NCBI RefSeq assembly: GCF_000763295.1
Contig: NZ_JRJE01000005.1
Span: 1 to 64,000 of the forward strand
DNA length: 64,000 bases
From: Thalassospira australica
GTDB lineage: Bacteria; Pseudomonadota; Alphaproteobacteria; Rhodospirillales; Thalassospiraceae
Direction of reading: 5' to 3'
Positions within the stretch are counted from its first letter, which is position 1, and each line of letters starts with the position of its first letter. Positions 1-64,000 of the stretch are shown here, piece after piece. Under the pieces are notes generated by a model, which saw only the letters and a program-made list of their open reading frames with translations, searched no databases and had not been told where the DNA came from. Both the position numbers and the translations under genes were made by a program.

Positions 1-148
1 TCACCCCATTGTCGCGCAGCTTGGCGACACGCCGCAGACAGGCCGATGGCGAAAGCCCGACCTTTTCTGCAAGATCGGCATTGGCGATATCAGCGTTTTA
101 CTGCAGTTGGCGCAGTATTTTGGTATCGATTTGATCCAGGTTCATCAT
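1..148 (-). pseudogene. Lrp/AsnC-family regulator, N-terminal part with in-frame stop
   Basis: Reading the minus strand from the ATG at 148 gives MMNLDQIDTKILRQLQ, then a TAA at 98-100, then in the same frame NADIANADLAEKVGLSPSAC and an arginine-rich continuation that runs off the window edge. This is the typical AsnC/Lrp helix-turn-helix start, in which the stop position normally holds Gln or another polar residue; a single C-to-T change in a CAA codon would explain it. The gene is therefore either a recent pseudogene or carries a base-call error. It would be divergent from the membrane-protein gene at 382 and may once have regulated it. The family is clear; the broken state depends on one base. 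Confidence 0.75.
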
Positions 149-381
149 CTTCACGCAACTCCAAAGCGCCAATTTATCAAACAACGCTGCCATATTGCGC
201 CGCTTTGCGCAAATACGCTGCCCGTTGCATCAGATGGCATGGCATCATGTGCCGCATCAAACATTGCCAACACACGCCAAAACAGCGAGCTGGCAAATTT
301 CGATAATTCCAAAAGTGCGGTCGTTTGCCGCAAAAGCCCCACCGGTGCCCGGCACCAGATACCTGATGGATAAGACGCCCC
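149..381. promoter_or_regulatory. Divergent promoter region between Lrp/AsnC remnant and gate-domain gene
   Basis: These 233 bases separate two genes transcribed away from each other, so promoters and any Lrp/AsnC operator should lie here. I see no convincing sigma-70 hexamers or strong palindrome. Confidence 0.35.
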
Positions 382-1365
382 ATGACCCGCGCCATGCAAC
401 GTTACCTTTTTGACCTGATCAACCGCAGTCAGAAGCTGTTCGTTACCTTGATGAAGGTGATGTTGCCCGTCATGATCATTGTGCGGATTGGCGAGGAGTT
501 CGGGGCGATTGAGGTTGTTTCCGAGTGGCTGACCCCGGTGATGGCCCTGATCGGGTTGCCACCGGAAGCGGGGCTGATCTGGGCGACTTGTGCGCTTGTG
601 AGCATGTATGGCGCGGTTGGTGCCTTTATCGGGCTGGCAGGCCATCTTGATATGACAGCGGCCCAACTGAGCGCGCTGTGCGCGATGATGCTTTTTGCCC
701 ATGGACTTCCGGTCGAACAGGCAATTGTCAAACGCGCCGGTGCCAGCTTTTTTGCCACCACCGCCCTTCGGATCGCTGCGGCCGTGGGATACGGGGCGCT
801 GGTGACATGGATAAGCAACATGACCGGGTGGCTGTCCGAACCGGTTGATTTTACCTGGATGATCGGCGGCGATATGGAGATGGCAGCAACCGGCGTTGCC
901 GGTTGGGGTGACTGGACCGTTCAGACCATCAAATCGCTTGTCGTCAGCTTTGCCGTTATCACCAGCCTTTTGATCATTCTTGATGTGATGAAGGTTAGCG
1001 GCCTGACCGACAAATTCACACTGGCCCTGTCGCCGATCTTGCGGATTTCCGGCCTGTCGCGCGATGTGGCGCCTGTGACCACCATTGGCGTCCTGCTTGG
1101 CCTGACATTTGGCGGCGCGCTGATTATCGAAGAAGCGCGCAAAAACAATTACCCCAAGCGCACCCTGTTCCTGTCGCTCAGCTGGTTATCACTGTCGCAT
1201 TCCCTGATTGAGGATACTGCCATCATGCTGGCCCTTGGTGCGGACATCTGGGTGGTGCTTGTCGGGCGCGTGATCCTGACGCTGATCATCATCGCCCTTC
1301 TGGCGCGCCTGACCCTGCGCTGGGACAAGCCACAAACAGCGTTGGCAACAGATAGTGCTACCTGA
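382..1365 (+). CDS. Nucleoside-recognition (gate) domain integral membrane protein
   Basis: The 327-residue protein is very hydrophobic with about eight predicted membrane segments. It has two similar halves, each with a glycine-rich segment followed by helices (around residues 60-130 and 230-310), as in the gate/nucleoside-recognition superfamily (Pfam PF07670). Members include parts of nucleoside transporters, FeoB and sporulation proteins, and the substrate of stand-alone bacterial members is usually unknown. The pairing with a divergent Lrp/AsnC gene would fit transport of an amino-acid-like or nucleoside-like compound, but this is inference only. It converges on phaC with only three bases between the stop codons. 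The start lacks a strong ribosome-binding site; Met5 is an alternative. Confidence 0.65.
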   Translation: MTRAMQRYLFDLINRSQKLFVTLMKVMLPVMIIVRIGEEFGAIEVVSEWLTPVMALIGLPPEAGLIWATCALVSMYGAVGAFIGLAGHLDMTAAQLSALCAMMLFAHGLPVEQAIVKRAGASFFATTALRIAAAVGYGALVTWISNMTGWLSEPVDFTWMIGGDMEMAATGVAGWGDWTVQTIKSLVVSFAVITSLLIILDVMKVSGLTDKFTLALSPILRISGLSRDVAPVTTIGVLLGLTFGGALIIEEARKNNYPKRTLFLSLSWLSLSHSLIEDTAIMLALGADIWVVLVGRVILTLIIIALLARLTLRWDKPQTALATDSAT

Positions 1366-1368
1366 CTC

Positions 1369-2451
1369 TTAGGATGCCAGCCAGTCAACAAGCGGCTTCC
1401 ATGTGGATTTTTCGGCACGCGAGCCGACCATCATGCCGATATGCCCGCTTGAGGGATGCAATTCAGAACGGACATCTTCAGGGCAGGCATCAAACAAGGC
1501 CTGCGCGCTTTCGGGCGGGACGATACGGTCATTTTCCGGAATGACGGTAAGCACCGGGCATGAAAGGTCGCCCGGATTGATATCAATACCATCAATCTGC
1601 CATTGCCCCTTTGCCGGTTTGTTTTCAACATACCAGCCAATCAAACAATCGACCGCAACACGCCGCGGCAATGGCACCCCGTCATTTAGCCAGTCTTCCA
1701 GTCCGACAAAATCGCGTGCCTTGCCGGAATCTGTTGCCATGGCGTGAAAACGGCGGAACTTTTCACCGATCATAAAGGGATCGAGGCTGGCAAACAGGCT
1801 TTGCAGCACATCAACAGGCAGTGTGTCATGGATGGCAAGCATTTGAGGCAGGGATGGTGCAAAGGCGGCTGCAATGCGTGACTGGGTCGGACCAGCCGCC
1901 ATGAAATCCCAAGGAGTTGCCAGCAATATCAGCCTGGAGACCTGTGCGGGATCAACAAGCGTTGCCGCAAGGGCGAGAACCCCGCCCATGCAATAGCCCA
2001 CAACCGGCACTGGTCCGCCGTTCATATCGGCCACGTCCTGAAGGATTGTCACCAAACGCCCGGCAATATAATCATCAAGCCCGAAATTGGCTTCATCCAT
2101 GCCCGGATAGCCCCATTCGACCAGAAGCGGACGATAGCCGCATCTGGCCAAATAGCGCGCAAAGCTTCGTTTTTCGTTCAGATCAAGAATGTAGCCACGG
2201 TTCACCAGCGAGGGCACCAGCAGCACGATTTCCCCCGTGCCCTTGCCCTTTTGCGGAGCGGTCGGGCCAAAATCATAGACCCTGGTTGAGCCGTCTTCCC
2301 AGATCACGGGGGTGTCTGTGCGCGCATCGTCGCGCGGGCGGCGATAGGGATGTTTTTGATAGGCGCGCACACCGTCATGGAACCCGGCGTGGCGATCAAA
2401 GGCGACACGATCAAGCGCCTGGGCAACATCATCGGGATGGAAGGCTTCCAT
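1369..2451 (-). CDS. phaC: Class III-like polyhydroxyalkanoate synthase catalytic subunit PhaC
   Basis: An alpha/beta-hydrolase-fold PHA synthase that would polymerise (R)-3-hydroxyacyl-CoA on granules. With the ATG at 2451 the protein has 360 residues, the usual size of class III PhaC (about 355). The nucleophile lies in the lipase-like box GYCMGG (Cys154), followed by Asp308 (VIPENDR) and His337 (SSGHIG). These are within a few residues of Cys149, Asp302 and His331 as I recall them for the Allochromatium vinosum enzyme. The start is one base after the TGA of the upstream phaE-like gene (TGA-G-ATG), which suggests translational coupling. The frame stays open further upstream (ATGs at 2556-2574), so a longer form overlapping phaE is possible. 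It could instead be a PhaC-related hydrolase without polymerase activity. Confidence 0.75.
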   Translation of the reverse strand: MEAFHPDDVAQALDRVAFDRHAGFHDGVRAYQKHPYRRPRDDARTDTPVIWEDGSTRVYDFGPTAPQKGKGTGEIVLLVPSLVNRGYILDLNEKRSFARYLARCGYRPLLVEWGYPGMDEANFGLDDYIAGRLVTILQDVADMNGGPVPVVGYCMGGVLALAATLVDPAQVSRLILLATPWDFMAAGPTQSRIAAAFAPSLPQMLAIHDTLPVDVLQSLFASLDPFMIGEKFRRFHAMATDSGKARDFVGLEDWLNDGVPLPRRVAVDCLIGWYVENKPAKGQWQIDGIDINPGDLSCPVLTVIPENDRIVPPESAQALFDACPEDVRSELHPSSGHIGMMVGSRAEKSTWKPLVDWLAS

Positions 2452-2452
2452 C

Positions 2453-3322
2453 TCAGTCAGAAGTTTCTCCGCCTGATCCTTCAGTTCCGGCTTCCAGGGC
2501 AGCAATTGTTTCAGAAAGATCGGCAATGCGGCGCGCGAGCTGAGCCAGCTCGTCATCTCGACTGCCATGTGCATCGGAAGCGGTCTTGGCCCCGCCCGCT
2601 TTTGGCTTTCCCTTTTTGGCGGACGCGGCTTTTGTTTTGGCGGACTGATCATTGTTCCCCTGCCCCTTTGCAGCATCTTTTGCGGCACATGTATTTTTCG
2701 AAGTCTTTTTCGCATCCTTGGCAGCAGACTTTACATCTGCATCTGCATCTGCATCTGCATCTGCATCTGCATCTGCATTCGTATCCCCATCAGCCGTTGG
2801 CGCGGATTTTCCCGGGTTGGTTTGGCCACTTTGTGGCGTGCCTGTCATGTTGGCCATTGCCGCCATATTGGGGGGAAATGGCATCCCGCCCGGGAACGGC
2901 CGGGTTGGCAGATCGCGTGCGGCCTTGGTCATCTGATCCATCATTGCCTGCAACGGGTTGGCCGTGCCCGACACCGCCCCCAATGGATTGGCCGCCCCCG
3001 TCACCGGATGCTGCCCCATTGCCATTTGCCCGATCAAATTGCCCCAGGCTTCGAACCCTTCGCCCATGCGCGTGGTATCCGCACCAAGGGATGCGTAAAG
3101 TCGGCCAATGGCACTTGCGGCCTGTGATCCGTCTGCCGTTGCGGAAACCTGTTCGCGCCACAGGGCAAGGAACTGTGCGGCGAGCTGTTCAAGACGTTCG
3201 TCATCATCCATCGCGGTTTCGCCATCGCCCCTGTGATCAGATTGATCATCCGATGGGCTGGCGGCACCGGGATTGGCTGTGCCGTCGGTGATATCGTTCG
3301 TCGTGTCGGGGTCCTTGGCCAT
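2453..3322 (-). CDS. phaE: PhaE-like PHA synthase partner subunit with Asp-Ala repeat and Lys/Ala-rich tail
   Basis: The 289-residue product lies directly upstream of phaC and ends with SRDDELAQLARRIADLSETI, a heptad pattern resembling the conserved C-terminal helix of class III PhaE subunits (sR-dE--L--R---L). The N-terminal 50 residues are acidic and low-complexity. Residues of about 55-150 form the helical, Met/Gly/Pro-rich part with a FLALWREQ motif. Then comes an acidic Asp-Ala repeat encoded by a DNA hexamer array, followed by a basic Lys/Ala-rich stretch like the DNA-binding tails of PhaF-type phasins, and finally the amphipathic helix. The start at 3322 is chosen because the upstream extension has no matching character and AGG lies 8-9 bases before the ATG. 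Assignment as PhaE rests on context and the terminal helix; a phasin-like granule protein is the alternative. Confidence 0.6.
   Translation of the reverse strand: MAKDPDTTNDITDGTANPGAASPSDDQSDHRGDGETAMDDDERLEQLAAQFLALWREQVSATADGSQAASAIGRLYASLGADTTRMGEGFEAWGNLIGQMAMGQHPVTGAANPLGAVSGTANPLQAMMDQMTKAARDLPTRPFPGGMPFPPNMAAMANMTGTPQSGQTNPGKSAPTADGDTNADADADADADADADVKSAAKDAKKTSKNTCAAKDAAKGQGNNDQSAKTKAASAKKGKPKAGGAKTASDAHGSRDDELAQLARRIADLSETIAALEAGTEGSGGETSD
2734..2775 (+). repeat. Seven perfect tandem copies of hexamer CATCTG inside phaE
   Basis: CATCTG is repeated seven times, plus a partial CAT. On the coding (minus) strand it encodes alternating Asp-Ala. Because the unit is two codons, copy-number change by slippage would alter the length of the acidic linker without shifting the frame. 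Confidence 0.95.
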
Positions 3323-3646
3323 ATGGGCGCCTTTATCATTCCCTGATGCGAAGCATGTTTGGTGCATTACTATAGATTGATGTCGATCTCGGGAAAACGA
3401 ATTCCCATGCTGCGCCACAACAAACGGTATCCAAAGTTGTTTTTCGCACCGCACTTCACGTTGAATACTGGACACATTGGAAAAATCGCGGCACTCTCTT
3501 TACTTCTGAGCGAATGCAAAATCGAAAATGCTGCGCAACATAAAATTCAAATCCGTAATTTGTGCATGCGCAAAGCGGGTGGATCGATACCACCGGAAAT
3601 GTTCGCCAGATAAACGTCCGGGAAACAGGGAAGCAGGAAAGACGCC
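3323..3646. promoter_or_regulatory. Divergent phaE/phaR control region
   Basis: This 324-base gap separates phaE (minus) from phaR (plus) and must hold both promoters. It is more AT-rich than its neighbours. An 84-codon open frame at 3359-3613 has no recognisable content and no ribosome-binding site, so I leave it out. TGC/GCA-type inverted repeats occur here, notably the near-palindrome at 3559-3574. Confidence 0.5.
3559..3574. promoter_or_regulatory. Candidate PhaR operator
   Basis: TTTGTGCATGCGCAAA is a near-perfect 16-base palindrome (14 of 16 positions symmetric), 72 bases before the phaR start codon. PhaR proteins autoregulate through paired TGC/GCA half-sites in the literature as I recall it. 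The assignment is inferred from motif type and position. Confidence 0.4.
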
Positions 3647-4267
3647 ATGACCTCCAAGAAATCAGATGATCAGGACCGCATCATTATCAAGAAGTATGCG
3701 AACCGCCGTCTCTATAATACGGCGACCAGTTCCTATGTAACGCTTGATCACCTTTCGCAGATGGTCAAAGACAATACCGACTTTGTTGTTTATGACGCCA
3801 AATCGGGCGAAGACATCACACGTCCGGTCCTGACCCAGATCATTGTCGAGGAAGAAAACAAGGGGCAGAACCTTCTGCCGATCAGTTTCCTGCGTCAATT
3901 GATCGGCTTTTATGGTGACAGCCTTCAGGGGCTTATTCCAAGCTATCTTGAACAGGCGATGCAGGCATTTGGCCACAATCAGGATCAGATGCGCGAATAT
4001 ATGCAGGGCACCATGCAGGGCATGTTCCCGTTCGGCCAGTTCGAAGAAATGAACAAACAGAACATCGCGCTGTTCGAGCAGACGATGAAGATGTTCTCGC
4101 CTTTCGCCCTTGATGAAAATGGCCAGCCGACCGGTGACGCTCCCAAGCGCCCGACCGCGCCCGGGGCTGCGCAAACCGATGCGTCGCTCAATGAGCTTAA
4201 AAGCCAGCTTGAAGCCATGCAGGCGCAGCTTAACAACCTGGCTGGCGGCAATAAATCCGATAAGTAA
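3647..4267 (+). CDS. phaR: Polyhydroxyalkanoate synthesis repressor PhaR
   Basis: The 206-residue protein starts with the hallmark PHB accumulation regulatory N-terminal domain: IIIKKYANRRLYNTATSSYV at about residues 12-31, then the VTLDHL--MVKDNTDFVVYD segment to about residue 50. Two PHB_acc segments follow, with Met/Gln-rich helices to about residue 150. A Pro/Ala linker leads to a C-terminal coiled coil (LNELKSQLEAMQAQLNNL). PhaR binds nascent PHA granules and DNA, repressing phasin and granule genes until polymer is present. Divergent placement from phaE-phaC fits autoregulation and control of the synthase genes. The start has an upstream purine-rich stretch (GGAAGCAGGAAAGACGCC). A strong terminator follows at 4304. 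Confidence 0.95.
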   Translation: MTSKKSDDQDRIIIKKYANRRLYNTATSSYVTLDHLSQMVKDNTDFVVYDAKSGEDITRPVLTQIIVEEENKGQNLLPISFLRQLIGFYGDSLQGLIPSYLEQAMQAFGHNQDQMREYMQGTMQGMFPFGQFEEMNKQNIALFEQTMKMFSPFALDENGQPTGDAPKRPTAPGAAQTDASLNELKSQLEAMQAQLNNLAGGNKSDK

Positions 4268-4303
4268 CGACTGATCCCCGGCAACGGGGGATGAATTTGC
4301 AAA

Positions 4304-4336
4304 GGGCGAAGCATTTCTGATGCTCCGCCCTTTTTT
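4304..4336 (+). terminator. Rho-independent terminator of phaR
   Basis: An 11-base-pair imperfect stem (GGGCGAAGCAT / ATGCTCCGCCC) with a five-base loop is followed by six T residues, 37 bases after the phaR stop codon. Confidence 0.9.
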
Positions 4337-4546
4337 CGTTCCGGTTTCCATCGCCCGTCGATTGGCAGGGCAGATGATGCCCACCGGGGCGGCACCAATC
4401 CTGCATAAACTTTTTGTTAACTGTTTTCACCCGCCCGGCAGCGCCGCAAGGCGGCAATTTTTGCCGGGTAAACATCGCAATTACAGTGCAACAACATGGA
4501 GTCTTGAACCCGACAGGTAATATCGTCCCTAAAGACCGAAAAAAAC

Positions 4547-4903
4547 ATGACCGCGATCACACCGATTCCCATGCTCCCGGCCCGCAGGACCGATGCCACG
4601 AGCACTGGAACCGATGGTCCTGCCGGGATCGGGATTGCCAAACTTGCGCAGATTTCACCTGTGGAGAAAATTGCGCAAAGTGGTGGCGCGTGGCTGCAAC
4701 CCCATGATCTTGTGGGCAGTGCAGCATTCTGGACCCAACTTTTGGGGCAGGTCTTGCCTCAGGAAAACCTTTTGCAACCGCCGGTCATTCAAGATGCGCA
4801 TGCCAGCTATGCACGGCATTTCGAACCTTACAGCGTAGAAACCAACGTCTTTTTTTCGCCTTCTGCACTAGACAAAGACAGCTCAATTGACCTATATAGC
4901 TAG
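4547..4903 (+). CDS. Small hypothetical protein, 118 residues
   Basis: The open frame lies between the phaR terminator and the XRE regulator. The product is proline- and alanine-rich at its N terminus, with a helical middle (LVGSAAFWTQLLGQVLP) and no transmembrane segment, signal peptide or known motif. No good ribosome-binding site precedes the ATG, only an A-rich stretch. I do not recognise it. It is kept because no better gene occupies the space and its codon use resembles the neighbours. It could be spurious. Confidence 0.4.
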   Translation: MTAITPIPMLPARRTDATSTGTDGPAGIGIAKLAQISPVEKIAQSGGAWLQPHDLVGSAAFWTQLLGQVLPQENLLQPPVIQDAHASYARHFEPYSVETNVFFSPSALDKDSSIDLYS

Positions 4904-5070
4904 CTTCTGGCGGAATGCTGCAATGATTATCTGACCCAAGTTCAGGTACAATACAGCCAATCGCAGCCTGAAAATGGCGCTGCGATGCGTTGTAATTTGG
5001 GCGATTCAAAAGAAGCCCGACAGCATCCTAAGTGGGGATTAATAACTGGCGGTTGATAACGGATTATAAA

Positions 5071-5466
5071 ATGACTGAGATTGCTCAAAACGAAGAACCG
5101 AAGCGCGCAAACCGCGCCACTGACACTGACCGTTATGTTGGTCAGCGTATTCGCGAACGTCGCATTATGCTGGGCCTTTCCCAGCAGCAGATGGCGGACC
5201 TGATCGGTGTTACCTATCAGCAGGCCCACAAGTATGAGCGCGGCATTAACCGCATCTCTGCTGGTCGTCTGTTTGAGATCTCCCAGGTTCTGGGTGTTCC
5301 GGTGAGCTACTTCTACGAAGGTCTTGAAGGCAGCCAGGAAACCGAACTTAATACGCGTCAGCGTATGTGCCTTGAACTTGCGCGTAACTTCGCAAGCATC
5401 AAGCACGAAAAACATCAGGAAGCGCTGAGCCAGATGGCACGTGCGCTTGCAGACCAGGCTGCCTAA
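5071..5466 (+). CDS. XRE-family transcriptional regulator of the alphaproteobacterial PraR type
   Basis: The 131-residue protein carries a classical Cro/CI helix-turn-helix at about residues 25-80, with recognition region LSQQQMADLIGVTYQQAHKY and the following GINRISAGRLFEISQVLGVP. An acidic linker and a helical C-terminal tail follow. This architecture (HTH, then SYFYEGLE) is typical of single-domain alphaproteobacterial regulators such as rhizobial PraR/PhrR, which affect surface behaviour and stress responses. The target here is unknown. ATG 5071 is preferred to 5032 because homologous proteins begin shortly before the HTH. It is monocistronic, with its own terminator at 5502. Confidence 0.8.
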   Translation: MTEIAQNEEPKRANRATDTDRYVGQRIRERRIMLGLSQQQMADLIGVTYQQAHKYERGINRISAGRLFEISQVLGVPVSYFYEGLEGSQETELNTRQRMCLELARNFASIKHEKHQEALSQMARALADQAA

Positions 5467-5501
5467 GTCCGACTTTACGGGCTCAAGCATCAGCTTATGA
5501 A

Positions 5502-5538
5502 AAGGTTGTTCTCCGTTTTTGGAGGACAGCCTTTTTTT
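5502..5538 (+). terminator. Rho-independent terminator of the XRE gene
   Basis: A 13-base-pair stem (AAGGTTGTTCTCC / GGAGGACAGCCTT, two G-U pairs) is followed by seven T residues, 36 bases after the stop codon. Confidence 0.9.
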
Positions 5539-5554
5539 GTATCTGCAAACGGAC

Positions 5555-5580
5555 AAAAAAAGGGGACGCGAACGTCCCTT
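5555..5580 (-). terminator. Rho-independent terminator of proB
   Basis: On the minus strand a stem of GGGACG / CGTCCC with loop TTCG, extended by flanking A-T and G-U pairs, runs into CTTTTTTT just after the proB stop codon. The convergent XRE terminator lies next to it. Confidence 0.85.
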
Positions 5581-5603
5581 GTCAAAGGTGCACCCAAATG
5601 CCC

Positions 5604-7789
<2,186 letters not shown>

Positions 7790-7856
7790 TTATAATGTCG
7801 ATCCCGGCGCGCAACAGCCCTGCGCTTCGACGGGATTTGAAATTCTATATCATATA

Positions 7857-8122
7857 ATACCAACAGCTTTAATTATTGACCGGTTTGACCGGCTTGTCGC
7901 GTCTGCTGGCAAGGCATGTTTCGCGCCTTGGTCCTTCTGACCACAAGCGATACATAACGATGCCCGGCGGGCGCGACAAAACGGCCCTTCGGGTGGGTCA
8001 AATTCGCCCATCGGCTGTGTTCCGTCGCTTGCCCATATCCCCGATATGACCGGCGCGACGCGCCTTGCCGAATGAACGAATTTGGCGCCATCAAACCGCT
8101 CAATAATTAAAGCTGTTGGTAT
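7857..8122. mobile_element. MITE-like element with 32-base terminal inverted repeats
   Basis: The ends are 7857-7888 and 8091-8122, which are reverse complements at 31 of 32 positions; both start ATACCAACAGCTTTAATTAT reading inward. The 266-base unit encodes no transposase, and I see no clear target duplication beyond possible TA-rich flanks. One minus-strand frame stays open through the whole element. It sits between the rpmA terminator and obg, with the right end touching the T-run of the terminator. Size and structure suggest a non-autonomous transposable element. Its TIRs do not resemble those of the IS630-type element at 19-20 kb. Confidence 0.75.
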
Positions 8123-8158
8123 AAAACAAGGGAGGAATGATTGCTCATTCCTCCCTTG
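8123..8158 (-). terminator. Rho-independent terminator of rplU-rpmA
   Basis: A perfect 14-base-pair stem (CAAGGGAGGAATGA / TCATTCCTCCCTTG) with a four-base loop is followed on the minus strand by TTTT. It lies 36 bases after the rpmA stop codon. Confidence 0.92.
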
Positions 8159-8194
8159 CAAAATTCGGTACGAAGACCGCACCCGACGGGAGGC

Positions 8195-8455
8195 TTACGC
8201 CTCTGCCGGAACGACGGTTACGTAAGTACGACCCTTGAAGCCCGACTTGAACTGGACAGAACCGTTCACAGTCGCAAACAGGGTGTGGTCTTTGGCAAGG
8301 CCAACATTGTCACCGGCATGGAACTTGGTGCCACGCTGACGAACGAGAATGTTGCCTGCAACAACTGCCTGACCACCGAATTTTTTAACGCCGAGACGGC
8401 GACCTTCGGAGTCACGACCGTTGCGCGAACTACCACCAGCTTTCTTATGAGCCAT
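8195..8455 (-). CDS. rpmA: 50S ribosomal protein L27
   Basis: The 86-residue protein begins [20 protein letters not shown], the canonical L27 N terminus that reaches the peptidyl-transferase centre, and continues with [20 protein letters not shown]. Full family length. It follows rplU by 35 bases in one transcript that ends at the strong hairpin at 8123. Confidence 0.98.
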
Positions 8456-8490
8456 GAAACTCTCCTAAAACTGCATCTCTACCTGATAAA

Positions 8491-8802
8491 TCAGGCTTTG
8501 ATGTCCTTGATGCGCAGAACAGTCAGGTTCTGGCGATGACCATTTTTACGACGGTAGTTATGCCGACGCTTTTTCTTGAAAACGATCACCTTGTCGCCCT
8601 TGGCCTGCTCGAGAACTTCTGCCGTGACAGAAGCACCTTTGACCAACGGAGCACCAACCTTCGGCGCACCGTCACCAGCAACCATGAGAACTTCTTCAAG
8701 TTTCACGGTTTCACCGGTCTGGGCAGCGATCTTTTCGACTTTGATAACGTCGTCGGCGGCAACTTTATACTGTTTGCCACCAGTTTTGATGATTGCGTAC
8801 AT
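8491..8802 (-). CDS. rplU: 50S ribosomal protein L21
   Basis: The 103-residue protein starts [20 protein letters not shown] and contains the L21 signature region [16 protein letters not shown] near its C terminus. It is the first gene of the rplU-rpmA transcript, with a good promoter at 8891-8919, leaving an untranslated leader of roughly 80 bases in which ribosomal-protein autoregulation could act. Confidence 0.98.
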
Positions 8803-8890
8803 CTAAAAGTTCCTGAAAAATATTCTGGAAACACAAACGCGCAGCTCGGTGCCGCTGCTAACAGATACCGAACCGCTGCGAAGAACGGGT

Positions 8891-8919
8891 GAATTACCGC
8901 TTTTGACCCCGAGAGTCAA
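8891..8919 (-). promoter_or_regulatory. Sigma-70-type promoter of rplU-rpmA
   Basis: On the minus strand TTGACT (8919-8914) and TAATTC (8896-8891) are separated by 17 bases, close to the consensus, and placed about 90 bases before the rplU start codon. Confidence 0.6.
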
Positions 8920-9072
8920 CTGCGAAGTCACCGATCAAGCGCCTCAACCCCGCAGATTTGCCCCACACCACGCCAACCTGTGACATGTGGCAGATGCATG
9001 GCTCGAACCATAAGGAAAAGCGCCAGGCAAACCGCCAGACAAAAGAACCCGCACGGAATTACGATTTCCCTC

Positions 9073-9100
9073 TTGCAATCTTGCGCCGGGACCGTTAAAC
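9073..9100 (+). promoter_or_regulatory. Possible tRNA-Ser promoter
   Basis: TTGCAA and TTAAAC are separated by 16 bases, ending 29 bases before the mature 5' end of tRNA-Ser. Confidence 0.35.
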
Positions 9101-9129
9101 ACCGCGTCGAACGCCAAGACCACACATGC

Positions 9130-9219
<90 letters not shown>

Positions 9220-9322
9220 TTTTCGGAACATTAGCGTTTATAATTGAAGATACTCACACAAGAGATCCTCGAACCAGAGAGTCGATTGTCGTCGCTATAG
9301 GATCTATTGGTAACTCTAGAAA

Positions 9323-10456
9323 TCAGCCTACTGAACGCCGCCAACAAACGACTTCCTTAATTACACGGTCTATCTCTTCTTTCTTCAAATACGGATGCAT
9401 AGGCAAGCTCAAGACCTTTTGGCTCGCATCCATTGAATTCTTTAAGCCTTTCGAGACAACAGGGTACCGGCGAAAACCCGCCTGTTCGTTAAGAGGCTTG
9501 GGGTAGTAAACAACCGTCGGAATACCAGCATCTTTCATATGTTGTTGCAAAGAGGGCCTTCGCTCCGAGCTTTCGACACGAATAGTGTATTGCGCCCAGC
9601 TAGACTGGTTTCCTTCATTAATGGTTGGCGTCACCACCGTTTCAGATAGCCCCTCCCCGTAATAATCAGCCACCCCTTGACGGGCTTCAAGCTCTTCAGC
9701 AAATACATCAAGCTTACAGAGAAGAACAGCTGCCTGTAAAGTGTCGAGACGACTATTCATGCCAATACGTACATTGTCGTACTTCTCTGTTCCCTTCCCA
9801 TGCTGGGCGATAGATTTTGCGAGCTCCGCCCGCTCTTTGCTTCGACACAGGACAGCGCCACCATCACCGTAACAACCGAGCGGCTTAGCCGGAAAGAAGC
9901 TGGTAGTCACCCAATCGGCATATTCCAAGCGTGATCGCTTTCCCTCTTGAAGGGCACCAAAGGCCTGAGCAGCATCAGATACCAGAACAAGGTCGTATTT
10001 GTCCGCCAAAGCACGTAGTTCTTTGTAGCGAGCAGGTTGGCCAAACATATCGACCGCAACAATCATCGCAGGGTCGAGGCCCTGACCTTTTGCCTCTGAG
10101 ATCGCCACCTCAAGACTCTCCGGACATATATTGAAATCTAGAGGGTCGATGTCGACAAAGAACGGCGTCACCCCAAGAATTGCGAAAGCCCCAGCCGATG
10201 CGACAAAAGTAAAAGCTGGCACAAAAACGGCTTTTCCTGGCCCGATTCCCTCAGCTTGGCCTACAATAGTGAGGGCATCTGTACCATTCGCACAGGCAAC
10301 AACTTGTCCACCGCCGTTAAAGTTAGAAAGTGTCTCTTCAAATTCTGGGATTAGAGACCCGTTGATGAAATCAGCTCTATCCAGAACCTCTGTCATTTTT
10401 CGGTCGACTTGGCTCCTGATCCGGTCACGTTGGGTATGTAAATCTATAAAACGCAT
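9323..10456 (-). CDS. DegT/DnrJ/EryC1-family sugar aminotransferase
   Basis: A PLP-dependent enzyme that aminates a nucleotide-linked keto sugar for surface polysaccharide synthesis. The 377-residue protein shows the family motifs: NGTDAL near residue 60, PAFTFVASAGA, SDAAQAFGA (PLP ring contact Asp) and SFFPAKPLGCYGDGGA, where the Lys forms the internal aldimine. The start MRFIDLHTQRDRIRSQ at 10456 has AGGA 8-9 bases upstream and matches family N termini, so the longer open frame is not used. Exact sugar specificity (for example WbpE-like) cannot be assigned. Codon use and GC look lower than in neighbouring core genes, which fits horizontally acquired glycan genes. Confidence 0.88.
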   Translation of the reverse strand: MRFIDLHTQRDRIRSQVDRKMTEVLDRADFINGSLIPEFEETLSNFNGGGQVVACANGTDALTIVGQAEGIGPGKAVFVPAFTFVASAGAFAILGVTPFFVDIDPLDFNICPESLEVAISEAKGQGLDPAMIVAVDMFGQPARYKELRALADKYDLVLVSDAAQAFGALQEGKRSRLEYADWVTTSFFPAKPLGCYGDGGAVLCRSKERAELAKSIAQHGKGTEKYDNVRIGMNSRLDTLQAAVLLCKLDVFAEELEARQGVADYYGEGLSETVVTPTINEGNQSSWAQYTIRVESSERRPSLQQHMKDAGIPTVVYYPKPLNEQAGFRRYPVVSKGLKNSMDASQKVLSLPMHPYLKKEEIDRVIKEVVCWRRSVG

Positions 10457-10567
10457 CGCGCTATCCTGCCTCATCCAAGCACCCAACGGGCTAGACGAAA
10501 CCCCTGAGCACTGCTTTCATATTGTTGTTATTTATACAAAGCGGTTAATTGCACAATTGTTAAGGCT

Positions 10568-11317
10568 CTACCCTATGGACTGCCCGATTAAGGCAAGGCA
10601 AATATCTTGGACCCTGCCCAATCTCTTTCGGATCGACCTACCAAAACGAGCCCATAAACTCCGGTGATGAGACCGCGTCCGGAAGTACTGTTTCTTCAAG
10701 CTCTGCGGAAAAGTGACTGGCGAGAAACCATCACGCCAGCAAATAAAGGGCAAGGAGAGCTGATCACGTTTGCTCTCTGCGCAAAGCTCGGTGAACCATG
10801 CCTCGTCCAATGCCTTAACAGCGTCTTTGTTATGACGGCGCAATATCATGTTGTTCTCAAAGAGCGGTGCAGGATCTGCGAGCCCTGCAAGGCGATACTT
10901 TTCTTCCTGACGCACGAAAACCATGTCGTCGTCATACCCCATGCGTCGGCATTCCTGGAACTCGTCATAAAGATTATCCCGAAACGGATGTTCGGATACT
11001 GCGAAATCGGGCCAATCGAGTTTGTCCAGAAGGCTCGACGGATCTTGTTGAAGATGCGCGTTGCCATCGACATAGACGGAATAGTCGTGATCGGGAAAAA
11101 ACAGATGCGGTTTCAGTTTGGGCAGGCGGGAATAACGCGTGGGATCAAGCCCCGGATTATCAAACAGGCGAACCTGCCATCGAGAGCGTCCAGAAAGTCT
11201 CTTCCAGAAGGATGGTTTTCGGTCTGTCAGCAGAACAAAGTCCCAGCCAGGGAAGGATGGCAAGGGTCTGACTTCGTCATAACCGCCGACAATCACGGTA
11301 TAAATTACCTTGCGCAT
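10568..11317 (-). CDS. DUF616 (TOD1/MUCI70-like) glycosyltransferase-domain protein
   Basis: The 249-residue protein starts MRKVIYTVIVGGYDEV and continues with the family pattern: LLTDRK, Tyr-Ser-Arg-Leu-Pro-Lys-Leu-Lys-Pro-His-Leu-Phe-Phe-Pro, YSVYVDGNAHL (likely sugar-nucleotide/metal site at the Asp), SEHPFRDNLYDEFQECRRMG and ENNMILRRHN. These match the DUF616 family, proposed to be glycosyltransferases. The ATG at 11317 is chosen because the frame upstream overlaps asnB antisense and lacks family similarity. It is divergent from asnB and downstream sits the DegT gene, so a role in the same surface glycan is likely. Confidence 0.75.
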   Translation of the reverse strand: MRKVIYTVIVGGYDEVRPLPSFPGWDFVLLTDRKPSFWKRLSGRSRWQVRLFDNPGLDPTRYSRLPKLKPHLFFPDHDYSVYVDGNAHLQQDPSSLLDKLDWPDFAVSEHPFRDNLYDEFQECRRMGYDDDMVFVRQEEKYRLAGLADPAPLFENNMILRRHNKDAVKALDEAWFTELCAESKRDQLSLPFICWRDGFSPVTFPQSLKKQYFRTRSHHRSLWARFGRSIRKRLGRVQDICLALIGQSIG

Positions 11318-11463
11318 ATGTGCCTTTCTGACTATTCGCCATGAATGGGCCATGTTAACAATCAAGCCCTGAAGGCTGAAAGTTATAGCCCCCGAATAAC
11401 TCGGATACAAGAAGCGCCATCCGTTTAGATATCTGATGTTTGCCCAGATTATAGCAGGGAAAG
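11318..11463. promoter_or_regulatory. Divergent promoter region of the glycan genes
   Basis: This 146-base AT-richer gap separates the DUF616 gene and asnB, which are transcribed apart. No clear operator is visible. Confidence 0.35.
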
Positions 11464-13410
11464 ATGTGTGGTTTTGCTGGCCTGTATCAGGCCCACAAAT
11501 CAATGGACCGAAATCAACTTGCCGGCCAATTGCAGGCTGCGGGAAACGCGATTTTACATCGCGGCCCCGATGATGAGGGTTTCTGGATCGACGCGCACGG
11601 ACACATCGGCCTCGCGTTCCGCAGACTTGCCATCCAGGATCTGAGCAATGCCGGCCATCAGCCCATGGAGTCATACTGTGGGCGGTTTGTGATCGCTTTT
11701 AACGGCGAAATCTACAATCACTTGGAATTGCGCCGCAGTTTGGAAATAGAGAACCCGGATTGCAAGGCTTGGCGAGGACATTCAGACACCGAAACCCTGA
11801 TCATGGCCATTCACCAATGGGGCTTGGACGAAACCCTTGCGCAACTGGACGGAATGTATTCGTTTGCGCTGTGGGACAACAAAACGCAAAAACTTACACT
11901 TGCGCGCGACCCCTTTGGCGAGAAGCCATTATATTACGCCACCTTTGGCAACTCGGTTGCATTTTCTTCTGAAATCAAAGCCTTACCACCATTGGGGGTT
12001 CCCAATGACAACATAGACGACCGTGCTCTTGCCTCTTACCTGCGTCACCGATATATCCCGGCCCCAAAAACGATCTGGCAGCATATCCGGAAACTACGTG
12101 CTGGTGAGTACATCCAATGGTCTGCCGAAACCGGCTCCAATCCTCGCCACCATCAATACTGGAACGGCGAAAAAGAAGCCGTTTCGGCGTATTCCGCACC
12201 ATTTGAGGGAACACGCGAAGATGCCAAAGTTTTACTTGGTGAAAAGCTTGAAAACCTCGCAGCAAGGCGCTTGATTGCTGACACGCCACTTGGGTGCTTC
12301 TTGTCAGGCGGAATTGATTCGTCACTGGTAACAGCACTGGCCGCGAAAGCATCCGAACAACCGGTTGGCAGTTACACGATACGCTTTGACAACCCACGCT
12401 ATAATGAAGCAGATCACGCGCAAAAAGTTGCGGCACATCTTGGCACGAACCATCACGAGGTGCATGGCTCGGCACAAGAAGCGGCCAAACTGGTTCCCGA
12501 ACTCGCAAAAATTTGGGACGAACCCTTTGCCGATCCGTCGCAAGTCCCCACACTGCTTCTTTGCCGCAAGACCCGTCAGCATGTCACCGTCGCACTTTCC
12601 GGGGATGGCGGTGATGAATTCTTTCTCGGTTACAGCCGATACGCCGCAGTAAAAGCAGGCTGGCACAGCCGAAACCCGAAGAGATTACCGAGCAGATTTT
12701 TTCCGTGGAAGAAGCTGGACAAACTCGCTGGTTTGTTGCGCAACAAACCAAGCGTGAAGGCAAGACGCAGCTATACGAAGATGCTTCGCGACGCCACCAA
12801 CAAACTGCCTGCCTTTAACCATCACCATAACAGTTTTTGGCGTCACGGCCTGCCGCTTAATCGCGAATATCTGCAGGACGGGATGGAAATTGATGACATA
12901 TGGCCTCTCTCGCCAGAGACAGTTGGCATTTTACCAACTGCTAACAGCCTGATGGTTGCAGATAGCCTTTGTTATTTACCAGAAGACCTGATGGTTAAAG
13001 TCGACCGGGCATCAATGAGCACTTCGCTTGAAACGCGGACCCCCTTCTTAAACAGGGAACTTGCAAAACTTTGCTGGTCGATGCCGCAATCATGGAACGA
13101 AGGGGAAGATGGTCGCCTTAAAACACTGCTGCGCGATATCCTTTACGATCATGTTCCCGCAGAACTTGTTGACCGCCCCAAGCAAGGCTTCGACCCGCCG
13201 ATCCGCGAATGGCTACGGTGTGATTTGCGTCAGTGGGCCAATGAACAAGTCGAAGAGATGCCAACAGCTTTGAAAGATCGGCTAGATATGACCGAAATCG
13301 GCCAGTGCTTTGAAGACCATCAACGCGGAGCCAATCTTGAAGGCGACCTCTGGCCTATTCTAATGCTATCGGCTTGGGGGCAAGAAAATCTGTCGATGTT
13401 TGAGCAATAG
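11464..13410 (+). CDS. asnB: Asparagine synthase (glutamine-hydrolysing), exopolysaccharide-cluster type
   Basis: The 648-residue protein begins MCGFAG, giving Cys2 as the glutaminase nucleophile after Met removal. The class II amidotransferase domain covers residues 1-200 (HRGPDDEGFW, FNGEIYNH, GHSDTETL). The synthetase domain follows with PP-loop LSGGIDSSLV near residue 283, SGDGGDEFFLGY and the KVDRASMSTSLETRTPFLN block. Members of this subgroup (asn_synth_AEB) are common in capsule, O-antigen and exopolysaccharide loci, where they may amidate uronic acids rather than make free asparagine. The neighbouring glycan genes support that role here. Confidence 0.9.
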   Translation: MCGFAGLYQAHKSMDRNQLAGQLQAAGNAILHRGPDDEGFWIDAHGHIGLAFRRLAIQDLSNAGHQPMESYCGRFVIAFNGEIYNHLELRRSLEIENPDCKAWRGHSDTETLIMAIHQWGLDETLAQLDGMYSFALWDNKTQKLTLARDPFGEKPLYYATFGNSVAFSSEIKALPPLGVPNDNIDDRALASYLRHRYIPAPKTIWQHIRKLRAGEYIQWSAETGSNPRHHQYWNGEKEAVSAYSAPFEGTREDAKVLLGEKLENLAARRLIADTPLGCFLSGGIDSSLVTALAAKASEQPVGSYTIRFDNPRYNEADHAQKVAAHLGTNHHEVHGSAQEAAKLVPELAKIWDEPFADPSQVPTLLLCRKTRQHVTVALSGDGGDEFFLGYSRYAAVKAGWHSRNPKRLPSRFFPWKKLDKLAGLLRNKPSVKARRSYTKMLRDATNKLPAFNHHHNSFWRHGLPLNREYLQDGMEIDDIWPLSPETVGILPTANSLMVADSLCYLPEDLMVKVDRASMSTSLETRTPFLNRELAKLCWSMPQSWNEGEDGRLKTLLRDILYDHVPAELVDRPKQGFDPPIREWLRCDLRQWANEQVEEMPTALKDRLDMTEIGQCFEDHQRGANLEGDLWPILMLSAWGQENLSMFEQ

Positions 13411-13425
13411 GCCTTTTGATATTGA

Positions 13426-13857
13426 CTAAAGCCCACTTACGCTTCGCGCAAACACCCTCAACGTCTCCTCACTCACATGATGCTCAATCCCCTCGGCATC
13501 AAATTCTGCAACTTCGGGATCGACCCCGATGGAGACGAGGAAGTTATAAACGATCTGATGACGTTCGCGACATTTTTTGGCGAGTGCTTCGCCTTTTTCG
13601 GTCAGGAAGATGGCGCGGTAGGGGCGGGATGTGACGAAGCCGTCGCGTTCCAGGCGCTTGATGGTGTTATTGACTGTGGCTGCGGTCACGCCGAAACGTT
13701 CGGCCAGGGCGACCGAGCGCGCTTCGCCTTCTTCGGCGATTAAATCACCAATCATTTCCACGTAGTCTTCGGTCACTTCGCGGGCATGTGCATCGCGCAG
13801 GCGTGCGAAAACTTCTGCCTTGTTATGACGCGGGTTAAGCGCGCTATCCTCACCCAT
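13426..13857 (-). CDS. mntR: Manganese-responsive DtxR-family regulator MntR
   Basis: The 143-residue protein has a winged-helix DNA-binding domain (ARSVALAERFGVTAATVNNT) and the DtxR dimerisation domain. Bacillus MntR ligands are all recognisable: Asp and Glu in EDYVEMI, His in CRERHQIVYNFL, and Glu-x-x-Glu-His in DAEGIEHH. There is no SH3-like third domain, as in MntR. ATG 13857 is preferred over the in-frame TTG at 13869 because GGAGAG lies at the right distance before it. It is divergent from an ABC transporter for Mn/Zn and very likely represses it when manganese is ample. Confidence 0.92.
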   Translation of the reverse strand: MGEDSALNPRHNKAEVFARLRDAHAREVTEDYVEMIGDLIAEEGEARSVALAERFGVTAATVNNTIKRLERDGFVTSRPYRAIFLTEKGEALAKKCRERHQIVYNFLVSIGVDPEVAEFDAEGIEHHVSEETLRVFARSVSGL

Positions 13858-13895
13858 TAATCTCTCCAATCCGGATACCTGAAACCTTCATAACA

Positions 13896-13937
13896 ACTAA
13901 GCTTGGAAATAGCAATTTAGCCTTGACTAACTTTAAA
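13896..13937. promoter_or_regulatory. Candidate MntR operator region between mntR and the transporter
   Basis: The 142-base divergent gap contains closely spaced CTAA and TTAG half-sites, including TTAGCCTTGACTAACTTTAA at 13918-13937, resembling the TTAG-n-CTAA pattern of DtxR-family boxes but not a perfect palindrome. The assignment is inference. Confidence 0.35.
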
Positions 13938-13999
13938 AGTCCGCACATAAATAGTGGACATTCGATAGAGTGATTTCAATTTTCATCCGGGACGTATCC

Positions 14000-14980
14000 A
14001 TGCGCCTTTTGGAGACTCTGCACAAAGCCGCCCTGACTTGCAGCCTGCTTGCCATCGCGATGGTTTTCGGCGCCAGTACCGGCACAGCTGTGGCAAAGCC
14101 GTTGAATGTGGTTGCAACAACATCAATGATTGCCGATGCCGCGCGCCAGATCGCAGGCGACCGCGCAGAGGTCAAGGCGTTGATGGGCCCCGGTGTTGAT
14201 CCCCACTCCTACCGCCAGACACGCAGCGATATCGCCGCGATGGCGCGTGCCGATCTTGTTCTGTGGCATGGATTGTATCTGGAGGCACAGCTTGAAGAGT
14301 TTTTCCTTGATCTTGGAAAGCGCCGCAATGTCGTTGCCGTCGGCGAGGCTGTCGCCCGAGACAAGCTTCTGAGCCATGCCGATTATGACGGCCGGTTTGA
14401 TCCCCATGTCTGGATGGATCCGCAATTGTGGGAAACGGTTGTTCATGCGGTGCGCGACGCCCTGATTAAAACCGACCCGGAAGGCGAAGCCACCTATCGC
14501 GCCAATACCGATAAACATATTGCCGAGATCGAAAAACTGGTCAGCTATATGAACAGCGTATCGGCAACCGTCCCGGAAAAAAGCCGTGTACTGTTGACGG
14601 CGCATGATGCCTTTAGCTATTTCGGACGCGGATATGATTTCGACGTGCTTGGCATTCAGGGTATCTCAACCGAATCCGAGGCCGGGCTGCGCCGTGTAGA
14701 GGAATTGGTCAGCACCATCGTCGACCGCAAGATTTCGGCCGTGTTTGTGGAAAGCTCCGTGCCGGAACGTAATGTCCGCGCCCTGATCGAAGGGGCCGAG
14801 GCCCGTGGTCAGAACGTGGTGATTGGTGGTACGCTGTACTCCGATGCGATGGGCGAGCCAGGAACTTACGAAGGAACCTATATCGGTATGATCGACCATA
14901 ACGTCACGCTGATTACCCGCGCATTGGGCGGCGAGGCACCCGAGGGGGGCTTTCAGGGCAAGCTTGCGGCTGGTTCCTGA
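14000..14980 (+). CDS. Mn/Zn ABC transporter periplasmic binding protein (TroA/SitA family)
   Basis: The 326-residue protein has a signal peptide (MRLLETLHKAALTCSLLAIA, cleaved near TAVA-KP). It belongs to the cluster A-I metal-binding proteins. Likely metal ligands are His69 (DPHSYR), His136 (DPHVWMD), His202 (TAHDAFSYF) and Asp282 (TLYSDAMG); the spacing matches the TroA set rather than the His-His-Glu-Asp set of PsaA/MntC. It lacks the His-rich loop of ZnuA. The start at 14000 gives a proper signal peptide. It is the first gene of a four-gene operon divergent from mntR, so manganese is the most likely substrate, with zinc or iron possible. Confidence 0.9.
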   Translation: MRLLETLHKAALTCSLLAIAMVFGASTGTAVAKPLNVVATTSMIADAARQIAGDRAEVKALMGPGVDPHSYRQTRSDIAAMARADLVLWHGLYLEAQLEEFFLDLGKRRNVVAVGEAVARDKLLSHADYDGRFDPHVWMDPQLWETVVHAVRDALIKTDPEGEATYRANTDKHIAEIEKLVSYMNSVSATVPEKSRVLLTAHDAFSYFGRGYDFDVLGIQGISTESEAGLRRVEELVSTIVDRKISAVFVESSVPERNVRALIEGAEARGQNVVIGGTLYSDAMGEPGTYEGTYIGMIDHNVTLITRALGGEAPEGGFQGKLAAGS

Positions 14981-15014
14981 TCAAAACCCGGACTTCGCGA
15001 CGTAACCAAACAGG

Positions 15015-15824
15015 ATGAACACCATGAGCAGCGCCAAACTGGTGGCAGAATCAGGCAAAATACTTGATGTCGCGGCAAAGGACGCCCCCCTGACCGTGCG
15101 CGGCCTGACGGTATCTTATGGTAATAAGCCTGCGGTGTTTTCCGTCGATGCGTCCATTCCTGCCGGGTCCATGACCGCGATCATTGGCCCGAATGGCGCA
15201 GGAAAATCGACTTTTCTGAAAGGCGCACTTGGTGTTGTGCCCCGCCTTTCCGGTGAAATAAGAATTTTTGGCAAGCTGTTTGACGAAGCCCGCGACCGGG
15301 TAGCCTATGTGCCGCAACGCGCCAGTGTTGATTGGGACTTCCCGGCACGGGTGATTGATGTGGTCCTGATGGGGCTTTATGGATCGGTCGGGCTGTTTCG
15401 GCTGTGGCGGGCACGCCACAAGCAACAGGCAATGGAATGCCTGAAACGGGTCGGTATGTCCGACTTTGCCGACCGGCAGGTCGGCCAGCTTTCCGGTGGT
15501 CAGCAACAACGTGTCTTTTTGGCCCGCGCCCTTGCGCAAAATGCCGAGTTCTATTTGCTGGATGAACCATTTGCCGGCGTTGATGCCGCGACAGAACGCG
15601 CGATTGTGTCCGTGCTTAAGGAACTCAAATCCGAAGGCCGGACGGTTGTCTGCGTCCATCATGATCTGTCCACAGTTGCGGAATATTTTGATCGCGTCCT
15701 TCTGATCAATGTCCGGCGCATTGCCGAAGGGCCGGTTGAAACGACCTTTACCGCCGAGAACCTTCAGGAAACCTATGGCGGGCGCCTTGCTGCGACCCAT
15801 ATCGATGAATTGCATCTTGCCTGA
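15015..15824 (+). CDS. Mn/Zn ABC transporter ATP-binding protein
   Basis: The 269-residue cytoplasmic ATPase has Walker [11 protein letters not shown]-loop region [12 protein letters not shown] (the family-specific PQR-DWDFP signature of Mn/Zn importers), ABC signature LSGGQQQR, Walker [13 protein letters not shown] and H-loop CVHHDL. An N-terminal extension of about 30 residues precedes the domain; ATG 15024 is an alternative start. It lies 34 bases after the binding-protein gene and 27 before the first permease. Confidence 0.93.
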
Positions 15825-15851
15825 TCGCCCGGCACAGCAGAGACCCAAATC

Positions 15852-17072
15852 ATGAGTTTTCTGGATTATTTCATAAGCGCGCTTTTTCTGCAGGCCGGAT
15901 ATAACAGCGCCCTTGTTGCAGTCGGCGCTGGGTTGCTTGGCCTGTCTGCGGGCAGTGCCGGTGCCTTTATTTTCCTGCGCAAGCGCGCCCTTGTATCAGA
16001 TGCCATCAGTCACGCCACCCTGCCCGGTGTTGGCCTTGCCTTCATGATCATGGTTGCCTTTGGCAGCGATGGTCGCTGGCTGCCGGGACTGATCATTGGG
16101 TCCGCCGTTTCATCGGCCATCGGCCTTGTGATGGTGGAATGGATCACGCGCAAAACCCGCCTGACCGAAGATGCCGCGATTGGTGCAGTCCTGTCGGTAT
16201 TCTTTGGCTTTGGAATTGTTCTTTTAACCATCATCCAGACCATGTCATCGGGGCGTCAGGCCGGGCTTGAGAATTTTCTGCTGGGATCAACAGCCGGCAT
16301 GCTGATTTCCGAAGCCATGACGATTGCGATTGCCGGTGCATTGGCAGCGGGCTTCGTCTTCCTTCTGCGCCGTCCAATGACGCTTGTTGCCTTTGACCCG
16401 GACTATGCCGCGACCACGGGCGTCAATGTGCGCAATATCGATCTGGCGATGATGGGGCTTGCCCTTATTGTTACGGTAATCGGCCTTAAGATCGTCGGGC
16501 TTATTCTGATTGTTGCCTTGCTGATTATTCCGCCCGTGGCGGCACGGTTCTGGACCAATCAGGTCGGTCCGATGATTGGCATTGCTGCGGGTGTTGGCGG
16601 GCTTTCGGGATATATCGGTGCGGTTCTGTCCGCCGCCGAGGCATCGCTTCCGACCGGACCGATCATTGTGCTGGTGGCCTTCGGGTTCTTTTTGATTTCC
16701 GCCCTGTTTTCACCGCTACGCGGCGGGCTTGCATCCTGGTTGCGCCATCAGCGTTTTCAACGGCGTGTGCATCGCCGCCAAGGGTTACTGTCGCTTGCGC
16801 GCCGCGAACCGATTTATGATGGGCTGACCATTCGCATCTTGCGCCGTGCGGGCATGATCCGTGCCGATGGGGTTGCCACCGCCCGAGGACGCATTGCCGC
16901 CGAAAAAGCAGCCCGCGACGAAGCCCGTTGGGCCATGGCGCGCCGGATATTGCCCGATGATTCCGCCATTGAACGCTACGACGGGCTGACCCCGATTGAA
17001 CGGATGATGACACCCGATCAGATTGCCGAAATTGACCATATGATCCAAACCGCACAAGGAGCCAAGGCATGA
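15852..17072 (+). CDS. Mn/Zn ABC transporter permease with degenerate DtxR-like C-terminal tail
   Basis: Residues 1-285 form the ABC-3 permease domain with about eight membrane helices (for example FIFLRKRALVSDAISHATLP, the EAA-like coupling loop). The protein is 406 residues long, about 120 more than a simple SitC/TroC. The cytoplasmic extension contains a winged-helix-like start, then ATARGRIAAEKAARDEARWA and IERYDGLTPIERMMTPDQIA. This layout resembles the metal-binding half of DtxR proteins (T--G---A, R-H-L-E, E--EH-LTP), but the His and Glu ligands are replaced. Tails of this kind are known in some TroC/MntC permeases. It could sense metal or only regulate the ATPase. Confidence 0.88.
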   Translation: MSFLDYFISALFLQAGYNSALVAVGAGLLGLSAGSAGAFIFLRKRALVSDAISHATLPGVGLAFMIMVAFGSDGRWLPGLIIGSAVSSAIGLVMVEWITRKTRLTEDAAIGAVLSVFFGFGIVLLTIIQTMSSGRQAGLENFLLGSTAGMLISEAMTIAIAGALAAGFVFLLRRPMTLVAFDPDYAATTGVNVRNIDLAMMGLALIVTVIGLKIVGLILIVALLIIPPVAARFWTNQVGPMIGIAAGVGGLSGYIGAVLSAAEASLPTGPIIVLVAFGFFLISALFSPLRGGLASWLRHQRFQRRVHRRQGLLSLARREPIYDGLTIRILRRAGMIRADGVATARGRIAAEKAARDEARWAMARRILPDDSAIERYDGLTPIERMMTPDQIAEIDHMIQTAQGAKA

Positions 17073-18019
17073 TCAATGACCTGATCACGGCCCTTGGGGC
17101 GGAGTTTGTTCAACTGAGCCTGACCCCGATTGTGATTGGCATACTGGCCGCCATTGCCTGTGCGCTTCCGGGAAATTTCCTGTTGCTGCGGCGCCAAGCG
17201 CTTATTGGCGATGCCATCAGCCATGTGGTTCTGCCCGGCATTGTTGCGGCCTTTCTGGTGACTGGTACCATTACCGCAGTGCCAATGATGCTTGGCGCCG
17301 GAGGAGCTGCCATTGTGGCCGTTGTGATGATTGAAATCGTAAAACGTCTTGGCCGGGTCGAACCGGGGGCCGCCATGGGGCTTGTTTTCACAACCCTGTT
17401 TGCCGCAGGCGTCCTGTTCCTTGAGATCACCGATACCAGCTCTGTGCATATTGATGTGCAGCATGCGCTTTTGGGTAATCTTGAAAGCCTGATCTGGTTT
17501 GACGCCGAAGGTTGGGGATCGCTTATTGATCCCAAAGCACTCGCAACCCTGCCCCCGCAATTGCCCCGTCTGGCGATTGTCCTGGTTGTGATTGCCCTTT
17601 TTATCTTCCTGTTCTGGAAAGAACTTAAAATCTCGACCTTTGATGCGGCCTTTGCAGAAGCGGTCGGCATTCGCACGCGTACGCTTGGCTTTGCGTTGGT
17701 TGTCGCAACCGCGATTGCAGCGGTTGCCGCCTTTGACGCAGTCGGATCGATCATTGTGATTGCCATGTTTGTCTGCCCACCGGCCAGTGCGCGCCTTATG
17801 ACCAATCAACTTGGCCGACAGGTTGGCTGGTCTGTGATCTTTGCCACCATTTCGGCCATCCTGGGATATGTGTTTGCCGGATACGGCCCGGGATGGTTTG
17901 GATCACCCTATGCCGTGAGTGCGGCGGGCATGATAGCGACCATTTCGGGCCTCATCCTGATGTTGACCTGCCTGTTTGGTCCGCAACGCAAACGCATCGG
18001 ACAACAGGCCGAGACGTGA
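17069..18019 (+). CDS. Mn/Zn ABC transporter second permease
   Basis: The 316-residue ABC-3 family permease has about eight to nine membrane segments and the coupling-loop motif LLLRRQALIGDAISHVVLPG. It lacks the long tail of its partner. Its ATG overlaps the stop of the preceding permease by four bases, so the two are translationally coupled. They probably form the heterodimeric membrane channel with the ATPase. Last gene of the operon; no clear terminator follows. Confidence 0.92.
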   Translation: MINDLITALGAEFVQLSLTPIVIGILAAIACALPGNFLLLRRQALIGDAISHVVLPGIVAAFLVTGTITAVPMMLGAGGAAIVAVVMIEIVKRLGRVEPGAAMGLVFTTLFAAGVLFLEITDTSSVHIDVQHALLGNLESLIWFDAEGWGSLIDPKALATLPPQLPRLAIVLVVIALFIFLFWKELKISTFDAAFAEAVGIRTRTLGFALVVATAIAAVAAFDAVGSIIVIAMFVCPPASARLMTNQLGRQVGWSVIFATISAILGYVFAGYGPGWFGSPYAVSAAGMIATISGLILMLTCLFGPQRKRIGQQAET

Positions 18020-18060
18020 ATTAGGTCGCGCACCGCCCCGCGCACAGGCATAGTACGGGG

Positions 18061-19029
18061 ATGATTGCTTTGTACCGAGCGACGATCACATGGATGTTTC
18101 TGGTCACGATGCTTGCTTTTGCAGGTGTCGGGGATGGTCGCGCGCAATCTGTCCATACATCTGCTGATGCCCCTGCAAGCACAACCAAACTTGCCGAAGA
18201 GCTTCGCCAGTTTGGCGATATTGAGCTGATCGTCTTCAAAAACCGGGCTGAGTTTCTGGATCTCGTTGAGCAGCGCTTTGGCTCAAAACACACCGGCATT
18301 CCGGACAAGCTACCGCGATCACCTTTTACCGTGACTGGCCGGGATGGGGATGCACATCTTGGCACCTGCAGGGTTTTTGTCCCGTCCAATATTACGCCAG
18401 ATACTGGTGACGAGGTTTTTGCCCGTTTAATGCACAACTGGTTTGGGACACGGCTTTCTTACGCCACCAGTGCTGCATTGACATATCGCTGGCTGATTTT
18501 CCACGAAGCCCGCCATTGCCAGCCCGACCATTTTGGCGGTGATGTGCTCAAAGACCATCGCGATGAAGTTGAAGCGGACCTGTTTGCACATGAGCAGTTG
18601 GCTTCGACCTCGGCCTCGGCTTCTGCTACAGATCAGAATGCGCTCGCCCGGGACATTATCGCATTTCGGATCATTACCAGCGCATTGATTGCCGGACGAA
18701 GCCATATGATCGGGCTTTCGGTACAACAAAAACTTCAAACACCCGGCACCCCACCGACATTTACCGCCCAACAAGAAATCAATGCCTTTTTGGCGGCACG
18801 CAAATTGGTAATCGGACGGGCGAAAACAATTGCCACAGCGGTTAACCCGACCAACCGCGAACTGGTGCGCGCCATCATTGAATTAAACAGCGAGGTCGAC
18901 CCGGCAACGACTGATCCACAAGCAGTGCTCGTTAGAATGGTGATCACAGCCCTTGATGATGCAATTGCACATTTCGCCCCTGCCCTGCATCAATCTGTTG
19001 CGACACTTCAATCAAACGGGTCACCCTAG
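18061..19029 (+). CDS. Secreted protein with HExxH zinc-metallopeptidase motif, family unknown
   Basis: The 322-residue protein starts with a signal peptide (hydrophobic residues 9-22, likely cleavage after GRA near residue 28). At residues 148-152 it has HEARH, an HExxH zinc-binding motif in a hydrophobic helix (YRWLIFHEARHCQPDHF). An acidic EVEADLF segment follows at residues 169-175, placed like the third-ligand glutamate helix of gluzincins. Two cysteines (103 and 153) could form a disulfide. I do not recognise the family, so peptidase activity is inferred. The stop codon TAG lies on the edge of the IS630 element, but the original stop appears to have been the same triplet, so the protein is probably intact. 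Confidence 0.6.
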   Translation: MIALYRATITWMFLVTMLAFAGVGDGRAQSVHTSADAPASTTKLAEELRQFGDIELIVFKNRAEFLDLVEQRFGSKHTGIPDKLPRSPFTVTGRDGDAHLGTCRVFVPSNITPDTGDEVFARLMHNWFGTRLSYATSAALTYRWLIFHEARHCQPDHFGGDVLKDHRDEVEADLFAHEQLASTSASASATDQNALARDIIAFRIITSALIAGRSHMIGLSVQQKLQTPGTPPTFTAQQEINAFLAARKLVIGRAKTIATAVNPTNRELVRAIIELNSEVDPATTDPQAVLVRMVITALDDAIAHFAPALHQSVATLQSNGSP

Positions 19030-19054
19030 ACTGCTTCACGTTTTAACGGAAGCG
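19027..19054 (+). repeat. IS630 left terminal inverted repeat
   Basis: This end matches the reverse complement of 20051-20078 at about two thirds of 28 positions, with conserved blocks TAGA, TTCACG and ACGGAA. Confidence 0.75.
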
Positions 19055-19984
19055 TATCCGGCATTTGTGAAGTAACGTGCACATTCGTCTGGCGAGAAAG
19101 TACCGGCAATGTGGCCAACGTGACGCCATGTTTCTTCAAAGTTTCGTTTTTGAGCGGTTCGCATCCAGTGCTTGACCTTGGAGAACGCCTGTTCAATCGG
19201 GTTGAGGTCTGGACTATAGGGCGGAAGGAACCATGCACGGGCACCGACTGACTTTATGGCGTCGCGCACGGCCCGGGATTTATGGCTCCCGAGATTGTCC
19301 ATGATAACGATATCACCAGAACTCAGAACCCGAACCAGTTGCTGTTTTACGTAAGCAAGGAAGCTGTTCCCATTGATCGGACCGTCAAAGACGCAGGGGG
19401 CTGTCAGTTGGTCATGGCGCAAGGCAGCAATGAAAGTCATCGTGCGCCAATGCCCATGAGGTGCATAGCCAACAAGTCGCCGCCCTTTCATGCCCCAGCC
19501 CCGGATCGGAGCCATGTTGGTTTTGATCCAGGTTTCATCAATGAACACCAGTCGCTCAGGGTCAATCCTGCCTTGCCAGGACTTCCAGCGTCGGCGCTGG
19601 CGGGCAACGCCAGCTCGAGCCTGCTCAAGAGCGAACAGAGTTTTTTTTGAAGCGTAGCCCCTCATCCCTGAGAAAGCGCCATACCGCCTGATGCGAGACA
19701 ATCACCCCGCGGTCAGCAAGAAGATCTTTCATGCCATGGAGTGTCAGATGAGGTGTTTGCTTGATCTGCTCATGGATGAAATCTCGATGTTCAACCAGCA
19801 CACGTTTGCGATGACCGCCCATTTTCCCCGGCGCAACACTCCCTGTAGAGCGGTAACGTTGATGCCATTTGACCACAGATGAAACTGCGATTTCAAAACG
19901 AGCGGCGACCGCCCGGCAGCTTTCTCCTGCCTGAACTGCCGCGACAACACGGCCGCGAAGGTCATTCGAATAAGGTCGGGTCAT
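19036..19984 (-). CDS. IS630 transposase in two frames joined at an A8 tract
   Basis: Frame A starts MTRPYSNDLRGRVVAA at 19984 and ends at 19625; it holds the N-terminal helix-turn-helix (CRAVAARFEIAVSSVVKWHQ). Frame B ends at 19036 and holds the DDE catalytic domain: Asp in VFIDETW, Asp in VIMDNLGSHK and Glu in SPDLNPIEQAF. The frames meet at eight consecutive A residues on the coding strand (19648-19641). Removing one A gives the continuous family-typical join RFKKTLFALEQ, about 315 residues. The join could come from transcriptional slippage, +1 translational frameshifting, a mutation that has inactivated the element, or a homopolymer sequencing error. Confidence 0.85.
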
Positions 19985-20050
19985 GGATGCTGGCCTCCTT
20001 ATCCAGCATCCATCTTGAATCACAAATCAGTTACTTTGGGAATCCCATAT

Positions 20051-20078
20051 CGATTCCGTGTAGGCGTGAAACGCTCTA
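20051..20078 (-). repeat. IS630 right terminal inverted repeat
   Basis: This is the partner of the left repeat at 19027-19054; read inward it has the blocks TAGA, TTCACG and ACGGAA at the same spacing. Confidence 0.75.
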
Positions 20079-21146
20079 GGCCGGATTGGTCTTGCGCCAA
20101 AACGTCATGGCCCTGCAATGATCGCGATCCAGGCCAATATCCTTACGCCAATAGGCATGGATGGGCTTGTAATCTTTCTGCTCCACCCCGGCCCAGCAAT
20201 AGACCTTTTGGGTTTTGTGTGGCACATCAACCGTTCGAATCACATCCTGAAGCAAACTGCGTTCTAGCTTGCGCGCATCATCGCGAAACAGCCAGGTCAC
20301 CTTGATCTGGCTTTGGGTCGGAACGGCAATCACATCATCGGCACAGCCGACTTCAATGAAAGCATGACCGGCAACATGTTTCGGCATTTCTGCCAAATAC
20401 CGCCCGATCGCAGGCAAAGCGGTTTCATCACCCGCAAAAAGCATCCAATCAGCATCAGGCAACGCATCGCCAAGCGGCCCGGTCATGGCAACCAGATCAC
20501 CAGATTTTGCATGAACAGCAAAGGCCGAGCCCGGACCATTGTCACCATGCATGACAAAATCAATGTCGATCCAGCCTGCCTTGGCATCCATGGCACGGAT
20601 GGTATAGACGCGCTGTTCAATGGTGTCCTCACCACCGGGCCAAACCGGCATGCCATTTTCGGCCAATGTTGGCCATTTCGGGTTGGCCTGCCCGCGCGGT
20701 GGAATCAGAAGACGGATGTGGATGCCCTCCACATCATAGGCATCAAGGTTATCACCATGCAGACGCAACCTGCGCATGTACGGCGACAGATCGGTTATCT
20801 GGCCAACGCGAAGCTCGCGGAAATTTGGCAATTTGCCTGTGCTTTTGCCCGCCCCCTTCCAGCGACAATCAAGATTTGCGTCCGGTACAGCCCCCTGAAG
20901 CAACGAAATAATTGCAGCTTTCATCTGTACGACACCGACTTCGGTCGTCGCCCCGACTTCAACATCCAACCCATTGCTGTGGTTGACCAGATGGATATGG
21001 CCGATTGATACAGCAATGCGTGTATGCGCCCCGTCAGCCTGCACATCACAATCATGACTGCGATAATAATCCGCAGCCTGTTTGATCAATGCCCCGCTTT
21101 GCGGAAGTGCGATATGGGTCTTGGCCGTCAGGATGGTGGTTGGCAT
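20076..21146 (-). CDS. DUF2218 - siderophore-interacting protein fusion (ferric-siderophore reductase)
   Basis: The 356-residue protein has an N-terminal DUF2218 domain (about 1-95; HIHLVNHSNGLDVEV). A siderophore-interacting FAD/NAD(P)H domain of the ViuB/YqjH type follows at about 110-350, with MRRLRLHG, RVYTIRAMD (FAD-binding RxYTxR), HGDNGPGSAFA and FAGDETALPAIGRYL. Such enzymes reduce ferric siderophores in the cytoplasm to release iron. The DUF2218-SIP fusion is a recurrent arrangement. The stop TAG overlaps the right IS630 end but is equivalent to the original stop. A Fur-like box lies 62 bases upstream, suggesting iron control. Confidence 0.9.
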   Translation of the reverse strand: MPTTILTAKTHIALPQSGALIKQAADYYRSHDCDVQADGAHTRIAVSIGHIHLVNHSNGLDVEVGATTEVGVVQMKAAIISLLQGAVPDANLDCRWKGAGKSTGKLPNFRELRVGQITDLSPYMRRLRLHGDNLDAYDVEGIHIRLLIPPRGQANPKWPTLAENGMPVWPGGEDTIEQRVYTIRAMDAKAGWIDIDFVMHGDNGPGSAFAVHAKSGDLVAMTGPLGDALPDADWMLFAGDETALPAIGRYLAEMPKHVAGHAFIEVGCADDVIAVPTQSQIKVTWLFRDDARKLERSLLQDVIRTVDVPHKTQKVYCWAGVEQKDYKPIHAYWRKDIGLDRDHCRAMTFWRKTNPA

Positions 21147-21207
21147 GAAGCCCTCGACAGGATGCTGCAGGAAGGAACAAGAGACAGACGCCCATTGATA
21201 ATAAAAC

Positions 21208-21222
21208 TGATAGGCATTCTCA
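21208..21222. promoter_or_regulatory. Possible Fur box upstream of the siderophore-interacting protein gene
   Basis: TGATAGGCATTCTCA matches the 7-1-7 Fur consensus TGATAAT-N-ATTATCA at 11 of 14 symmetric positions, in the divergent gap before the SIP and GNAT genes. Confidence 0.35.
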
Positions 21223-21341
21223 ACAAATTTTATGATTGATTTTGCCCATACGTGTTAGATGCTTGGACATTGCGTGTCTCTGATGCTGACATCGGCGCAG
21301 ATGGGACGACATATCCAGTCACCACAAGTTTGAAGATCAAC

Positions 21342-22193
21342 ATGCCTGATAAAATCCGCCGCCTTAAATCCCATGAATTTGCCAATGCGGTTGAATGGGC
21401 CGCCAATGAAGGCTGGAACCCCGGTGTTGCCGACGCCGAAGTGTTTTTCAACACAGATGCAGAAGGCTTCTGGGGTGCCTTTGACAAGCAGGGTTTGGCT
21501 GCGGTGATTTCAGCGGTTCAATACAGTTCCGATTTTGGATTTGTCGGATTTTACATCTGCCGTCCGGATCGCCGTGGAACGGGTCTTGGCTACAAATTGT
21601 GGCAAACCGTGCTTGAAGACAGTGTTTTAAAAACCATCGGACTGGATGGTGTCGTCGATCAGCAGGACAACTATCGCAAATCCGGCTTTGAGTTTGCCCA
21701 TCGCAATGTGCGTTATGGCGGTGTGGTCGAAGCCCACAGCCCAACGCCAGATGATCTGATTACCCTTGAGACCCATGACATCGCAATTGTCGATGCCTTT
21801 GAACAGACGTGCCGCTTGTTTGCCGAAAGCCGGATTAATTTCCTGCGCGGATGGATTGGCAATCAACGACACACCGCCCTTGCGCTCAAAGGTCCGATGG
21901 GCATTCGCGGCTATGGCGTGATCCGCCCATGCAAGGAGGGTCACAAAATAGGACCGCTGTTTGCCAAGAACACCAAAGATGCCCAGACGTTGTTTAACGC
22001 CCTTTTGCAAAGCCGTGACACCCAAGGCGGCAAGGTATTTCTGGATGTGCCCGAACCCAATCAAAGCGCCGTCGAACTGGCCCAATCGCACAATATGCAA
22101 CCGGAATTCGAGACCGCACGCATGTATAAGGGCCAAGCCCCCGAGCTTGACCTTGAAATGACCTTTGGCATTTCATCCTTTGAACTGGGGTAG
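21342..22193 (+). CDS. GNAT-family N-acetyltransferase with second acetyltransferase-like domain
   Basis: The 283-residue protein has a GNAT domain in its first half: HEFANAVEWAANEGWNPGVA, then FYICRPDRRGTGLGYKLWQ, the acetyl-CoA pyrophosphate-binding motif A. A C-terminal half (about 150-283) with RGYGVIRPCKEGHKIGPLFA resembles the second domain of YitH/Acetyltransf_18-type proteins. The substrate is unknown. The start at 21342 (MPDKIRRLKSHEF) matches family N termini better than the 21252 start, which would add 30 unrelated residues. It is divergent from the SIP gene. Confidence 0.78.
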   Translation: MPDKIRRLKSHEFANAVEWAANEGWNPGVADAEVFFNTDAEGFWGAFDKQGLAAVISAVQYSSDFGFVGFYICRPDRRGTGLGYKLWQTVLEDSVLKTIGLDGVVDQQDNYRKSGFEFAHRNVRYGGVVEAHSPTPDDLITLETHDIAIVDAFEQTCRLFAESRINFLRGWIGNQRHTALALKGPMGIRGYGVIRPCKEGHKIGPLFAKNTKDAQTLFNALLQSRDTQGGKVFLDVPEPNQSAVELAQSHNMQPEFETARMYKGQAPELDLEMTFGISSFELG

Positions 22194-22676
22194 ACCCGGT
22201 CTGGCACGATTGGCGAATGCCATGATGATCAGAATCTGTCAGTATTTCGGACCTGTTATGGCCTATGGGTCCGGTGTAGAATGAAGGGAACTGTGTTCGA
22301 TTAATCAATGCACTAATCTTACGATGGGGTTGAGCACCACCGGAAAGTCTGGCAACAAACATTTAATTCCAAAAGGATAGTATCACATCGACAGACGCCC
22401 TATTTTACAAACCGGGGGTACTGCATCTAATATACTTTTGGTGTGTAAAGGCAGGAAGTTGTCACAGGCGTATGGAAAATCGTTGCTGCAACCCCAACCT
22501 TCAGGAAAGCACGGTGCGTTCCGGTCTGGCTGGTACAAAATACCAATGCGCTCTATGCCGGAAGGACCGGCAAATAATCAATGATTTGTAGCCCGTAACA
22601 TGTGGACTGCCACCATCTGACCGACAAGACCGACACGTAGCAAAAATTTATTTAAAGCCGGATACCAAAGACCGAC
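22194..22676. other. Gene-poor 483-base gap before motA
   Basis: It must contain the motA promoter. The only coding candidate I see is a 39-codon frame at 22472-22591 with four cysteines, which I treat as weak. The last 60 bases before motA are AT-rich. Confidence 0.5.
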
Positions 22677-23447
22677 ATGGATATAGCAACACTAATTGGA
22701 ATTGTCGCCGGGATGGGCGTTATTGTTGGCGCCATTCTGATAGGCGGCAGCCTTGATTCCTTTGTTGATGTTCCCTCCCTTATGGTGGTTTTTGGCGGCA
22801 CCGCGGCTGCGACGCTTATCAAATTCCCGATGCGCGACGTCATCAAATCGCTGAAGATCGGGGTGGGCATTGCTTTCAAGAACCCCAAGGAAGATCCGCT
22901 TTCCATTTATGAGAAAGCCATCGAACTTGCAGGTCTCGTCCGCAAAAACGGTCTTCTTGGTCTGGAAAGCGTCGAAGTCGAAAATGAAATCATGGCCCGT
23001 GGCATTCGCATGTGCGTTGACGGCCATAGCGGCGAGGTTATCCGCAGTTCGATTTCCAGCGAGGTGGAGAAATCCATCCAGAATGACGAACTTGGCGAGC
23101 TGATGTTCCGCGGCATTGGCGACACTGCCCCCGCATTCGGGATGATCGGAACCCTGGTTGGTCTGGTGCAGATGCTGGCCAATCTTTCGGACCCGGATGC
23201 AATTGGCCCGGCCATGGCGATTGCCATGCTGACGACATTCTATGGTGCTGTTCTGGCCAACCTGATCGCGCTGCCAATTGCCGACAAGCTGGCCCTTAAG
23301 GTTGATCGGCTTAAAAACACCAAGCAACTGATCATTGAATCCGTGGTTCAGATTCAGGGCAGCCAAAGCCCGATGGTCATGAAGGAAATCCTTGGTCCGT
23401 ATCTTCCGGGTGGCATTCCCGCAGACGAAGAAGGCGGCGGAGAGTAA
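22677..23447 (+). CDS. motA: Flagellar stator subunit MotA (PomA-like)
   Basis: The 256-residue inner-membrane protein has four membrane segments and a cytoplasmic loop between segments two and three. Hallmarks are the N-terminal MDIATLIGIVAGMGVIVGAI, the PSLMVVFGGT segment, and the third/fourth helices GDTAPAFGMIGTLVGLVQML and AIAMLTTFYGAVLANLIALP. The sequence is of the PomA (sodium-type) subgroup by overall character. It forms the A5B2 stator with MotB encoded 39 bases downstream and drives flagellar rotation. Confidence 0.93.
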   Translation: MDIATLIGIVAGMGVIVGAILIGGSLDSFVDVPSLMVVFGGTAAATLIKFPMRDVIKSLKIGVGIAFKNPKEDPLSIYEKAIELAGLVRKNGLLGLESVEVENEIMARGIRMCVDGHSGEVIRSSISSEVEKSIQNDELGELMFRGIGDTAPAFGMIGTLVGLVQMLANLSDPDAIGPAMAIAMLTTFYGAVLANLIALPIADKLALKVDRLKNTKQLIIESVVQIQGSQSPMVMKEILGPYLPGGIPADEEGGGE

Positions 23448-23486
23448 ACATGACAGCACCGGTCTTTCAGGTAACGGACTAGATCC

Positions 23487-24419
23487 ATGGCAAAGAAACC
23501 CGCAGCAGGCGCACCGGCTTGGATGGCGACATTCGCCGATCTGATGTCATTGCTGCTTGTGCTGTTTGTTCTGTTGCTGACCTTCGCCGAGATGGATGTC
23601 ATCCGCTACAAACAGATTGCCGGGTCTGTTAAGGCCGCATTTGGTTTTTCCCAACAGGATCAGCTTGCCGGTGTTATTGAACTCGATGGTTCCATCGTAG
23701 GTAAATCGCTTAAGGCCCCGACACCCGACACCCCGCGCGTGGTATCGGAAATCCCGCCTGTGGAAACACCCAAGGTCGAAAGCGAAGAAAGCGATAGCAA
23801 GGCCGAAAAAGCCGAGGCACTAGAAGAAACGCTGAGCACCGTTCTGGAAAACATGGGCCTGCAGGATCAGGTTGGCCTGGAACGGATTGACGGCGAAGTC
23901 GTCATGCGGTTCCCCAACGAACTTGCCTTTCCTTCCGGCTCATCGGGCATGACCGAAGAATTTGCGGCCATTTTGAACCGTGTCGCCCCGGTCATCAATC
24001 AGACCGAGGGTGAAGTTCTGGTTGCCGGTCACACCGATAACGTTCCGGTTTCTGCGTCTTCGCCTTATATCTCGAACTGGGATTTGTCCGCGGCACGCGC
24101 GACGTCGGTCCTGCATTTCATGATCAATCAAAACGGGACTGATCCGGGGCGCATGGTTATTCAGGGTTACGGCGACAGCAGGCCGATTGCCCCCAACGAC
24201 ACACCAGAAGGACGGTCTACCAACCGGCGGGTCGAAATCACCATTGAGATGGTCGAAACCAACAATCCCGGTGGCATTAGCGCGCCGTCGGAAGAAGAAT
24301 CAGACGATATTGATGGCGCAGAGGGTGCAAACACTGCTGACGAGGCCGATATAAATACTGATAATGAAGATGAGGCATCGCAAAGGCGCCGCACATTTAG
24401 CATTCCATCGACGCCTTGA
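23487..24419 (+). CDS. motB: Flagellar stator subunit MotB (PomB-like)
   Basis: The 310-residue protein has one N-terminal membrane helix, PAWMATFADLMSLLLVLFVL, with the essential ion-binding Asp18. The WMATFADLMSLL...FAEMDV pattern is closer to PomB than to E. coli MotB, suggesting Na+ coupling, which fits a marine host. An acidic linker leads to an OmpA-like peptidoglycan-binding domain at about 140-255 (VAGHTDNVPV, NWDLSAARATSVL, RSTNRRVEI). The C-terminal 50 residues are acidic and low-complexity. It is co-transcribed with motA and the pentapeptide gene. Confidence 0.93.
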   Translation: MAKKPAAGAPAWMATFADLMSLLLVLFVLLLTFAEMDVIRYKQIAGSVKAAFGFSQQDQLAGVIELDGSIVGKSLKAPTPDTPRVVSEIPPVETPKVESEESDSKAEKAEALEETLSTVLENMGLQDQVGLERIDGEVVMRFPNELAFPSGSSGMTEEFAAILNRVAPVINQTEGEVLVAGHTDNVPVSASSPYISNWDLSAARATSVLHFMINQNGTDPGRMVIQGYGDSRPIAPNDTPEGRSTNRRVEITIEMVETNNPGGISAPSEEESDDIDGAEGANTADEADINTDNEDEASQRRRTFSIPSTP

Positions 24420-24483
24420 TTTACAGCTTGGCACAGCGCAGCAGTCCGGAACGGTAAGCTGAGCAAAGGGGACATCGCCGATC

Positions 24484-25905
24484 ATGGCAAGCCATGACAA
24501 CAAGAAAAAGACGATCCTGTATGCCGATTACAGCGAACGGAATACCAATGCGGCCCGCGAAGCTGTAAAGCCGCTTGGCTTTGGCAGTTTTGTTCATTGC
24601 GATGATCGTGAACGCACCATTGCAATGATCGCCGACCTTAAACCCGACATCGTTTTGATTGGCCTTTATCTTGACGGCATGCGCGGTATTTCCACCATTA
24701 AGGGAATCCGCGAAAGTGCCACAGACGCCAATCCCTTCGGGCGCAACGTCCCGATCCTGCTGGGGGCCCCGAAACTTGATCGCCGCGGCATGCGCGATGC
24801 CGTCAATGCCGGGATCGAAGGTGTTTTTCGCCAACCTGTTGATCCCAAGCGCCTGACCAAAATCATCGAGATGGTCCTTAAAAAGCCGCGCCGTTTTGTA
24901 CTTGAAGAAAATTACTTTGGCCCTGCCCGCCCACAAGACCTTGCCAAAATGACCCCGCAAGAAGCCCGAATTGCCGGGGGCGCGCAAGACGCCACACCTA
25001 CGCCAGAGAAAATTGAACCAGAGAAAACCGAAGCCAATGCGTCAGTAACGCTTTCCGATCCGTCCACAGTTGTGCCCGCTGCCACAACGTTCGAAACAGT
25101 CAAACAACCGGCCGCCACCAAGACAAAGTCGGTCGCATCGCGCAAGCCGACTGCCAATCTTGACCTTGCCGATACCAGGCCCCGCCTGAACGGCGCGGGA
25201 CAAACGTTTGATGACAACGAACTGGTCGGAGCGCCAAGCACAAAGGACAAACGCACCGGCGCGCAAAATATCGCAGCGGTCCAGTCCGCACGTGAGGTCC
25301 TTGGCCCATCATCTGCTGTGCAGGCAACCGAGAATGATGAAACCGCGACAGCAGAAACCGAACCGCAAGAGGACGTTACCGTCGATGAGGAAGAACTCGT
25401 CGAGATTGATCTTCAGGAAGCCTTGGTCGGGCACAAGCTTTGGGTTGATACCGGTGGTAAGGAAGGCGCGGTAATGTCGATCGAACATGCCGATCTGCGC
25501 GACGCCGAACTCGAGGGCATTGATCTTAGCCGCTGTGGCCTGCCCTTTGCCAGTTTCCAACGTGCGAATTGCAAGAATGCGGTTTTGCGTCGTTGCAACC
25601 TGGTCGCGGCGGACTTTGTTGAAAGCAATCTTGATAACGCCAATCTGGCGGCAAGCCGCCTTTCGGGGGCGCGTTTTAACAAGGCGGTGATCCGCAATAC
25701 AGTATTCTTGGGGTCTGACCTGTCAAACGCCAACTTCAGTGGATTGCGGATGGTGAATTGCGACCTGAGCGGCACCAACCTTGCAGGAACGGACTTTCGC
25801 GATACAGACCTGAGCGGCACCCGTGGCCTTTTTGCCGAGCAAATCCAGCGCGCCCGCGTCAATGCCAACACGCGCCTGCCCCGCAACATCAAGCTTCGCG
25901 ATTAG
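24484..25905 (+). CDS. Pseudo-receiver / pentapeptide-repeat protein linked to motAB
   Basis: The 473-residue protein has three parts. Residues 10-140 fold like a response-regulator receiver (ILYADYSE, PDIVLIGLYLDGMRG, VFRQPVDPKRL), but the phospho-acceptor Asp is replaced by Gly in IGLY and the Lys before Pro by Gln, so it is probably not phosphorylated. Residues 150-320 form a long Thr/Ala/Glu-rich disordered linker. Residues 335-460 form pentapeptide repeats of the A(D/N)Lxx type (HADLRDAELEGIDLSRC, SNLDNANLAASRLSGARF), a right-handed beta-helix. It lies 64 bases after motB, so a role in stator regulation or localisation is plausible; the function is unknown. Confidence 0.72.
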   Translation: MASHDNKKKTILYADYSERNTNAAREAVKPLGFGSFVHCDDRERTIAMIADLKPDIVLIGLYLDGMRGISTIKGIRESATDANPFGRNVPILLGAPKLDRRGMRDAVNAGIEGVFRQPVDPKRLTKIIEMVLKKPRRFVLEENYFGPARPQDLAKMTPQEARIAGGAQDATPTPEKIEPEKTEANASVTLSDPSTVVPAATTFETVKQPAATKTKSVASRKPTANLDLADTRPRLNGAGQTFDDNELVGAPSTKDKRTGAQNIAAVQSAREVLGPSSAVQATENDETATAETEPQEDVTVDEEELVEIDLQEALVGHKLWVDTGGKEGAVMSIEHADLRDAELEGIDLSRCGLPFASFQRANCKNAVLRRCNLVAADFVESNLDNANLAASRLSGARFNKAVIRNTVFLGSDLSNANFSGLRMVNCDLSGTNLAGTDFRDTDLSGTRGLFAEQIQRARVNANTRLPRNIKLRD

Positions 25906-26434
25906 GTGCCGAAGAAAGTGTACTAAGGTCACAGACCATATGTAGACTTGGAAATTTGAAATCAGGGGCAAACGGGGCGGCAAAATCACCAATGACACGA
26001 AACCCGAGTGATTCGTAAAACCGCCTGGCCGACAAGGTTGAATAGCATTCAAACCGTGTTACGCCGTTAGCCTGTTGTGCATCCGTAACACAGCGATCAA
26101 ACAGCATGCTGGCAACCCCTTTGCGGGCATGGTCCGGGTCGACGGCAAAATGGCGCACATGGGCAAGACCATCTTGAACATCGCCCTTGTTGCTTCCGGG
26201 GCGTGCTGCCGTCCAACCGCCCGCCCCGATAACATCGCCACGATCTGTCTTTGCCAGATAATAGGTTCCCGATGCCAGAAGGTCAAGATTGGCCTTCGTT
26301 AGAAATGCCATCCCCCGGCGCAGGGTTTCAGGATCATAGTCATTGACCAGAAGTTTGGCGTAGGAGCGTTCAAACAACGCACTGATAGCGTCTGTATCAG
26401 AAGGCCTGGCGATATTCAGTGTGATGTCGGCCAT
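25889..26434 (-). CDS. GNAT-family N-acetyltransferase
   Basis: The 181-residue single-domain protein contains the GNAT motif A in HFAVDPDHARKGVASMLFDR and motif B near the C terminus (ARRFYESLGFRVIGD). The substrate is unknown. Its 3' end overlaps the convergent pentapeptide gene by 17 bases. It follows mutL on the same strand after 14 bases and may be co-transcribed with it. Confidence 0.85.
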   Translation of the reverse strand: MADITLNIARPSDTDAISALFERSYAKLLVNDYDPETLRRGMAFLTKANLDLLASGTYYLAKTDRGDVIGAGGWTAARPGSNKGDVQDGLAHVRHFAVDPDHARKGVASMLFDRCVTDAQQANGVTRFECYSTLSARRFYESLGFRVIGDFAAPFAPDFKFPSLHMVCDLSTLSSAPNREA

Positions 26435-26448
26435 CTAAACTTGTGCCC

Positions 26449-28404
26449 CTAACGTCGGCCAAACATCTTTTCGATGTCGTGAAGCTTCAGCTCAACATAG
26501 GTCGGGCGGCCATGGTTGCACTGCCCGGAATGCGGGGTGGCTTCCATCTGGCGCAAGAGCGCATTCATTTCATCGGCATTCAACTTGCGCCCGGATCGCA
26601 CCGATCCATGACACGCCATGGTGGCACAGACATACATCAGCCGATCCTTAAGCGCCATGCCCTGACCCAGTTCGGCGATCTCATCAGCCATGTCGCGCAC
26701 AAGCGCACCAACATCGACCTTCCCCAGCATGGCGGGTACTTCGCGGACTACGATAGCACCGGGGCCAAACGGCTCTATCACAAGGCCAAGCTCGGCAAAT
26801 TCCTCGGCCCGTTCACCGATGCGATCAGCGGAAGCCTCATCCAGTTCGACAACTTCAGGCAGCAACAATCCCTGTCGCTTGACCCCGCTTTCAGCGAGAT
26901 CGGCTTTCATCCGTTCATAGACAATGCGTTCGTGGGCTGCGTGCTGATCAACAATCACAAGACCATCGCGGGTTTGCGCGATGATGTAATTGGCATGGAC
27001 CTGCCCACGTGCAGCACCCAGCGGGTGATCGACGAACTTGCCGTCATCGGCGATATTATCAATGCGTGCTGATGGTGCGGCGGCGTCATAGCCCCCCGAA
27101 AGGGCAGCTGCGGCAGCCCCGGCAAAGCCATCATCAGCGATATTAGCGCTACCATCCGTCCCGCCGAACTCGCGCCCGCGATCAAACAGACCGCCATAGC
27201 CTGCCTGCGGATCGCCCGGCGCCTGGGCGGCATAATTGCGTTCAACAGCGGCGTGGCTTGGAATATTTGGCTGATACTGGCCGATGTTAAAGCCGCTGCC
27301 GGTCCCGGTGCGGTTTCCGCCACCATAAGGAAGTGAGGATCCCTCACCTTCGCGGCGAACCGCCCCCAATGCCATGTCAGCCACGGTGGTCGAGGCGCGG
27401 TGCCCGGCACCGGCCAGCGCATGTTTCAGCGCCCCGACAATCAGGCCCCTTACCAGCCCCGGATCACGGAACCGGACTTCGGTCTTGCCCGGATGGACGT
27501 TGACATCAACATCGCGCGGTGTGAGTTCAAAAAACAGTGCCAGTAACGGATGGCGATCGCGTGCGAGAAAATCCTGATAGGCGCCCCGCACCGCACCCTG
27601 CAACAGGCGATCCTTGACCGGGCGGCCATTGACAAACATGAATTGCATCTGGGCATTGCCACGGTTCAATGTCGGCACCCCGGCATAACCGGTCAGCTTG
27701 ATGCCTTCGCGCTCGGCTTCGATCTGAAGGGCATTTTCCTGAAACTCCCGGCCCATCACAGCACCAAGGCGTTTAAGGCGCGCATCAAACAAATCACCTT
27801 CGCAGGCCGGGTAATTCAAAATCGACTTGTTGTTATCCCCGGTCAGGGTAAAGCCGACATCCGGTCTCGCCATCGCCAGACGGTCCATGATTTCGCGCGC
27901 ATACATCTGTTCGGTCCGCGCGGTTTTCAGGAACTTCAAACGCGCCGGGGTGGCATAGAAAAGATCGCGCACCTCAACCCGCGTGCCATAGGGATGGGCG
28001 GCCGGTTCCGGTTCGCCCTTGGCCCCGCCTTCAATCGCCAACATCCAGGCATTTTCAGAGCCCCGCACCCGGCTGGTCAATCGCATGCGCGACACCGAGC
28101 CGATGGAGGGCAAGGCTTCACCGCGAAAGCCCATAAAACCGATGTTAAACAGATCATCATCAGGCAGCTTTGACGTTGCGTGGCGTTCAACCGCAAGCGA
28201 AAGCTCCTCGGGCGTCATGCCCCGGCCATCATCGGTGATCGACAGCAACGTCCGCCCACCATCACGCAAATTGACATCAACGCGCGTCGCCCCGGCATCA
28301 AGCGCATTTTCCACCAGTTCCTTCAGCGCAGCCGCAGGGCGTTCGACCACCTCACCGGCGGCAATCTGGTTGATCAGGTTCTGTGGCAGGACGCGTAAAG
28401 TCAT
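26449..28404 (-). CDS. mutL: DNA mismatch repair protein MutL with endonuclease motif
   Basis: The 651-residue protein has the GHKL ATPase domain ([27 protein letters not shown]) and a C-terminal dimerisation domain. The latter contains [12 protein letters not shown], an exact match to the DQHA(X)2E(X)4E endonuclease motif, plus [12 protein letters not shown] and CNHGRPT. This MutL is therefore expected to nick DNA itself, as in bacteria without MutH. The linker (about 350-450) is Gly/Ala-rich and disordered. ATG 28404 ([20 protein letters not shown]) is the canonical start, so the upstream extension is excluded. Confidence 0.96.
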
Positions 28405-28455
28405 GAAGGCGATGCTCGTGATGGTTATTTTGGTTGAGATGAACCTACCAAAGCA

Positions 28456-28489
28456 CAAAGCGCGGCGAAATCTCTTTCACCGCGCTTTG
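28456..28489 (-). terminator. Hairpin terminator of the M16 peptidase genes
   Basis: A perfect ten-base-pair stem (CAAAGCGCGG / CCGCGCTTTG) with a 14-base loop lies 23 bases after the stop codon of the second M16 gene. It is followed on the minus strand by a weakly T-rich stretch. Confidence 0.6.
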
Positions 28490-28512
28490 ATCAAATTGGT
28501 TTGAAACCGCCC

Positions 28513-29844
28513 CTAGAAAGCAAGATCACCTTCTGGTTTGCCCACCACCGTGACGGTAACATTTTCCGGGTCCATCAGACTTGCGGCCACCCTGTTGACG
28601 TCATCAAGGCTGACCGCATCGACCATGGCGTTGCGACGATCAAGGAAGTCCATGCCAAGATCTTCTTTCTGCATGCCGACCAGCATGCCCGACAGATTGC
28701 CAAGGCTGGTGAAGCGCAGCGGGAAGGCCCCGGTCAGGTAGGATTTGGCGTTATCAAGTTCTTCCTGAGAAACGCCATTTTCTTTCATCTTGCTCCATTC
28801 CGTGCTGATCAAAGACAGGCTTTGGCCAATCGCGTCATTACGCGTGGCTACCCCGCCCATCATCATTTCGGCGTGATCAAGATCGGCAAGGTAGCTGTAG
28901 ACACCATAGGCAAGCCCACGCTTTTCACGGACTTCCTCGGTCAGGCGCGACGAGAACCCGCCGCCGCCAAGGATGTAGTTCATCACATAGGCGGCATAGA
29001 AATCCGGGTCCTTGCGTTTGATGCCTTTCTGGCCCCAGATCGCCTGACTTTGCGGGATATCCTGCTGCACCACATCAATGGCGCCGAACTGCGGGGTCAC
29101 GTCAGAGACTTCTGGCAGGTCGCTGTTATCGGGCAGACTGCCAAAGGCCTCATCAAGCAGAGGGCCAAGTTCTTCGGCGGTGATGTCCCCTGCCACGCCG
29201 ACAATCAGATTGTCCTTGGCAAAGGCACGACGAACAAAATCGCGAAAATCGTTGGCGTTCAGATTTGCCACGGTTTCAAAGTTACCTGATACCGGTCGGG
29301 CATAGGGATGGTCGCCAAAGATTGATTTAAAGAAGGTCCGGCTGGCGATATCACGCGGGTCATTTTCAGCATGTTTAAGCCCCGATACGATCTGTGCACG
29401 GATGCGCTCGACCGCCTCCGCATCAAAGCGCGGTTCGGATAGGGCCAGACGCAACAAATCAATTGCAGTTTCACGTTCACGGGTAAGCGTGGTCAGCGAG
29501 CCCGAAAAGTCATCGCGACCGGCATCAAAGGACAAGCTGATCGACCGGTTTTCCATCTCGCCGCGGAAGGTCTGGCTGTCCATTTCGCCAGCGCCCTCGT
29601 CAATCAGACCGGATACCATATTGGCAAGACCAAGCTTGCCTTCAGGATCGGTCGCAGCCCCGGCACCGGTAAAGGCGATATCCATCGTCATCAGCGGGTT
29701 CATGTGATCTTCAATCAACCAGGCACGAATGCCCCCGTCAGAGACAACCTCCTGAACTTCGACCGCCTGGGCCCTGGCCGTCAGACCAAAGCTCAGGACT
29801 GAGGCAAAGGCACATGCGGTGATCTGTTTGATGAGTTTGTTCAT
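28513..29844 (-). CDS. M16-family peptidase-like protein lacking the zinc motif
   Basis: The 443-residue protein has a signal peptide (MNKLIKQITACAFASVLSFG, cleavage after AQA). It keeps the M16/pitrilysin fold, but the position of HxxEH reads GLANMVSGLIDEGAGEMDSQ, so it cannot bind zinc. It retains the substrate-binding R/Y region (EVREKRGLAYGVYSYL). It is most likely the non-catalytic partner of the active M16 subunit encoded just upstream, whose stop codon and this ATG are separated by one base (TGA-T-ATG), with GGAG before it. The pair would act as a periplasmic heterodimeric oligopeptidase. Confidence 0.9.
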   Translation of the reverse strand: MNKLIKQITACAFASVLSFGLTARAQAVEVQEVVSDGGIRAWLIEDHMNPLMTMDIAFTGAGAATDPEGKLGLANMVSGLIDEGAGEMDSQTFRGEMENRSISLSFDAGRDDFSGSLTTLTRERETAIDLLRLALSEPRFDAEAVERIRAQIVSGLKHAENDPRDIASRTFFKSIFGDHPYARPVSGNFETVANLNANDFRDFVRRAFAKDNLIVGVAGDITAEELGPLLDEAFGSLPDNSDLPEVSDVTPQFGAIDVVQQDIPQSQAIWGQKGIKRKDPDFYAAYVMNYILGGGGFSSRLTEEVREKRGLAYGVYSYLADLDHAEMMMGGVATRNDAIGQSLSLISTEWSKMKENGVSQEELDNAKSYLTGAFPLRFTSLGNLSGMLVGMQKEDLGMDFLDRRNAMVDAVSLDDVNRVAASLMDPENVTVTVVGKPEGDLAF

Positions 29845-29845
29845 A

Positions 29846-31270
29846 TCAATGCACTCCTTCGCCAGAGGTGATCGGCAAGGCCGCACCACCGCCCGTTATC
29901 GGCCCGTCCTTGGACGGCATCAACCATCCGGTGACCGATTTTTTATCATCGAACACGCGTTTGGCGGCTTCATTGACCTGATCAATCGTGACCGCTTCGA
30001 CCCGCTCCGGCCAGCTTTCGACCTGATCGACGCTAAGCCCGACCGCAAGTGACTGGCCGAGCACACGCGCCCCGGCAGAAAGAGAATCCCGGGCAAAGAC
30101 CGCACTATCAAGAAGCTTTTGTTTGGCCCGATCCAGTTCATCTTGCGTCACGCCATCGTTAATGACCTTGGCAATTTCGCCATCAACAGCCTGTTCAAGA
30201 TCGGCCAGATCGACATCACCACGCGGCACGGCATAGACCCCGAAATTGGCCAAATCGACCGCAACCGGGTTATAGAACGTGCCAACACTTGATGCGATTT
30301 CCTGATCAACCACAAGCGACTTGAAGAAGCGGCTGGTGGTGCCAGATCCGATGATTTCACTTAGCACATCAAGTGCTACGGCATCAGCGGCGCGCTCGGT
30401 ATTATAGGATGGTGCCAGATAATAGCGCGACCAGGATGCCTGCCCAACGCGGGGATCATGCATGGTGACCTTGCGCGGGGCGTGCTGAACCGGCTCTTTG
30501 ACCCGCTTGCGGGTCATGTCCTTGCCGCGCGGAATGACGCCATAGTATTTTTCCGCCATCGGCAACAGTTCATCCATCGTGATGTCGCCTGCGACCACCA
30601 GAATGGCGTTATTGGGCGCATACCAATCGCGATAGAATTCAAGCGCGTCTTCGGTTGAAAGTTGTTCCATCTCATTAAGCCAGCCGATGATCGAACGACC
30701 ATACGGATGGGCCATGAAAAGCGATGCGCGCATCTGTTCGCCCAGAAGCGCGCCCGGGCTGTTATCAAGGCGCGACCGGCGTTCTTCGATGATCACATCA
30801 CGTTCGGGCAGAACGACATCATCTGAAAGCTGAAGGTTGGTCATCCGATCCGCTTCCATTTCCATCACAAGATCAAGCCGATCGCGTGCGATGTTCTGGA
30901 AGTATCCGGTATAATCCCAACTGGTAAAAGCGTTGTCATTTCCGCCGTTGCGCGCAACGATTTTTGAAAAATCACCCGGCGCAATTTTGTCAGTGCCTTT
31001 GAACATCAAATGTTCAAGAAAATGGGCGATGCCCGAAACGCCTTCGGGTTCATCAGCAGAGCCGACCTTGTACCAGACCATATGGGTGACGACCGGTGCA
31101 CGGTGATTTTCCACCAGCACGACCTGCATGCCGTTTTCAAGCGTTGCTGTTTGCGGATTGAAAACAGCTGCGTTCAAAACACCGGGGGCAAGCGCGATGG
31201 TCATTGCTGCCAGCAGGGTCACAGCCAACCGGCTGCGAATTTTTGATCGGAAATTTTCAGGAATTCTCAT
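29846..31270 (-). CDS. M16-family zinc peptidase, catalytic subunit
   Basis: The 474-residue exported protein has a signal peptide (RLAVTLLAAMTIALAPGVLNA) and the inverted zinc motif HFLEH at residues 83-87 (GIAHFLEHLMFKGTDKI). The distal glutamate helix is visible as VVLPERDVIIEERRSRLDN. The C-terminal half carries a second M16 domain. ATG 31270 (MRIPENF) gives a proper signal peptide; the open frame extends 63 bases further upstream without support. It is probably the catalytic half of a two-subunit periplasmic peptidase. Confidence 0.92.
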   Translation of the reverse strand: MRIPENFRSKIRSRLAVTLLAAMTIALAPGVLNAAVFNPQTATLENGMQVVLVENHRAPVVTHMVWYKVGSADEPEGVSGIAHFLEHLMFKGTDKIAPGDFSKIVARNGGNDNAFTSWDYTGYFQNIARDRLDLVMEMEADRMTNLQLSDDVVLPERDVIIEERRSRLDNSPGALLGEQMRASLFMAHPYGRSIIGWLNEMEQLSTEDALEFYRDWYAPNNAILVVAGDITMDELLPMAEKYYGVIPRGKDMTRKRVKEPVQHAPRKVTMHDPRVGQASWSRYYLAPSYNTERAADAVALDVLSEIIGSGTTSRFFKSLVVDQEIASSVGTFYNPVAVDLANFGVYAVPRGDVDLADLEQAVDGEIAKVINDGVTQDELDRAKQKLLDSAVFARDSLSAGARVLGQSLAVGLSVDQVESWPERVEAVTIDQVNEAAKRVFDDKKSVTGWLMPSKDGPITGGGAALPITSGEGVH

Positions 31271-31382
31271 TATGGCGTCCCATTCCAATTCAGGCATGGT
31301 GGTGCAAACAGATTGCATCGATGCGCACAGCAACAGTGCATCAGCATCGGTTGGAATTTCTTAAGAACCGAATATGACAGAA

Positions 31383-31409
31383 CAAGGGCGCGAAACCATC
31401 GCGCCCTTG
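31383..31409 (-). terminator. Hairpin after the DUF3035 lipoprotein gene
   Basis: A perfect ten-base-pair stem (CAAGGGCGCG / CGCGCCCTTG) with a seven-base loop lies between the lipoprotein gene and the M16 genes. The T-run that follows on the minus strand is weak (TTCTGT), so it may only partly terminate. Confidence 0.6.
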
Positions 31410-31455
31410 CCTCAAGGTCCAAATTCATTCACATAATCGTCGTGACGGGGTTGGC

Positions 31456-32037
31456 TTAGAAAATATCTTCCAGCCAGCCTTTTTGCTTCCGTTCGATCAC
31501 AGGGGTGTTTTCACCACCGGAAACGCTGTCGCCCAATGCCTGCTGGTCGCGGATGCGTTTGGCTTCGGCAGATGGATTAACCACCGACCCGAAGTCCGGG
31601 TTTTGCTGCCAGAACAACAGATCATCGACGAAGCTTTCGCTTTCGGAAATAAAGATCGAGGTTTCACGATCCACCGTGTTGCGAATTTTCGGATCGGCAT
31701 ATTGCGCACCGGATGCCGACAAAAGGGCCACTTGTCCCTTGCTGCGCTGACCTTCGGTAATGTCGCGTTTGACGCCATTGGGGTCTTCACCCACCAGAAT
31801 ACGGCGTGCCTGATCCGTCGTTGACCCGGTCTGCGGGCGCGCGGCCCCCGGTTCGGGAACACGCAGCGTAAAATCAGGCGGCAGGCTTAGCGGTGCACGC
31901 GAGACAACCGCGAACTCATCGGGAGCCTGTTTGTTCAGGCCAAAGGTTTCACGCGTTGATTCACAACCGGAAACACCAAGCGCAAGTCCGCCCAGCAATG
32001 CAATTCTGAAAATATTGGTCGTCAGTTTCCGGGCCAT
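31456..32037 (-). CDS. DUF3035-family outer-membrane lipoprotein (BamF-like family)
   Basis: The 193-residue precursor has a lipoprotein signal ending in LGVSGC, with Cys at the cleavage point. The conserved segment PDEFAVVSRAPLSLPPDFTL and the following PEPGAARPQ identify the alphaproteobacterial DUF3035 family, linked in the literature to the beta-barrel assembly machine. ATG 32037 has GAGG seven bases upstream and gives a normal signal length; an ATG at 32091 that overlaps the lspA stop (ATGA) would add 18 residues. Location directly behind lspA, whose product matures lipoproteins, suggests a shared transcript. Confidence 0.8.
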   Translation of the reverse strand: MARKLTTNIFRIALLGGLALGVSGCESTRETFGLNKQAPDEFAVVSRAPLSLPPDFTLRVPEPGAARPQTGSTTDQARRILVGEDPNGVKRDITEGQRSKGQVALLSASGAQYADPKIRNTVDRETSIFISESESFVDDLLFWQQNPDFGSVVNPSAEAKRIRDQQALGDSVSGGENTPVIERKQKGWLEDIF

Positions 32038-32090
32038 TTCGTGCCTCATTACCACTCTGCCACCGGGTGTTTCGACCCGGAGAAAATTCA

Positions 32091-32561
32091 TCAGGTAGAT
32101 TTTTTACCGCCAAAAAGAGAATCGATCAACAGTAGCGCAGCACCAACCGTGATTGCACTATCGGCAATGTTGAATACCGGCCAGTGATACCCGGCAACAT
32201 GAAGATCAATAAAGTCAGTAACAGCGCCATGGCGAAGTCGATCCACCAGATTGCCAATCGCCCCGCCAATGATCATTGCCAGGGCAAAACGCAGCATGGA
32301 ATCACGTGTTCGCCACATCCAGACACCAAACCCGATGGTAATGGCGGCTGTCACGGCGATCATGACCCAGGGTGCTTGCCCCTGAAACAGGCCAAACGAC
32401 ACGCCCGGATTCCAAGCCAGCACAAAATTCAGGAATGGCGTGACTTCAATCACGCGAAACGGGTTGGACAGACCATCAATGGCAAGCGCCTTGGTCCATT
32501 GGTCGACACCAAAGATAACGGCAATGACGATCAGACCAAACACAAAGGCACGATTTTTCAT
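32091..32561 (-). CDS. lspA: Lipoprotein signal peptidase (signal peptidase II)
   Basis: The 156-residue inner-membrane aspartyl protease has four membrane helices. Catalytic aspartates are in GNLVDRLRHGAVTDFIDLH and FNIADSAITVG; the NPGVSFGLF segment is also conserved. It cleaves signal peptides from prolipoproteins after diacylglyceryl addition. ATG 32561 (MKNRAFVFGL) is preferred over the longer frame. It sits between ileS and the DUF3035 lipoprotein gene, the common ileS-lspA order. Confidence 0.95.
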   Translation of the reverse strand: MKNRAFVFGLIVIAVIFGVDQWTKALAIDGLSNPFRVIEVTPFLNFVLAWNPGVSFGLFQGQAPWVMIAVTAAITIGFGVWMWRTRDSMLRFALAMIIGGAIGNLVDRLRHGAVTDFIDLHVAGYHWPVFNIADSAITVGAALLLIDSLFGGKKST

Positions 32562-32626
32562 CAACACTCTTTCCGACTTGCCGGGATGCGCCCCGCCATC
32601 TGGCAGGGCGTTCCCATGTGCCACCT

Positions 32627-35464
32627 TTATTCGGCGGCAATTCCCATTTCATCGACAGCATCAGCACAGCGGTTACAAACGGTTTTGTGTTCCGCGTGAT
32701 CGCCGACTTCTGGCAAGGTCTGCCAGCAACGTTCACATTTGGCACCCTCTGCCAATCCCGGCACAACACCGACACCTGCAACATCATCAAGGGTATAGGC
32801 ACCAGCTGGCGCGTCACCCGTGATCAGTTCGATGTCAGATGTAATGGCGATTTCGGCAAGATTAAGGCCCTCAAGCGCCTGAACATACTCGGCATCAGCA
32901 TAAACCTTTGGCGCGGCATCAAGGCTTGCGCCAATGCGTTTTTCCGCACGTTCAAGTTCCAGCGCACCGGTCACAACGCGACGCAGCTTGCGGATCTTGG
33001 CCCACTTGGTTGCCAGTGCTTCGTCTTTCCAGCCATCCGAAACCGTGTTGAAGGTTTCAGAATGGACCGAGCTTTCCGCACCATAACGCGCACGCCATGC
33101 TTCATCAGCGGTAAAGCACAGAACAGGTGCCAACCAGCGCACAAGGCAATCAAACACGCGATCCATCACAGTGCGTGCTGCCCTGCGACGCAGGCTGCTT
33201 GGTGCGTCGCAATACAGCGCGTCCTTGCGGATATCGAGATAGAAGGCCGACATGTCGAGTGCACAGAAGTTATGCAGTTCGATGAACATGCTGTGGAAGT
33301 CGTAATCTGCGGTCGTTTTACGCACCATATCGTCAAGATGGCTCAGACGATGCAGAACCCAGCGTTCAAGTTCCGGCAGTTCATTATCAGCAACTTTTTC
33401 GGCATCGCTGAAATCGGCAAGATTGCCAAGCAGGAAACGCAGGGTATTGCGCAGACGACGATAGATGTCGGAATGGCGCTGAATGATTTCATGGCTGATG
33501 CGCAGATCATCATGATAATCCGAACTCACCACCCAAAGACGCAGAATGTCAGCACCCAGCTTGTTGATGACATCGTTTGGCGCAATCACGTTGCCCAAGG
33601 ATTTGGACATCTTGCGACCATCGCCATCAAGCACAAAGCCATGGGTCAGAACCGCTTCATAAGGTGCGCGTCCACGGGTACCACAGGATTCCAGAAGCGA
33701 GCTGTGGAACCAGCCACGATGCTGGTCTGATCCTTCAAGATAAAGATCGGCCGGCCATTTCAGGTCCTGACGTTCTTCAAGCACGAAGGCGTGGGTCGAA
33801 CCGGAATCAAACCAGACGTCCAGAACGTCGGTGACCTGTTCGAAATCATCGGCGTTGTATTTGTCGCCAAGGAAATACTGCACATCGCGGGTGAACCATG
33901 CATCGGCCCCTTCTTCGCAGAAGGCTTCGTAAACACGATCAAGGACTTCCTGATCACGCAGCGGCTGACGGGTGCTTTTTTCGATGAATACCGTGATCGG
34001 TACACCCCATGCACGCTGGCGCGATACGCACCAGTCCGGACGGTTGGCGATCATGGAATGCAGGCGGTTACGACCGGCATCCGGGACAAAGCGGGTTTCA
34101 TCAATCGCCTTAAGCGCCTTTTCACGCAGGTCATTGTCCTGCATGGAGATGAACCACTGCGGCGTGGTGCGATAGATCACCGGTGCCTTGGAACGCCAGG
34201 AACACGGATAGGAGTGCTTGAGACGCCCACGCGACAGTAGCGCGCCAACTTCGATCAGTTTGGCAATGACCGCTTCGTTGGCCCCGGCTTCCTTGCCGTT
34301 TTCATCATAGATGCGTTCACCGGCAAACAGCGGTACGGTCTGATAATAGGCACCGTCGCCATCAACCATTTCCGGAACTTCCAGACCATATTTCAGACCG
34401 GTCTGGTAATCGTCCGGGCCGTGGGTCGGTGCGGTATGGACAAAGCCGGTACCGGTATCGGTCGTGACATAGTCAGCCGCCAAAAGCGGCACGTCAAAGT
34501 CATAGCCCTGACCGCGGAACGGATGGGCAGCAAGCGTGCCTTCAAGCTCGGCCCCCGTGAAGGTTCCAAGAACCTTGTGGCCGGTCACGCGACCGTTTTT
34601 GCACAGGTCTTCAAGAAGATCGGTACAAACAGCCATTTTCTCGCCGACCTTCGACCAGGCTTCCTCGGCGGTTTCAGTGACTTCGATGACAGAATATTCA
34701 ATCTCTTCGCCATACGAAATCGCACGGTTGCCCGGAATGGTCCAAGGGGTCGTGGTCCAGATGACGATGGTCGCATCTTTGAGCAGATCAACCTTGGTGT
34801 CGGTAACCGGGAAACGGACATAGATCGTTTTGGACGTATGGTCGTGATATTCGACTTCGGCCTCAGCCAAGGCGGTTTTTTCCACCACCGACCACATGAC
34901 CGGTTTGGAGCCCATATAGAGCGAACCGTTCATCAGGAACTTGCCAAGTTCACGCGCGATCGAAGCTTCTGCCTTGAAATCCATGGTGACATAGGGATTG
35001 TCCCAGTCGCCCATCACGCCAAGACGTTTGAATTCCTCGCGCTGGATATCAAGCCATTTCTGGGCAAACTCGCGGCACTCCTTGCGGAATTCGGCAATCG
35101 GAACATCGTCCTTGTTTTTGCCTTTTGCGCGGTATTGTTCTTCGATCTTCCATTCAATCGGAAGGCCGTGGCAATCCCAACCCGGAACGTAAACAGCGTT
35201 CTTGCCCAGCATCTGCTGTGAACGGGTGATGACGTCTTTCAGGATTTTGTTCAGTGCGTGACCGATATGCAGATGACCGTTCGCATAGGGCGGGCCATCA
35301 TGCAGGACAAACATTTCACGATCTGCCGAAATACCGCGAATTTTGCCGTAGAGGTCCTCGTCTTTCCACTGCTCAAGCAGCTTGGGCTCCATCTTTGGCA
35401 AACCCGCCCGCATCGGGAAATCGGTCTTGGGCAGGATAACGGTCTTCTTGTATTCGACACTCAT
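32627..35464 (-). CDS. ileS: Isoleucyl-tRNA synthetase
   Basis: The 945-residue class Ia synthetase charges tRNA-Ile. HIGH is seen in NGHLHIGHALNK and KMSKS in GRKMSKSLGNV. The editing domain lies between (TTTPWTIPGNRAI, THGPDDYQTGL). The C terminus has a zinc-binding CERCW...CNRC motif, typical of bacterial type I IleRS. AGGA lies before the ATG at 35464. It is the first gene of ileS-lspA-lipoprotein. Confidence 0.98.
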   Translation of the reverse strand: MSVEYKKTVILPKTDFPMRAGLPKMEPKLLEQWKDEDLYGKIRGISADREMFVLHDGPPYANGHLHIGHALNKILKDVITRSQQMLGKNAVYVPGWDCHGLPIEWKIEEQYRAKGKNKDDVPIAEFRKECREFAQKWLDIQREEFKRLGVMGDWDNPYVTMDFKAEASIARELGKFLMNGSLYMGSKPVMWSVVEKTALAEAEVEYHDHTSKTIYVRFPVTDTKVDLLKDATIVIWTTTPWTIPGNRAISYGEEIEYSVIEVTETAEEAWSKVGEKMAVCTDLLEDLCKNGRVTGHKVLGTFTGAELEGTLAAHPFRGQGYDFDVPLLAADYVTTDTGTGFVHTAPTHGPDDYQTGLKYGLEVPEMVDGDGAYYQTVPLFAGERIYDENGKEAGANEAVIAKLIEVGALLSRGRLKHSYPCSWRSKAPVIYRTTPQWFISMQDNDLREKALKAIDETRFVPDAGRNRLHSMIANRPDWCVSRQRAWGVPITVFIEKSTRQPLRDQEVLDRVYEAFCEEGADAWFTRDVQYFLGDKYNADDFEQVTDVLDVWFDSGSTHAFVLEERQDLKWPADLYLEGSDQHRGWFHSSLLESCGTRGRAPYEAVLTHGFVLDGDGRKMSKSLGNVIAPNDVINKLGADILRLWVVSSDYHDDLRISHEIIQRHSDIYRRLRNTLRFLLGNLADFSDAEKVADNELPELERWVLHRLSHLDDMVRKTTADYDFHSMFIELHNFCALDMSAFYLDIRKDALYCDAPSSLRRRAARTVMDRVFDCLVRWLAPVLCFTADEAWRARYGAESSVHSETFNTVSDGWKDEALATKWAKIRKLRRVVTGALELERAEKRIGASLDAAPKVYADAEYVQALEGLNLAEIAITSDIELITGDAPAGAYTLDDVAGVGVVPGLAEGAKCERCWQTLPEVGDHAEHKTVCNRCADAVDEMGIAAE

Positions 35465-35571
35465 CGTGACGGTCCTGTCGTCTTGAACAAATATAAAAGG
35501 GCGAACCCCCAGTGATCTTGTGAGCTGATCTTGCGAAAAGCGCGCGGATCATAGCGGGTTCGTCAACAAAT

Positions 35572-36528
35572 TCAAATCTTGCCGAGAATATCCTTGGCAG
35601 CGATCACATCCGCAGCGATCTGGGCTTTTAAGGCATCAAGCCCGTCGAACTTCTGTTCCCCGCGGATAAAGCCGTGCAGGCGCACACGAACACGGCGGTC
35701 ATAGATGTCCTGATCGAAGTCAAACAGGTGCGCTTCAAGGCCGGCTTCATCATCGCCGCCAAAGCTTGGCCGGACACCAATGTTGGCGACTCCGGGCACC
35801 CAACATTCGACGGTATGGTCATCTTCTTTCGAAATCAGGCCAAGCTCGATGGCATACACGCCAAATTTCGGACGCAAATGGTTGCCCAGGGCAACATTGG
35901 CCGTCGGGAAGCCAATCGTCCGCCCACGGGCATCACCATGGGCGACTGTCCCGGCAATTTCCCAAGGGCGCCCCAAAAGATGGCAGGCATCTTCTGGTCG
36001 GCCCTCACGCAGGGCTTGGCGGATCGCGGTTGAGGAATAGATAACACCGTTGTCGTGGGTCACAGCACGCACCGCCGTGACACCAAAACCGGATTTTTCA
36101 CCAATCGCGCGCAGCAAATCAACATTACCTGCCCGCCCCTTGCCAAAACAGAAATCCCAGCCAACCACGACATGCCGGGCCCCAAGGCCCGTGACCAGAA
36201 CCCGCTCAATGAATTCTTCGGCAGTCATGGCGGCGAAATCGCGATTGAATTCGACTTCATAGAACAGATCGATATCGATACTGCCCGCAGCGGTTTGGCG
36301 GTCCTCGGCCGAAGTCAGACGAAATGGCGGATCATCGGCACGAAACAGCATGCGCGGATGGGGTTCAAAGGTCAGGATCGCAAGCGGAACACCAAGATCA
36401 CGGGCAATCGCGCGCGCCTGATCGAGAAGCGTCTGATGCCCCAGATGCAGTCCATCAAAATTGCCGATCGCCACAACGGCACCGCGCGCATCATCGGTCA
36501 GGTTCTCAAAAGATCGAAAAACGCGCAT
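35572..36528 (-). CDS. ribF: Bifunctional riboflavin kinase / FMN adenylyltransferase
   Basis: The 318-residue protein makes FMN and FAD. The N-terminal FAD synthetase domain has GNFDGLHLGHQTLL and VVGWDFCFGKGRAGN; the C-terminal flavokinase domain has GRTIGFPTANVAL and LRPKFGVYAIEL. ATG 36528 (MRVFRSFENL) matches family starts; the frame continues 17 residues further upstream. It precedes ileS on the same strand with a 107-base gap, the usual ribF-ileS-lspA order. Confidence 0.96.
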   Translation of the reverse strand: MRVFRSFENLTDDARGAVVAIGNFDGLHLGHQTLLDQARAIARDLGVPLAILTFEPHPRMLFRADDPPFRLTSAEDRQTAAGSIDIDLFYEVEFNRDFAAMTAEEFIERVLVTGLGARHVVVGWDFCFGKGRAGNVDLLRAIGEKSGFGVTAVRAVTHDNGVIYSSTAIRQALREGRPEDACHLLGRPWEIAGTVAHGDARGRTIGFPTANVALGNHLRPKFGVYAIELGLISKEDDHTVECWVPGVANIGVRPSFGGDDEAGLEAHLFDFDQDIYDRRVRVRLHGFIRGEQKFDGLDALKAQIAADVIAAKDILGKI

Positions 36529-36662
36529 TCGCGCCGGTCTCTCTTTGCTGCTTAACTCATCCGTGTTGGCCGACCCCATATCGGCAAATCCAGCAGGCAG
36601 CTATATAGGGCGCGAACCCAAAGCGTAAAGACTTTTCCGTCAAAAAAGCACTGCTGGCCTAA

Positions 36663-37100
36663 TCAGGCGCGACTTGGCACCATGACTGTCGACTCGCCAG
36701 CGATTACGCACAGGTCCCCGACATAGCAGTTGGTTTCCAGAATGGCGCGTTTTTTCGCCGGCATGATTTCACGCACGACGACCCTTGCTGTCACGGTATC
36801 GCCAATGCGAACCGGGGCCTTGAATTGCAGGTTCTGGGACAGATAAATCGTCCCCGGCCCCGGCAGTCGGGTCCCCAGCACGGTGGAAATAAAACCGGCA
36901 GAAAGCATGCCATGGGCGATGCGCCCGGCGAACATGGTGGTTTTGGCAAATTCCTCATTGAGGTGCACCGGGTTGTTGTCACCCGTAATTCCGGCAAACA
37001 TCACGATGTCGGTTTCGGTCACGGTCTTGCCATAGCTTGCCGTCAGACCAATTTCCAGATCTTCAAGAAAAAGCCCCTGAAGCCCATCACGTTCGTTCAT
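36663..37100 (-). CDS. MaoC-family (R)-specific enoyl-CoA hydratase, PhaJ-like
   Basis: The 145-residue hot-dog-fold protein has the hydratase motif TGDNNPVHLNEEFA (Asp and His as catalytic pair) and then GRIAHGMLSAGFIS. Short MaoC proteins of this length include PhaJ, which converts 2-enoyl-CoA from beta-oxidation to (R)-3-hydroxyacyl-CoA, the substrate of PHA synthase. Start ATG 37100 has AAGGA six bases upstream; the open frame upstream runs through the promoter region. TGC/GCA palindromes at 37165-37197 lie 65-97 bases upstream and resemble the one at phaR. Substrate assignment is inferred. Confidence 0.82.
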   Translation of the reverse strand: MNERDGLQGLFLEDLEIGLTASYGKTVTETDIVMFAGITGDNNPVHLNEEFAKTTMFAGRIAHGMLSAGFISTVLGTRLPGPGTIYLSQNLQFKAPVRIGDTVTARVVVREIMPAKKRAILETNCYVGDLCVIAGESTVMVPSRA

Positions 37101-37164
37101 TTCCTTCGACCCCTTATCCTGTTGCGCTGCGATTTGCATCGCACTGTTCGCGCTTATGATTATT

Positions 37165-37197
37165 TTGCAATGCAATATTTGTAATATTGTTGCGCAA
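37165..37197. promoter_or_regulatory. Candidate PhaR-type operators upstream of the PhaJ-like gene
   Basis: TTGCAATGCAA at 37165-37175 and TTGCGCAA at 37190-37197 flank AATATTTGTAATATT. The TGC-N3-GCA core fits the PhaR-binding pattern as I recall it and resembles the palindrome at 3559-3574. The region is the divergent gap between the hydratase and methyltransferase genes. Confidence 0.4.
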
Positions 37198-37335
37198 TTT
37201 TGGAAATGGGCAATGCATATTTCGTCGAATGGCCAATTGTCAGCCGGTTGAAATTCTTGGAAACAAGGACATATCAGGGACTTGCCCCTTAAGAGAGCAC
37301 AAAAACCAAAAGACGAATGCAGTAGGAAACGCCCC

Positions 37336-38127
37336 ATGAACAATACCATTGCCGACACCTATGAGATTGCCATGGGTCGTTGGAGCCGCCGCCTGTCACG
37401 CAGTTTTCTTGATTTTGCCGCAGCCCCATCCTGCGGGGCGTTCGTCGATGTGGGCTGCGGAACCGGCAGCCTGACACTTGCAGCCGCCAACCGGTATCCA
37501 GATGCCCGCATTGTCGGCATCGACCTGATCCCCGATTACCTGACCGATACGCTTCGCGACGAAGCGCCAAATATCGAACTTAAAGCCGGTGATGCGGAAA
37601 ACCTGCCGTTTGAGGCGAACAGTTTTGACAGTGCCTTCTCGCAGCTCCTGCTTAATGATGTTGAGAACCCGGCGAAGGTCACAGGTGAAATGATGCGCGT
37701 TACAAAGCCCAACGGACAGATCGCAGGGTCTGTTTGGGATCGTTCTGGCGGGCTAACCTTTATACGCCTGTTCCTTGATGCGGCCGCGGTTCTGGCGGGC
37801 ATCGAAGGCGAGAAACTGCGCAGCGAGATTTTCGACGTTCCCTTTAAGGATGAAGATGGTCTTTATGATTTATGGTCCGATACCGGATTGCAGGAAATAG
37901 ATACGACAACCATCGCAGTACGCATGGATTTCATTGACTTCGATGACTACTGGCAGTCCCTGATGGGTTCTCACAGCCTGATCCGCAGCTTTTTTAACCG
38001 GCAGTATGCCGAAATGGCCTACGACATTCAGCAGGCAACCCGCCTGGCGTATCTTGGCGGGAAGACCGACGGACGGCGATCATTTGTCGCATCAGCCATG
38101 GCCGTGCGCGGTGTGGTTCCGACGTAA
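37336..38127 (+). CDS. Class I SAM-dependent methyltransferase
   Basis: The 263-residue cytoplasmic protein has SAM-binding motif I VDVGCGTGSLTLA, the acidic residue of motif II in IVGIDLIP and the DAENLPFEANSFDSAFSQLL motif of the UbiE/Methyltransf_11 group. The acceptor is unknown. ATG 37336 (MNNTIADTYEIAMGRW) is chosen as the family start. It is divergent from the PhaJ-like gene. Confidence 0.85.
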   Translation: MNNTIADTYEIAMGRWSRRLSRSFLDFAAAPSCGAFVDVGCGTGSLTLAAANRYPDARIVGIDLIPDYLTDTLRDEAPNIELKAGDAENLPFEANSFDSAFSQLLLNDVENPAKVTGEMMRVTKPNGQIAGSVWDRSGGLTFIRLFLDAAAVLAGIEGEKLRSEIFDVPFKDEDGLYDLWSDTGLQEIDTTTIAVRMDFIDFDDYWQSLMGSHSLIRSFFNRQYAEMAYDIQQATRLAYLGGKTDGRRSFVASAMAVRGVVPT

Positions 38128-38140
38128 GATCGGCAGCCAT

Positions 38141-38932
38141 TCAGGGTTGGCGGAACGGCAGCCATAATACGCCAAGCAGGCTTTGGCTGTTTTTGTCGCG
38201 GAACTCTTCCAACCCGATTTGCATGTCGTGATCATTGGTCTTGGTATGATCAATATAACTGACAAACAGGCGATCCCAGATGGACAGGATGTTGCCATAG
38301 TTGCTGTTGGTTTCGGTCATGTCGCTTGAATGATGCACACGGTGCATATCGGGCGTCACGATCAGAAAACGTAAACTACGATCAAGGCTTTTGGGTAAAT
38401 GCACATTGCCGTGGTTAAACAGGGCAAAGCCGCTCAGCATGCTTTCATAAATCACCACCGCCCAGGGATCCGCCCCGATCAGCAGAACAAAGAATGATTT
38501 ATAAAGCGCAGACGCCACGATTTCGAACGGGTGAAAGCGCACAGCAGTCGAGACATCAAATTCAACATCACAATGATGCACGCGATGAAACCGCCAGAAC
38601 AGCGGGACGATATGGGTCAACCGATGCTGCCAATAGACCGCACAATCAAGAACGACAATCGTGACCAGCCCGCCCAAAACAGCAGGCATTCCGATCAGGT
38701 TATTTATCCCCGCACTGTTTTCCTGCGCCCAGATCGCCGTTGCAATCATGGCAGCGCCGACAGTGAAACGCGCAAGTCCCGCACTTACCAGCAGCAAACC
38801 AAAATTGGTCAACCAGCGCATCGGGCGACGCACGACTTCCTTTGGCCGATAGGGGGAAACCGCCTCCCACAGGGCCATCACCGCCAAAATGGCGGCAAAG
38901 ATTCCCAGTCGCAGTAATCCGTTCTGATCCAT
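38141..38932 (-). CDS. Sterol desaturase / fatty acid hydroxylase family membrane protein
   Basis: The 263-residue protein has four to five membrane segments and the eight-histidine di-iron motif: HRLTH, HRVHHCD and HRVHHSS, with a further His in NHGNVH. This superfamily hydroxylates or desaturates lipids at the cytoplasmic membrane; the bacterial substrate is not predictable. ATG 38932 has AGGG seven bases upstream; ATG 38971 would add 13 residues. It converges with the methyltransferase gene after 13 bases. Confidence 0.85.
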   Translation of the reverse strand: MDQNGLLRLGIFAAILAVMALWEAVSPYRPKEVVRRPMRWLTNFGLLLVSAGLARFTVGAAMIATAIWAQENSAGINNLIGMPAVLGGLVTIVVLDCAVYWQHRLTHIVPLFWRFHRVHHCDVEFDVSTAVRFHPFEIVASALYKSFFVLLIGADPWAVVIYESMLSGFALFNHGNVHLPKSLDRSLRFLIVTPDMHRVHHSSDMTETNSNYGNILSIWDRLFVSYIDHTKTNDHDMQIGLEEFRDKNSQSLLGVLWLPFRQP

Positions 38933-39112
38933 ATCAGCCCTGCCTTGAACGATGTGATTAACAGCATTCATGCCGCTCTGAAGTGATAGCGGATAACACT
39001 ACATACAAACAACATCTTGCGCGTCGCAGCTTCATCACCTTTATGTTAAGTAGGGAGTTGTTGTCGCCAAAGCACGTATCTTGGCCAGTTAAAATTCAGA
39101 TCAGGGGGGCCT

Positions 39113-40141
39113 ATGCCAGAACGCTCGGGACATTATCGGACACTTATGCTTGGCCTGTTTGCAACCCTGTCGTTTTCCGGTCTGGCCCATGCGGATGGTC
39201 CGCCCTTTGATCTGCCGGTTGATTGCCCGGACAATACCTGCGACATCGTCCACTATGTCGATCATGATGCGGGCCCCAACATTCGCGATTATGCCTGTGG
39301 CACCACGACATATGACGGCCATCGCGGAACCGACTTTGCCATCCCGGACGAAGCAACCATGATTGACGGGGTATCCGTGCGCTCCATCGCCGACGGCACG
39401 GTCGTTGCCCTGCGCGAAGGGGTCGAGGATATTGATTCCGGCCGTATCGCCCAAAGCGGCCTTGAAGGCGTTGAATGCGGTAACGGCATTCTGATCGACC
39501 ATGATGATGGCTGGCAAAGCCAGTATTGTCACCTCCGCCGGGGATGGGTTGCGGTTAAAAAGGGCGACCGGGTCAGCCGGGGGCAGATCATTGCCCGTAT
39601 CGGCATTTCCGGACAGGCCACGTTCCCGCATCTTCACTTCAACCTGCGCAAGGACGGACAACTGATTGATCCGTTCAGTGGCACGGCCATGGGGGCAAGC
39701 AACCAGAATGACTGCAATGTCGAGAATGCAGCATTATGGAGTTCCGGTGCCCGCGCCCAGCTCAGCTATAATGAAATCACGCTTTATGGGCATGGGTTCT
39801 CGATGGCGCGGCCAAATGCCTCGGACCTCAAGCGCGGCTATGGCAAGGACCAGGAACTGCCAAACACCAGTCCGGGGCTTTATTTCTGGGCCTATCTGAT
39901 TGGTGCGAATGATGGTGATGTGATCCGCATGAGCCTGCAAACCCCCGAAGGGAAAGGCGGACACCGCGACTTCACCATCGATCTGCCCAATGACGCCGGG
40001 CCAAGGGCCAAGTGGTTCTTTATCAATATGGACCGTCCCGGAAAAATCTGGCCTGCAGGAACCTATAATGGTGAAATCACCTTTACCCGTGCAGGCAGCG
40101 CACCGCGTCTGATCGGGCAAAGCGATCTGACCATCCGTTAG
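39113..40141 (+). CDS. Secreted M23 (LytM-type) metallopeptidase
   Basis: The 342-residue protein has a signal peptide ending near AHA-DG (residue 27). The LytM domain shows the zinc ligands in HRGTDFA and HLHFN, with CHLRRG in between. It lies at about residues 60-190 and would cut peptidoglycan cross-links in the periplasm. The C-terminal 140 residues (WAYLIGANDGDVI...TYNGEITFTRAG) look like a beta-sandwich of unknown role. Several cysteines probably form disulfides. A hairpin follows at 40146. Confidence 0.85.
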   Translation: MPERSGHYRTLMLGLFATLSFSGLAHADGPPFDLPVDCPDNTCDIVHYVDHDAGPNIRDYACGTTTYDGHRGTDFAIPDEATMIDGVSVRSIADGTVVALREGVEDIDSGRIAQSGLEGVECGNGILIDHDDGWQSQYCHLRRGWVAVKKGDRVSRGQIIARIGISGQATFPHLHFNLRKDGQLIDPFSGTAMGASNQNDCNVENAALWSSGARAQLSYNEITLYGHGFSMARPNASDLKRGYGKDQELPNTSPGLYFWAYLIGANDGDVIRMSLQTPEGKGGHRDFTIDLPNDAGPRAKWFFINMDRPGKIWPAGTYNGEITFTRAGSAPRLIGQSDLTIR

Positions 40142-40470
40142 GCCAAAAACGTATTCATATGACCAAGCCAGTGATGTGAATGCGTTTTGATCCGACGGCG
40201 TTTTTCATTTACACAGCTGCAGAAAGCCGCTGTTGTTTTTCGAATGAAATTTCCCACATCAGACATAAGCTGGAGGCCGCATTGGCAGCCTCTGACGTTT
40301 TGATATCCGTTTGCAAGACGGGGATGTGATATCTCCGTCCGGAAGCCCGGGTTAATGGTCCTGCTTTCAATTTAAGTTGCCTTGCTTGTATGCCGGGAAT
40401 TAGAATTGAGACAGAAACCTGCAATAGTTGTTGGAACTATTGAGCAAAGCCCCAAGAAATCGGCCCTTAA
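40142..40470. other. 329-base intergenic region before the GGDEF-EAL gene
   Basis: It starts with the hairpin terminator of the M23 gene and otherwise must hold the promoter of the following gene. I see no further open frame or repeat. Confidence 0.5.
40146..40188 (+). terminator. Hairpin terminator after the M23 peptidase gene
   Basis: A 12-base-pair stem (AAAACGTATTCA / TGAATGCGTTTT, one G-U pair) encloses a 19-base loop, and the 3' arm ends in TTTT, five bases after the stop codon. Confidence 0.6.
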
Positions 40471-42921
40471 ATGTACAGAATCTATGATTGCCTCGCCCAC
40501 CAGCACGACCTCGTTCTGGTGATTGTTGCCCTACTGATTGGGCTGGGCGGTATTCATACTGCGTTCAATCTTTACGCCCGCGCCTGTATTGGCCGACTAC
40601 GTCAAAGAATTGCCTGGCTGTTTTTAACCGGGGTAGTCACGGGTGGCGGCATCTGGGCCACCCATTTCATTGCAATGTTGTCTTATGATCCGATCGTGCC
40701 TGTTGGGTATGAGCCGACATGGACAGCCTTTTCACTGGTATTGGCAATCGCTGCGACCACAGCCGGATTTGCCGTTGCCTCGATAGCAGGCCCACATATT
40801 CTTCTGTCGCGCATCGTCGGCGGACTTGTCGTTGGTCTTGGCATTTCGGTAATGCATTTTACCGGCATGTCGGCAATGCAAGTTCCGGCTGTTGTCACCT
40901 GGCATATGGATATCGTCATTCCAGCGATATTGCTTGGTGCAGTTTTTGGGATGATCTCGCTTTGGCTGGCGGGAACCGCGCAAACGCCTCGTGAAAAACT
41001 TCTGGGTAAAGTCAACCTGACGATCGCGGTCGCAACGATGCATTTCAGTGCGATGGGCGCGCTTATTGTTACACCTGACCCGTCAGTGCCCGTCCCTGCC
41101 CAACTTATTTCTCAGGAATATCTCGCGATTGGTGTGGCGGTTGTTGCCACATTGCTGATCGCGATCGGTTTTGTCACGGCCCTTCTTGATCGCCAACTTC
41201 GTGATCACGTCAGTGACCGCATGCGGATTCTTGGTGATTCCGCAATCGAAGCATTGGTTCTGACACAAAACGGGCGCGTGATTGATACCAATGAAAGCTT
41301 TTTGAAGCTGGCCAATATTCGACGCGAAGACATCGAAAATCAGGATTTCTTGAGCGAGTGGCTGTCAGATACGCCGCCTGCTTTTCAGTCCGGTGAAATC
41401 GCTTATGTGGAAACGACACTTTCGCTCAGAGGGATCGGGGAGCTTCCGGTCGAAGTCATTCGACGCGAAATTCCAGCCGATGACATCTCTGACGCCACGG
41501 TAATCTTTGGCCTGCGTGATCTGCGCGAACGGTATGCGGCGGAACATCATATCCGCTTTCTTGCAGAACATGACTCGCTTACCAAGCTGCTTAACCGTAC
41601 GACCTTCAACGACCGCCTTGCCGAAGCACTAGAAGAATCCGACGAAACCGGAACGCCGGTGACGGTTATGTGCATTGATTTCGACCACTTCAAGGAATTG
41701 AACGACAGCTATGGCCATATCGCGGGCGACCATGCCCTGCGCGAACTGGGTGAACGGTTGTCGAAACTATTTAGCGATGAAGTGACGATTGCACGTGTGG
41801 GCGGTGATGAATTTGTTGCCTTGCTCCATCATCAGAAACGCTCAACCGAAGAAGAGATCGCGGCACGATCCCGTGACGTCGCCCAACAGATCCTCGACAG
41901 CGTGGCCATCCCGATTTTCATCAATACTGAACATCGTGCAAAACTGGCTGCAAGCATCGGCATCGCGCATTATCCCAACGATGGCAATGACGCCGAAAGC
42001 ATTCTGTTCCATGCGGATTTGGCGATGTATCGTGTCAAGCAATCCGGCGGCAATGATCTGGTTTATTATTCATCGGAGATGGACGAGGAATATCGTTTCA
42101 AGCGCCAGATTTCTTCAAATCTGCGCATTGCAATGGAAAATGGGCAACTGGCGCTTCACTACCAGCCGCAATGTGAAGCAGGCGATCAAAGTACGCATTC
42201 ATTTGAAGCATTGTTACGCTGGACCGACCCTGAACTCGGTTCCATTCCACCGGGACGTTTCATTCCGATTGCTGAGGAAACCGGCCTGATCATTCCGTTG
42301 GGCGAATGGGTGCTGCGCACGGCCTGCCAGGAAGCTGCGCGCTGGAAGAACCCGCTTGGGATCGGGGTCAACCTTTCGGCAGTTCAGCTTCAGAAACTTG
42401 ATCTTCCGGAAGTCGTCGCCAACATCCTTGATGAAACCGGCCTTGATCCAAAACGCCTTGAGCTTGAAGTTACGGAAACAGCACTTATTCATAATCCGGC
42501 CCGCTCGTTAAAGATATTGTCAGATATCAAGAAGCTGGGTGTCCGCATTGCCATGGACGATTTTGGCACCGGCTATTCATCATTGGCAACTTTGCAGAAC
42601 TTCCCGGTCGACCGGATTAAAATTGATCAATCCTTCATCCGAAAACTGGTCAGCAGTGACCAGGCCGTCGCGATTGTGCGCGCCGTGATCAACCTGAGCC
42701 GCGATCTGGCAATGGAAGTCATTGCCGAGGGCGTTGAAACCGACGAACAGGCATCGTTCCTCACCGATCACAATTGCCAGTCCGTTCAGGGGTATAAATA
42801 CGGCCATCCGAAACCGATCAGCGATTACGCGCATATCGTCAATCCGACAGAGGCCACATTACAGCCCGGCGAGACGGACGGGAAACCTGCGAATCGGGAT
42901 AGTGGAATCGAAACGGTTTAA
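40471..42921 (+). CDS. MHYT-PAS-GGDEF-EAL cyclic-di-GMP turnover protein
   Basis: The 816-residue inner-membrane protein starts with a seven-helix MHYT sensor (MHFTGMSAMQ and MHFSAMGALI, thought to bind metal or diatomic gas). A PAS-like region lies at about 245-350, the GGDEF domain at about 365-535 with intact RVGGDEF, and the EAL domain at about 545-800 with intact EALLRW and the DDFGTGYSS loop. Both catalytic motifs are intact, so it could both make and degrade cyclic-di-GMP. The start is close to the first helix. Confidence 0.93.
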   Translation: MYRIYDCLAHQHDLVLVIVALLIGLGGIHTAFNLYARACIGRLRQRIAWLFLTGVVTGGGIWATHFIAMLSYDPIVPVGYEPTWTAFSLVLAIAATTAGFAVASIAGPHILLSRIVGGLVVGLGISVMHFTGMSAMQVPAVVTWHMDIVIPAILLGAVFGMISLWLAGTAQTPREKLLGKVNLTIAVATMHFSAMGALIVTPDPSVPVPAQLISQEYLAIGVAVVATLLIAIGFVTALLDRQLRDHVSDRMRILGDSAIEALVLTQNGRVIDTNESFLKLANIRREDIENQDFLSEWLSDTPPAFQSGEIAYVETTLSLRGIGELPVEVIRREIPADDISDATVIFGLRDLRERYAAEHHIRFLAEHDSLTKLLNRTTFNDRLAEALEESDETGTPVTVMCIDFDHFKELNDSYGHIAGDHALRELGERLSKLFSDEVTIARVGGDEFVALLHHQKRSTEEEIAARSRDVAQQILDSVAIPIFINTEHRAKLAASIGIAHYPNDGNDAESILFHADLAMYRVKQSGGNDLVYYSSEMDEEYRFKRQISSNLRIAMENGQLALHYQPQCEAGDQSTHSFEALLRWTDPELGSIPPGRFIPIAEETGLIIPLGEWVLRTACQEAARWKNPLGIGVNLSAVQLQKLDLPEVVANILDETGLDPKRLELEVTETALIHNPARSLKILSDIKKLGVRIAMDDFGTGYSSLATLQNFPVDRIKIDQSFIRKLVSSDQAVAIVRAVINLSRDLAMEVIAEGVETDEQASFLTDHNCQSVQGYKYGHPKPISDYAHIVNPTEATLQPGETDGKPANRDSGIETV

Positions 42922-43143
42922 GACACTTTTGGTCGGTGTTGCCCCGTTTGATCCATCCCCCGGTTGGCCATCGCGGATTTGTGACAAAACAGGCACTAAA
43001 AAAGCGATCTTTTCCATGCAGTTGAAAGTTTTTTGACGTTTTTTGATTCTGAGCCCTTGTAACCCGGCCATTTGCCTGCCTATATTTGATGCGTGCCTTG
43101 TCGGGCACACAACCACTACCTGTCAGAAGACGGAGCATACAAG

Positions 43144-43263
43144 ATGAATAAGCGCAAAGCCGTTGCTATCGCCGTTGCTCGTGAACAGCAAATCGCCCGT
43201 TCAATGGAAATCCTGTTCGCTGGTACCATTTTGGCCGTTATTGCATCGCTACTGGTTCTCTAA
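43144..43263 (+). CDS. 39-residue single-pass membrane peptide
   Basis: Starting at ATG 43144 the sequence is MNKRKAVAIAVAREQQIARS followed by a hydrophobic helix of about 18 residues (MEILFAGTILAVIASLLVL), ending at TAA 43261-43263. GGAG stands eight bases before the ATG, and the basic N terminus followed by one membrane span gives a positive-inside topology. It is too short for ordinary gene callers. The function is unknown. No homolog can be assigned by eye. Confidence 0.55.
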   Translation: MNKRKAVAIAVAREQQIARSMEILFAGTILAVIASLLVL

Positions 43264-43460
43264 CCGGTTCTCGCTTTCATCTGTTTTTTTGCATTGTTTC
43301 AAACCAGACGGTTTTGAAAAGTCAGAGTCTCAATAGACCTTCATGACACATCACAACATTTATTCGATCATCATTACGCGAATTATCAGCCCGGTTGTCT
43401 AAGGACACCGGGACGTATCTGTTCGCCTTTTTGATGCACTGAATATCTGTGAGCATTGTC

Positions 43461-43787
43461 ATGACCAATCATGCATTTGCAGCGTCCCAGTTGGGCGCGC
43501 AACCGACCAAATCCGTTTATTGCTTTTCCGTTCACGCCGCCGCAGAGCCGGACGTAATGCCCCGTGTGCTGGAACTTTTTGCCAAACGCAATCTTGTCCC
43601 GGCAAGCTGGCATGCCACTGTTGCGGATGGCCATCGTGGTTTCGAAGAACTGCAAATCGATATTCAGGTCCAACAGCTTGAAACCAAAGTCGCTGAGCAT
43701 ATCGCGCGCTGTCTGCGTCAGATCATCCATGTGAATACGGTACTGACATCAGAAAAAGGCTATTCAAACTCTGCACTTAGCGCGTAG
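43461..43787 (+). CDS. Stand-alone ACT-domain-like protein
   Basis: The 108-residue protein contains an ACT-like beta-alpha-beta pattern at about 20-95: SVYCFSVHAAAEPDVMPRVL, ELFAKRNLVPASWHATVADG and the amphipathic second helix VAEHIARCLRQIIHV. This resembles the regulatory subunit of acetolactate synthase, but no catalytic partner is nearby. ATG 43461 is chosen over 43449. It may sense an amino acid or a related ligand. Confidence 0.6.
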   Translation: MTNHAFAASQLGAQPTKSVYCFSVHAAAEPDVMPRVLELFAKRNLVPASWHATVADGHRGFEELQIDIQVQQLETKVAEHIARCLRQIIHVNTVLTSEKGYSNSALSA

Positions 43788-43850
43788 GCTGATCGTGGTG
43801 TGGCGCTGACGGGTTTCCCGCAGTGCCGCCTGCCTTTCAGGAGTTCAGAC

Positions 43851-44714
43851 TTGAGTTACCTTGACCACATCCATGCCTGCAACAACGCCAACCTTTCGCG
43901 GTATGCACGCTTTCGGATTGGCACGCGCCCGGTGGGTGCCCTCCGATCAGAATTCGCCACTGCCCTGACCGCTCTTGGTGATGATTTCATCCGCGATGAA
44001 AATGGCGAATACGGTTTTGCTTCACATATCCAAACCCTTGCTGAACGTAATGCCGCCTTGACCAACGCGACGGAAGCCCTGCGCGATCAGGGCACAATAA
44101 AGCGTCTGCACGGGGAAAAGTTCGATATCCGCAACTGCCTGTCTGACGCCCCGCTGTGTCAGCTTGATCGTTTTGCCATGCCTCATTTCGGTTGCCGGTC
44201 CTGGGGCGTGCACATGAACGGGTTCGTGCGCAAGGCCGATGGCCTTCATATGTGGATTGCCCATCGCGCCCAAGACAAGCCGACCTACCCCGGAATGCTT
44301 GACAACATGGTCGCCGGGGGCCAGCCGACCGGACTTGGCTTTAGCGAAAACATGATCAAGGAATGCGCCGAAGAAGCCGGCATTCCACAAGAACTTTCCC
44401 AAAAGGTTATCCCTATCGGAACTGTTTCATATCTGTATGAAACCGATGAGGGCCTTAAGCCTGATGTGATGGTGAATTTTGACCTGGAATTGCCTGAAAG
44501 TTTCGTGCCGCAATGTGCTGATGGCGAAGTTGAACGGTTTGAATTGCTGCCGCTTAAAGACGTTGCCGAGATCGTCAGAACCGGCTTTGACTTCAAGTTC
44601 AATTGTGCGCTGGTCGTAATCGATTTTCTTATTCGCCACGGTCATCTGACAGCAGATAACGAACCAACCTATTGTGAACTGGTAAGCGGACTGCACCGCG
44701 ACCTTAATCCCTGA
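43851..44714 (+). CDS. NUDIX hydrolase of the DUF4743 / thiamine pyrophosphokinase-associated type
   Basis: The 287-residue protein has an N-terminal DUF4743 domain (SYLDHIHACNNANLSRYARF) and a C-terminal NUDIX domain (about 130-270) with the box GG-(x13)-KECAEEAG. The Arg of the box is Lys and the first Glu is absent, but the EE pair that binds metal remains. Family members such as yeast YJR142W act on damaged forms of thiamine diphosphate. The start is read as TTG at 43851 with AGGAG eight bases before it; the in-frame GTG at 43800 would add 17 unconserved residues. Confidence 0.78.
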   Translation: MSYLDHIHACNNANLSRYARFRIGTRPVGALRSEFATALTALGDDFIRDENGEYGFASHIQTLAERNAALTNATEALRDQGTIKRLHGEKFDIRNCLSDAPLCQLDRFAMPHFGCRSWGVHMNGFVRKADGLHMWIAHRAQDKPTYPGMLDNMVAGGQPTGLGFSENMIKECAEEAGIPQELSQKVIPIGTVSYLYETDEGLKPDVMVNFDLELPESFVPQCADGEVERFELLPLKDVAEIVRTGFDFKFNCALVVIDFLIRHGHLTADNEPTYCELVSGLHRDLNP

Positions 44715-44750
44715 TCACAAGGTTTGCTGATAGGCAGGACCTGAACGAAA

Positions 44751-44775
44751 ACAGCGCCCTGCAACAAGGCGCTGT
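44751..44775 (-). terminator. Terminator of the 160-residue hypothetical gene
   Basis: An eight-base-pair stem (ACAGCGCC / GGCGCTGT) is followed on the minus strand by TTTTCGTT, 37 bases after the stop codon. Confidence 0.7.
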
Positions 44776-44811
44776 GTGATCGGTGCATGTCTTGTTCAAA
44801 CGTGGGGCTGG

Positions 44812-45294
44812 TTACTGACGCGGGGTATCGGGCCCGCCCATCAAGGCGCCAACAGCCATCACTGTCAGCTTGGCCCGCAAATCAGGATCAAGCTTGTCGA
44901 GGTCCGTTTGCTTGCTGCGCAGTGCCTTGACCGCCTCGGCGATTAATTCCTGACGCCGTTCGTCTTCTGGCGTTGCGACCTTGCTTTTCTTTTGGCCAAG
45001 CTTGGCATCAGCGGCATTTAACGCCCTCATGATTTCGGTATGCGGGGCTTCTGACTGTTCTGTCAGGGTTTCCGCCAGTGCCAATGCACGGGCTTCTTCG
45101 AGTGACATGCCGTCATCCTGATGGGCAAGGGCACGGTCTTCGATCCGGCGCGTTTGACGCGCCTGGGCTGCGGTTTGCTCAGCCGTCGCGCTATCGCGCA
45201 CATGCAGGGATTGCGCATCACTATAGGCCTGAATCGCATCCCGGCCCTTTTTACCGACAAAGACGCGCATTAGCGTTTCCTTGAGCAATCCCAT
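44812..45294 (-). CDS. Hypothetical charged helical protein, 160 residues
   Basis: The product is Ala/Glu/Gln-rich and predicted mostly helical, without cysteines, membrane segments or a signal peptide. The N-terminal MGLLKETLMRVFVGKKGRDA is followed by a repetitive acidic-basic helix (about 30-75). The C terminus LDPDLRAKLTVMAVGALMGG resembles a short hydrophobic tail. I do not recognise the family. ATG 45294 has AGGG before it; ATG 45270 with AAGGA is an alternative start. Confidence 0.6.
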   Translation of the reverse strand: MGLLKETLMRVFVGKKGRDAIQAYSDAQSLHVRDSATAEQTAAQARQTRRIEDRALAHQDDGMSLEEARALALAETLTEQSEAPHTEIMRALNAADAKLGQKKSKVATPEDERRQELIAEAVKALRSKQTDLDKLDPDLRAKLTVMAVGALMGGPDTPRQ

Positions 45295-45397
45295 CGACTC
45301 ATCCCTTGATTAAATAGCCCGCCTTGGGGTGCAACCAGTATGCGCCAAAAGGGTTTCGAAATCATTGCCCCGTTTCAGAACCAATTTACGCAGTGAT

Positions 45398-45859
45398 CTA
45401 AATATGTTGCGCCACACGGCCTTCTTCAACTGCCAGAATATAATCAATCAGGGCTTCGCAATCGGTTGTCTTTAGATGATCAAGGTCACAGACAAAATCG
45501 ACATTCCCCGCAGCCGGGTCATCGGCATGGCCGACAATGCCAAGTTTGATATATTCCGCGTCCAGCGCATCAAGGGCGGAAATCAGATCAGCAACACTGA
45601 TCCGGTCGCTTGCGCTTAGCGAAGTCCGGATCAGAACAAGCATGTCTGCATCACAGTCAATCGCCTGTAGTGCGATGGATTGTGCATCTGACTGACGTGG
45701 TGCGACATCGACATCAAACCCGCCATCGGCAAACAGGGTTGCGACATGCTTGTGATGGGTTTCTTCTTCTGATGATGCGGTTGCCAACAGAAGACGCGGG
45801 TGGCGTCCTTCCATTTCTGCGAATTTGGCAAGGTTGCTGGCAAGTTGAGGAGACGTCAT
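45398..45859 (-). CDS. Degenerate B12-binding-domain-like protein
   Basis: The 153-residue protein has the outline of a cobalamin-binding Rossmann-like domain: RLLLATASSEEETHHKHVAT, a second strand/helix with GGFDVDV, then ADMLVLIRTSLSASDRI and LGIVGHADD. The cobalamin DxHxxG motif is replaced by ETHHKH, so cobalamin binding is unlikely as in mutases, although the His may still matter. I cannot name a function. ATG 45859 is preferred (GAGGAGACGTC upstream). Confidence 0.5.
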   Translation of the reverse strand: MTSPQLASNLAKFAEMEGRHPRLLLATASSEEETHHKHVATLFADGGFDVDVAPRQSDAQSIALQAIDCDADMLVLIRTSLSASDRISVADLISALDALDAEYIKLGIVGHADDPAAGNVDFVCDLDHLKTTDCEALIDYILAVEEGRVAQHI

Positions 45860-45988
45860 GTTACCTCGCTTGAAATTGCCCATGCCCGTCCAACACGGCC
45901 AACCGGGCTGGCGTATCTGTGCGTTACGCGTATTTTCACAGTATCTCTTTCAAGACCCCGGCTGACAAGCCCTGCAATCAATTGCAGC

Positions 45989-46651
45989 TCACCAGCCTGC
46001 CATCGCAAGGGGATCAACACCAATAATATGGGCATGTCCGGCGAGGATCACGACATAGATCACAAGACCGACAAGAATATCGCGTCCCCCCAAAGCCCCG
46101 CGCAGCAATCCGGCTGGAGCGAAACGTCGAGTCCCGTTCAAAATCGCCTGTCGCTGGTCGGGATCAAGTTCACGCAAACGGATTTTTTCCATTCGCCAAA
46201 ACCCGATCACTGCAAACACGCCACTGCCGCCAAAGAACAGGATCGCCACAAGATCGCCGTTGGCAATCATGTGCCCGAAACCCCAGACTGCCATGCCCAA
46301 CAAAAGCGGATGGCGACAAAATTGGTTGATCCCCGGACGTGCGGGATCAAAACCGGATCGCCTGCCAATTGATAACGGACAGGGTTGAAGAATGGCGCTG
46401 GCCCACAAAATACAGACTGGCAACATCACAACAACAAGAAGCCGTGGCTGCCATGGCTGATGATCCCACAGCAAAAACGACTCCGCGTGCTGGACTTCAT
46501 GAATCACCCAGCCAAACAGCACAATTGACAGAACCGAGAATGCAACCACATAGGACCTGTAACCGACCCATTTGACAAGTCTGTCCCGCAGAAGGCCCGG
46601 TACAATATGCCCCATCAGAAAAACTGCCACCGCGATGAAAAACCCGCTCAA
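45989..46651 (-). CDS. NnrU-family integral membrane protein
   Basis: The 220-residue protein has about five to six membrane helices. The NnrU pattern is visible in GINQFCRHPLLLGMAVWGFG (RHP motif), shared with isoprenylcysteine methyltransferase-like proteins. NnrU was first described next to nitrite/nitric oxide reductase genes; no such genes occur here. Function unresolved. Confidence 0.8.
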   Translation of the reverse strand: MSGFFIAVAVFLMGHIVPGLLRDRLVKWVGYRSYVVAFSVLSIVLFGWVIHEVQHAESFLLWDHQPWQPRLLVVVMLPVCILWASAILQPCPLSIGRRSGFDPARPGINQFCRHPLLLGMAVWGFGHMIANGDLVAILFFGGSGVFAVIGFWRMEKIRLRELDPDQRQAILNGTRRFAPAGLLRGALGGRDILVGLVIYVVILAGHAHIIGVDPLAMAGW

Positions 46652-46722
46652 AACACGATCCCCTCTTTACTTTATGGCTTCAACATGCAAATTGCCCTGT
46701 TCGCGCACATGGATGGGGACGC

Positions 46723-46727
46723 GAATC
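46723..46727. promoter_or_regulatory. GANTC (CcrM methylation) site upstream of gcrA
   Basis: GAATC lies 124 bases before the gcrA start. In Caulobacter GcrA acts with GANTC methylation. One short site can occur by chance. Confidence 0.3.
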
Positions 46728-46850
46728 TCCTAGCCCCTTGCGTTACACGATATTAGCGGATACCTCTGTATCCCTGTTTGACATCGAACAATAAGCACCT
46801 GCTGTCGGATACTCTGACGGGCAGAAAACGGAATACGGAATATACTCGAA

Positions 46851-47294
46851 ATGAGCTGGACGCCGGAAAAGATTGAATTGCTGACCTCGCTCTGGAATCA
46901 GGGCTGGACCACGGCACGCATCGGTGAAGAACTGGGTGTTGGCAAAAATGCCGTTGTTGGCAAGGCACACCGCCTCGGCCTGCCCAAGCGTCCTTCCCCG
47001 ATCCAGCGTCGCGCTGAGGAAGCGGAACAGAAAAAGGCACCGGCCCCCAAACAGCAGACCAAAGGCATCTCGATCTTTGATCTTGGTGCGGGCATGTGCC
47101 GTTGGCCGTTTGGCGATCCGGGCGATGATGACTTCCACTTCTGTGGCAAAAAGATCGTGCCCAGCAAACCCTATTGCGACGAGCATTGCGCACAGGCTTA
47201 TCTGAACGGTAAGAATCCCCGCGAAGATAATCCCCCCGCACAGCAAGGTGGCCCCAATCAAAAGGGTGCCCCGCAGGGTGCTGCAAAGAAATAA
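46851..47294 (+). CDS. gcrA: Cell-cycle regulator GcrA
   Basis: The 147-residue protein starts MSWTPEKIELLTSLWNQGWT and continues with TARIGEELGVGKNAVVGKAH, the hallmark GcrA DNA-binding domain. A basic Lys/Gln/Pro linker follows, then the C-terminal segment MCRWPFGDPGDDDFHFCGK with cysteines, which contacts sigma-70 in Caulobacter. GcrA recruits polymerase to GANTC-methylated promoters. It has its own terminator (47337). Confidence 0.96.
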   Translation: MSWTPEKIELLTSLWNQGWTTARIGEELGVGKNAVVGKAHRLGLPKRPSPIQRRAEEAEQKKAPAPKQQTKGISIFDLGAGMCRWPFGDPGDDDFHFCGKKIVPSKPYCDEHCAQAYLNGKNPREDNPPAQQGGPNQKGAPQGAAKK

Positions 47295-47336
47295 TTTCCT
47301 GTTTCGGTTGTTTCCGCCACAGGCCAGAAATCAAAA

Positions 47337-47368
47337 AACCGCCCCTTTAAAAGGGCGGTTTTTTTTTC
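47337..47368. terminator. Bidirectional terminator between gcrA and cpdB
   Basis: A 24-base near-perfect palindrome (AACCGCCCCTTT / AAAAGGGCGGTT) is followed by ten T residues on the plus strand and preceded by six A residues, so it can serve both convergent genes. Confidence 0.9.
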
Positions 47369-47391
47369 TTGAGAAGATGTCTTGTCGAGAC

Positions 47392-49347
47392 TTACTTGCT
47401 TTGCAAAACGTATTGCGCAAAGCCTTCTGCATCCTCACCGACAAAGCTGATGTTATCGGGTGCGTTGGCGGCACCCGATGCCTTGGGGCTGGTCACAAAC
47501 GTCACCTTTGATGCTTCACCAATCGGGGCGAAGCTCCAATTGCCATCGGCTTGGGGATCAATCGCCTTTTCCGTGAGAATGTAGTTTGCCAAGACCGTAC
47601 GGTTTTCATCGGGGGCTTCGACAATAACGGTCGATCCGTCCAGTGCCGGGAAATTGCCGCCACCGCCGGCACGGTAGTTGTTGGTCGCAACAATGAACTG
47701 CTGATCAGCCGTGACCGGTTTGCCATCAAATTCCAGATTGACGATCCGGTGACTATCGGCATTTACCACTTCACCTGCCTTGTTATAGCGCGCTGGTTTG
47801 GTGACATCGATTTGATACGTCACACCATCAATCACGTCATAGTTATAAGTCGGGAAGTCCGGGTTGATCAGCATCTGTTCGTCGCTGCTTTCCGGGTCGA
47901 TCTGGTTAAACTGGCCTGCCGACATTTCCAGCCATTCACGAACCTGATCCCCATCAAGCAAAACCGCACGAACCGTATTGGGATAGATATAAAGGTCGGC
48001 AACGTTTTTAAGGGCGATCTTGCCTTCAGGGATATCGGTGAAATAATCCGGGCCACCACGTCCACCAGCCTTGAACGGCGCCCCGGCAGACAGGATCGGA
48101 ATGCCGTCATATTCAGACCCGTTCAGGATTTTTTCCAGATACCATTTCTGCGCATTGGTGACGATCTGGATCGAAGGATCATCGGCAACCAAAGCAAAGA
48201 AGCTGTTGATCGGGGCCGATGTTGTGCCCACGCCTTCACGCATATACGCGATGGTTGCTTCGTGCTCTTCTTGAACTGCTGCGATGACATCCGGATCGGC
48301 GTCAACCAGCGGCGTTACTGTACGGCCTTCACGCTGATAGATCGCGCGCGCTTCTGACAGACTGTCGACAACTGACCATTCGCCATCGTCGGAAACGTTC
48401 ATGGTCAGATCAATCACGCCAAGATGACTGCCCCAGAAGCCCGGCATGACAGCAGCAACACCATTAATCGTGCCCTTGGCAATGTCGACACCCTCAAGAT
48501 CAGAAAACGCATCTGAGGGGAAGACAGTATGCGCATGGCCAAACAGGATGGCGTCAATACCATCGACCTCTGAAAGGTAATAAGTGGCGTTTTCTTCCAT
48601 GCCATTGCGATCCATGGTCGACAGACCGGAATGCGGAACAGCAATGACAACATCGGCACCCTTTTCACGCATTTCCGGAACGTATTTCCTGGCCATCTCG
48701 ACGATATCCTTGGAAATCACCTTGCCTTCAAGGTTTGCCTTGTCCCATTGCATGATTTGTGGCGGCACAAAACCGATCACACCAACCTTGGCCTTGTGTA
48801 CCTTGCCGTCCGCGTCGGTGAACTCACGATCCAGAATGACGTAGGGGTCAAAATACGGCGTGTCGTTTTCAGCGTTGCCATCCCCGTCATCAACAAAGAC
48901 ATTGGCACTGACATAGGGGAAATTCGCACCGGCAATCGAGTTATCCAGGAACTCAAGCCCATAGTTGAATTCATGATTGCCAATATTGGCCGCATCATAC
49001 CCCAGAAGGTTCATCGCCTTGAAGACAGGGTGCGTTTCCCCCTTCTTTAGGCCACGTTCCTTGGCCATGTAATCGCCAAGGGGGTTTCCCTGAATAAGGT
49101 CACCATTATCAATGAAGACAACATTTTCTGCTTCACCGCGTGCTGTTTTCAACAAGGTCGCAACCTTTGCCAGCCCAACCGTGTCAGACTCCCCATCGCG
49201 ATAATAATCATAATTGACCAGATGGGTGTGGATGTCGGTGGTCTCGAGGATACGCAGCGATACCGTGCTGTCGGCAAGTGCTGTTCCGCTGACCAGTGCT
49301 AGCGTAAGCCCCATTGCTGCAACACCGGCTTTTTGCATGGTTTTCAT
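47392..49347 (-). CDS. cpdB: Periplasmic 2',3'-cyclic-nucleotide 2'-phosphodiesterase / 3'-nucleotidase
   Basis: The 651-residue protein has a signal peptide (MKTMQKAGVAAMGLTLALVS, cleavage after ALA). The metallophosphatase domain has LRILETTDIHTHL, GNHEFNYGLEFL and FGHAHTVFP. The C-terminal 5'-nucleotidase domain has NNYRAGGGGNFP. Length and motifs match CpdB, which hydrolyses 2',3'-cyclic nucleotides and 3'-nucleotides to let cells use external nucleotides. AGGA lies before the ATG. Own transcript. Confidence 0.94.
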   Translation of the reverse strand: MKTMQKAGVAAMGLTLALVSGTALADSTVSLRILETTDIHTHLVNYDYYRDGESDTVGLAKVATLLKTARGEAENVVFIDNGDLIQGNPLGDYMAKERGLKKGETHPVFKAMNLLGYDAANIGNHEFNYGLEFLDNSIAGANFPYVSANVFVDDGDGNAENDTPYFDPYVILDREFTDADGKVHKAKVGVIGFVPPQIMQWDKANLEGKVISKDIVEMARKYVPEMREKGADVVIAVPHSGLSTMDRNGMEENATYYLSEVDGIDAILFGHAHTVFPSDAFSDLEGVDIAKGTINGVAAVMPGFWGSHLGVIDLTMNVSDDGEWSVVDSLSEARAIYQREGRTVTPLVDADPDVIAAVQEEHEATIAYMREGVGTTSAPINSFFALVADDPSIQIVTNAQKWYLEKILNGSEYDGIPILSAGAPFKAGGRGGPDYFTDIPEGKIALKNVADLYIYPNTVRAVLLDGDQVREWLEMSAGQFNQIDPESSDEQMLINPDFPTYNYDVIDGVTYQIDVTKPARYNKAGEVVNADSHRIVNLEFDGKPVTADQQFIVATNNYRAGGGGNFPALDGSTVIVEAPDENRTVLANYILTEKAIDPQADGNWSFAPIGEASKVTFVTSPKASGAANAPDNISFVGEDAEGFAQYVLQSK

Positions 49348-49446
49348 ATCTGTCTTCCTGTTCGTGTGCTCGTTCGTATGACTTTATTCTTGTTCAGTTG
49401 GTTAGGATTTGAAGATTTTGCGAAAAAGATGTGGCAAACACAAACA

Positions 49447-49476
49447 GAAACGCCCGCGACACTGCACGGGCGTTTC
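49447..49476 (-). terminator. Terminator of the MFS transporter gene
   Basis: A perfect ten-base-pair stem (GAAACGCCCG / CGGGCGTTTC) with a ten-base loop is followed on the minus strand by a T-rich stretch (TGTTTGTGTTTG), 36 bases after the stop codon. Confidence 0.75.
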
Positions 49477-49511
49477 CGAATTTGAACCATTGTGCCTTTT
49501 GCTTTTCGTCC

Positions 49512-50789
49512 TCAGGCCGGAACAGCTTCCGGTCCCTTATAGCCACGCACAACTTCATTTCCCGGTTCAGGGTCATTGGGAACATTAAGCGCCAGGACCA
49601 GCGATACAAACGCCATCGCCCCACCGGCCAGGAACACCGCACTGGGCGACACCAACCACAGCAGCCCGAAGGCTGCGGGAATGAAAACAGCAGCAATGTG
49701 GTTGATGGTAAAGCTGACGCCAGCGGTCGAGGAAATATCAGCCGGATTGGCGATCTTCTGGAAGTAGGTTTTGATCGCGATCGCCAAAGCAAAGAACATG
49801 TGATCAATCACATACAGTCCGCCTGCCAGGATATGATTTTCCACGAAGGCATAGGACACAAATACAATGAACAGCCCAGTGTATTCAAATACCAGTGCGC
49901 GGCGCTCCCCCCACTTGCCGATCAGTTTACCGATCTTGGGTGCCAGAAACATGTTGATCACGTGGTTGAGCAGATACAACAACGTGATGGTTGCTGCGTC
50001 ATAACCGAACTTTTCCACCATCAGGAACCCGGCAAAGACGGTGAAAATTTGGCGGCGCGCGCCACTCATGAAGGTAAGCGCATAATAAAGCCAATAACGT
50101 TTGCGCAGGATCAGCTTTTTGGTTTGCGGATGCGCATCGGAAAATTTCGGGAATGCTCCCCAGACGAACAAAGCCGCCGCAATGGTAAGCGACCCGCCAA
50201 ACAGATAGACATAGCGATAATCGACAGCAAAGATTTCAAGCATCACCCAGACCATGCCAAACATGATCAGTGACGCCATCGACTTGGCTGAAAGTTGCCT
50301 GCCCATCACCATGGCGGTGCGATCCTTGCGCACCCATTGCAGCGAAAGCGCCTGCTGCATGGTTTCAAAGTAATGGAACCCGATCGACATCAGAACCGTG
50401 GTGCAATAAAGCCCGATCACGGTTGGGAAATACCCCGATATGGCAACACCAATACCAAGCACAAGCAGCGACAGCAGGGCAAATGTCTGTTCGCGCAAAA
50501 CCAGAAGCACGAAAATTGCGGTGAAGGCCAGAAACCCCGGAATTTCGCGTAAGGACTGCAAAATGCCAATTTCGCGCCCGGTGAAATCGGCCATTTCGAC
50601 CGAGAAGTTATTTAACAGCGCCATCCAGGTCGAGAAGGACAAAGGCATTGCCGCTGCCATCACGATCAAAAGCACTTCAGGGTTTCGCCAGCCCTTGTAA
50701 ACAGGGCCACTGTCTCCCACCTTCTCGCCAGTCACATCACCAAGTGGGGCAGCATGATTACTGGCTTCGGGTATGATTTCCTTGGACAT
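49512..50789 (-). CDS. Major facilitator superfamily transporter
   Basis: The 425-residue protein has 11-12 membrane helices and a short cytoplasmic N terminus of about 30 residues. It contains a conserved REIPGFLAF segment in helix 2 and TFMSGARRQIFTVFAGFLMV in the second half. The substrate is unknown. ATG 50789 (MSKEIIPEASNHAAPLGD) is chosen with GGGAGAAA upstream, because the longer frame enters the divergent promoter. The divergent AraC regulator at 50945 probably controls it. Confidence 0.85.
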   Translation of the reverse strand: MSKEIIPEASNHAAPLGDVTGEKVGDSGPVYKGWRNPEVLLIVMAAAMPLSFSTWMALLNNFSVEMADFTGREIGILQSLREIPGFLAFTAIFVLLVLREQTFALLSLLVLGIGVAISGYFPTVIGLYCTTVLMSIGFHYFETMQQALSLQWVRKDRTAMVMGRQLSAKSMASLIMFGMVWVMLEIFAVDYRYVYLFGGSLTIAAALFVWGAFPKFSDAHPQTKKLILRKRYWLYYALTFMSGARRQIFTVFAGFLMVEKFGYDAATITLLYLLNHVINMFLAPKIGKLIGKWGERRALVFEYTGLFIVFVSYAFVENHILAGGLYVIDHMFFALAIAIKTYFQKIANPADISSTAGVSFTINHIAAVFIPAAFGLLWLVSPSAVFLAGGAMAFVSLVLALNVPNDPEPGNEVVRGYKGPEAVPA

Positions 50790-50944
50790 GTTTTCTCCCG
50801 GTACATGGCGACTTGGGTGACGCACGCCATGCCACATGCATTTTGTTTTTTGGAATGTGACCAAGTTACCCCTGTCGATGCCGTCTGTCTTGCGGTAATC
50901 TGCCAATATATATCGCAAACAGGACAGTTTTGGCCCATTGCACC

Positions 50945-51745
50945 ATGCCCCATATCCTGAACACGTTCGAAGATCGACCAGAACATCACAATCCGATCTC
51001 CCGCCCCAAGGAACTGCCCCGGGCTGTTTATGTCCGGGTTAGCGATATGCCCGCTGGCCATCACGTGGCAACCCACAGCCATGACTGGAACCAACTGTTA
51101 TATGCCATTGAAGGCACCATGACCGTTGTCACCGAAGCAGGCATGTGGATCGTTCCGCCACAACGTGCCGTCTGGGTGCCACCGCATACCCAGCATGCTG
51201 TCGGTTGCACCGGTTTTACCCGGGCACGCCATCTTTACATTGGTCGCGACGTGGCGACCAACCTGCCAGACCAATGCATGGTGCTTGAAGTCAGTCCTCT
51301 TTTGCGCGAACTGATCCGGGCCGCAACGGAGATTCCGATTGATTATGATGAAGACGGCGAAGAAGGCCGCCTGATCCGTGTCCTGCTTGATCAAATCAAG
51401 GCACCGGATCAGGACAAGCTTCATCTTCCTGCACCCAAGGACGCAAGGCTTTCGCGGATCTGCGATCATTTACAAGGCGACCCGGCAGACAACCGAACCC
51501 TTGACGACTGGGCAACGATTTGCGGGGCATCCAGCCGAACACTTGCACGGCTTTTCCAACGCGAAACCGGCATGCCTTTTCGCGAATGGCGGCAGAAACT
51601 TCGTCTGCTGTATGCACTTGAAAAACTGGCACATGACCGCCCGGTTACGGAAATCGCCCTTGACCTTGGTTACGAAAATCCTTCGGCCTTTATCGCGATG
51701 TTCCGCAAGGCAACCGGCCGCACACCGGGCGGATATTTCCGCTAG
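50945..51745 (+). CDS. AraC-family regulator with N-terminal cupin, divergent from the MFS gene
   Basis: The 266-residue protein has a cupin ligand-binding domain (HVATHSHDWNQLLYAIEGTM) and a C-terminal double HTH at about 170-260 (LDDWATICGASSRTLARLFQ, then VTEIALDLGYENPSAFIAMF). This matches the NimR/YdeO type of AraC regulators that control an adjacent MFS exporter. The target is inferred to be the gene at 49512-50789, 155 bases away. ATG 50945 (MPHILNTFEDRPEHH) is preferred to 50930. Confidence 0.85.
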   Translation: MPHILNTFEDRPEHHNPISRPKELPRAVYVRVSDMPAGHHVATHSHDWNQLLYAIEGTMTVVTEAGMWIVPPQRAVWVPPHTQHAVGCTGFTRARHLYIGRDVATNLPDQCMVLEVSPLLRELIRAATEIPIDYDEDGEEGRLIRVLLDQIKAPDQDKLHLPAPKDARLSRICDHLQGDPADNRTLDDWATICGASSRTLARLFQRETGMPFREWRQKLRLLYALEKLAHDRPVTEIALDLGYENPSAFIAMFRKATGRTPGGYFR

Positions 51746-51869
51746 GGCCAAAACTCATTCAAATCATCAACCCGGTCTCACAGATTTTGCGACAAAATAG
51801 CCCGTGCAAATCCGGGGGGTCCGAAGGACAACTAATATGAATGAGCTATAACCCCAGAGCCGTTTCGGA

Positions 51870-52430
51870 TTAGTGATCGGTCTCTTTATGTGTCTTCAAA
51901 GGCGGCAAGATATCGTGTTCCGGCTCTGTATTGACATCATAACGACGTGTCACTGCATCATGCGTGGGTTTTGGCATTTGTTGGCGCACACACATGTTAT
52001 GAACCTGTACCGTTAAATCCAGTGACCAGGCCCTTTTCTGTTCATCAGTTTTGATTTCTGTCCCGACCGCTTCTTTCCGGAAACTGGCCGCACGCATATT
52101 TTCATTGCGTACTGAGCGTATCCCTTCGAGGACGGTCATCATTTCAACAACTGATTTCAAAACATCCACACTGCTGTCGATGGTTTTGCTCACCGCTTGC
52201 GTGGCTTGTTCATACTGCTCAATCATTGCCCAATCACTTGCGTGATCCGGGGTATTTCCCCGCACAGGTGATTTGTCATGCCCGGACAAACGATTTTTCC
52301 ACGCATGATGATTCGGCTCCCCCGTTCGGCGTCCTGGCAGGATATGGCTGAATTCACCCCAATCGTATCCGATATCAGCGAAGTTAACCTCACCCTTTCG
52401 CCGTGCCGGATTAATTTCGAATACATGCAT
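51870..52430 (-). CDS. Uncharacterised protein H1 with DWGE-SHILPGRR-GEPNH motif (module copy 1)
   Basis: The 186-residue protein has no signal peptide or membrane segment. Residues 8-48 contain RRKGEVN, then DWGEFSHILPGRRTGEPNHH followed by AWKNRLSG. A middle helix reads VDVLKSVVEMMTVLEGIRSV followed by RNEN, and a third short block is WSLDLTVQVHNM. All three blocks recur in the same order in the product of 53913-54416, so the two are paralogs. I do not recognise the family. GGGAGAG stands six bases before the ATG at 52430. It is divergent from an AraC-type regulator that is itself duplicated next to the second copy. Confidence 0.65.
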   Translation of the reverse strand: MHVFEINPARRKGEVNFADIGYDWGEFSHILPGRRTGEPNHHAWKNRLSGHDKSPVRGNTPDHASDWAMIEQYEQATQAVSKTIDSSVDVLKSVVEMMTVLEGIRSVRNENMRAASFRKEAVGTEIKTDEQKRAWSLDLTVQVHNMCVRQQMPKPTHDAVTRRYDVNTEPEHDILPPLKTHKETDH

Positions 52431-52765
52431 TTTTTCTCTCCCTGAGAAAATTTCGCACTCCGTAAACATCCTGTCTGTTAAACCGCATCGCGTTCAGACA
52501 ATGATTGTCATTATGCACCGGCCGTATAGCACAAATTACGCATATACGATGCACCCTGCATCCACAATACTTTGCAATCCGTCCAGAAATGCTGCGAAGG
52601 GCTTGCCTTGTGGTGGGCCTATACCAAAGGGAAATTGATAATTTTCTTAATTAGCGCTATCAAATACGTGCACGACATGTAGTCAATGCGGCCAGGTTAT
52701 TTCGGAAAAAGATTTCCAAAAAGAATAACCATGAGGTACCCGGCTGCCGAACTGGGGGACCAGAA
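52431..52765. promoter_or_regulatory. Divergent control region of module copy 1
   Basis: This 335-base, AT-rich gap between H1 and its AraC regulator contains the Fur-like box at 52497-52515, a TTGATA/TATCAA inverted pair near 52635-52665 and CGTCCAGAA, a nonamer also present in the gap of module copy 2. Confidence 0.5.
52497..52515. promoter_or_regulatory. Fur-like box between H1 and its AraC regulator
   Basis: GACAATGATTGTCATTATG matches the classic 19-base Fur consensus GATAATGATAATCATTATC at 15 of 19 positions, and its centre AATGA-TTG-TCATT is a perfect inverted repeat. Confidence 0.5.
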
Positions 52766-53821
52766 ATGGCATCGGAATTAAGCTCCGAGCGAACAAGTAG
52801 TTCGTTTTTTACAGTAAATAACCTTCCACACCACGAGCGCTATGATATTTGGCGGGGCTCTATTGATGTCCTGTGTGGGGTTGAAGCCGAGAAAACAATT
52901 CGCGACAACAACTTCAAAGCCGAAATTGAATCCCATCTTCTGGGGTCATTGATGCTGATGGAGGTTACCTCTCTTGCACAGCAGTGGCGACGAACACCGC
53001 AACAGATTGCGCGCAATGACATGGACCATTATTGCGTCAGCATTTTCAAGGAAGGTGACCTTATTTGCGAACACAGCAAAGGCGGCAATCAACTTAAAAA
53101 GGGCGGCGTGGTTGTCTTTGACCTGACTCAGGAATTTGCGACCAAGACCAGCGATCTCAAGGTGACCACCCTGATCATTCCCCGTCCGCTGATCGAAGAT
53201 CTGGTAAATCATCCCGACGATCACAACATGCGCTTCCTCGACCCCAAGTATCCGATGACGCGGATTGTCCATGACAACCTGCTATCTCTTCAGCGCAATA
53301 TGCCAAACCTGTATTTAGGTCAGGCTGCCACGATAGAGAAAACATTGGCAATGCTGGTTGCGAACTGCCTGAACACGGCAAAGGGCGAGACAAGCACAAC
53401 CATTCACCAACGTCAGAACGTGATGAATATGGTCAAGATGCGTCGCTATATCCGCGAGCAACTGGCATCACCAGATTTGACCCCGCGAAAGGTCGCACGG
53501 GACCTCGGCGTATCGCGTTCCAAATTGTATGACTATTTCGCAAGCTATGGCGGTGTTTATCAATATATCCGCAACATGCGCCTACGGCGTGCTGTCTCTT
53601 TGCTGACAGATCCCATGCACAAACATTCTTCGATCTATGACATTTCGCTGGAATGTGGATTTTCCAGTGACGCCAGCTTTATTCGGGCCTTTAAGGAAAG
53701 ATACGAACTCACACCGGGGGATGTCAGAAATGGCCTGTCAAAACAGGAACATGCATCACTTGGTGATCCCTACCAGATAGACACGCGTTATGAAGACTGG
53801 CTGCAAAACCTGATGGTCTAA
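52766..53821 (+). CDS. AraC-family regulator A1 (module copy 1)
   Basis: The 351-residue protein has an AraC-binding-like N-terminal domain (about 15-215; FFTVNNLPHHERYDIWRGSI) and a C-terminal AraC HTH domain (about 225-325) with LTPRKVARDLGVSRSKLYDY and SSIYDISLECGFSSDASFIR, ending IDTRYEDWLQNL. It is paralogous to the product of 54750-55784 along its whole length, including this tail. GGGGGA precedes the ATG. It probably regulates H1 and possibly itself. The ligand is unknown. Confidence 0.85.
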   Translation: MASELSSERTSSSFFTVNNLPHHERYDIWRGSIDVLCGVEAEKTIRDNNFKAEIESHLLGSLMLMEVTSLAQQWRRTPQQIARNDMDHYCVSIFKEGDLICEHSKGGNQLKKGGVVVFDLTQEFATKTSDLKVTTLIIPRPLIEDLVNHPDDHNMRFLDPKYPMTRIVHDNLLSLQRNMPNLYLGQAATIEKTLAMLVANCLNTAKGETSTTIHQRQNVMNMVKMRRYIREQLASPDLTPRKVARDLGVSRSKLYDYFASYGGVYQYIRNMRLRRAVSLLTDPMHKHSSIYDISLECGFSSDASFIRAFKERYELTPGDVRNGLSKQEHASLGDPYQIDTRYEDWLQNLMV

Positions 53822-53912
53822 AAAGCGGACATGTCGAGTATTTGCCTCGCCAAAGAGGAGCCCAAACAAGGCCACTGCGCCACCCATTCCGCAGACCCCG
53901 ACATATACGCCG

Positions 53913-54416
53913 CTACGTTTTATTGAAGTGATGCACTTGCCGAACATTTTCGTTCTGCGGTCGAATGCACCGACCATATGTTTTCGGGACGTTTCCATGA
54001 TCAAGCATCGGCACCCAATCATAGCCCCACATGGTTTGTATTTGCTCGATGACCTCAGCCGACCAGCTTGCCGACTGCGGCACGTGATCGCCATTATCGT
54101 TGCGTTTTGACCGCATCCATTCCAGCACCTGAATCACCCGCGCAAGTGAACGCAGGGTATCCCTGCAGCCCACAGAAACTTTGCCCGGTGGACGTTCCAA
54201 TCGCTCAAATGTAATGCGATCAGTCCGGGTGTCGGGTTTTTCATGCTCGGATGAAAGATCCAATGGCAATAAAAGACGGTTGTCCAAAGCCCGATGATTG
54301 GGTTCCCCGACCCGTCTTCCTGGCAAGATGTGACTGTTTTCACCCCAATCACGACCATGCCCCGTGCAGTTCTTCTCACCTCCACGACGCAATGGTGGCG
54401 TGTCGATAAAATCCAT
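53913..54416 (-). CDS. Uncharacterised protein H2 with DWGE-SHILPGRR-GEPNH motif (module copy 2)
   Basis: The 167-residue protein is a paralog of H1. It has RRGGEKN, then RDWGENSHILPGRRVGEPNH followed by RALDNRLL at about residues 10-50, the middle helix RDTLRSLARVIQVLEWMRSK followed by RNDN, and the block SWSAEVIEQIQTM. Identity is high only in these blocks, so the copies are old. No membrane segment or signal peptide is seen. GGGGGAG stands five bases before the ATG at 54416. It ends 91 bases after A1 and is divergent from A2. Family unknown. Confidence 0.62.
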   Translation of the reverse strand: MDFIDTPPLRRGGEKNCTGHGRDWGENSHILPGRRVGEPNHRALDNRLLLPLDLSSEHEKPDTRTDRITFERLERPPGKVSVGCRDTLRSLARVIQVLEWMRSKRNDNGDHVPQSASWSAEVIEQIQTMWGYDWVPMLDHGNVPKTYGRCIRPQNENVRQVHHFNKT

Positions 54417-54749
54417 ATTCTCCCCCAAAGAAAATATCGCCTAACACTGATAAAATCACCCCCCTTGTTTTTGTTTTGTTGGGCGGGCTGTCACAATTCT
54501 ATCAACCCTGTTTATCACGCCCGGTTCGAGGCCAATATGCAGAACGTCCAGAAGAATGTGCAATCAATCCAAATCAACCATAAGCAACGGCCTTTGCGAG
54601 GTTCGCGACAATATTTCAAGAAGAAACAATGCTTTCGCAGAACATGAAATTTTACTAAAATAATGCGTCTGCCATCGGCAGACTGTGAATTGCAGCATAG
54701 CTCAATCAGTTATTGCCGTTATAAGCAGGGAAAATTGGGGGCGACTGAT
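54417..54749. promoter_or_regulatory. Divergent control region of module copy 2
   Basis: This 333-base gap between H2 and A2 shares CGTCCAGAA with the gap of copy 1 but lacks a clear Fur-like box. Its plus-strand part is AT-rich near 54640-54660. Confidence 0.4.
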
Positions 54750-55784
54750 GTGTCTGATCCGAGCAAGCGCACATTCTTTACTGTAAATGACTTGCCCATG
54801 TCACAACGCTATGACGTTTGGCAAAACAGCATCGATTGTATCTTCGACGTCGAAACAACACCCGAAATCCGCAAGAACAAATTTTTTGCAACACTGGAAG
54901 CTGACCTGGTCGGATCAATGATGCTAGCGCGGACGAAAAGCACGCATCAATTCTGGTCGCGCACGCCATCTGCCATTGCAGCAGACGGGATGGACCACTA
55001 CATGCTGCAATTCTACTACAGCGGTGGGGCCAGCTCTGATCAGGGTAAGGACGGAAGTGAAATCGCACCCGGCGGCCTGATGTTTCAGGACCTTTCGCAG
55101 ACGGCAAGAGCGACGACAAGTGATTTTGATAACCTTGTCATCATTGTGCCACGGGATTTGCTCGAAGGCAGATTGGTCCTTCCCGAAGATCATAACATGC
55201 GTTTTCTTGGAAACAGTGACCCGATGGTGCGCATTCTGGCCGATCAGATTGTTTCACTTAAGAAAAACGCCCCATACCTTTTGCCCGAACATGCCAGCAC
55301 CCTTGAGCACACATTTGCCGAAACGCTGGCCTCCTGCCTGAATTCCGCACATGGGCAAACATCAAGTTCATCCCACCGCAGACAAAACCTTGAAACGATG
55401 ATCTCGATCCGGCGCTATTTTCGACAGAACTTCGCCTCACCCGATCTGACACCTGACATCGCCGCCAGAGACCTGGGGTTATCACGCTCCAAGCTGTATC
55501 AACTGTGCGAAGATCAGGGCGGAGTTTATCAATATATTCGCGACCTGCGCCTGCGCCACGCCATGTCTATCCTGTGCGATCAGCAAAACCGCGACAGACC
55601 GCTTTATGACATTGCACTGGAATGTGGTTTTTCCAGCGACGCCAGCTTTATCCGGGCCTTTCGTGGAAAGTTTGACATCACCCCAGGCGACATTCGCCGC
55701 GGCCACAGCCCCAAACGCGAAGATGGCGCACCAATCGCAGATCACATCGACACCCGATATGAGAAGTGGCTGCATACGTTGTAA
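54750..55784 (+). CDS. AraC-family regulator A2 (module copy 2)
   Basis: The 344-residue protein parallels A1: TFFTVNDLPMSQRYDVWQNS at the start, EDHNMRFLG in the middle, LTPDIAARDLGLSRSKLYQL and LYDIALECGFSSDASFIRAF in the HTH region, and IDTRYEKWLHTL at the end. The start is read as GTG 54750, with GGGGG eight bases upstream, because it aligns with A1; an in-frame ATG at 54663 would add 29 residues without a counterpart. It probably controls H2. Cross-regulation with A1 is possible. Confidence 0.83.
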   Translation: MSDPSKRTFFTVNDLPMSQRYDVWQNSIDCIFDVETTPEIRKNKFFATLEADLVGSMMLARTKSTHQFWSRTPSAIAADGMDHYMLQFYYSGGASSDQGKDGSEIAPGGLMFQDLSQTARATTSDFDNLVIIVPRDLLEGRLVLPEDHNMRFLGNSDPMVRILADQIVSLKKNAPYLLPEHASTLEHTFAETLASCLNSAHGQTSSSSHRRQNLETMISIRRYFRQNFASPDLTPDIAARDLGLSRSKLYQLCEDQGGVYQYIRDLRLRHAMSILCDQQNRDRPLYDIALECGFSSDASFIRAFRGKFDITPGDIRRGHSPKREDGAPIADHIDTRYEKWLHTL

Positions 55785-55960
55785 ACAAGCAGAGCGGATT
55801 GACGGCCCGGGGTTAATATCTGCTTCGTTTGGCTGACCCGCATCAGGTGTTTGTCTTCGAACTCAGACATTCATCAGTCCAGACATGAGAATTTGTCATT
55901 CATCCAACCAACTGAACATCGGTTATCTATTGCAGATACGATGATCAGGAGTTGGCACAG

Positions 55961-56890
55961 ATGACGGCAGTTTGGTCTGGAATTGGGTTACGCCTTGCCT
56001 CGACCGCACTGTTCGGGGTGATGAACCTGTTTGTGCGTCTGGCATCGTCTGACGCGCCAACCGGTCAAATTGTTTTCTGGCGTAGCTCCGTCGCGCTGAT
56101 TCCGATTATTTTGTATCTGATGTGGCGCGGCGAGTTTCCCCGCGCCTTGCGCACCAAGCGCCCGCTTGGGCATTTGAAACGCAGCACATATGGCTGCATT
56201 TCAATGTTTCTGGCATTCATCTCACTGGCCTACCTGCCACTTGCCCTTGCAACTGCCCTTGGCTTCTTGGCCCCGCTTGTTCTGATACCGATCGCAATGA
56301 TCACGCTTCGCGAACATCCCGGGGGGCTTGTAACTGGTGCGACACTTGGCGGGTTTGCCGGTGTATTTCTGATGCTGTGGCCAATGCTATCAACACCCGG
56401 GCTTGATCACGGCACCTTGATTGGCATTGGTGCCGGTGTTGCCTTTGCCGTTACCACCGCCTTTGCCAAGGTACAAGTCAAGGCACTGACCACCACCGAG
56501 CCATCTGGCACGATTGCATTCTATTTTGCCATTATTTGTTCAATTGGCGGGCTTCTGACCATCCCGCTGGGGTGGGTACCCATTTCATCTGACAATATTG
56601 TTTATCTAATTAGCGCTGGTCTGACAGGCGGGCTTGCGCATATCGCCATGACCGAAGCACTGGCCCGTGCCCCGGCATCGACACTGTCGACCTTTGAATA
56701 TACCGCCATGATCTGGGCAATCATTCTTGATCTTGTGGTGTTTGGCCTGCTGCCTGCCCCGATCAGCCTGGTGGGGGGCATTTTGATCGTTCTGGCCGCA
56801 GCACTGGTCATGTTTAACGATCAGATCATGGCCGTTGTGGCACGCAAGTTTCGACAAACACCGCAAAGCGAAAAGTCCGCCGCAGAATAA
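55961..56890 (+). CDS. EamA/DMT-superfamily transporter
   Basis: The 309-residue protein has ten membrane helices in two EamA halves (LFGVMNLFVRLASSDAPTGQ and TGGLAHIAMTEALARAPAST). This family exports small metabolites and amino acids; the substrate is unknown. AGGAG lies nine bases before ATG 55961; the TTG at 55952 is an alternative. Confidence 0.88.
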   Translation: MTAVWSGIGLRLASTALFGVMNLFVRLASSDAPTGQIVFWRSSVALIPIILYLMWRGEFPRALRTKRPLGHLKRSTYGCISMFLAFISLAYLPLALATALGFLAPLVLIPIAMITLREHPGGLVTGATLGGFAGVFLMLWPMLSTPGLDHGTLIGIGAGVAFAVTTAFAKVQVKALTTTEPSGTIAFYFAIICSIGGLLTIPLGWVPISSDNIVYLISAGLTGGLAHIAMTEALARAPASTLSTFEYTAMIWAIILDLVVFGLLPAPISLVGGILIVLAAALVMFNDQIMAVVARKFRQTPQSEKSAAE

Positions 56891-56946
56891 CCTTTTGTCA
56901 CACGCCGTTTGGGATATTCCCCTCACTTAATTGGTCAAGAACCGGA

Positions 56947-57840
56947 TCAAGGTGCCTTGCTTTCCTGCAATTTGGTCAAAGCATGCAGTGTCAGATTGGT
57001 TGGGGTGGCAATGCCCAATTCTTTGCCTTTGCGCACGATGTAACCATTCAGATAATCAATTTCGCTTGGTTTCCCGCGCGCCAGATCCTGTGCGGTCGAG
57101 GAATACTGACCGGGCATGGTTTCCGCAATTTTCTCAACCGCCCCCCATACATCGCCTGAAACGGTCACACCGTCCGCCTTGGCAACCGCAAGACATTCAT
57201 CAACGGCACTGCGCATTACATCCCAAACGCCAACGCCTTGCACCAATTCGCCATACGGTCGTTGGGTGATGGCAGACAGCGCATTATAGGCACAGTTCAG
57301 GATCATCTTGGCCCAAAGTGCACCATTGGCGTTCTCGGAAATCTCAACCGGAATTTTGGCGGGCACAAGCGTATCGACCACCATTTGACTTTGCGCAGAC
57401 GGACCGATGACAAGTTCACCGCGACCATGATGTTTGACATGGCCTGCCCCGCCCATGCTGGTGGCAACATAGACCACCACGGGGATCACCGGTTGCCCCA
57501 AAACCGCGCCCAGGCGTTCGGCATTGTCCACGCCGTTTTGCAGACTAAGCACAATGGTATCGGGTGAAATGAACGGTTTTATCTGTTCACCAGCGTCAAC
57601 CGTGTCTGTCGACTTAACGCAAAACAGAACCATGTCCGAACCTGCCACACCGGCAGCATCCGTATCGCCCGTGACCCGGACAAATTCCTGCGACGAGCCG
57701 AAATCAAGCAGCAACCCATCACGATTCATCGCCGCAACATGGGTTTCACGCCCGATCAGAGTGACATCATGACCGGCACGTGCCAGCATCGCCCCGTAAT
57801 AACACCCAACCGCACCTGCACCCATTACCGCGATTTTCAT
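56947..57840 (-). CDS. 2-dehydropantoate 2-reductase (ApbA/PanE family)
   Basis: The 297-residue protein has the NADPH-binding start MKIAVMGAGAVGCYYGAMLA and the PanE C-terminal domain with KMILNCAYNALSAI and PSEIDYLNGYIVRKGKELGI, whose Lys and Glu residues are catalytic in KPR. The reaction is reduction of ketopantoate to pantoate. Because it follows CoA-ester genes, it may instead be an ApbA-like dehydrogenase in the same pathway. It lies 79 bases after the CoA-transferase gene on the same strand. Confidence 0.82.
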   Translation of the reverse strand: MKIAVMGAGAVGCYYGAMLARAGHDVTLIGRETHVAAMNRDGLLLDFGSSQEFVRVTGDTDAAGVAGSDMVLFCVKSTDTVDAGEQIKPFISPDTIVLSLQNGVDNAERLGAVLGQPVIPVVVYVATSMGGAGHVKHHGRGELVIGPSAQSQMVVDTLVPAKIPVEISENANGALWAKMILNCAYNALSAITQRPYGELVQGVGVWDVMRSAVDECLAVAKADGVTVSGDVWGAVEKIAETMPGQYSSTAQDLARGKPSEIDYLNGYIVRKGKELGIATPTNLTLHALTKLQESKAP

Positions 57841-57919
57841 GATGACAACCCTGTTGCTGTTCGGAAACCAGATTTAGTTTTTCCATAACAGCCCCCAGAC
57901 AGACAAGGGATTGTTATCG

Positions 57920-59143
57920 TTAAACGATCCCGGCTTTGCGTAGTTGCGCGATCTGCGCGTCACTGAGGTTGGCAACCTTACGCAGGATTTCATCGCTGTG
58001 CTGGCCCAACATTGGCGGGGCCTTTTCATCACTGATCGGCGTTTTGGAAAACTTGATCGGATTGGCAACCGTGGGAACCGTGCCGGCGGTTGGATGATCA
58101 AGGTTTTTGACCATGCCGCGATGTTTGACTTGCGGATTATCAAAAACACGATCAATGGTGTTGATCGGACCGCAAGGCACGTTGGCCTTTTCAAGCGCGT
58201 CAATCCATTCATCGGTTGTCCGGGCGACCATCGCCTGACGGATCAGCGGCACCAGATCATCGCGATTGGCGACACGTTTGCGGTTGGTGGCATAACGTTC
58301 ATCAAGCGGCAAGCTTTCCAGCCCCGCAACGTGACAAAAGCTTTTGAACTGGCTGTCATTGCCAACTGCCAGAATAAGATAGCCGTCCGATGTCGGGAAC
58401 GCTTCATAAGGCACAATGTTGGGATGCGCATTGCCAAGCCGACCCGGTGCGTTTCCGGTGGCAAGATAATTCATCGCCTGATTGGCAAGAACAGCCGTTT
58501 GCACATCAAGCAAGGCAAGATCAATATGCTGGCCCTCGCCGGTTGCATCGCGGTGACGCAGGGCAGCAAGAATACCGATTGTGGCATAAAGCCCGGTAAA
58601 GATATCGGCAACGGCCACCCCAACCTTCATCGGCTGACCACCGGGCAAACTATCAGGTGCACCGGTAATGCTCATCAAGCCACCCATGCCCTGAATCATA
58701 AAATCATACCCCGGACGGTCCTTATACGGGCCATCCTGCCCGAACCCGGTGATCGAGCAATAGACAAGCTTCGGATTCAGCTTTGAAAGGGTTGCATAAT
58801 CCAGACCATATTTGGCAAGACCGCCAACCTTGAAGTTTTCAAGTACCACATCGCTTTCGGCTGCCAGATTGCGGACAATCTCCTGGCCTTCGGGCTTGGT
58901 GATATCAATCGTCAGGGATTTCTTTCCCCGGTTGGCTGTCAGGTAATAAGCCGCCTCGGTCGTGTCATCCCCATTGGCATCCTTGGCAAAAGGTGGGCCC
59001 CAGCCACGGGTATCATCGCCAGCACCGGGACGTTCGATTTTGATGACTTCCGCACCCATATCGGCAAGCGTCTGACTGGCCCATGGCCCGGCCAGAACAC
59101 GCGAAAGGTCAAGCACACGAAGTCCCGATAGCGCGCCAGTCAT
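57920..59143 (-). CDS. CaiB/BaiF-family (class III) CoA-transferase, probably succinyl-CoA:glutarate type
   Basis: The 407-residue protein starts MTGALSGLRVLDLSRVLAGP, the family N terminus, with catalytic Asp region PGYDFMIQGMGGLMSITG and NGG-type loops typical of formyl-CoA transferase relatives. Its place directly behind gcdH points to activation of glutarate to glutaryl-CoA. ATG 59143 gives the canonical start. A strong hairpin (59191-59218) separates it from gcdH and may tune expression. Confidence 0.85.
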   Translation of the reverse strand: MTGALSGLRVLDLSRVLAGPWASQTLADMGAEVIKIERPGAGDDTRGWGPPFAKDANGDDTTEAAYYLTANRGKKSLTIDITKPEGQEIVRNLAAESDVVLENFKVGGLAKYGLDYATLSKLNPKLVYCSITGFGQDGPYKDRPGYDFMIQGMGGLMSITGAPDSLPGGQPMKVGVAVADIFTGLYATIGILAALRHRDATGEGQHIDLALLDVQTAVLANQAMNYLATGNAPGRLGNAHPNIVPYEAFPTSDGYLILAVGNDSQFKSFCHVAGLESLPLDERYATNRKRVANRDDLVPLIRQAMVARTTDEWIDALEKANVPCGPINTIDRVFDNPQVKHRGMVKNLDHPTAGTVPTVANPIKFSKTPISDEKAPPMLGQHSDEILRKVANLSDAQIAQLRKAGIV

Positions 59144-59190
59144 CAAATTACCCCGGTTTAGTCGATTGGAAAAAGCTTGCTGAATCAATT

Positions 59191-59218
59191 CGGGCGGCAG
59201 CATTTCTGCTGCCGCCCG
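59191..59218 (-). terminator. Hairpin between gcdH and the CoA-transferase gene
   Basis: A perfect 12-base-pair stem (CGGGCGGCAGCA / TGCTGCCGCCCG) has a four-base loop reading GAAA on the minus strand. No T-run follows, so it is more likely an attenuator or RNA-stabilising structure than a full terminator. Confidence 0.5.
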
Positions 59219-59230
59219 CTGAAAACGTAA

Positions 59231-60421
59231 TTAGCCCTCAGCTGAGAAGGCCTGAAGACCCGTCTGTGCACGGCCCAGGATCAGGGCATGAACATCGTGG
59301 GTACCTTCGTAGGTATTGACCGCTTCAAGGTTCATCGAATGACGGATAACGTGGAATTCATCCGAAATACCATTCCCGCCGTGCATGTCACGGGCAACAC
59401 GGGCAATCTCAAGCGCCTTACCACAGTTGTTCCGCTTCATCAGCGAAATCGCCTCAGGTGCGCCTTTGCCTTCGTCAAGCAGACGGCCAAGCTGAAGCGC
59501 GCCCTGCAGGCCAAGGGCAATCTCGGTCTGCATGTTGGCCAGCTTAAGCTGGATCAACTGATTGGCCGCAAGCGGGCGACCGAACTGTTTGCGATCAAGC
59601 GTATACTGACGTGCAGCGTGCCAGCAGAATTCAGCAGCCCCCATCGCACCCCAGGCAATGCCGTAGCGTGCCTTGTTCAGGCACCCGAACGGGCCGCCAA
59701 GACCCTTGGCATTCGGCAGCATGTTTTCTTCAGGCACAAAGACGTTGTCCATGACGATTTCGCCGGTGATCGACGCACGCAGGGAAAACTTGCCTTCGAT
59801 TTTCGGTGCCGACAGACCCTTCATATCCTTTTCAAGGATGAAACCACGGATAACACCATCATCATCCTTGGCCCAGACGACAAAAACGTCGGCGATCGGG
59901 CTGTTGGTGATCCACATTTTCGCACCCGAAAGGTTAAAGCCCCCATCGGTTTTACGTGCGCGGGTTTTCATGCCCCCCGGATCAGAACCATGGTCCGGTT
60001 CGGTCAGGCCAAAGCAACCGACCCATTCACCAGTTGCCAGTTTCGGCAGATATTTTTTGCGCTGTTCTTCGCTGCCATAGGCAAAGATCGGATGCATCAC
60101 AAGCGAGCTTTGCACCGACATCGCCGAACGATAACCGGAATCAACGCGTTCAACTTCGCGGGCCACCAGGCCATAGGCCACGTGGTTCACACCCGGTCCG
60201 CCGTATTCTTCGGGGATGGTCGGGCCAAGCAAACCAAGTTCACCCATCTCGGTCATGATTTCACGGTGGAACACCTCATGACGGTTGGCTTCAAGAACAC
60301 GGGTCTGCAGGTTTTCCTGACAGTATGCACGCGCCGCATCGCGGATCATGCGTTCGTCTTCGCTCAACAGCTCTTCAAGCAGGAGCGGATCTTCCCAATG
60401 AAACGGTGCGCGGCTTGCCAT
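59231..60421 (-). CDS. gcdH: Glutaryl-CoA dehydrogenase
   Basis: The 396-residue acyl-CoA dehydrogenase oxidises and decarboxylates glutaryl-CoA to crotonyl-CoA in lysine/tryptophan degradation. It has [20 protein letters not shown], as in human GCDH where the Arg binds the substrate carboxylate, [20 protein letters not shown] for FAD binding, and the catalytic Glu in [24 protein letters not shown] lies before the ATG. It is the first gene of gcdH-CoA-transferase-panE-like and is divergent from a LysR regulator. Confidence 0.95.
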
Positions 60422-60566
60422 TCGCCTGGTCCTTTTATGAATTTTTGTACAGAAAGCAGGGGTAGCACCATAGAAGGGCGAGATGATGCCACCCCTGAAA
60501 AGCTTAGTTGCTTATGCTCTTAAGCTAGGAATTGGCAGACCAAGTTGCAAATGATAAAAGCGACAT

Positions 60567-60591
60567 AGTTTATGCGAAAAACTCATAAACT
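60567..60591. promoter_or_regulatory. Inverted repeat, candidate LysR operator
   Basis: AGTTTATG and its reverse complement CATAAACT are separated by nine bases (60567-60574 and 60584-60591). It lies 32 bases before the TTG start of the LysR gene and 146 bases from the gcdH start. The T-n-A-type dyad fits LysR binding. Confidence 0.5.
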
Positions 60592-60622
60592 TTCATTGTA
60601 TCACCACAACAGGACTCAACCC

Positions 60623-61549
60623 TTGGCCCGTCGAATTCCAAGCTTGAAAGCCCTTAGTTGCTTCGAACAGACCGCCCGGTTTGGCAATGCATCGCGTGCG
60701 GCCGAGGAATTATACCTGACGCAAAGTGCCGTGAGCCGACAAATCCAGGGGCTTGAGACGTGGCTTGATTGCAAGCTTTTTGCCCGTGAGAAACAACGTT
60801 TGGTGTTAACCCCAGAAGGCGAAAGCTATCTGCAATCTATCCGCCCGGCCCTTGATCAGCTTGAAAGTGCGACACTGACACTGCTTTCGGGCGGGTCGGA
60901 AAGCGGTGTGTTAACACTTGCAGCACCGCCGACTTTCGGGTCCCGCTGTCTTATTCCGTTATTACCTGAATTTCGCAGCAAGCATCCCGAAATTGCCATC
61001 AACTTCATTTCCCGAATTGGCATCCCCGATTTCGATCGCGAACAGATTGATATTGCCGTTCTGTTTGGCGAAGGACAGTGGTCGGAACTTGATGCCCATA
61101 TTCTGCATGGCGAAGAAATGGTCCCGATCTGCAGTCCGCAACTGATTGCAAATCTGGGACGCACCCCACGTGCAAAGGATTTACGAAACTTTCCGCTGCT
61201 TCACATTGCAACGCGCCCGCGCGGCTGGGCCGACTGGCTATCCGCAAGCGGCCTGCGTGATATTGATGGCGAAAACGGCCCGAAATTTGAGCATTTCACC
61301 ATGGCCATGCAGGCGGCCGCCGCCGGACTTGGCGTCGCTCTGCTACCAACATTTGCGATTGAGGACGAACTGGAAACCGGGCGGATCATCGCCCCCTTTG
61401 GCCAACCAAAGGCAAGCCCGTTTCATTATTATGCCTGCGCACCACGAAACCGCGCACGGCTTCCCAAAATCAGGGCATTCATGAGTTGGCTGGATCAACT
61501 CGATACGGTTGCGCATCTGTCGATGCCATCAGGCACGCAGACAGACTAA
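60623..61549 (+). CDS. LysR-family regulator (GcvA-like), probable regulator of gcdH
   Basis: The 308-residue protein has the LysR HTH at about 5-60 (PSLKALSCFEQTARFGNASR, AAEELYLTQSAVSRQIQGLE) and an effector-binding domain (about 90-300). The beginning ARRIPSLKALSCFEQ matches GcvA-type starts. I read TTG 60623 as start, with AGGA eight bases before it, because ATG 60572 falls inside the operator-like inverted repeat and adds 17 residues with no family counterpart. LysR genes divergent from gcdH usually control it; glutarate or glutaryl-CoA is a likely effector. Confidence 0.85.
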   Translation: MARRIPSLKALSCFEQTARFGNASRAAEELYLTQSAVSRQIQGLETWLDCKLFAREKQRLVLTPEGESYLQSIRPALDQLESATLTLLSGGSESGVLTLAAPPTFGSRCLIPLLPEFRSKHPEIAINFISRIGIPDFDREQIDIAVLFGEGQWSELDAHILHGEEMVPICSPQLIANLGRTPRAKDLRNFPLLHIATRPRGWADWLSASGLRDIDGENGPKFEHFTMAMQAAAAGLGVALLPTFAIEDELETGRIIAPFGQPKASPFHYYACAPRNRARLPKIRAFMSWLDQLDTVAHLSMPSGTQTD

Positions 61550-61554
61550 TCAGA

Positions 61555-63000
61555 TCAGCTTGCCCTTTGTTCGCTTAAGGCACGCAACGCCGACATGCCA
61601 CGCCGACGCAAGACATCCGCATCTTCCGGGCCATCAACAATTTCAAGCAAGCGTACCGTTGCCATCAGATTACGTTGTGCATTTGGCGCTTCTTCCGGCG
61701 TCAACCTGCGCATGCCGTCAACACCGGCGCGCCCGATCTGATTAAGCTTTTTCTTGAGCTCGACCACCGCTTTTGCAGCAGAACTTTGTGCAGCAAGAAC
61801 ATCGGAAATTCGCGCTGTTTCGGCGATGGCCTCTGCTGATTTCTCGGCAGCCAGGACTTTTTCTTCATCAAAGTCCTGAGCGAAAACCGGACGCGCAAGC
61901 CCACGGCCCGACCCGGGGCCTTGGGTCACTTCAAGTTTCGGAAGCGCATCAATCACGCGTTCAGGTGTCGCACCAAACATCGTATCAGCAAGGGCACGCG
62001 ATACCCGACGGCGGGTTTCAAGAAGCTTCTCACCCCACCGGCCATCCTTGCGGATTTTGAATTCCCGGGTAATCCGGGTGAATTCGGATGCATACCAACG
62101 CGCAAGTGACAGAATATGCGCTTCATCCTTGCCGGTCCCGACACCCTGTTCGATCTCGGTCACGGTTTCGGCCAGCAAATCGATAATCAGGTCGCCCGTT
62201 TCTGCAAGGTTGGTTTTTTCAATCGTTCTGTCATCCGCCTTGTTTGACAGGACACGGATCAGTTTGAACAGCTCACTTGGGCGCAGCAGACGCGCCAGAA
62301 CAGCCATCAGAAAGTTTGGCTCGAACCCCGGTTTTTCTTCTGAGATCGACATAACCCGGTCACGCAACCAGGTTACATCATTGGCATCAAGAGCCCTGAT
62401 TGGTGCAGACGGGAAACGATCACGCACTTGTGCAATTTCTTCCCCCACCGTAAGAATTTTGCCGACCTGGGCAAAGGCCTTCATATGCACGCGCGACCCC
62501 AGACGGGTCGCCAATGCACGCTCCTGCTTTACGCCATTGACGGAATTTTCAATCTGTTCTTCGATGACCTGCGCACCAAGTTTCCAGAGCTTGCGTTCAG
62601 CCAAAGCAAGCTTTTCGCTGTTACGTGCCGCCGCTGCCTTTTCGATATCCTTCATCGCCGCTTGGAATTCGGGTCCACCGGATTCTGTCACCACGCGCCA
62701 GATAGGTATTAATGACGTACGGCTGATGCGGATACTTTTCTCGCTGGGTTCACCCGACATCAACAGGTCTTCGAACGGGTCGCAAAACTGGCGCATCGGG
62801 GTCGGGTAGCGTTCCGGCTTTAGCGATGCAAGACGGGGCCGCAAAATTTGCAGGATAGCTTCATGTGGTAATGGCAATTTGGGATCGGCACGATCACTTT
62901 CGATCGCGCGCGTGAAACGGGCAATTTCGCTTCCGCTGAGCGACTCAAACAGCTGACCAAGTTGTGAGGCGCCAAGATTTCCGGCGTCTTCAATCTTCAT
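61555..63000 (-). CDS. Uncharacterised helical protein, 481 residues (second gene of a coupled pair)
   Basis: The protein is soluble, strongly helical and rich in Arg, Glu and Ala, with no signal peptide, membrane segment or known motif. Coiled-coil-like stretches occur at about 115-160 and 385-425 (VLAAEKSAEAIAETARISDV). It converges with the LysR gene after five bases. Its ATG overlaps the TGA of the upstream gene (ATGA), so the two are made together and may form a complex. I cannot assign a function. Confidence 0.7.
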   Translation of the reverse strand: MKIEDAGNLGASQLGQLFESLSGSEIARFTRAIESDRADPKLPLPHEAILQILRPRLASLKPERYPTPMRQFCDPFEDLLMSGEPSEKSIRISRTSLIPIWRVVTESGGPEFQAAMKDIEKAAAARNSEKLALAERKLWKLGAQVIEEQIENSVNGVKQERALATRLGSRVHMKAFAQVGKILTVGEEIAQVRDRFPSAPIRALDANDVTWLRDRVMSISEEKPGFEPNFLMAVLARLLRPSELFKLIRVLSNKADDRTIEKTNLAETGDLIIDLLAETVTEIEQGVGTGKDEAHILSLARWYASEFTRITREFKIRKDGRWGEKLLETRRRVSRALADTMFGATPERVIDALPKLEVTQGPGSGRGLARPVFAQDFDEEKVLAAEKSAEAIAETARISDVLAAQSSAAKAVVELKKKLNQIGRAGVDGMRRLTPEEAPNAQRNLMATVRLLEIVDGPEDADVLRRRGMSALRALSEQRAS

Positions 63001-63986
63001 GCAGACTGTCTCCTGAAGCGTTCGAGACGATCCATCATATCGGCGTCAATTTCCCCACTGCCAAGTTTACGCAATTCACCAGCCCAAAGCATCTGGTTCA
63101 CGCGCACATCCACCCAGAACTGCTGATCTGTCACTGCGATCTCTGATACCGGAAGAACTGGCGAAAAGCTTGCAATTTCTTCAATGGTTTCGCGCTGTTT
63201 GGCCCGATCCGATGGCGACCGCTTTTCCCAGACATCAATCAATTCCTGCCAGCCATCAAGCAGCCACCACATGTAATCGATCGTTTTACCGATATCTTTT
63301 TTGGCGCGTTCCCAGTCTGTCAGAACCTTGCCAAGCTCTTCGTTCCAGCTATCGACTTCTGCAACGCGTTTTTGCGCATGTTTGCAGGTCTCACGCGTTG
63401 CACTGGCCACACGGCCAGCCATAAAGCGGAAGTCTGATTGCTCGGAATTTGCCCATTCTTCGATATCACTGGCGAATTTGGTCAGCCCGTTGGTCAGCAC
63501 ACGCAATTGCCCCTGACATCCGTCAAGGTCAAGGCCGACCGGGGCAATCATTTTGCTCCATTCACCAAGGTTATCAATGATGGTGTCGTTGGCAACCTTG
63601 TGCTCGGAGGCAAACCTGTTCAACGCCTTTCGTGCGCGAATCTGGCCCTCGGTCGTCAAGAGTTCTTTGCGTTCCATGTCCTTGACCGCAGCACCGCCAA
63701 GCTGGCGCAATGCCTGATGGAGAACGGCCATCTGACCAAGTTCGCGCGAAGCTTTTTCGCTCCAGCTGCGTTTTGAGCAGGTCCGGGCCAGTTCAACACC
63801 ACCAACACCGGTACTTCCGACGGCACGGCTATGTTCAAGCACAGTTTGCGGACGGATATCTTCAAGTTCGAGCAAACGGTCATACAACATGCGGTCGTGC
63901 ACAGACAGATCGAACACATCGCGCAGGGTATCAAGCGGCAGCTCATAAGTTCCCAACCCACCGGAAAGGCCGGGCAATACGATCAT
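62997..63986 (-). CDS. Uncharacterised helical protein, 329 residues (first gene of a coupled pair)
   Basis: The protein is mainly helical, with aromatic-rich helices such as IDYMWWLLDGWQELIDVWEK at about 240-260 and a conserved-looking start IVLPGLSGGLGTYELPLDTL. No membrane segment or catalytic motif is seen. It overlaps the 481-residue gene by four bases. The ATG at 63986 lies near the window edge, and whether further genes precede it cannot be seen. Function unknown. Confidence 0.68.
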   Translation of the reverse strand: MIVLPGLSGGLGTYELPLDTLRDVFDLSVHDRMLYDRLLELEDIRPQTVLEHSRAVGSTGVGGVELARTCSKRSWSEKASRELGQMAVLHQALRQLGGAAVKDMERKELLTTEGQIRARKALNRFASEHKVANDTIIDNLGEWSKMIAPVGLDLDGCQGQLRVLTNGLTKFASDIEEWANSEQSDFRFMAGRVASATRETCKHAQKRVAEVDSWNEELGKVLTDWERAKKDIGKTIDYMWWLLDGWQELIDVWEKRSPSDRAKQRETIEEIASFSPVLPVSEIAVTDQQFWVDVRVNQMLWAGELRKLGSGEIDADMMDRLERFRRQSA

Positions 63987-64000
63987 TGAACGTCCGCTTT

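Follow-up and report, generated by a model that had tools for sequence, protein, structure and literature searches.

A duplicated AraC/XylS-type regulator and its candidate tandem operator upstream of a genus-restricted orphan protein in Thalassospira

Analysis of a 64,000-nucleotide stretch of the Thalassospira australica genome (hereafter, the window) revealed two diverged copies of one divergent gene pair, H1/A1 and H2/A2, in which the A genes encode AraC/XylS-type regulators and the H genes encode orphan proteins. As judged from sequence comparison, A very probably switches on the neighbouring H through a common tandem DNA site, and we regard this step from regulator to operator to H as highly likely. 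The whole explanation, a duplicated A-operator-H module with extra targets and with H as an adaptor, is likely, if less firmly so. As AraC/XylS-type activators, A1 and A2 would bind a tandem direct-repeat operator as dimers, the promoter-side half overlapping the -35 of an extended -10 (TGnTA) promoter, and binding would switch on the divergent H in a layout like that of XylS at Pm. Control by AraC proteins is of a known kind; H, its candidate co-target S and the candidate RNA described below are undescribed.

In the first pair, H1 (51870..52430, minus strand; 186 residues) lies divergent from A1 (52766..53821, plus strand), a FeaR-like regulator with the tail IDTRYEDWL. In the second, the H1 paralogue H2 (53913..54416, minus strand; 167 residues) faces A2 (54750..55784, plus strand), a regulator with AraC_binding_2 and HTH_18 domains that ends in IDTRYEKWL. 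The mechanical open reading frame (ORF) of H1 opens at 52469, and the MHVF start of the database copy P0001 was taken instead; H2 starts with MDFI, as in P0008. The ORF of A2 opens at 54663, and the 333-bp gap given in the preliminary description of this DNA implies a GTG start at 54750; H-A gaps of 335 and 333 bases agree with the MHVF, MDFI and GTG starts. A1 and A2 share 48% identity over 345 residues (E 8e-120), and H1 and H2 share 34% (E 4e-25), well above chance. Sequence comparison suggests that the H and A duplications are both older than the species split, and dN/dS between the window H1 and H2 is 0.22. The preliminary description had claimed two units of equal layout, with alignable A proteins and homologous H proteins, resulting from an old duplication retained under selection; all four ORFs were found where it had placed them, and these claims are borne out by the gaps, the alignments, the apparent age of both duplications and the low dN/dS of H.

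Both H genes are preceded, on the minus strand, by a tandem operator of two TGGAY-N4-TGCA half-sites with a 21-bp period: operator 1 at 52547..52585 (E 3.4e-8 in its own genome) and operator 2 at 54533..54571 (E 1.0e-7), each ending 116 bp upstream of the H start. Extended -10-like elements, TGCTATACG for H1 (52523..52531, minus strand) and TGATAAACA for H2 (54509..54517, minus strand), lie 15 bp behind the operators, and the overlap with the -35 is deduced from these elements. Across 18 loci, the tandem operator (two TGGAC-N4-TGCA half-sites, 21-bp period) was found in 20 of 24 H upstream regions, matching 22–29 of 31 positions of a consensus built from these same sites, with maxima of 18–21 in 200 single-base shuffles of each; 19 of them sit 106–133 bp from the H start codon. 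In 16 of these 20, the distance from the operator to the start of TGnTA is exactly 15 bp; shuffled flanks give this in 0.5 of 20 on average and in 4 at most.

A 16-site operator model was run over 29 Thalassospira genomes with a threshold of E<1e-6. An operator by H was detected in 16 of the 17 genomes with an adjacent A, in one of the five with H and no adjacent A, and, among the candidates scored, in none of the seven without H; since the model derives from the same sites, both window sites among them, and the sample holds near-identical genomes (G003/G012 and G004/G005), these counts are not independent, and absence elsewhere is not exhaustive because 150 of 1113–2104 first-look candidates were scored per genome. 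The distribution of the operator thus follows H with an adjacent A, which speaks for A controlling H directly; co-occurrence of A and operator is compatible with activation or repression alike. G001 has A, but there the site is weaker (E 3.7e-4), is located close to A at 321 bp from H, and is not followed by TGnTA. From the operator, its fixed spacing and its co-occurrence with A, all evident in these genomes, we infer binding, activation, a signal and the assignment of A1 and A2 to their sites.

The operator could belong instead to the other AraC gene beside H1 (50930–51745) or to another regulator, with A adjacent by accident. An ORF of that size (262–271 residues, 328 in one) adjoins H in 18 of 18 mapped loci, of which the window copy was run against Pfam, and one genome (G008) keeps the operator with no adjacent A, having a 42% relative on another contig. 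However, G009, G013, G017 and G019 retain H and the other AraC-sized gene yet lack both A and the operator; therefore the operator goes with A, and the alternative seems quite unlikely. No operator was identified for A's own promoter. The sequence CTATACCAAAG (52619..52629, plus strand) matches just one half of an inverted repeat, CTTTGGTATAG-N15-CTATACCAAAG, both halves of which occur in A1-type relatives (at most two mismatches per half).

H is present in 22 of 29 Thalassospira genomes. No credible H was found beyond the genus in sampled genomes of the order (up to 10 candidates scored per genome), class or phylum (up to 8), nor in the plasmids and phages searched. One class match (G150, E 8e-4) had in-frame stops and looked unrelated, and one phylum match (G583, E 0.0014, 24 residues) lay in a frame lacking the other features of H; both were taken as chance. 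A divergent, adjacent A accompanies H in 17 of the 22 genomes and is absent beside H in five. Among the 22, the full H-A-H-A order was seen only in the window, other orders being H-H-A, H-A-A, H-A and H alone (18 genomes mapped; G020, G021, G023 and G026 read from coordinates). The proposed pairing of regulator and target thus gains direct sequence evidence in the common operator but loses its strictness, and the expectation that H always sits beside this AraC subtype fails in those five genomes. We infer that the module may act in sensing, with H as effector, as had been proposed.

H1 is composed of a twin PxRRxxExN repeat, a predicted long helix (residues 63–114) and a W-S...HN-C block. The SHILPGRR motif of the preliminary description is present, and more precisely forms the second of two internal repeat units, PxRRxGExN ... 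PGRRxxEPN, spaced by 24 residues; DWGE-SH is missing in four genomes where both RR repeats remain, and the RR repeats are lost from H2 of three genomes. The AF2 model, poor overall (pLDDT 57.6, pTM 0.27), contains a single fairly confident long helix and an N-terminus without structure. The assertion that H belongs to no known family held in searches of Pfam, NCBIfam, PHROGs, PADLOC and PDB sequences, which gave no significant match (best Pfam E 0.11, at 12.8 bits against a cut-off of 27; best PDB E 0.016, 8gel, "sC4"). A literature search did not find the "SHILPGRR" motif, and no title on the H/A module was among the matches listed for Thalassospira AraC literature. A hairpin at the ribosome-binding site of H, which folds in many, not all, of 24 copies (no control set), was not retained.

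Fourteen H pairs, including the window H1/H2 pair given above, were compared for dN/dS, two of them saturated. The nine orthologous pairs that keep the repeats gave 0.09–0.23 (rough values, with dS >1 in several), and the two pairs of repeat-less H2 gave 0.37 and 0.52; H orthologues evolve under purifying selection. In G013 and G017, with no adjacent A, the ratio between the H genes is 0.18. A and H might be unrelated neighbours, swept along as a rapidly changing spot duplicated locally, with H a decaying lineage-specific gene, as its genus restriction, variable copy number and the repeat-less H2 copies with their higher ratios would allow. Nevertheless, the low ratios in the nine repeat-bearing pairs, the constant operator-promoter spacing across diverged copies and the apparent age of both duplications argue against this reading, which we consider very unlikely. 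H might also modulate A itself, closing a feedback loop as its co-activator or anti-activator; the frequent divergent adjacency of the two genes fits this, but selection on H persists in the G013-G017 pair, and we find the loop unlikely.

Most likely, H would be a cytoplasmic adaptor, oligomerised by its long helix, whose flexible N-terminus would attach to an acidic protein or nucleic acid through its two arginine-rich PxRRxxExN motifs; this adaptor role is a guess, and a doubtful one. Because A relatives elsewhere adjoin secretion or surface genes, a secreted or delivered peptide-like effector was also considered for H. In G135 the neighbours are a Nif11 protein with HlyD and a C39-peptidase ABC exporter, and in G345 an RTX-repeat protein; autotransporters are found in G009, G014 and G027, a protein resembling a type VI/phage spike in G019, and a secretin in the window's own genome (contig 22). 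However, their background frequency comes without a control set, the genes next to further A relatives encode a multicopper oxidase/CopB group, Na/Pi cotransporters, an amine oxidase, a glycosyltransferase and a sulfotransferase, H has no signal peptide by eye, and no protein exporter is among the nine window neighbours scanned; we consider a secreted or delivered H very unlikely.

Both regulators pass HTH_18 (PF12833; 57.9 and 57 bits, cut-off 33.6), and so have the C-terminal double HTH of AraC/XylS proteins; AraC_binding_2 was found in A2 (35.1 bits, cut-off 27) and is not listed for A1. Their top NCBIfam match, over nearly the whole model, is FeaR (NF007243; 140.9 bits for A1 and 106 for A2), but the scores fall short of its curated cut-off of 199. 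FeaR genes neighbour amine oxidase or phenylacetaldehyde dehydrogenase genes, whereas neither amine oxidase nor aldehyde dehydrogenase was among the nine neighbours scanned (NnrU, one family-less, 5'-nucleotidase, MFS, AraC, EamA, ApbA, CoA-transferase and acyl-CoA dehydrogenase). At Pm, the proximal XylS half-site reaches the -35 region. In two papers (PMC4514859, PMC5481539), the XylS site of the TOL plasmid is given as TGCA-N6-GGNTA-N6-TGCA-N6-GGNTA. Compared with the XylS system, A belongs to the same superfamily and the candidate operator by H has the same layout of two direct repeats with a 21-bp period, near a -35 deduced from the -10-like element; in contrast, the half-site is TGGAC-N4-TGCA rather than TGCA-N6-GGNTA, and the target is an orphan protein instead of a catabolic operon.

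These regulators probably drive further targets as well: in the window's own genome a short structured RNA located between nikR and recA, and in relatives S, a small protein resembling half a receiver domain. That all these form a genus-specific Thalassospira regulon, with duplicated AraC/XylS regulators acting through one tandem operator on H1, H2, S and the RNA by recA, an undescribed signalling module whose outputs have no known relatives, has in our view somewhat less than an even chance. These genus-restricted genes become a testable system made up of regulator, promoter and operator plus one or more further candidate targets. The locus also forms a natural series in which duplication, loss and an apparent change of promoter can be followed, because in four genomes H remains while regulator and operator are both absent.

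A third operator site (E 2.6e-5) precedes the block of ~110 nt between nikR and recA, its distance to the -10 being about one base off by eye. Site and block recur in five of the 29 genomes, with a model E for the site between 8e-6 and 0.004 in the four besides the window's own. The block does not maintain a reading frame and is apparently non-coding; its folding z is -2.9 and -2.8 (forward strand only), with a double compensating change in two of 34 pairs, and it had no Rfam match up to E 1. If real, the block would represent a new regulated small RNA. Pairing of this RNA with the H leaders was rejected: the window H1 and H2 gave -17.5 and -20.2 kcal/mol, whereas 42 control leaders from mechanical ORFs of the window had a median of -24.8; G015 gave -31.6 (H2) and -24.8 kcal/mol (H1), with the control from the window only.

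Before the orphan gene S of relatives, weaker operator-like sites match 20–23 of 31 positions, where chance sites reach 20–22; three genomes have a model E of 0.0014, 0.035 and 0.87, and in three more the site is unlisted. S had no significant match (best PDB sequence E 0.076; best Foldseek E 0.3, FlhF). It is predicted to fold as beta-alpha-beta-alpha-beta, with blocks of pLDDT 92–95, like a response-regulator receiver domain, and receivers are frequent among its weak PDB matches; unlike a receiver, it has half the fold only, with no phospho-acceptor identified. Operator-like matches at eight further loci (L158-L163, L165 and L166) fell inside one coding gene, GlnE (by Pfam in one locus, by look in the rest), and were dropped. 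Weaker operator-like sites were also seen at L164, L167, L168 and L169.

The window carries the four genes as the preliminary description had set them out: two minus-strand orphan genes, H1 and H2, each divergent from a plus-strand AraC/XylS-type regulator, A1 (52766-53821) and A2 (ending at 55784). The starts of their database copies (P0001 and P0008) point to 52430 and 54416 as the most likely starts of H1 and H2, respectively. The proposed kinship was borne out, A1 and A2 being diverged copies (48% identity over 345 residues) and H1 and H2 being related (34% identity, E 4e-25). Both regulators have the AraC-family double HTH, and FeaR was the best NCBIfam model for each, with scores under its cut-off. 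H gave no significant family match in the libraries searched, in agreement with the view that it belongs to no described family.

H is essentially a Thalassospira protein. A profile search against ~5.8 billion proteins returned 21 proteins, query rows included; of 11 named records retrieved, 10 were from Thalassospira and one was a MAG labelled Rhodospirillales, whose H-bearing contig is part of a genome assigned to Thalassospira (G024). By genome search, 22 of 29 Thalassospira genomes encode H, and the order survey found it in 22 of 317 genomes, every one Thalassospira. Outside the genus there was one match in the class sample (385 genomes) and one in the phylum sample (398 genomes), both of which we judged to be chance.

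Reading 24 upstream regions of H revealed two tandem copies of TGGAC-N4-TGCA, repeated at a period of 21 bp and located in the window at 52547-52585 (H1) and 54533-54571 (H2). In 20 of the 24 upstreams this putative operator scored 22-29 of 31 against the consensus, compared with maxima of 18-21 in 200 single-base shuffles of each. It lies 106-133 bp ahead of the H start codon in 19 upstreams; in G001 it is 321 bp from H, near A. In 16 of these 20 cases the motif TGnTA starts exactly 15 bp behind the operator (shuffled flanks: mean 0.5, maximum 4); the four others are the upstream of G001 and those of H1 in G015, G016 and G022. A degenerate pattern matched both window sites exactly with zero matches expected, which speaks of rarity and not of independent discovery, since the pattern was derived from those sites.

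H does not always sit beside A: A adjoins H in 17 genomes, and five have H without an adjacent A. We scored 150 first-look candidates in each of 29 genomes with a sequence-only model built from 16 operator sites. An operator adjoined H at E<1e-6 in 16 of the 17 genomes with adjacent A (the exception, G001, had E 3.7e-4), in one of the five without (G008), and in none of the seven genomes lacking H. A direct scan of the other four A-less genomes found no operator (14-16 of 31, the level of shuffles). These four retain the second AraC gene (50930-51745 in the window), which argues that A, rather than this gene, reads the operator. Sequence comparison thus shows the operator, its spacing and its co-occurrence with A.

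The position of a -10-like element suggests that the operator before H would lie by the -35 region. The site of XylS is placed by the -35 region. According to PMC4514859 and PMC5481539, the XylS site has a 21-bp period, the same as that of the operator. Given this shared period and placement, we propose that A dimers would activate H; that A binds the operator, that H is activated and that a signal is involved are what we infer.

Other elements were seen upstream of H. In A1-type genomes an inverted repeat, CTTTGGTATAG-N15-CTATACCAAAG with at most two mismatches per half, lies between the operator and A (L046:9589-9625, L054:8998-9034, L052:9030-9066, L048:9379-9415), and the window has a half-site at 52619-52629. 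In uncontrolled folding of 24 H copies, many had their ribosome-binding site (52431-52460 and 54417-54445 in the window) folded as a small hairpin whose loop is rich in G. By eye, the loci L051, L053, L056 and L057, from the four genomes that lack both A and the operator, have in common a different, palindrome-like element before H, approximately CTTATAGGTA(A/G)TAAG, as though H were served there by another promoter.

In all 18 mapped loci H is adjoined by an ORF comparable in length to the second AraC gene of the window (262-271 aa, 328 in one locus), then by one comparable to the window's MFS gene (422-498 aa). Both ORFs were identified by size and order, Pfam having been run on the window copies only. 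A tree built from 36 A proteins (locus copies of G020, G021, G023 and G026 left out) placed the 16 H-adjacent A in a single clade (support 91/84). Seven of its rows make up an A2 clade (100/100); the other nine are an A1 clade (100/99), which splits once more. In the H tree, window H2 groups with the second copies of G003, G012, G015, G016 and G022 in an H2 clade (97/93). From these clades, both duplications seem to predate the split of these species, with losses following in an order left uncertain by midpoint rooting and long-branch warnings in both trees. The window alone retains the order H-A-H-A.

An alignment of 26 H, built without the repeat-less H2 and without the four genomes that diverge most, has 14 invariant columns (P8, R10, R11, G13, E14, G25, H29, P32, G33, R34, R35, E38, N40 and S93). 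The SHILPGRR motif is thus one of two PxRRxxExN repeats. DWGE-SH is absent from H of G009, G013, G017 and G019, which keep both RR repeats; G019 has an additional third stretch, HPGRRKGD, and the repeats are gone from H2 of G015, G016 and G022. Among 14 H pairs, dN/dS ratios, rough because dS exceeded 1 in several pairs, were 0.09-0.23 in nine orthologous pairs retaining the repeats, 0.37 and 0.52 in two pairs of repeat-less H2, and 0.22 between window H1 and H2; two pairs were saturated. The AlphaFold2 model of H has a mean pLDDT of 57.6, its sole fairly confident part being a helix (residues 63-114). A cytoplasmic adaptor acting through the RR repeats is a doubtful guess at its role.

The genome carrying the window has one further operator, between nikR and recA on contig 19 (E 2.6e-5; with a conserved block, L153:5159-5350). 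It points away from recA, toward a block of ~110 nt, and by eye its spacing to a -10-like element is about one base off that at H. Operator and block occur in five of 29 genomes; the block aligns well, and the stretch from the site to the recA promoter poorly. The block has no conserved reading frame and no Rfam match. Two of the five blocks gave folding z-scores of -2.9 and -2.8, on the forward strand only, and a double compensating change is seen at two of the 34 consensus pairs. We regard it as a candidate, not a proven, regulated RNA, apparently non-coding. The mode of control is of an ordinary kind; the libraries searched hold no description of the controlled proteins or of the possible RNA.

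A small orphan gene of relatives, S (~95 aa), adjoins A behind a weak operator variant in six genomes (20-23 of 31; for example L052:7249-7536, L054:7000-7284 and L046:12151-12474). The model gave this variant E 0.0014, 0.035 and 0.87 in three genomes and, among the matches listed, none for the other three. S was not found in the genome carrying the window; relatives of it adjoin distant A homologues unlinked to H in G008, G016 and G021. An S profile retrieved 18 proteins, and all four with an organism name were from Thalassospira. S is predicted to form half a receiver-like fold, with no significant structural match.

Outside the genus, the closest relative of A found in the 385-genome class sample (38%; G135, L197:5707-11097) adjoins genes for a Nif11-domain protein, HlyD and a C39-peptidase ABC exporter.
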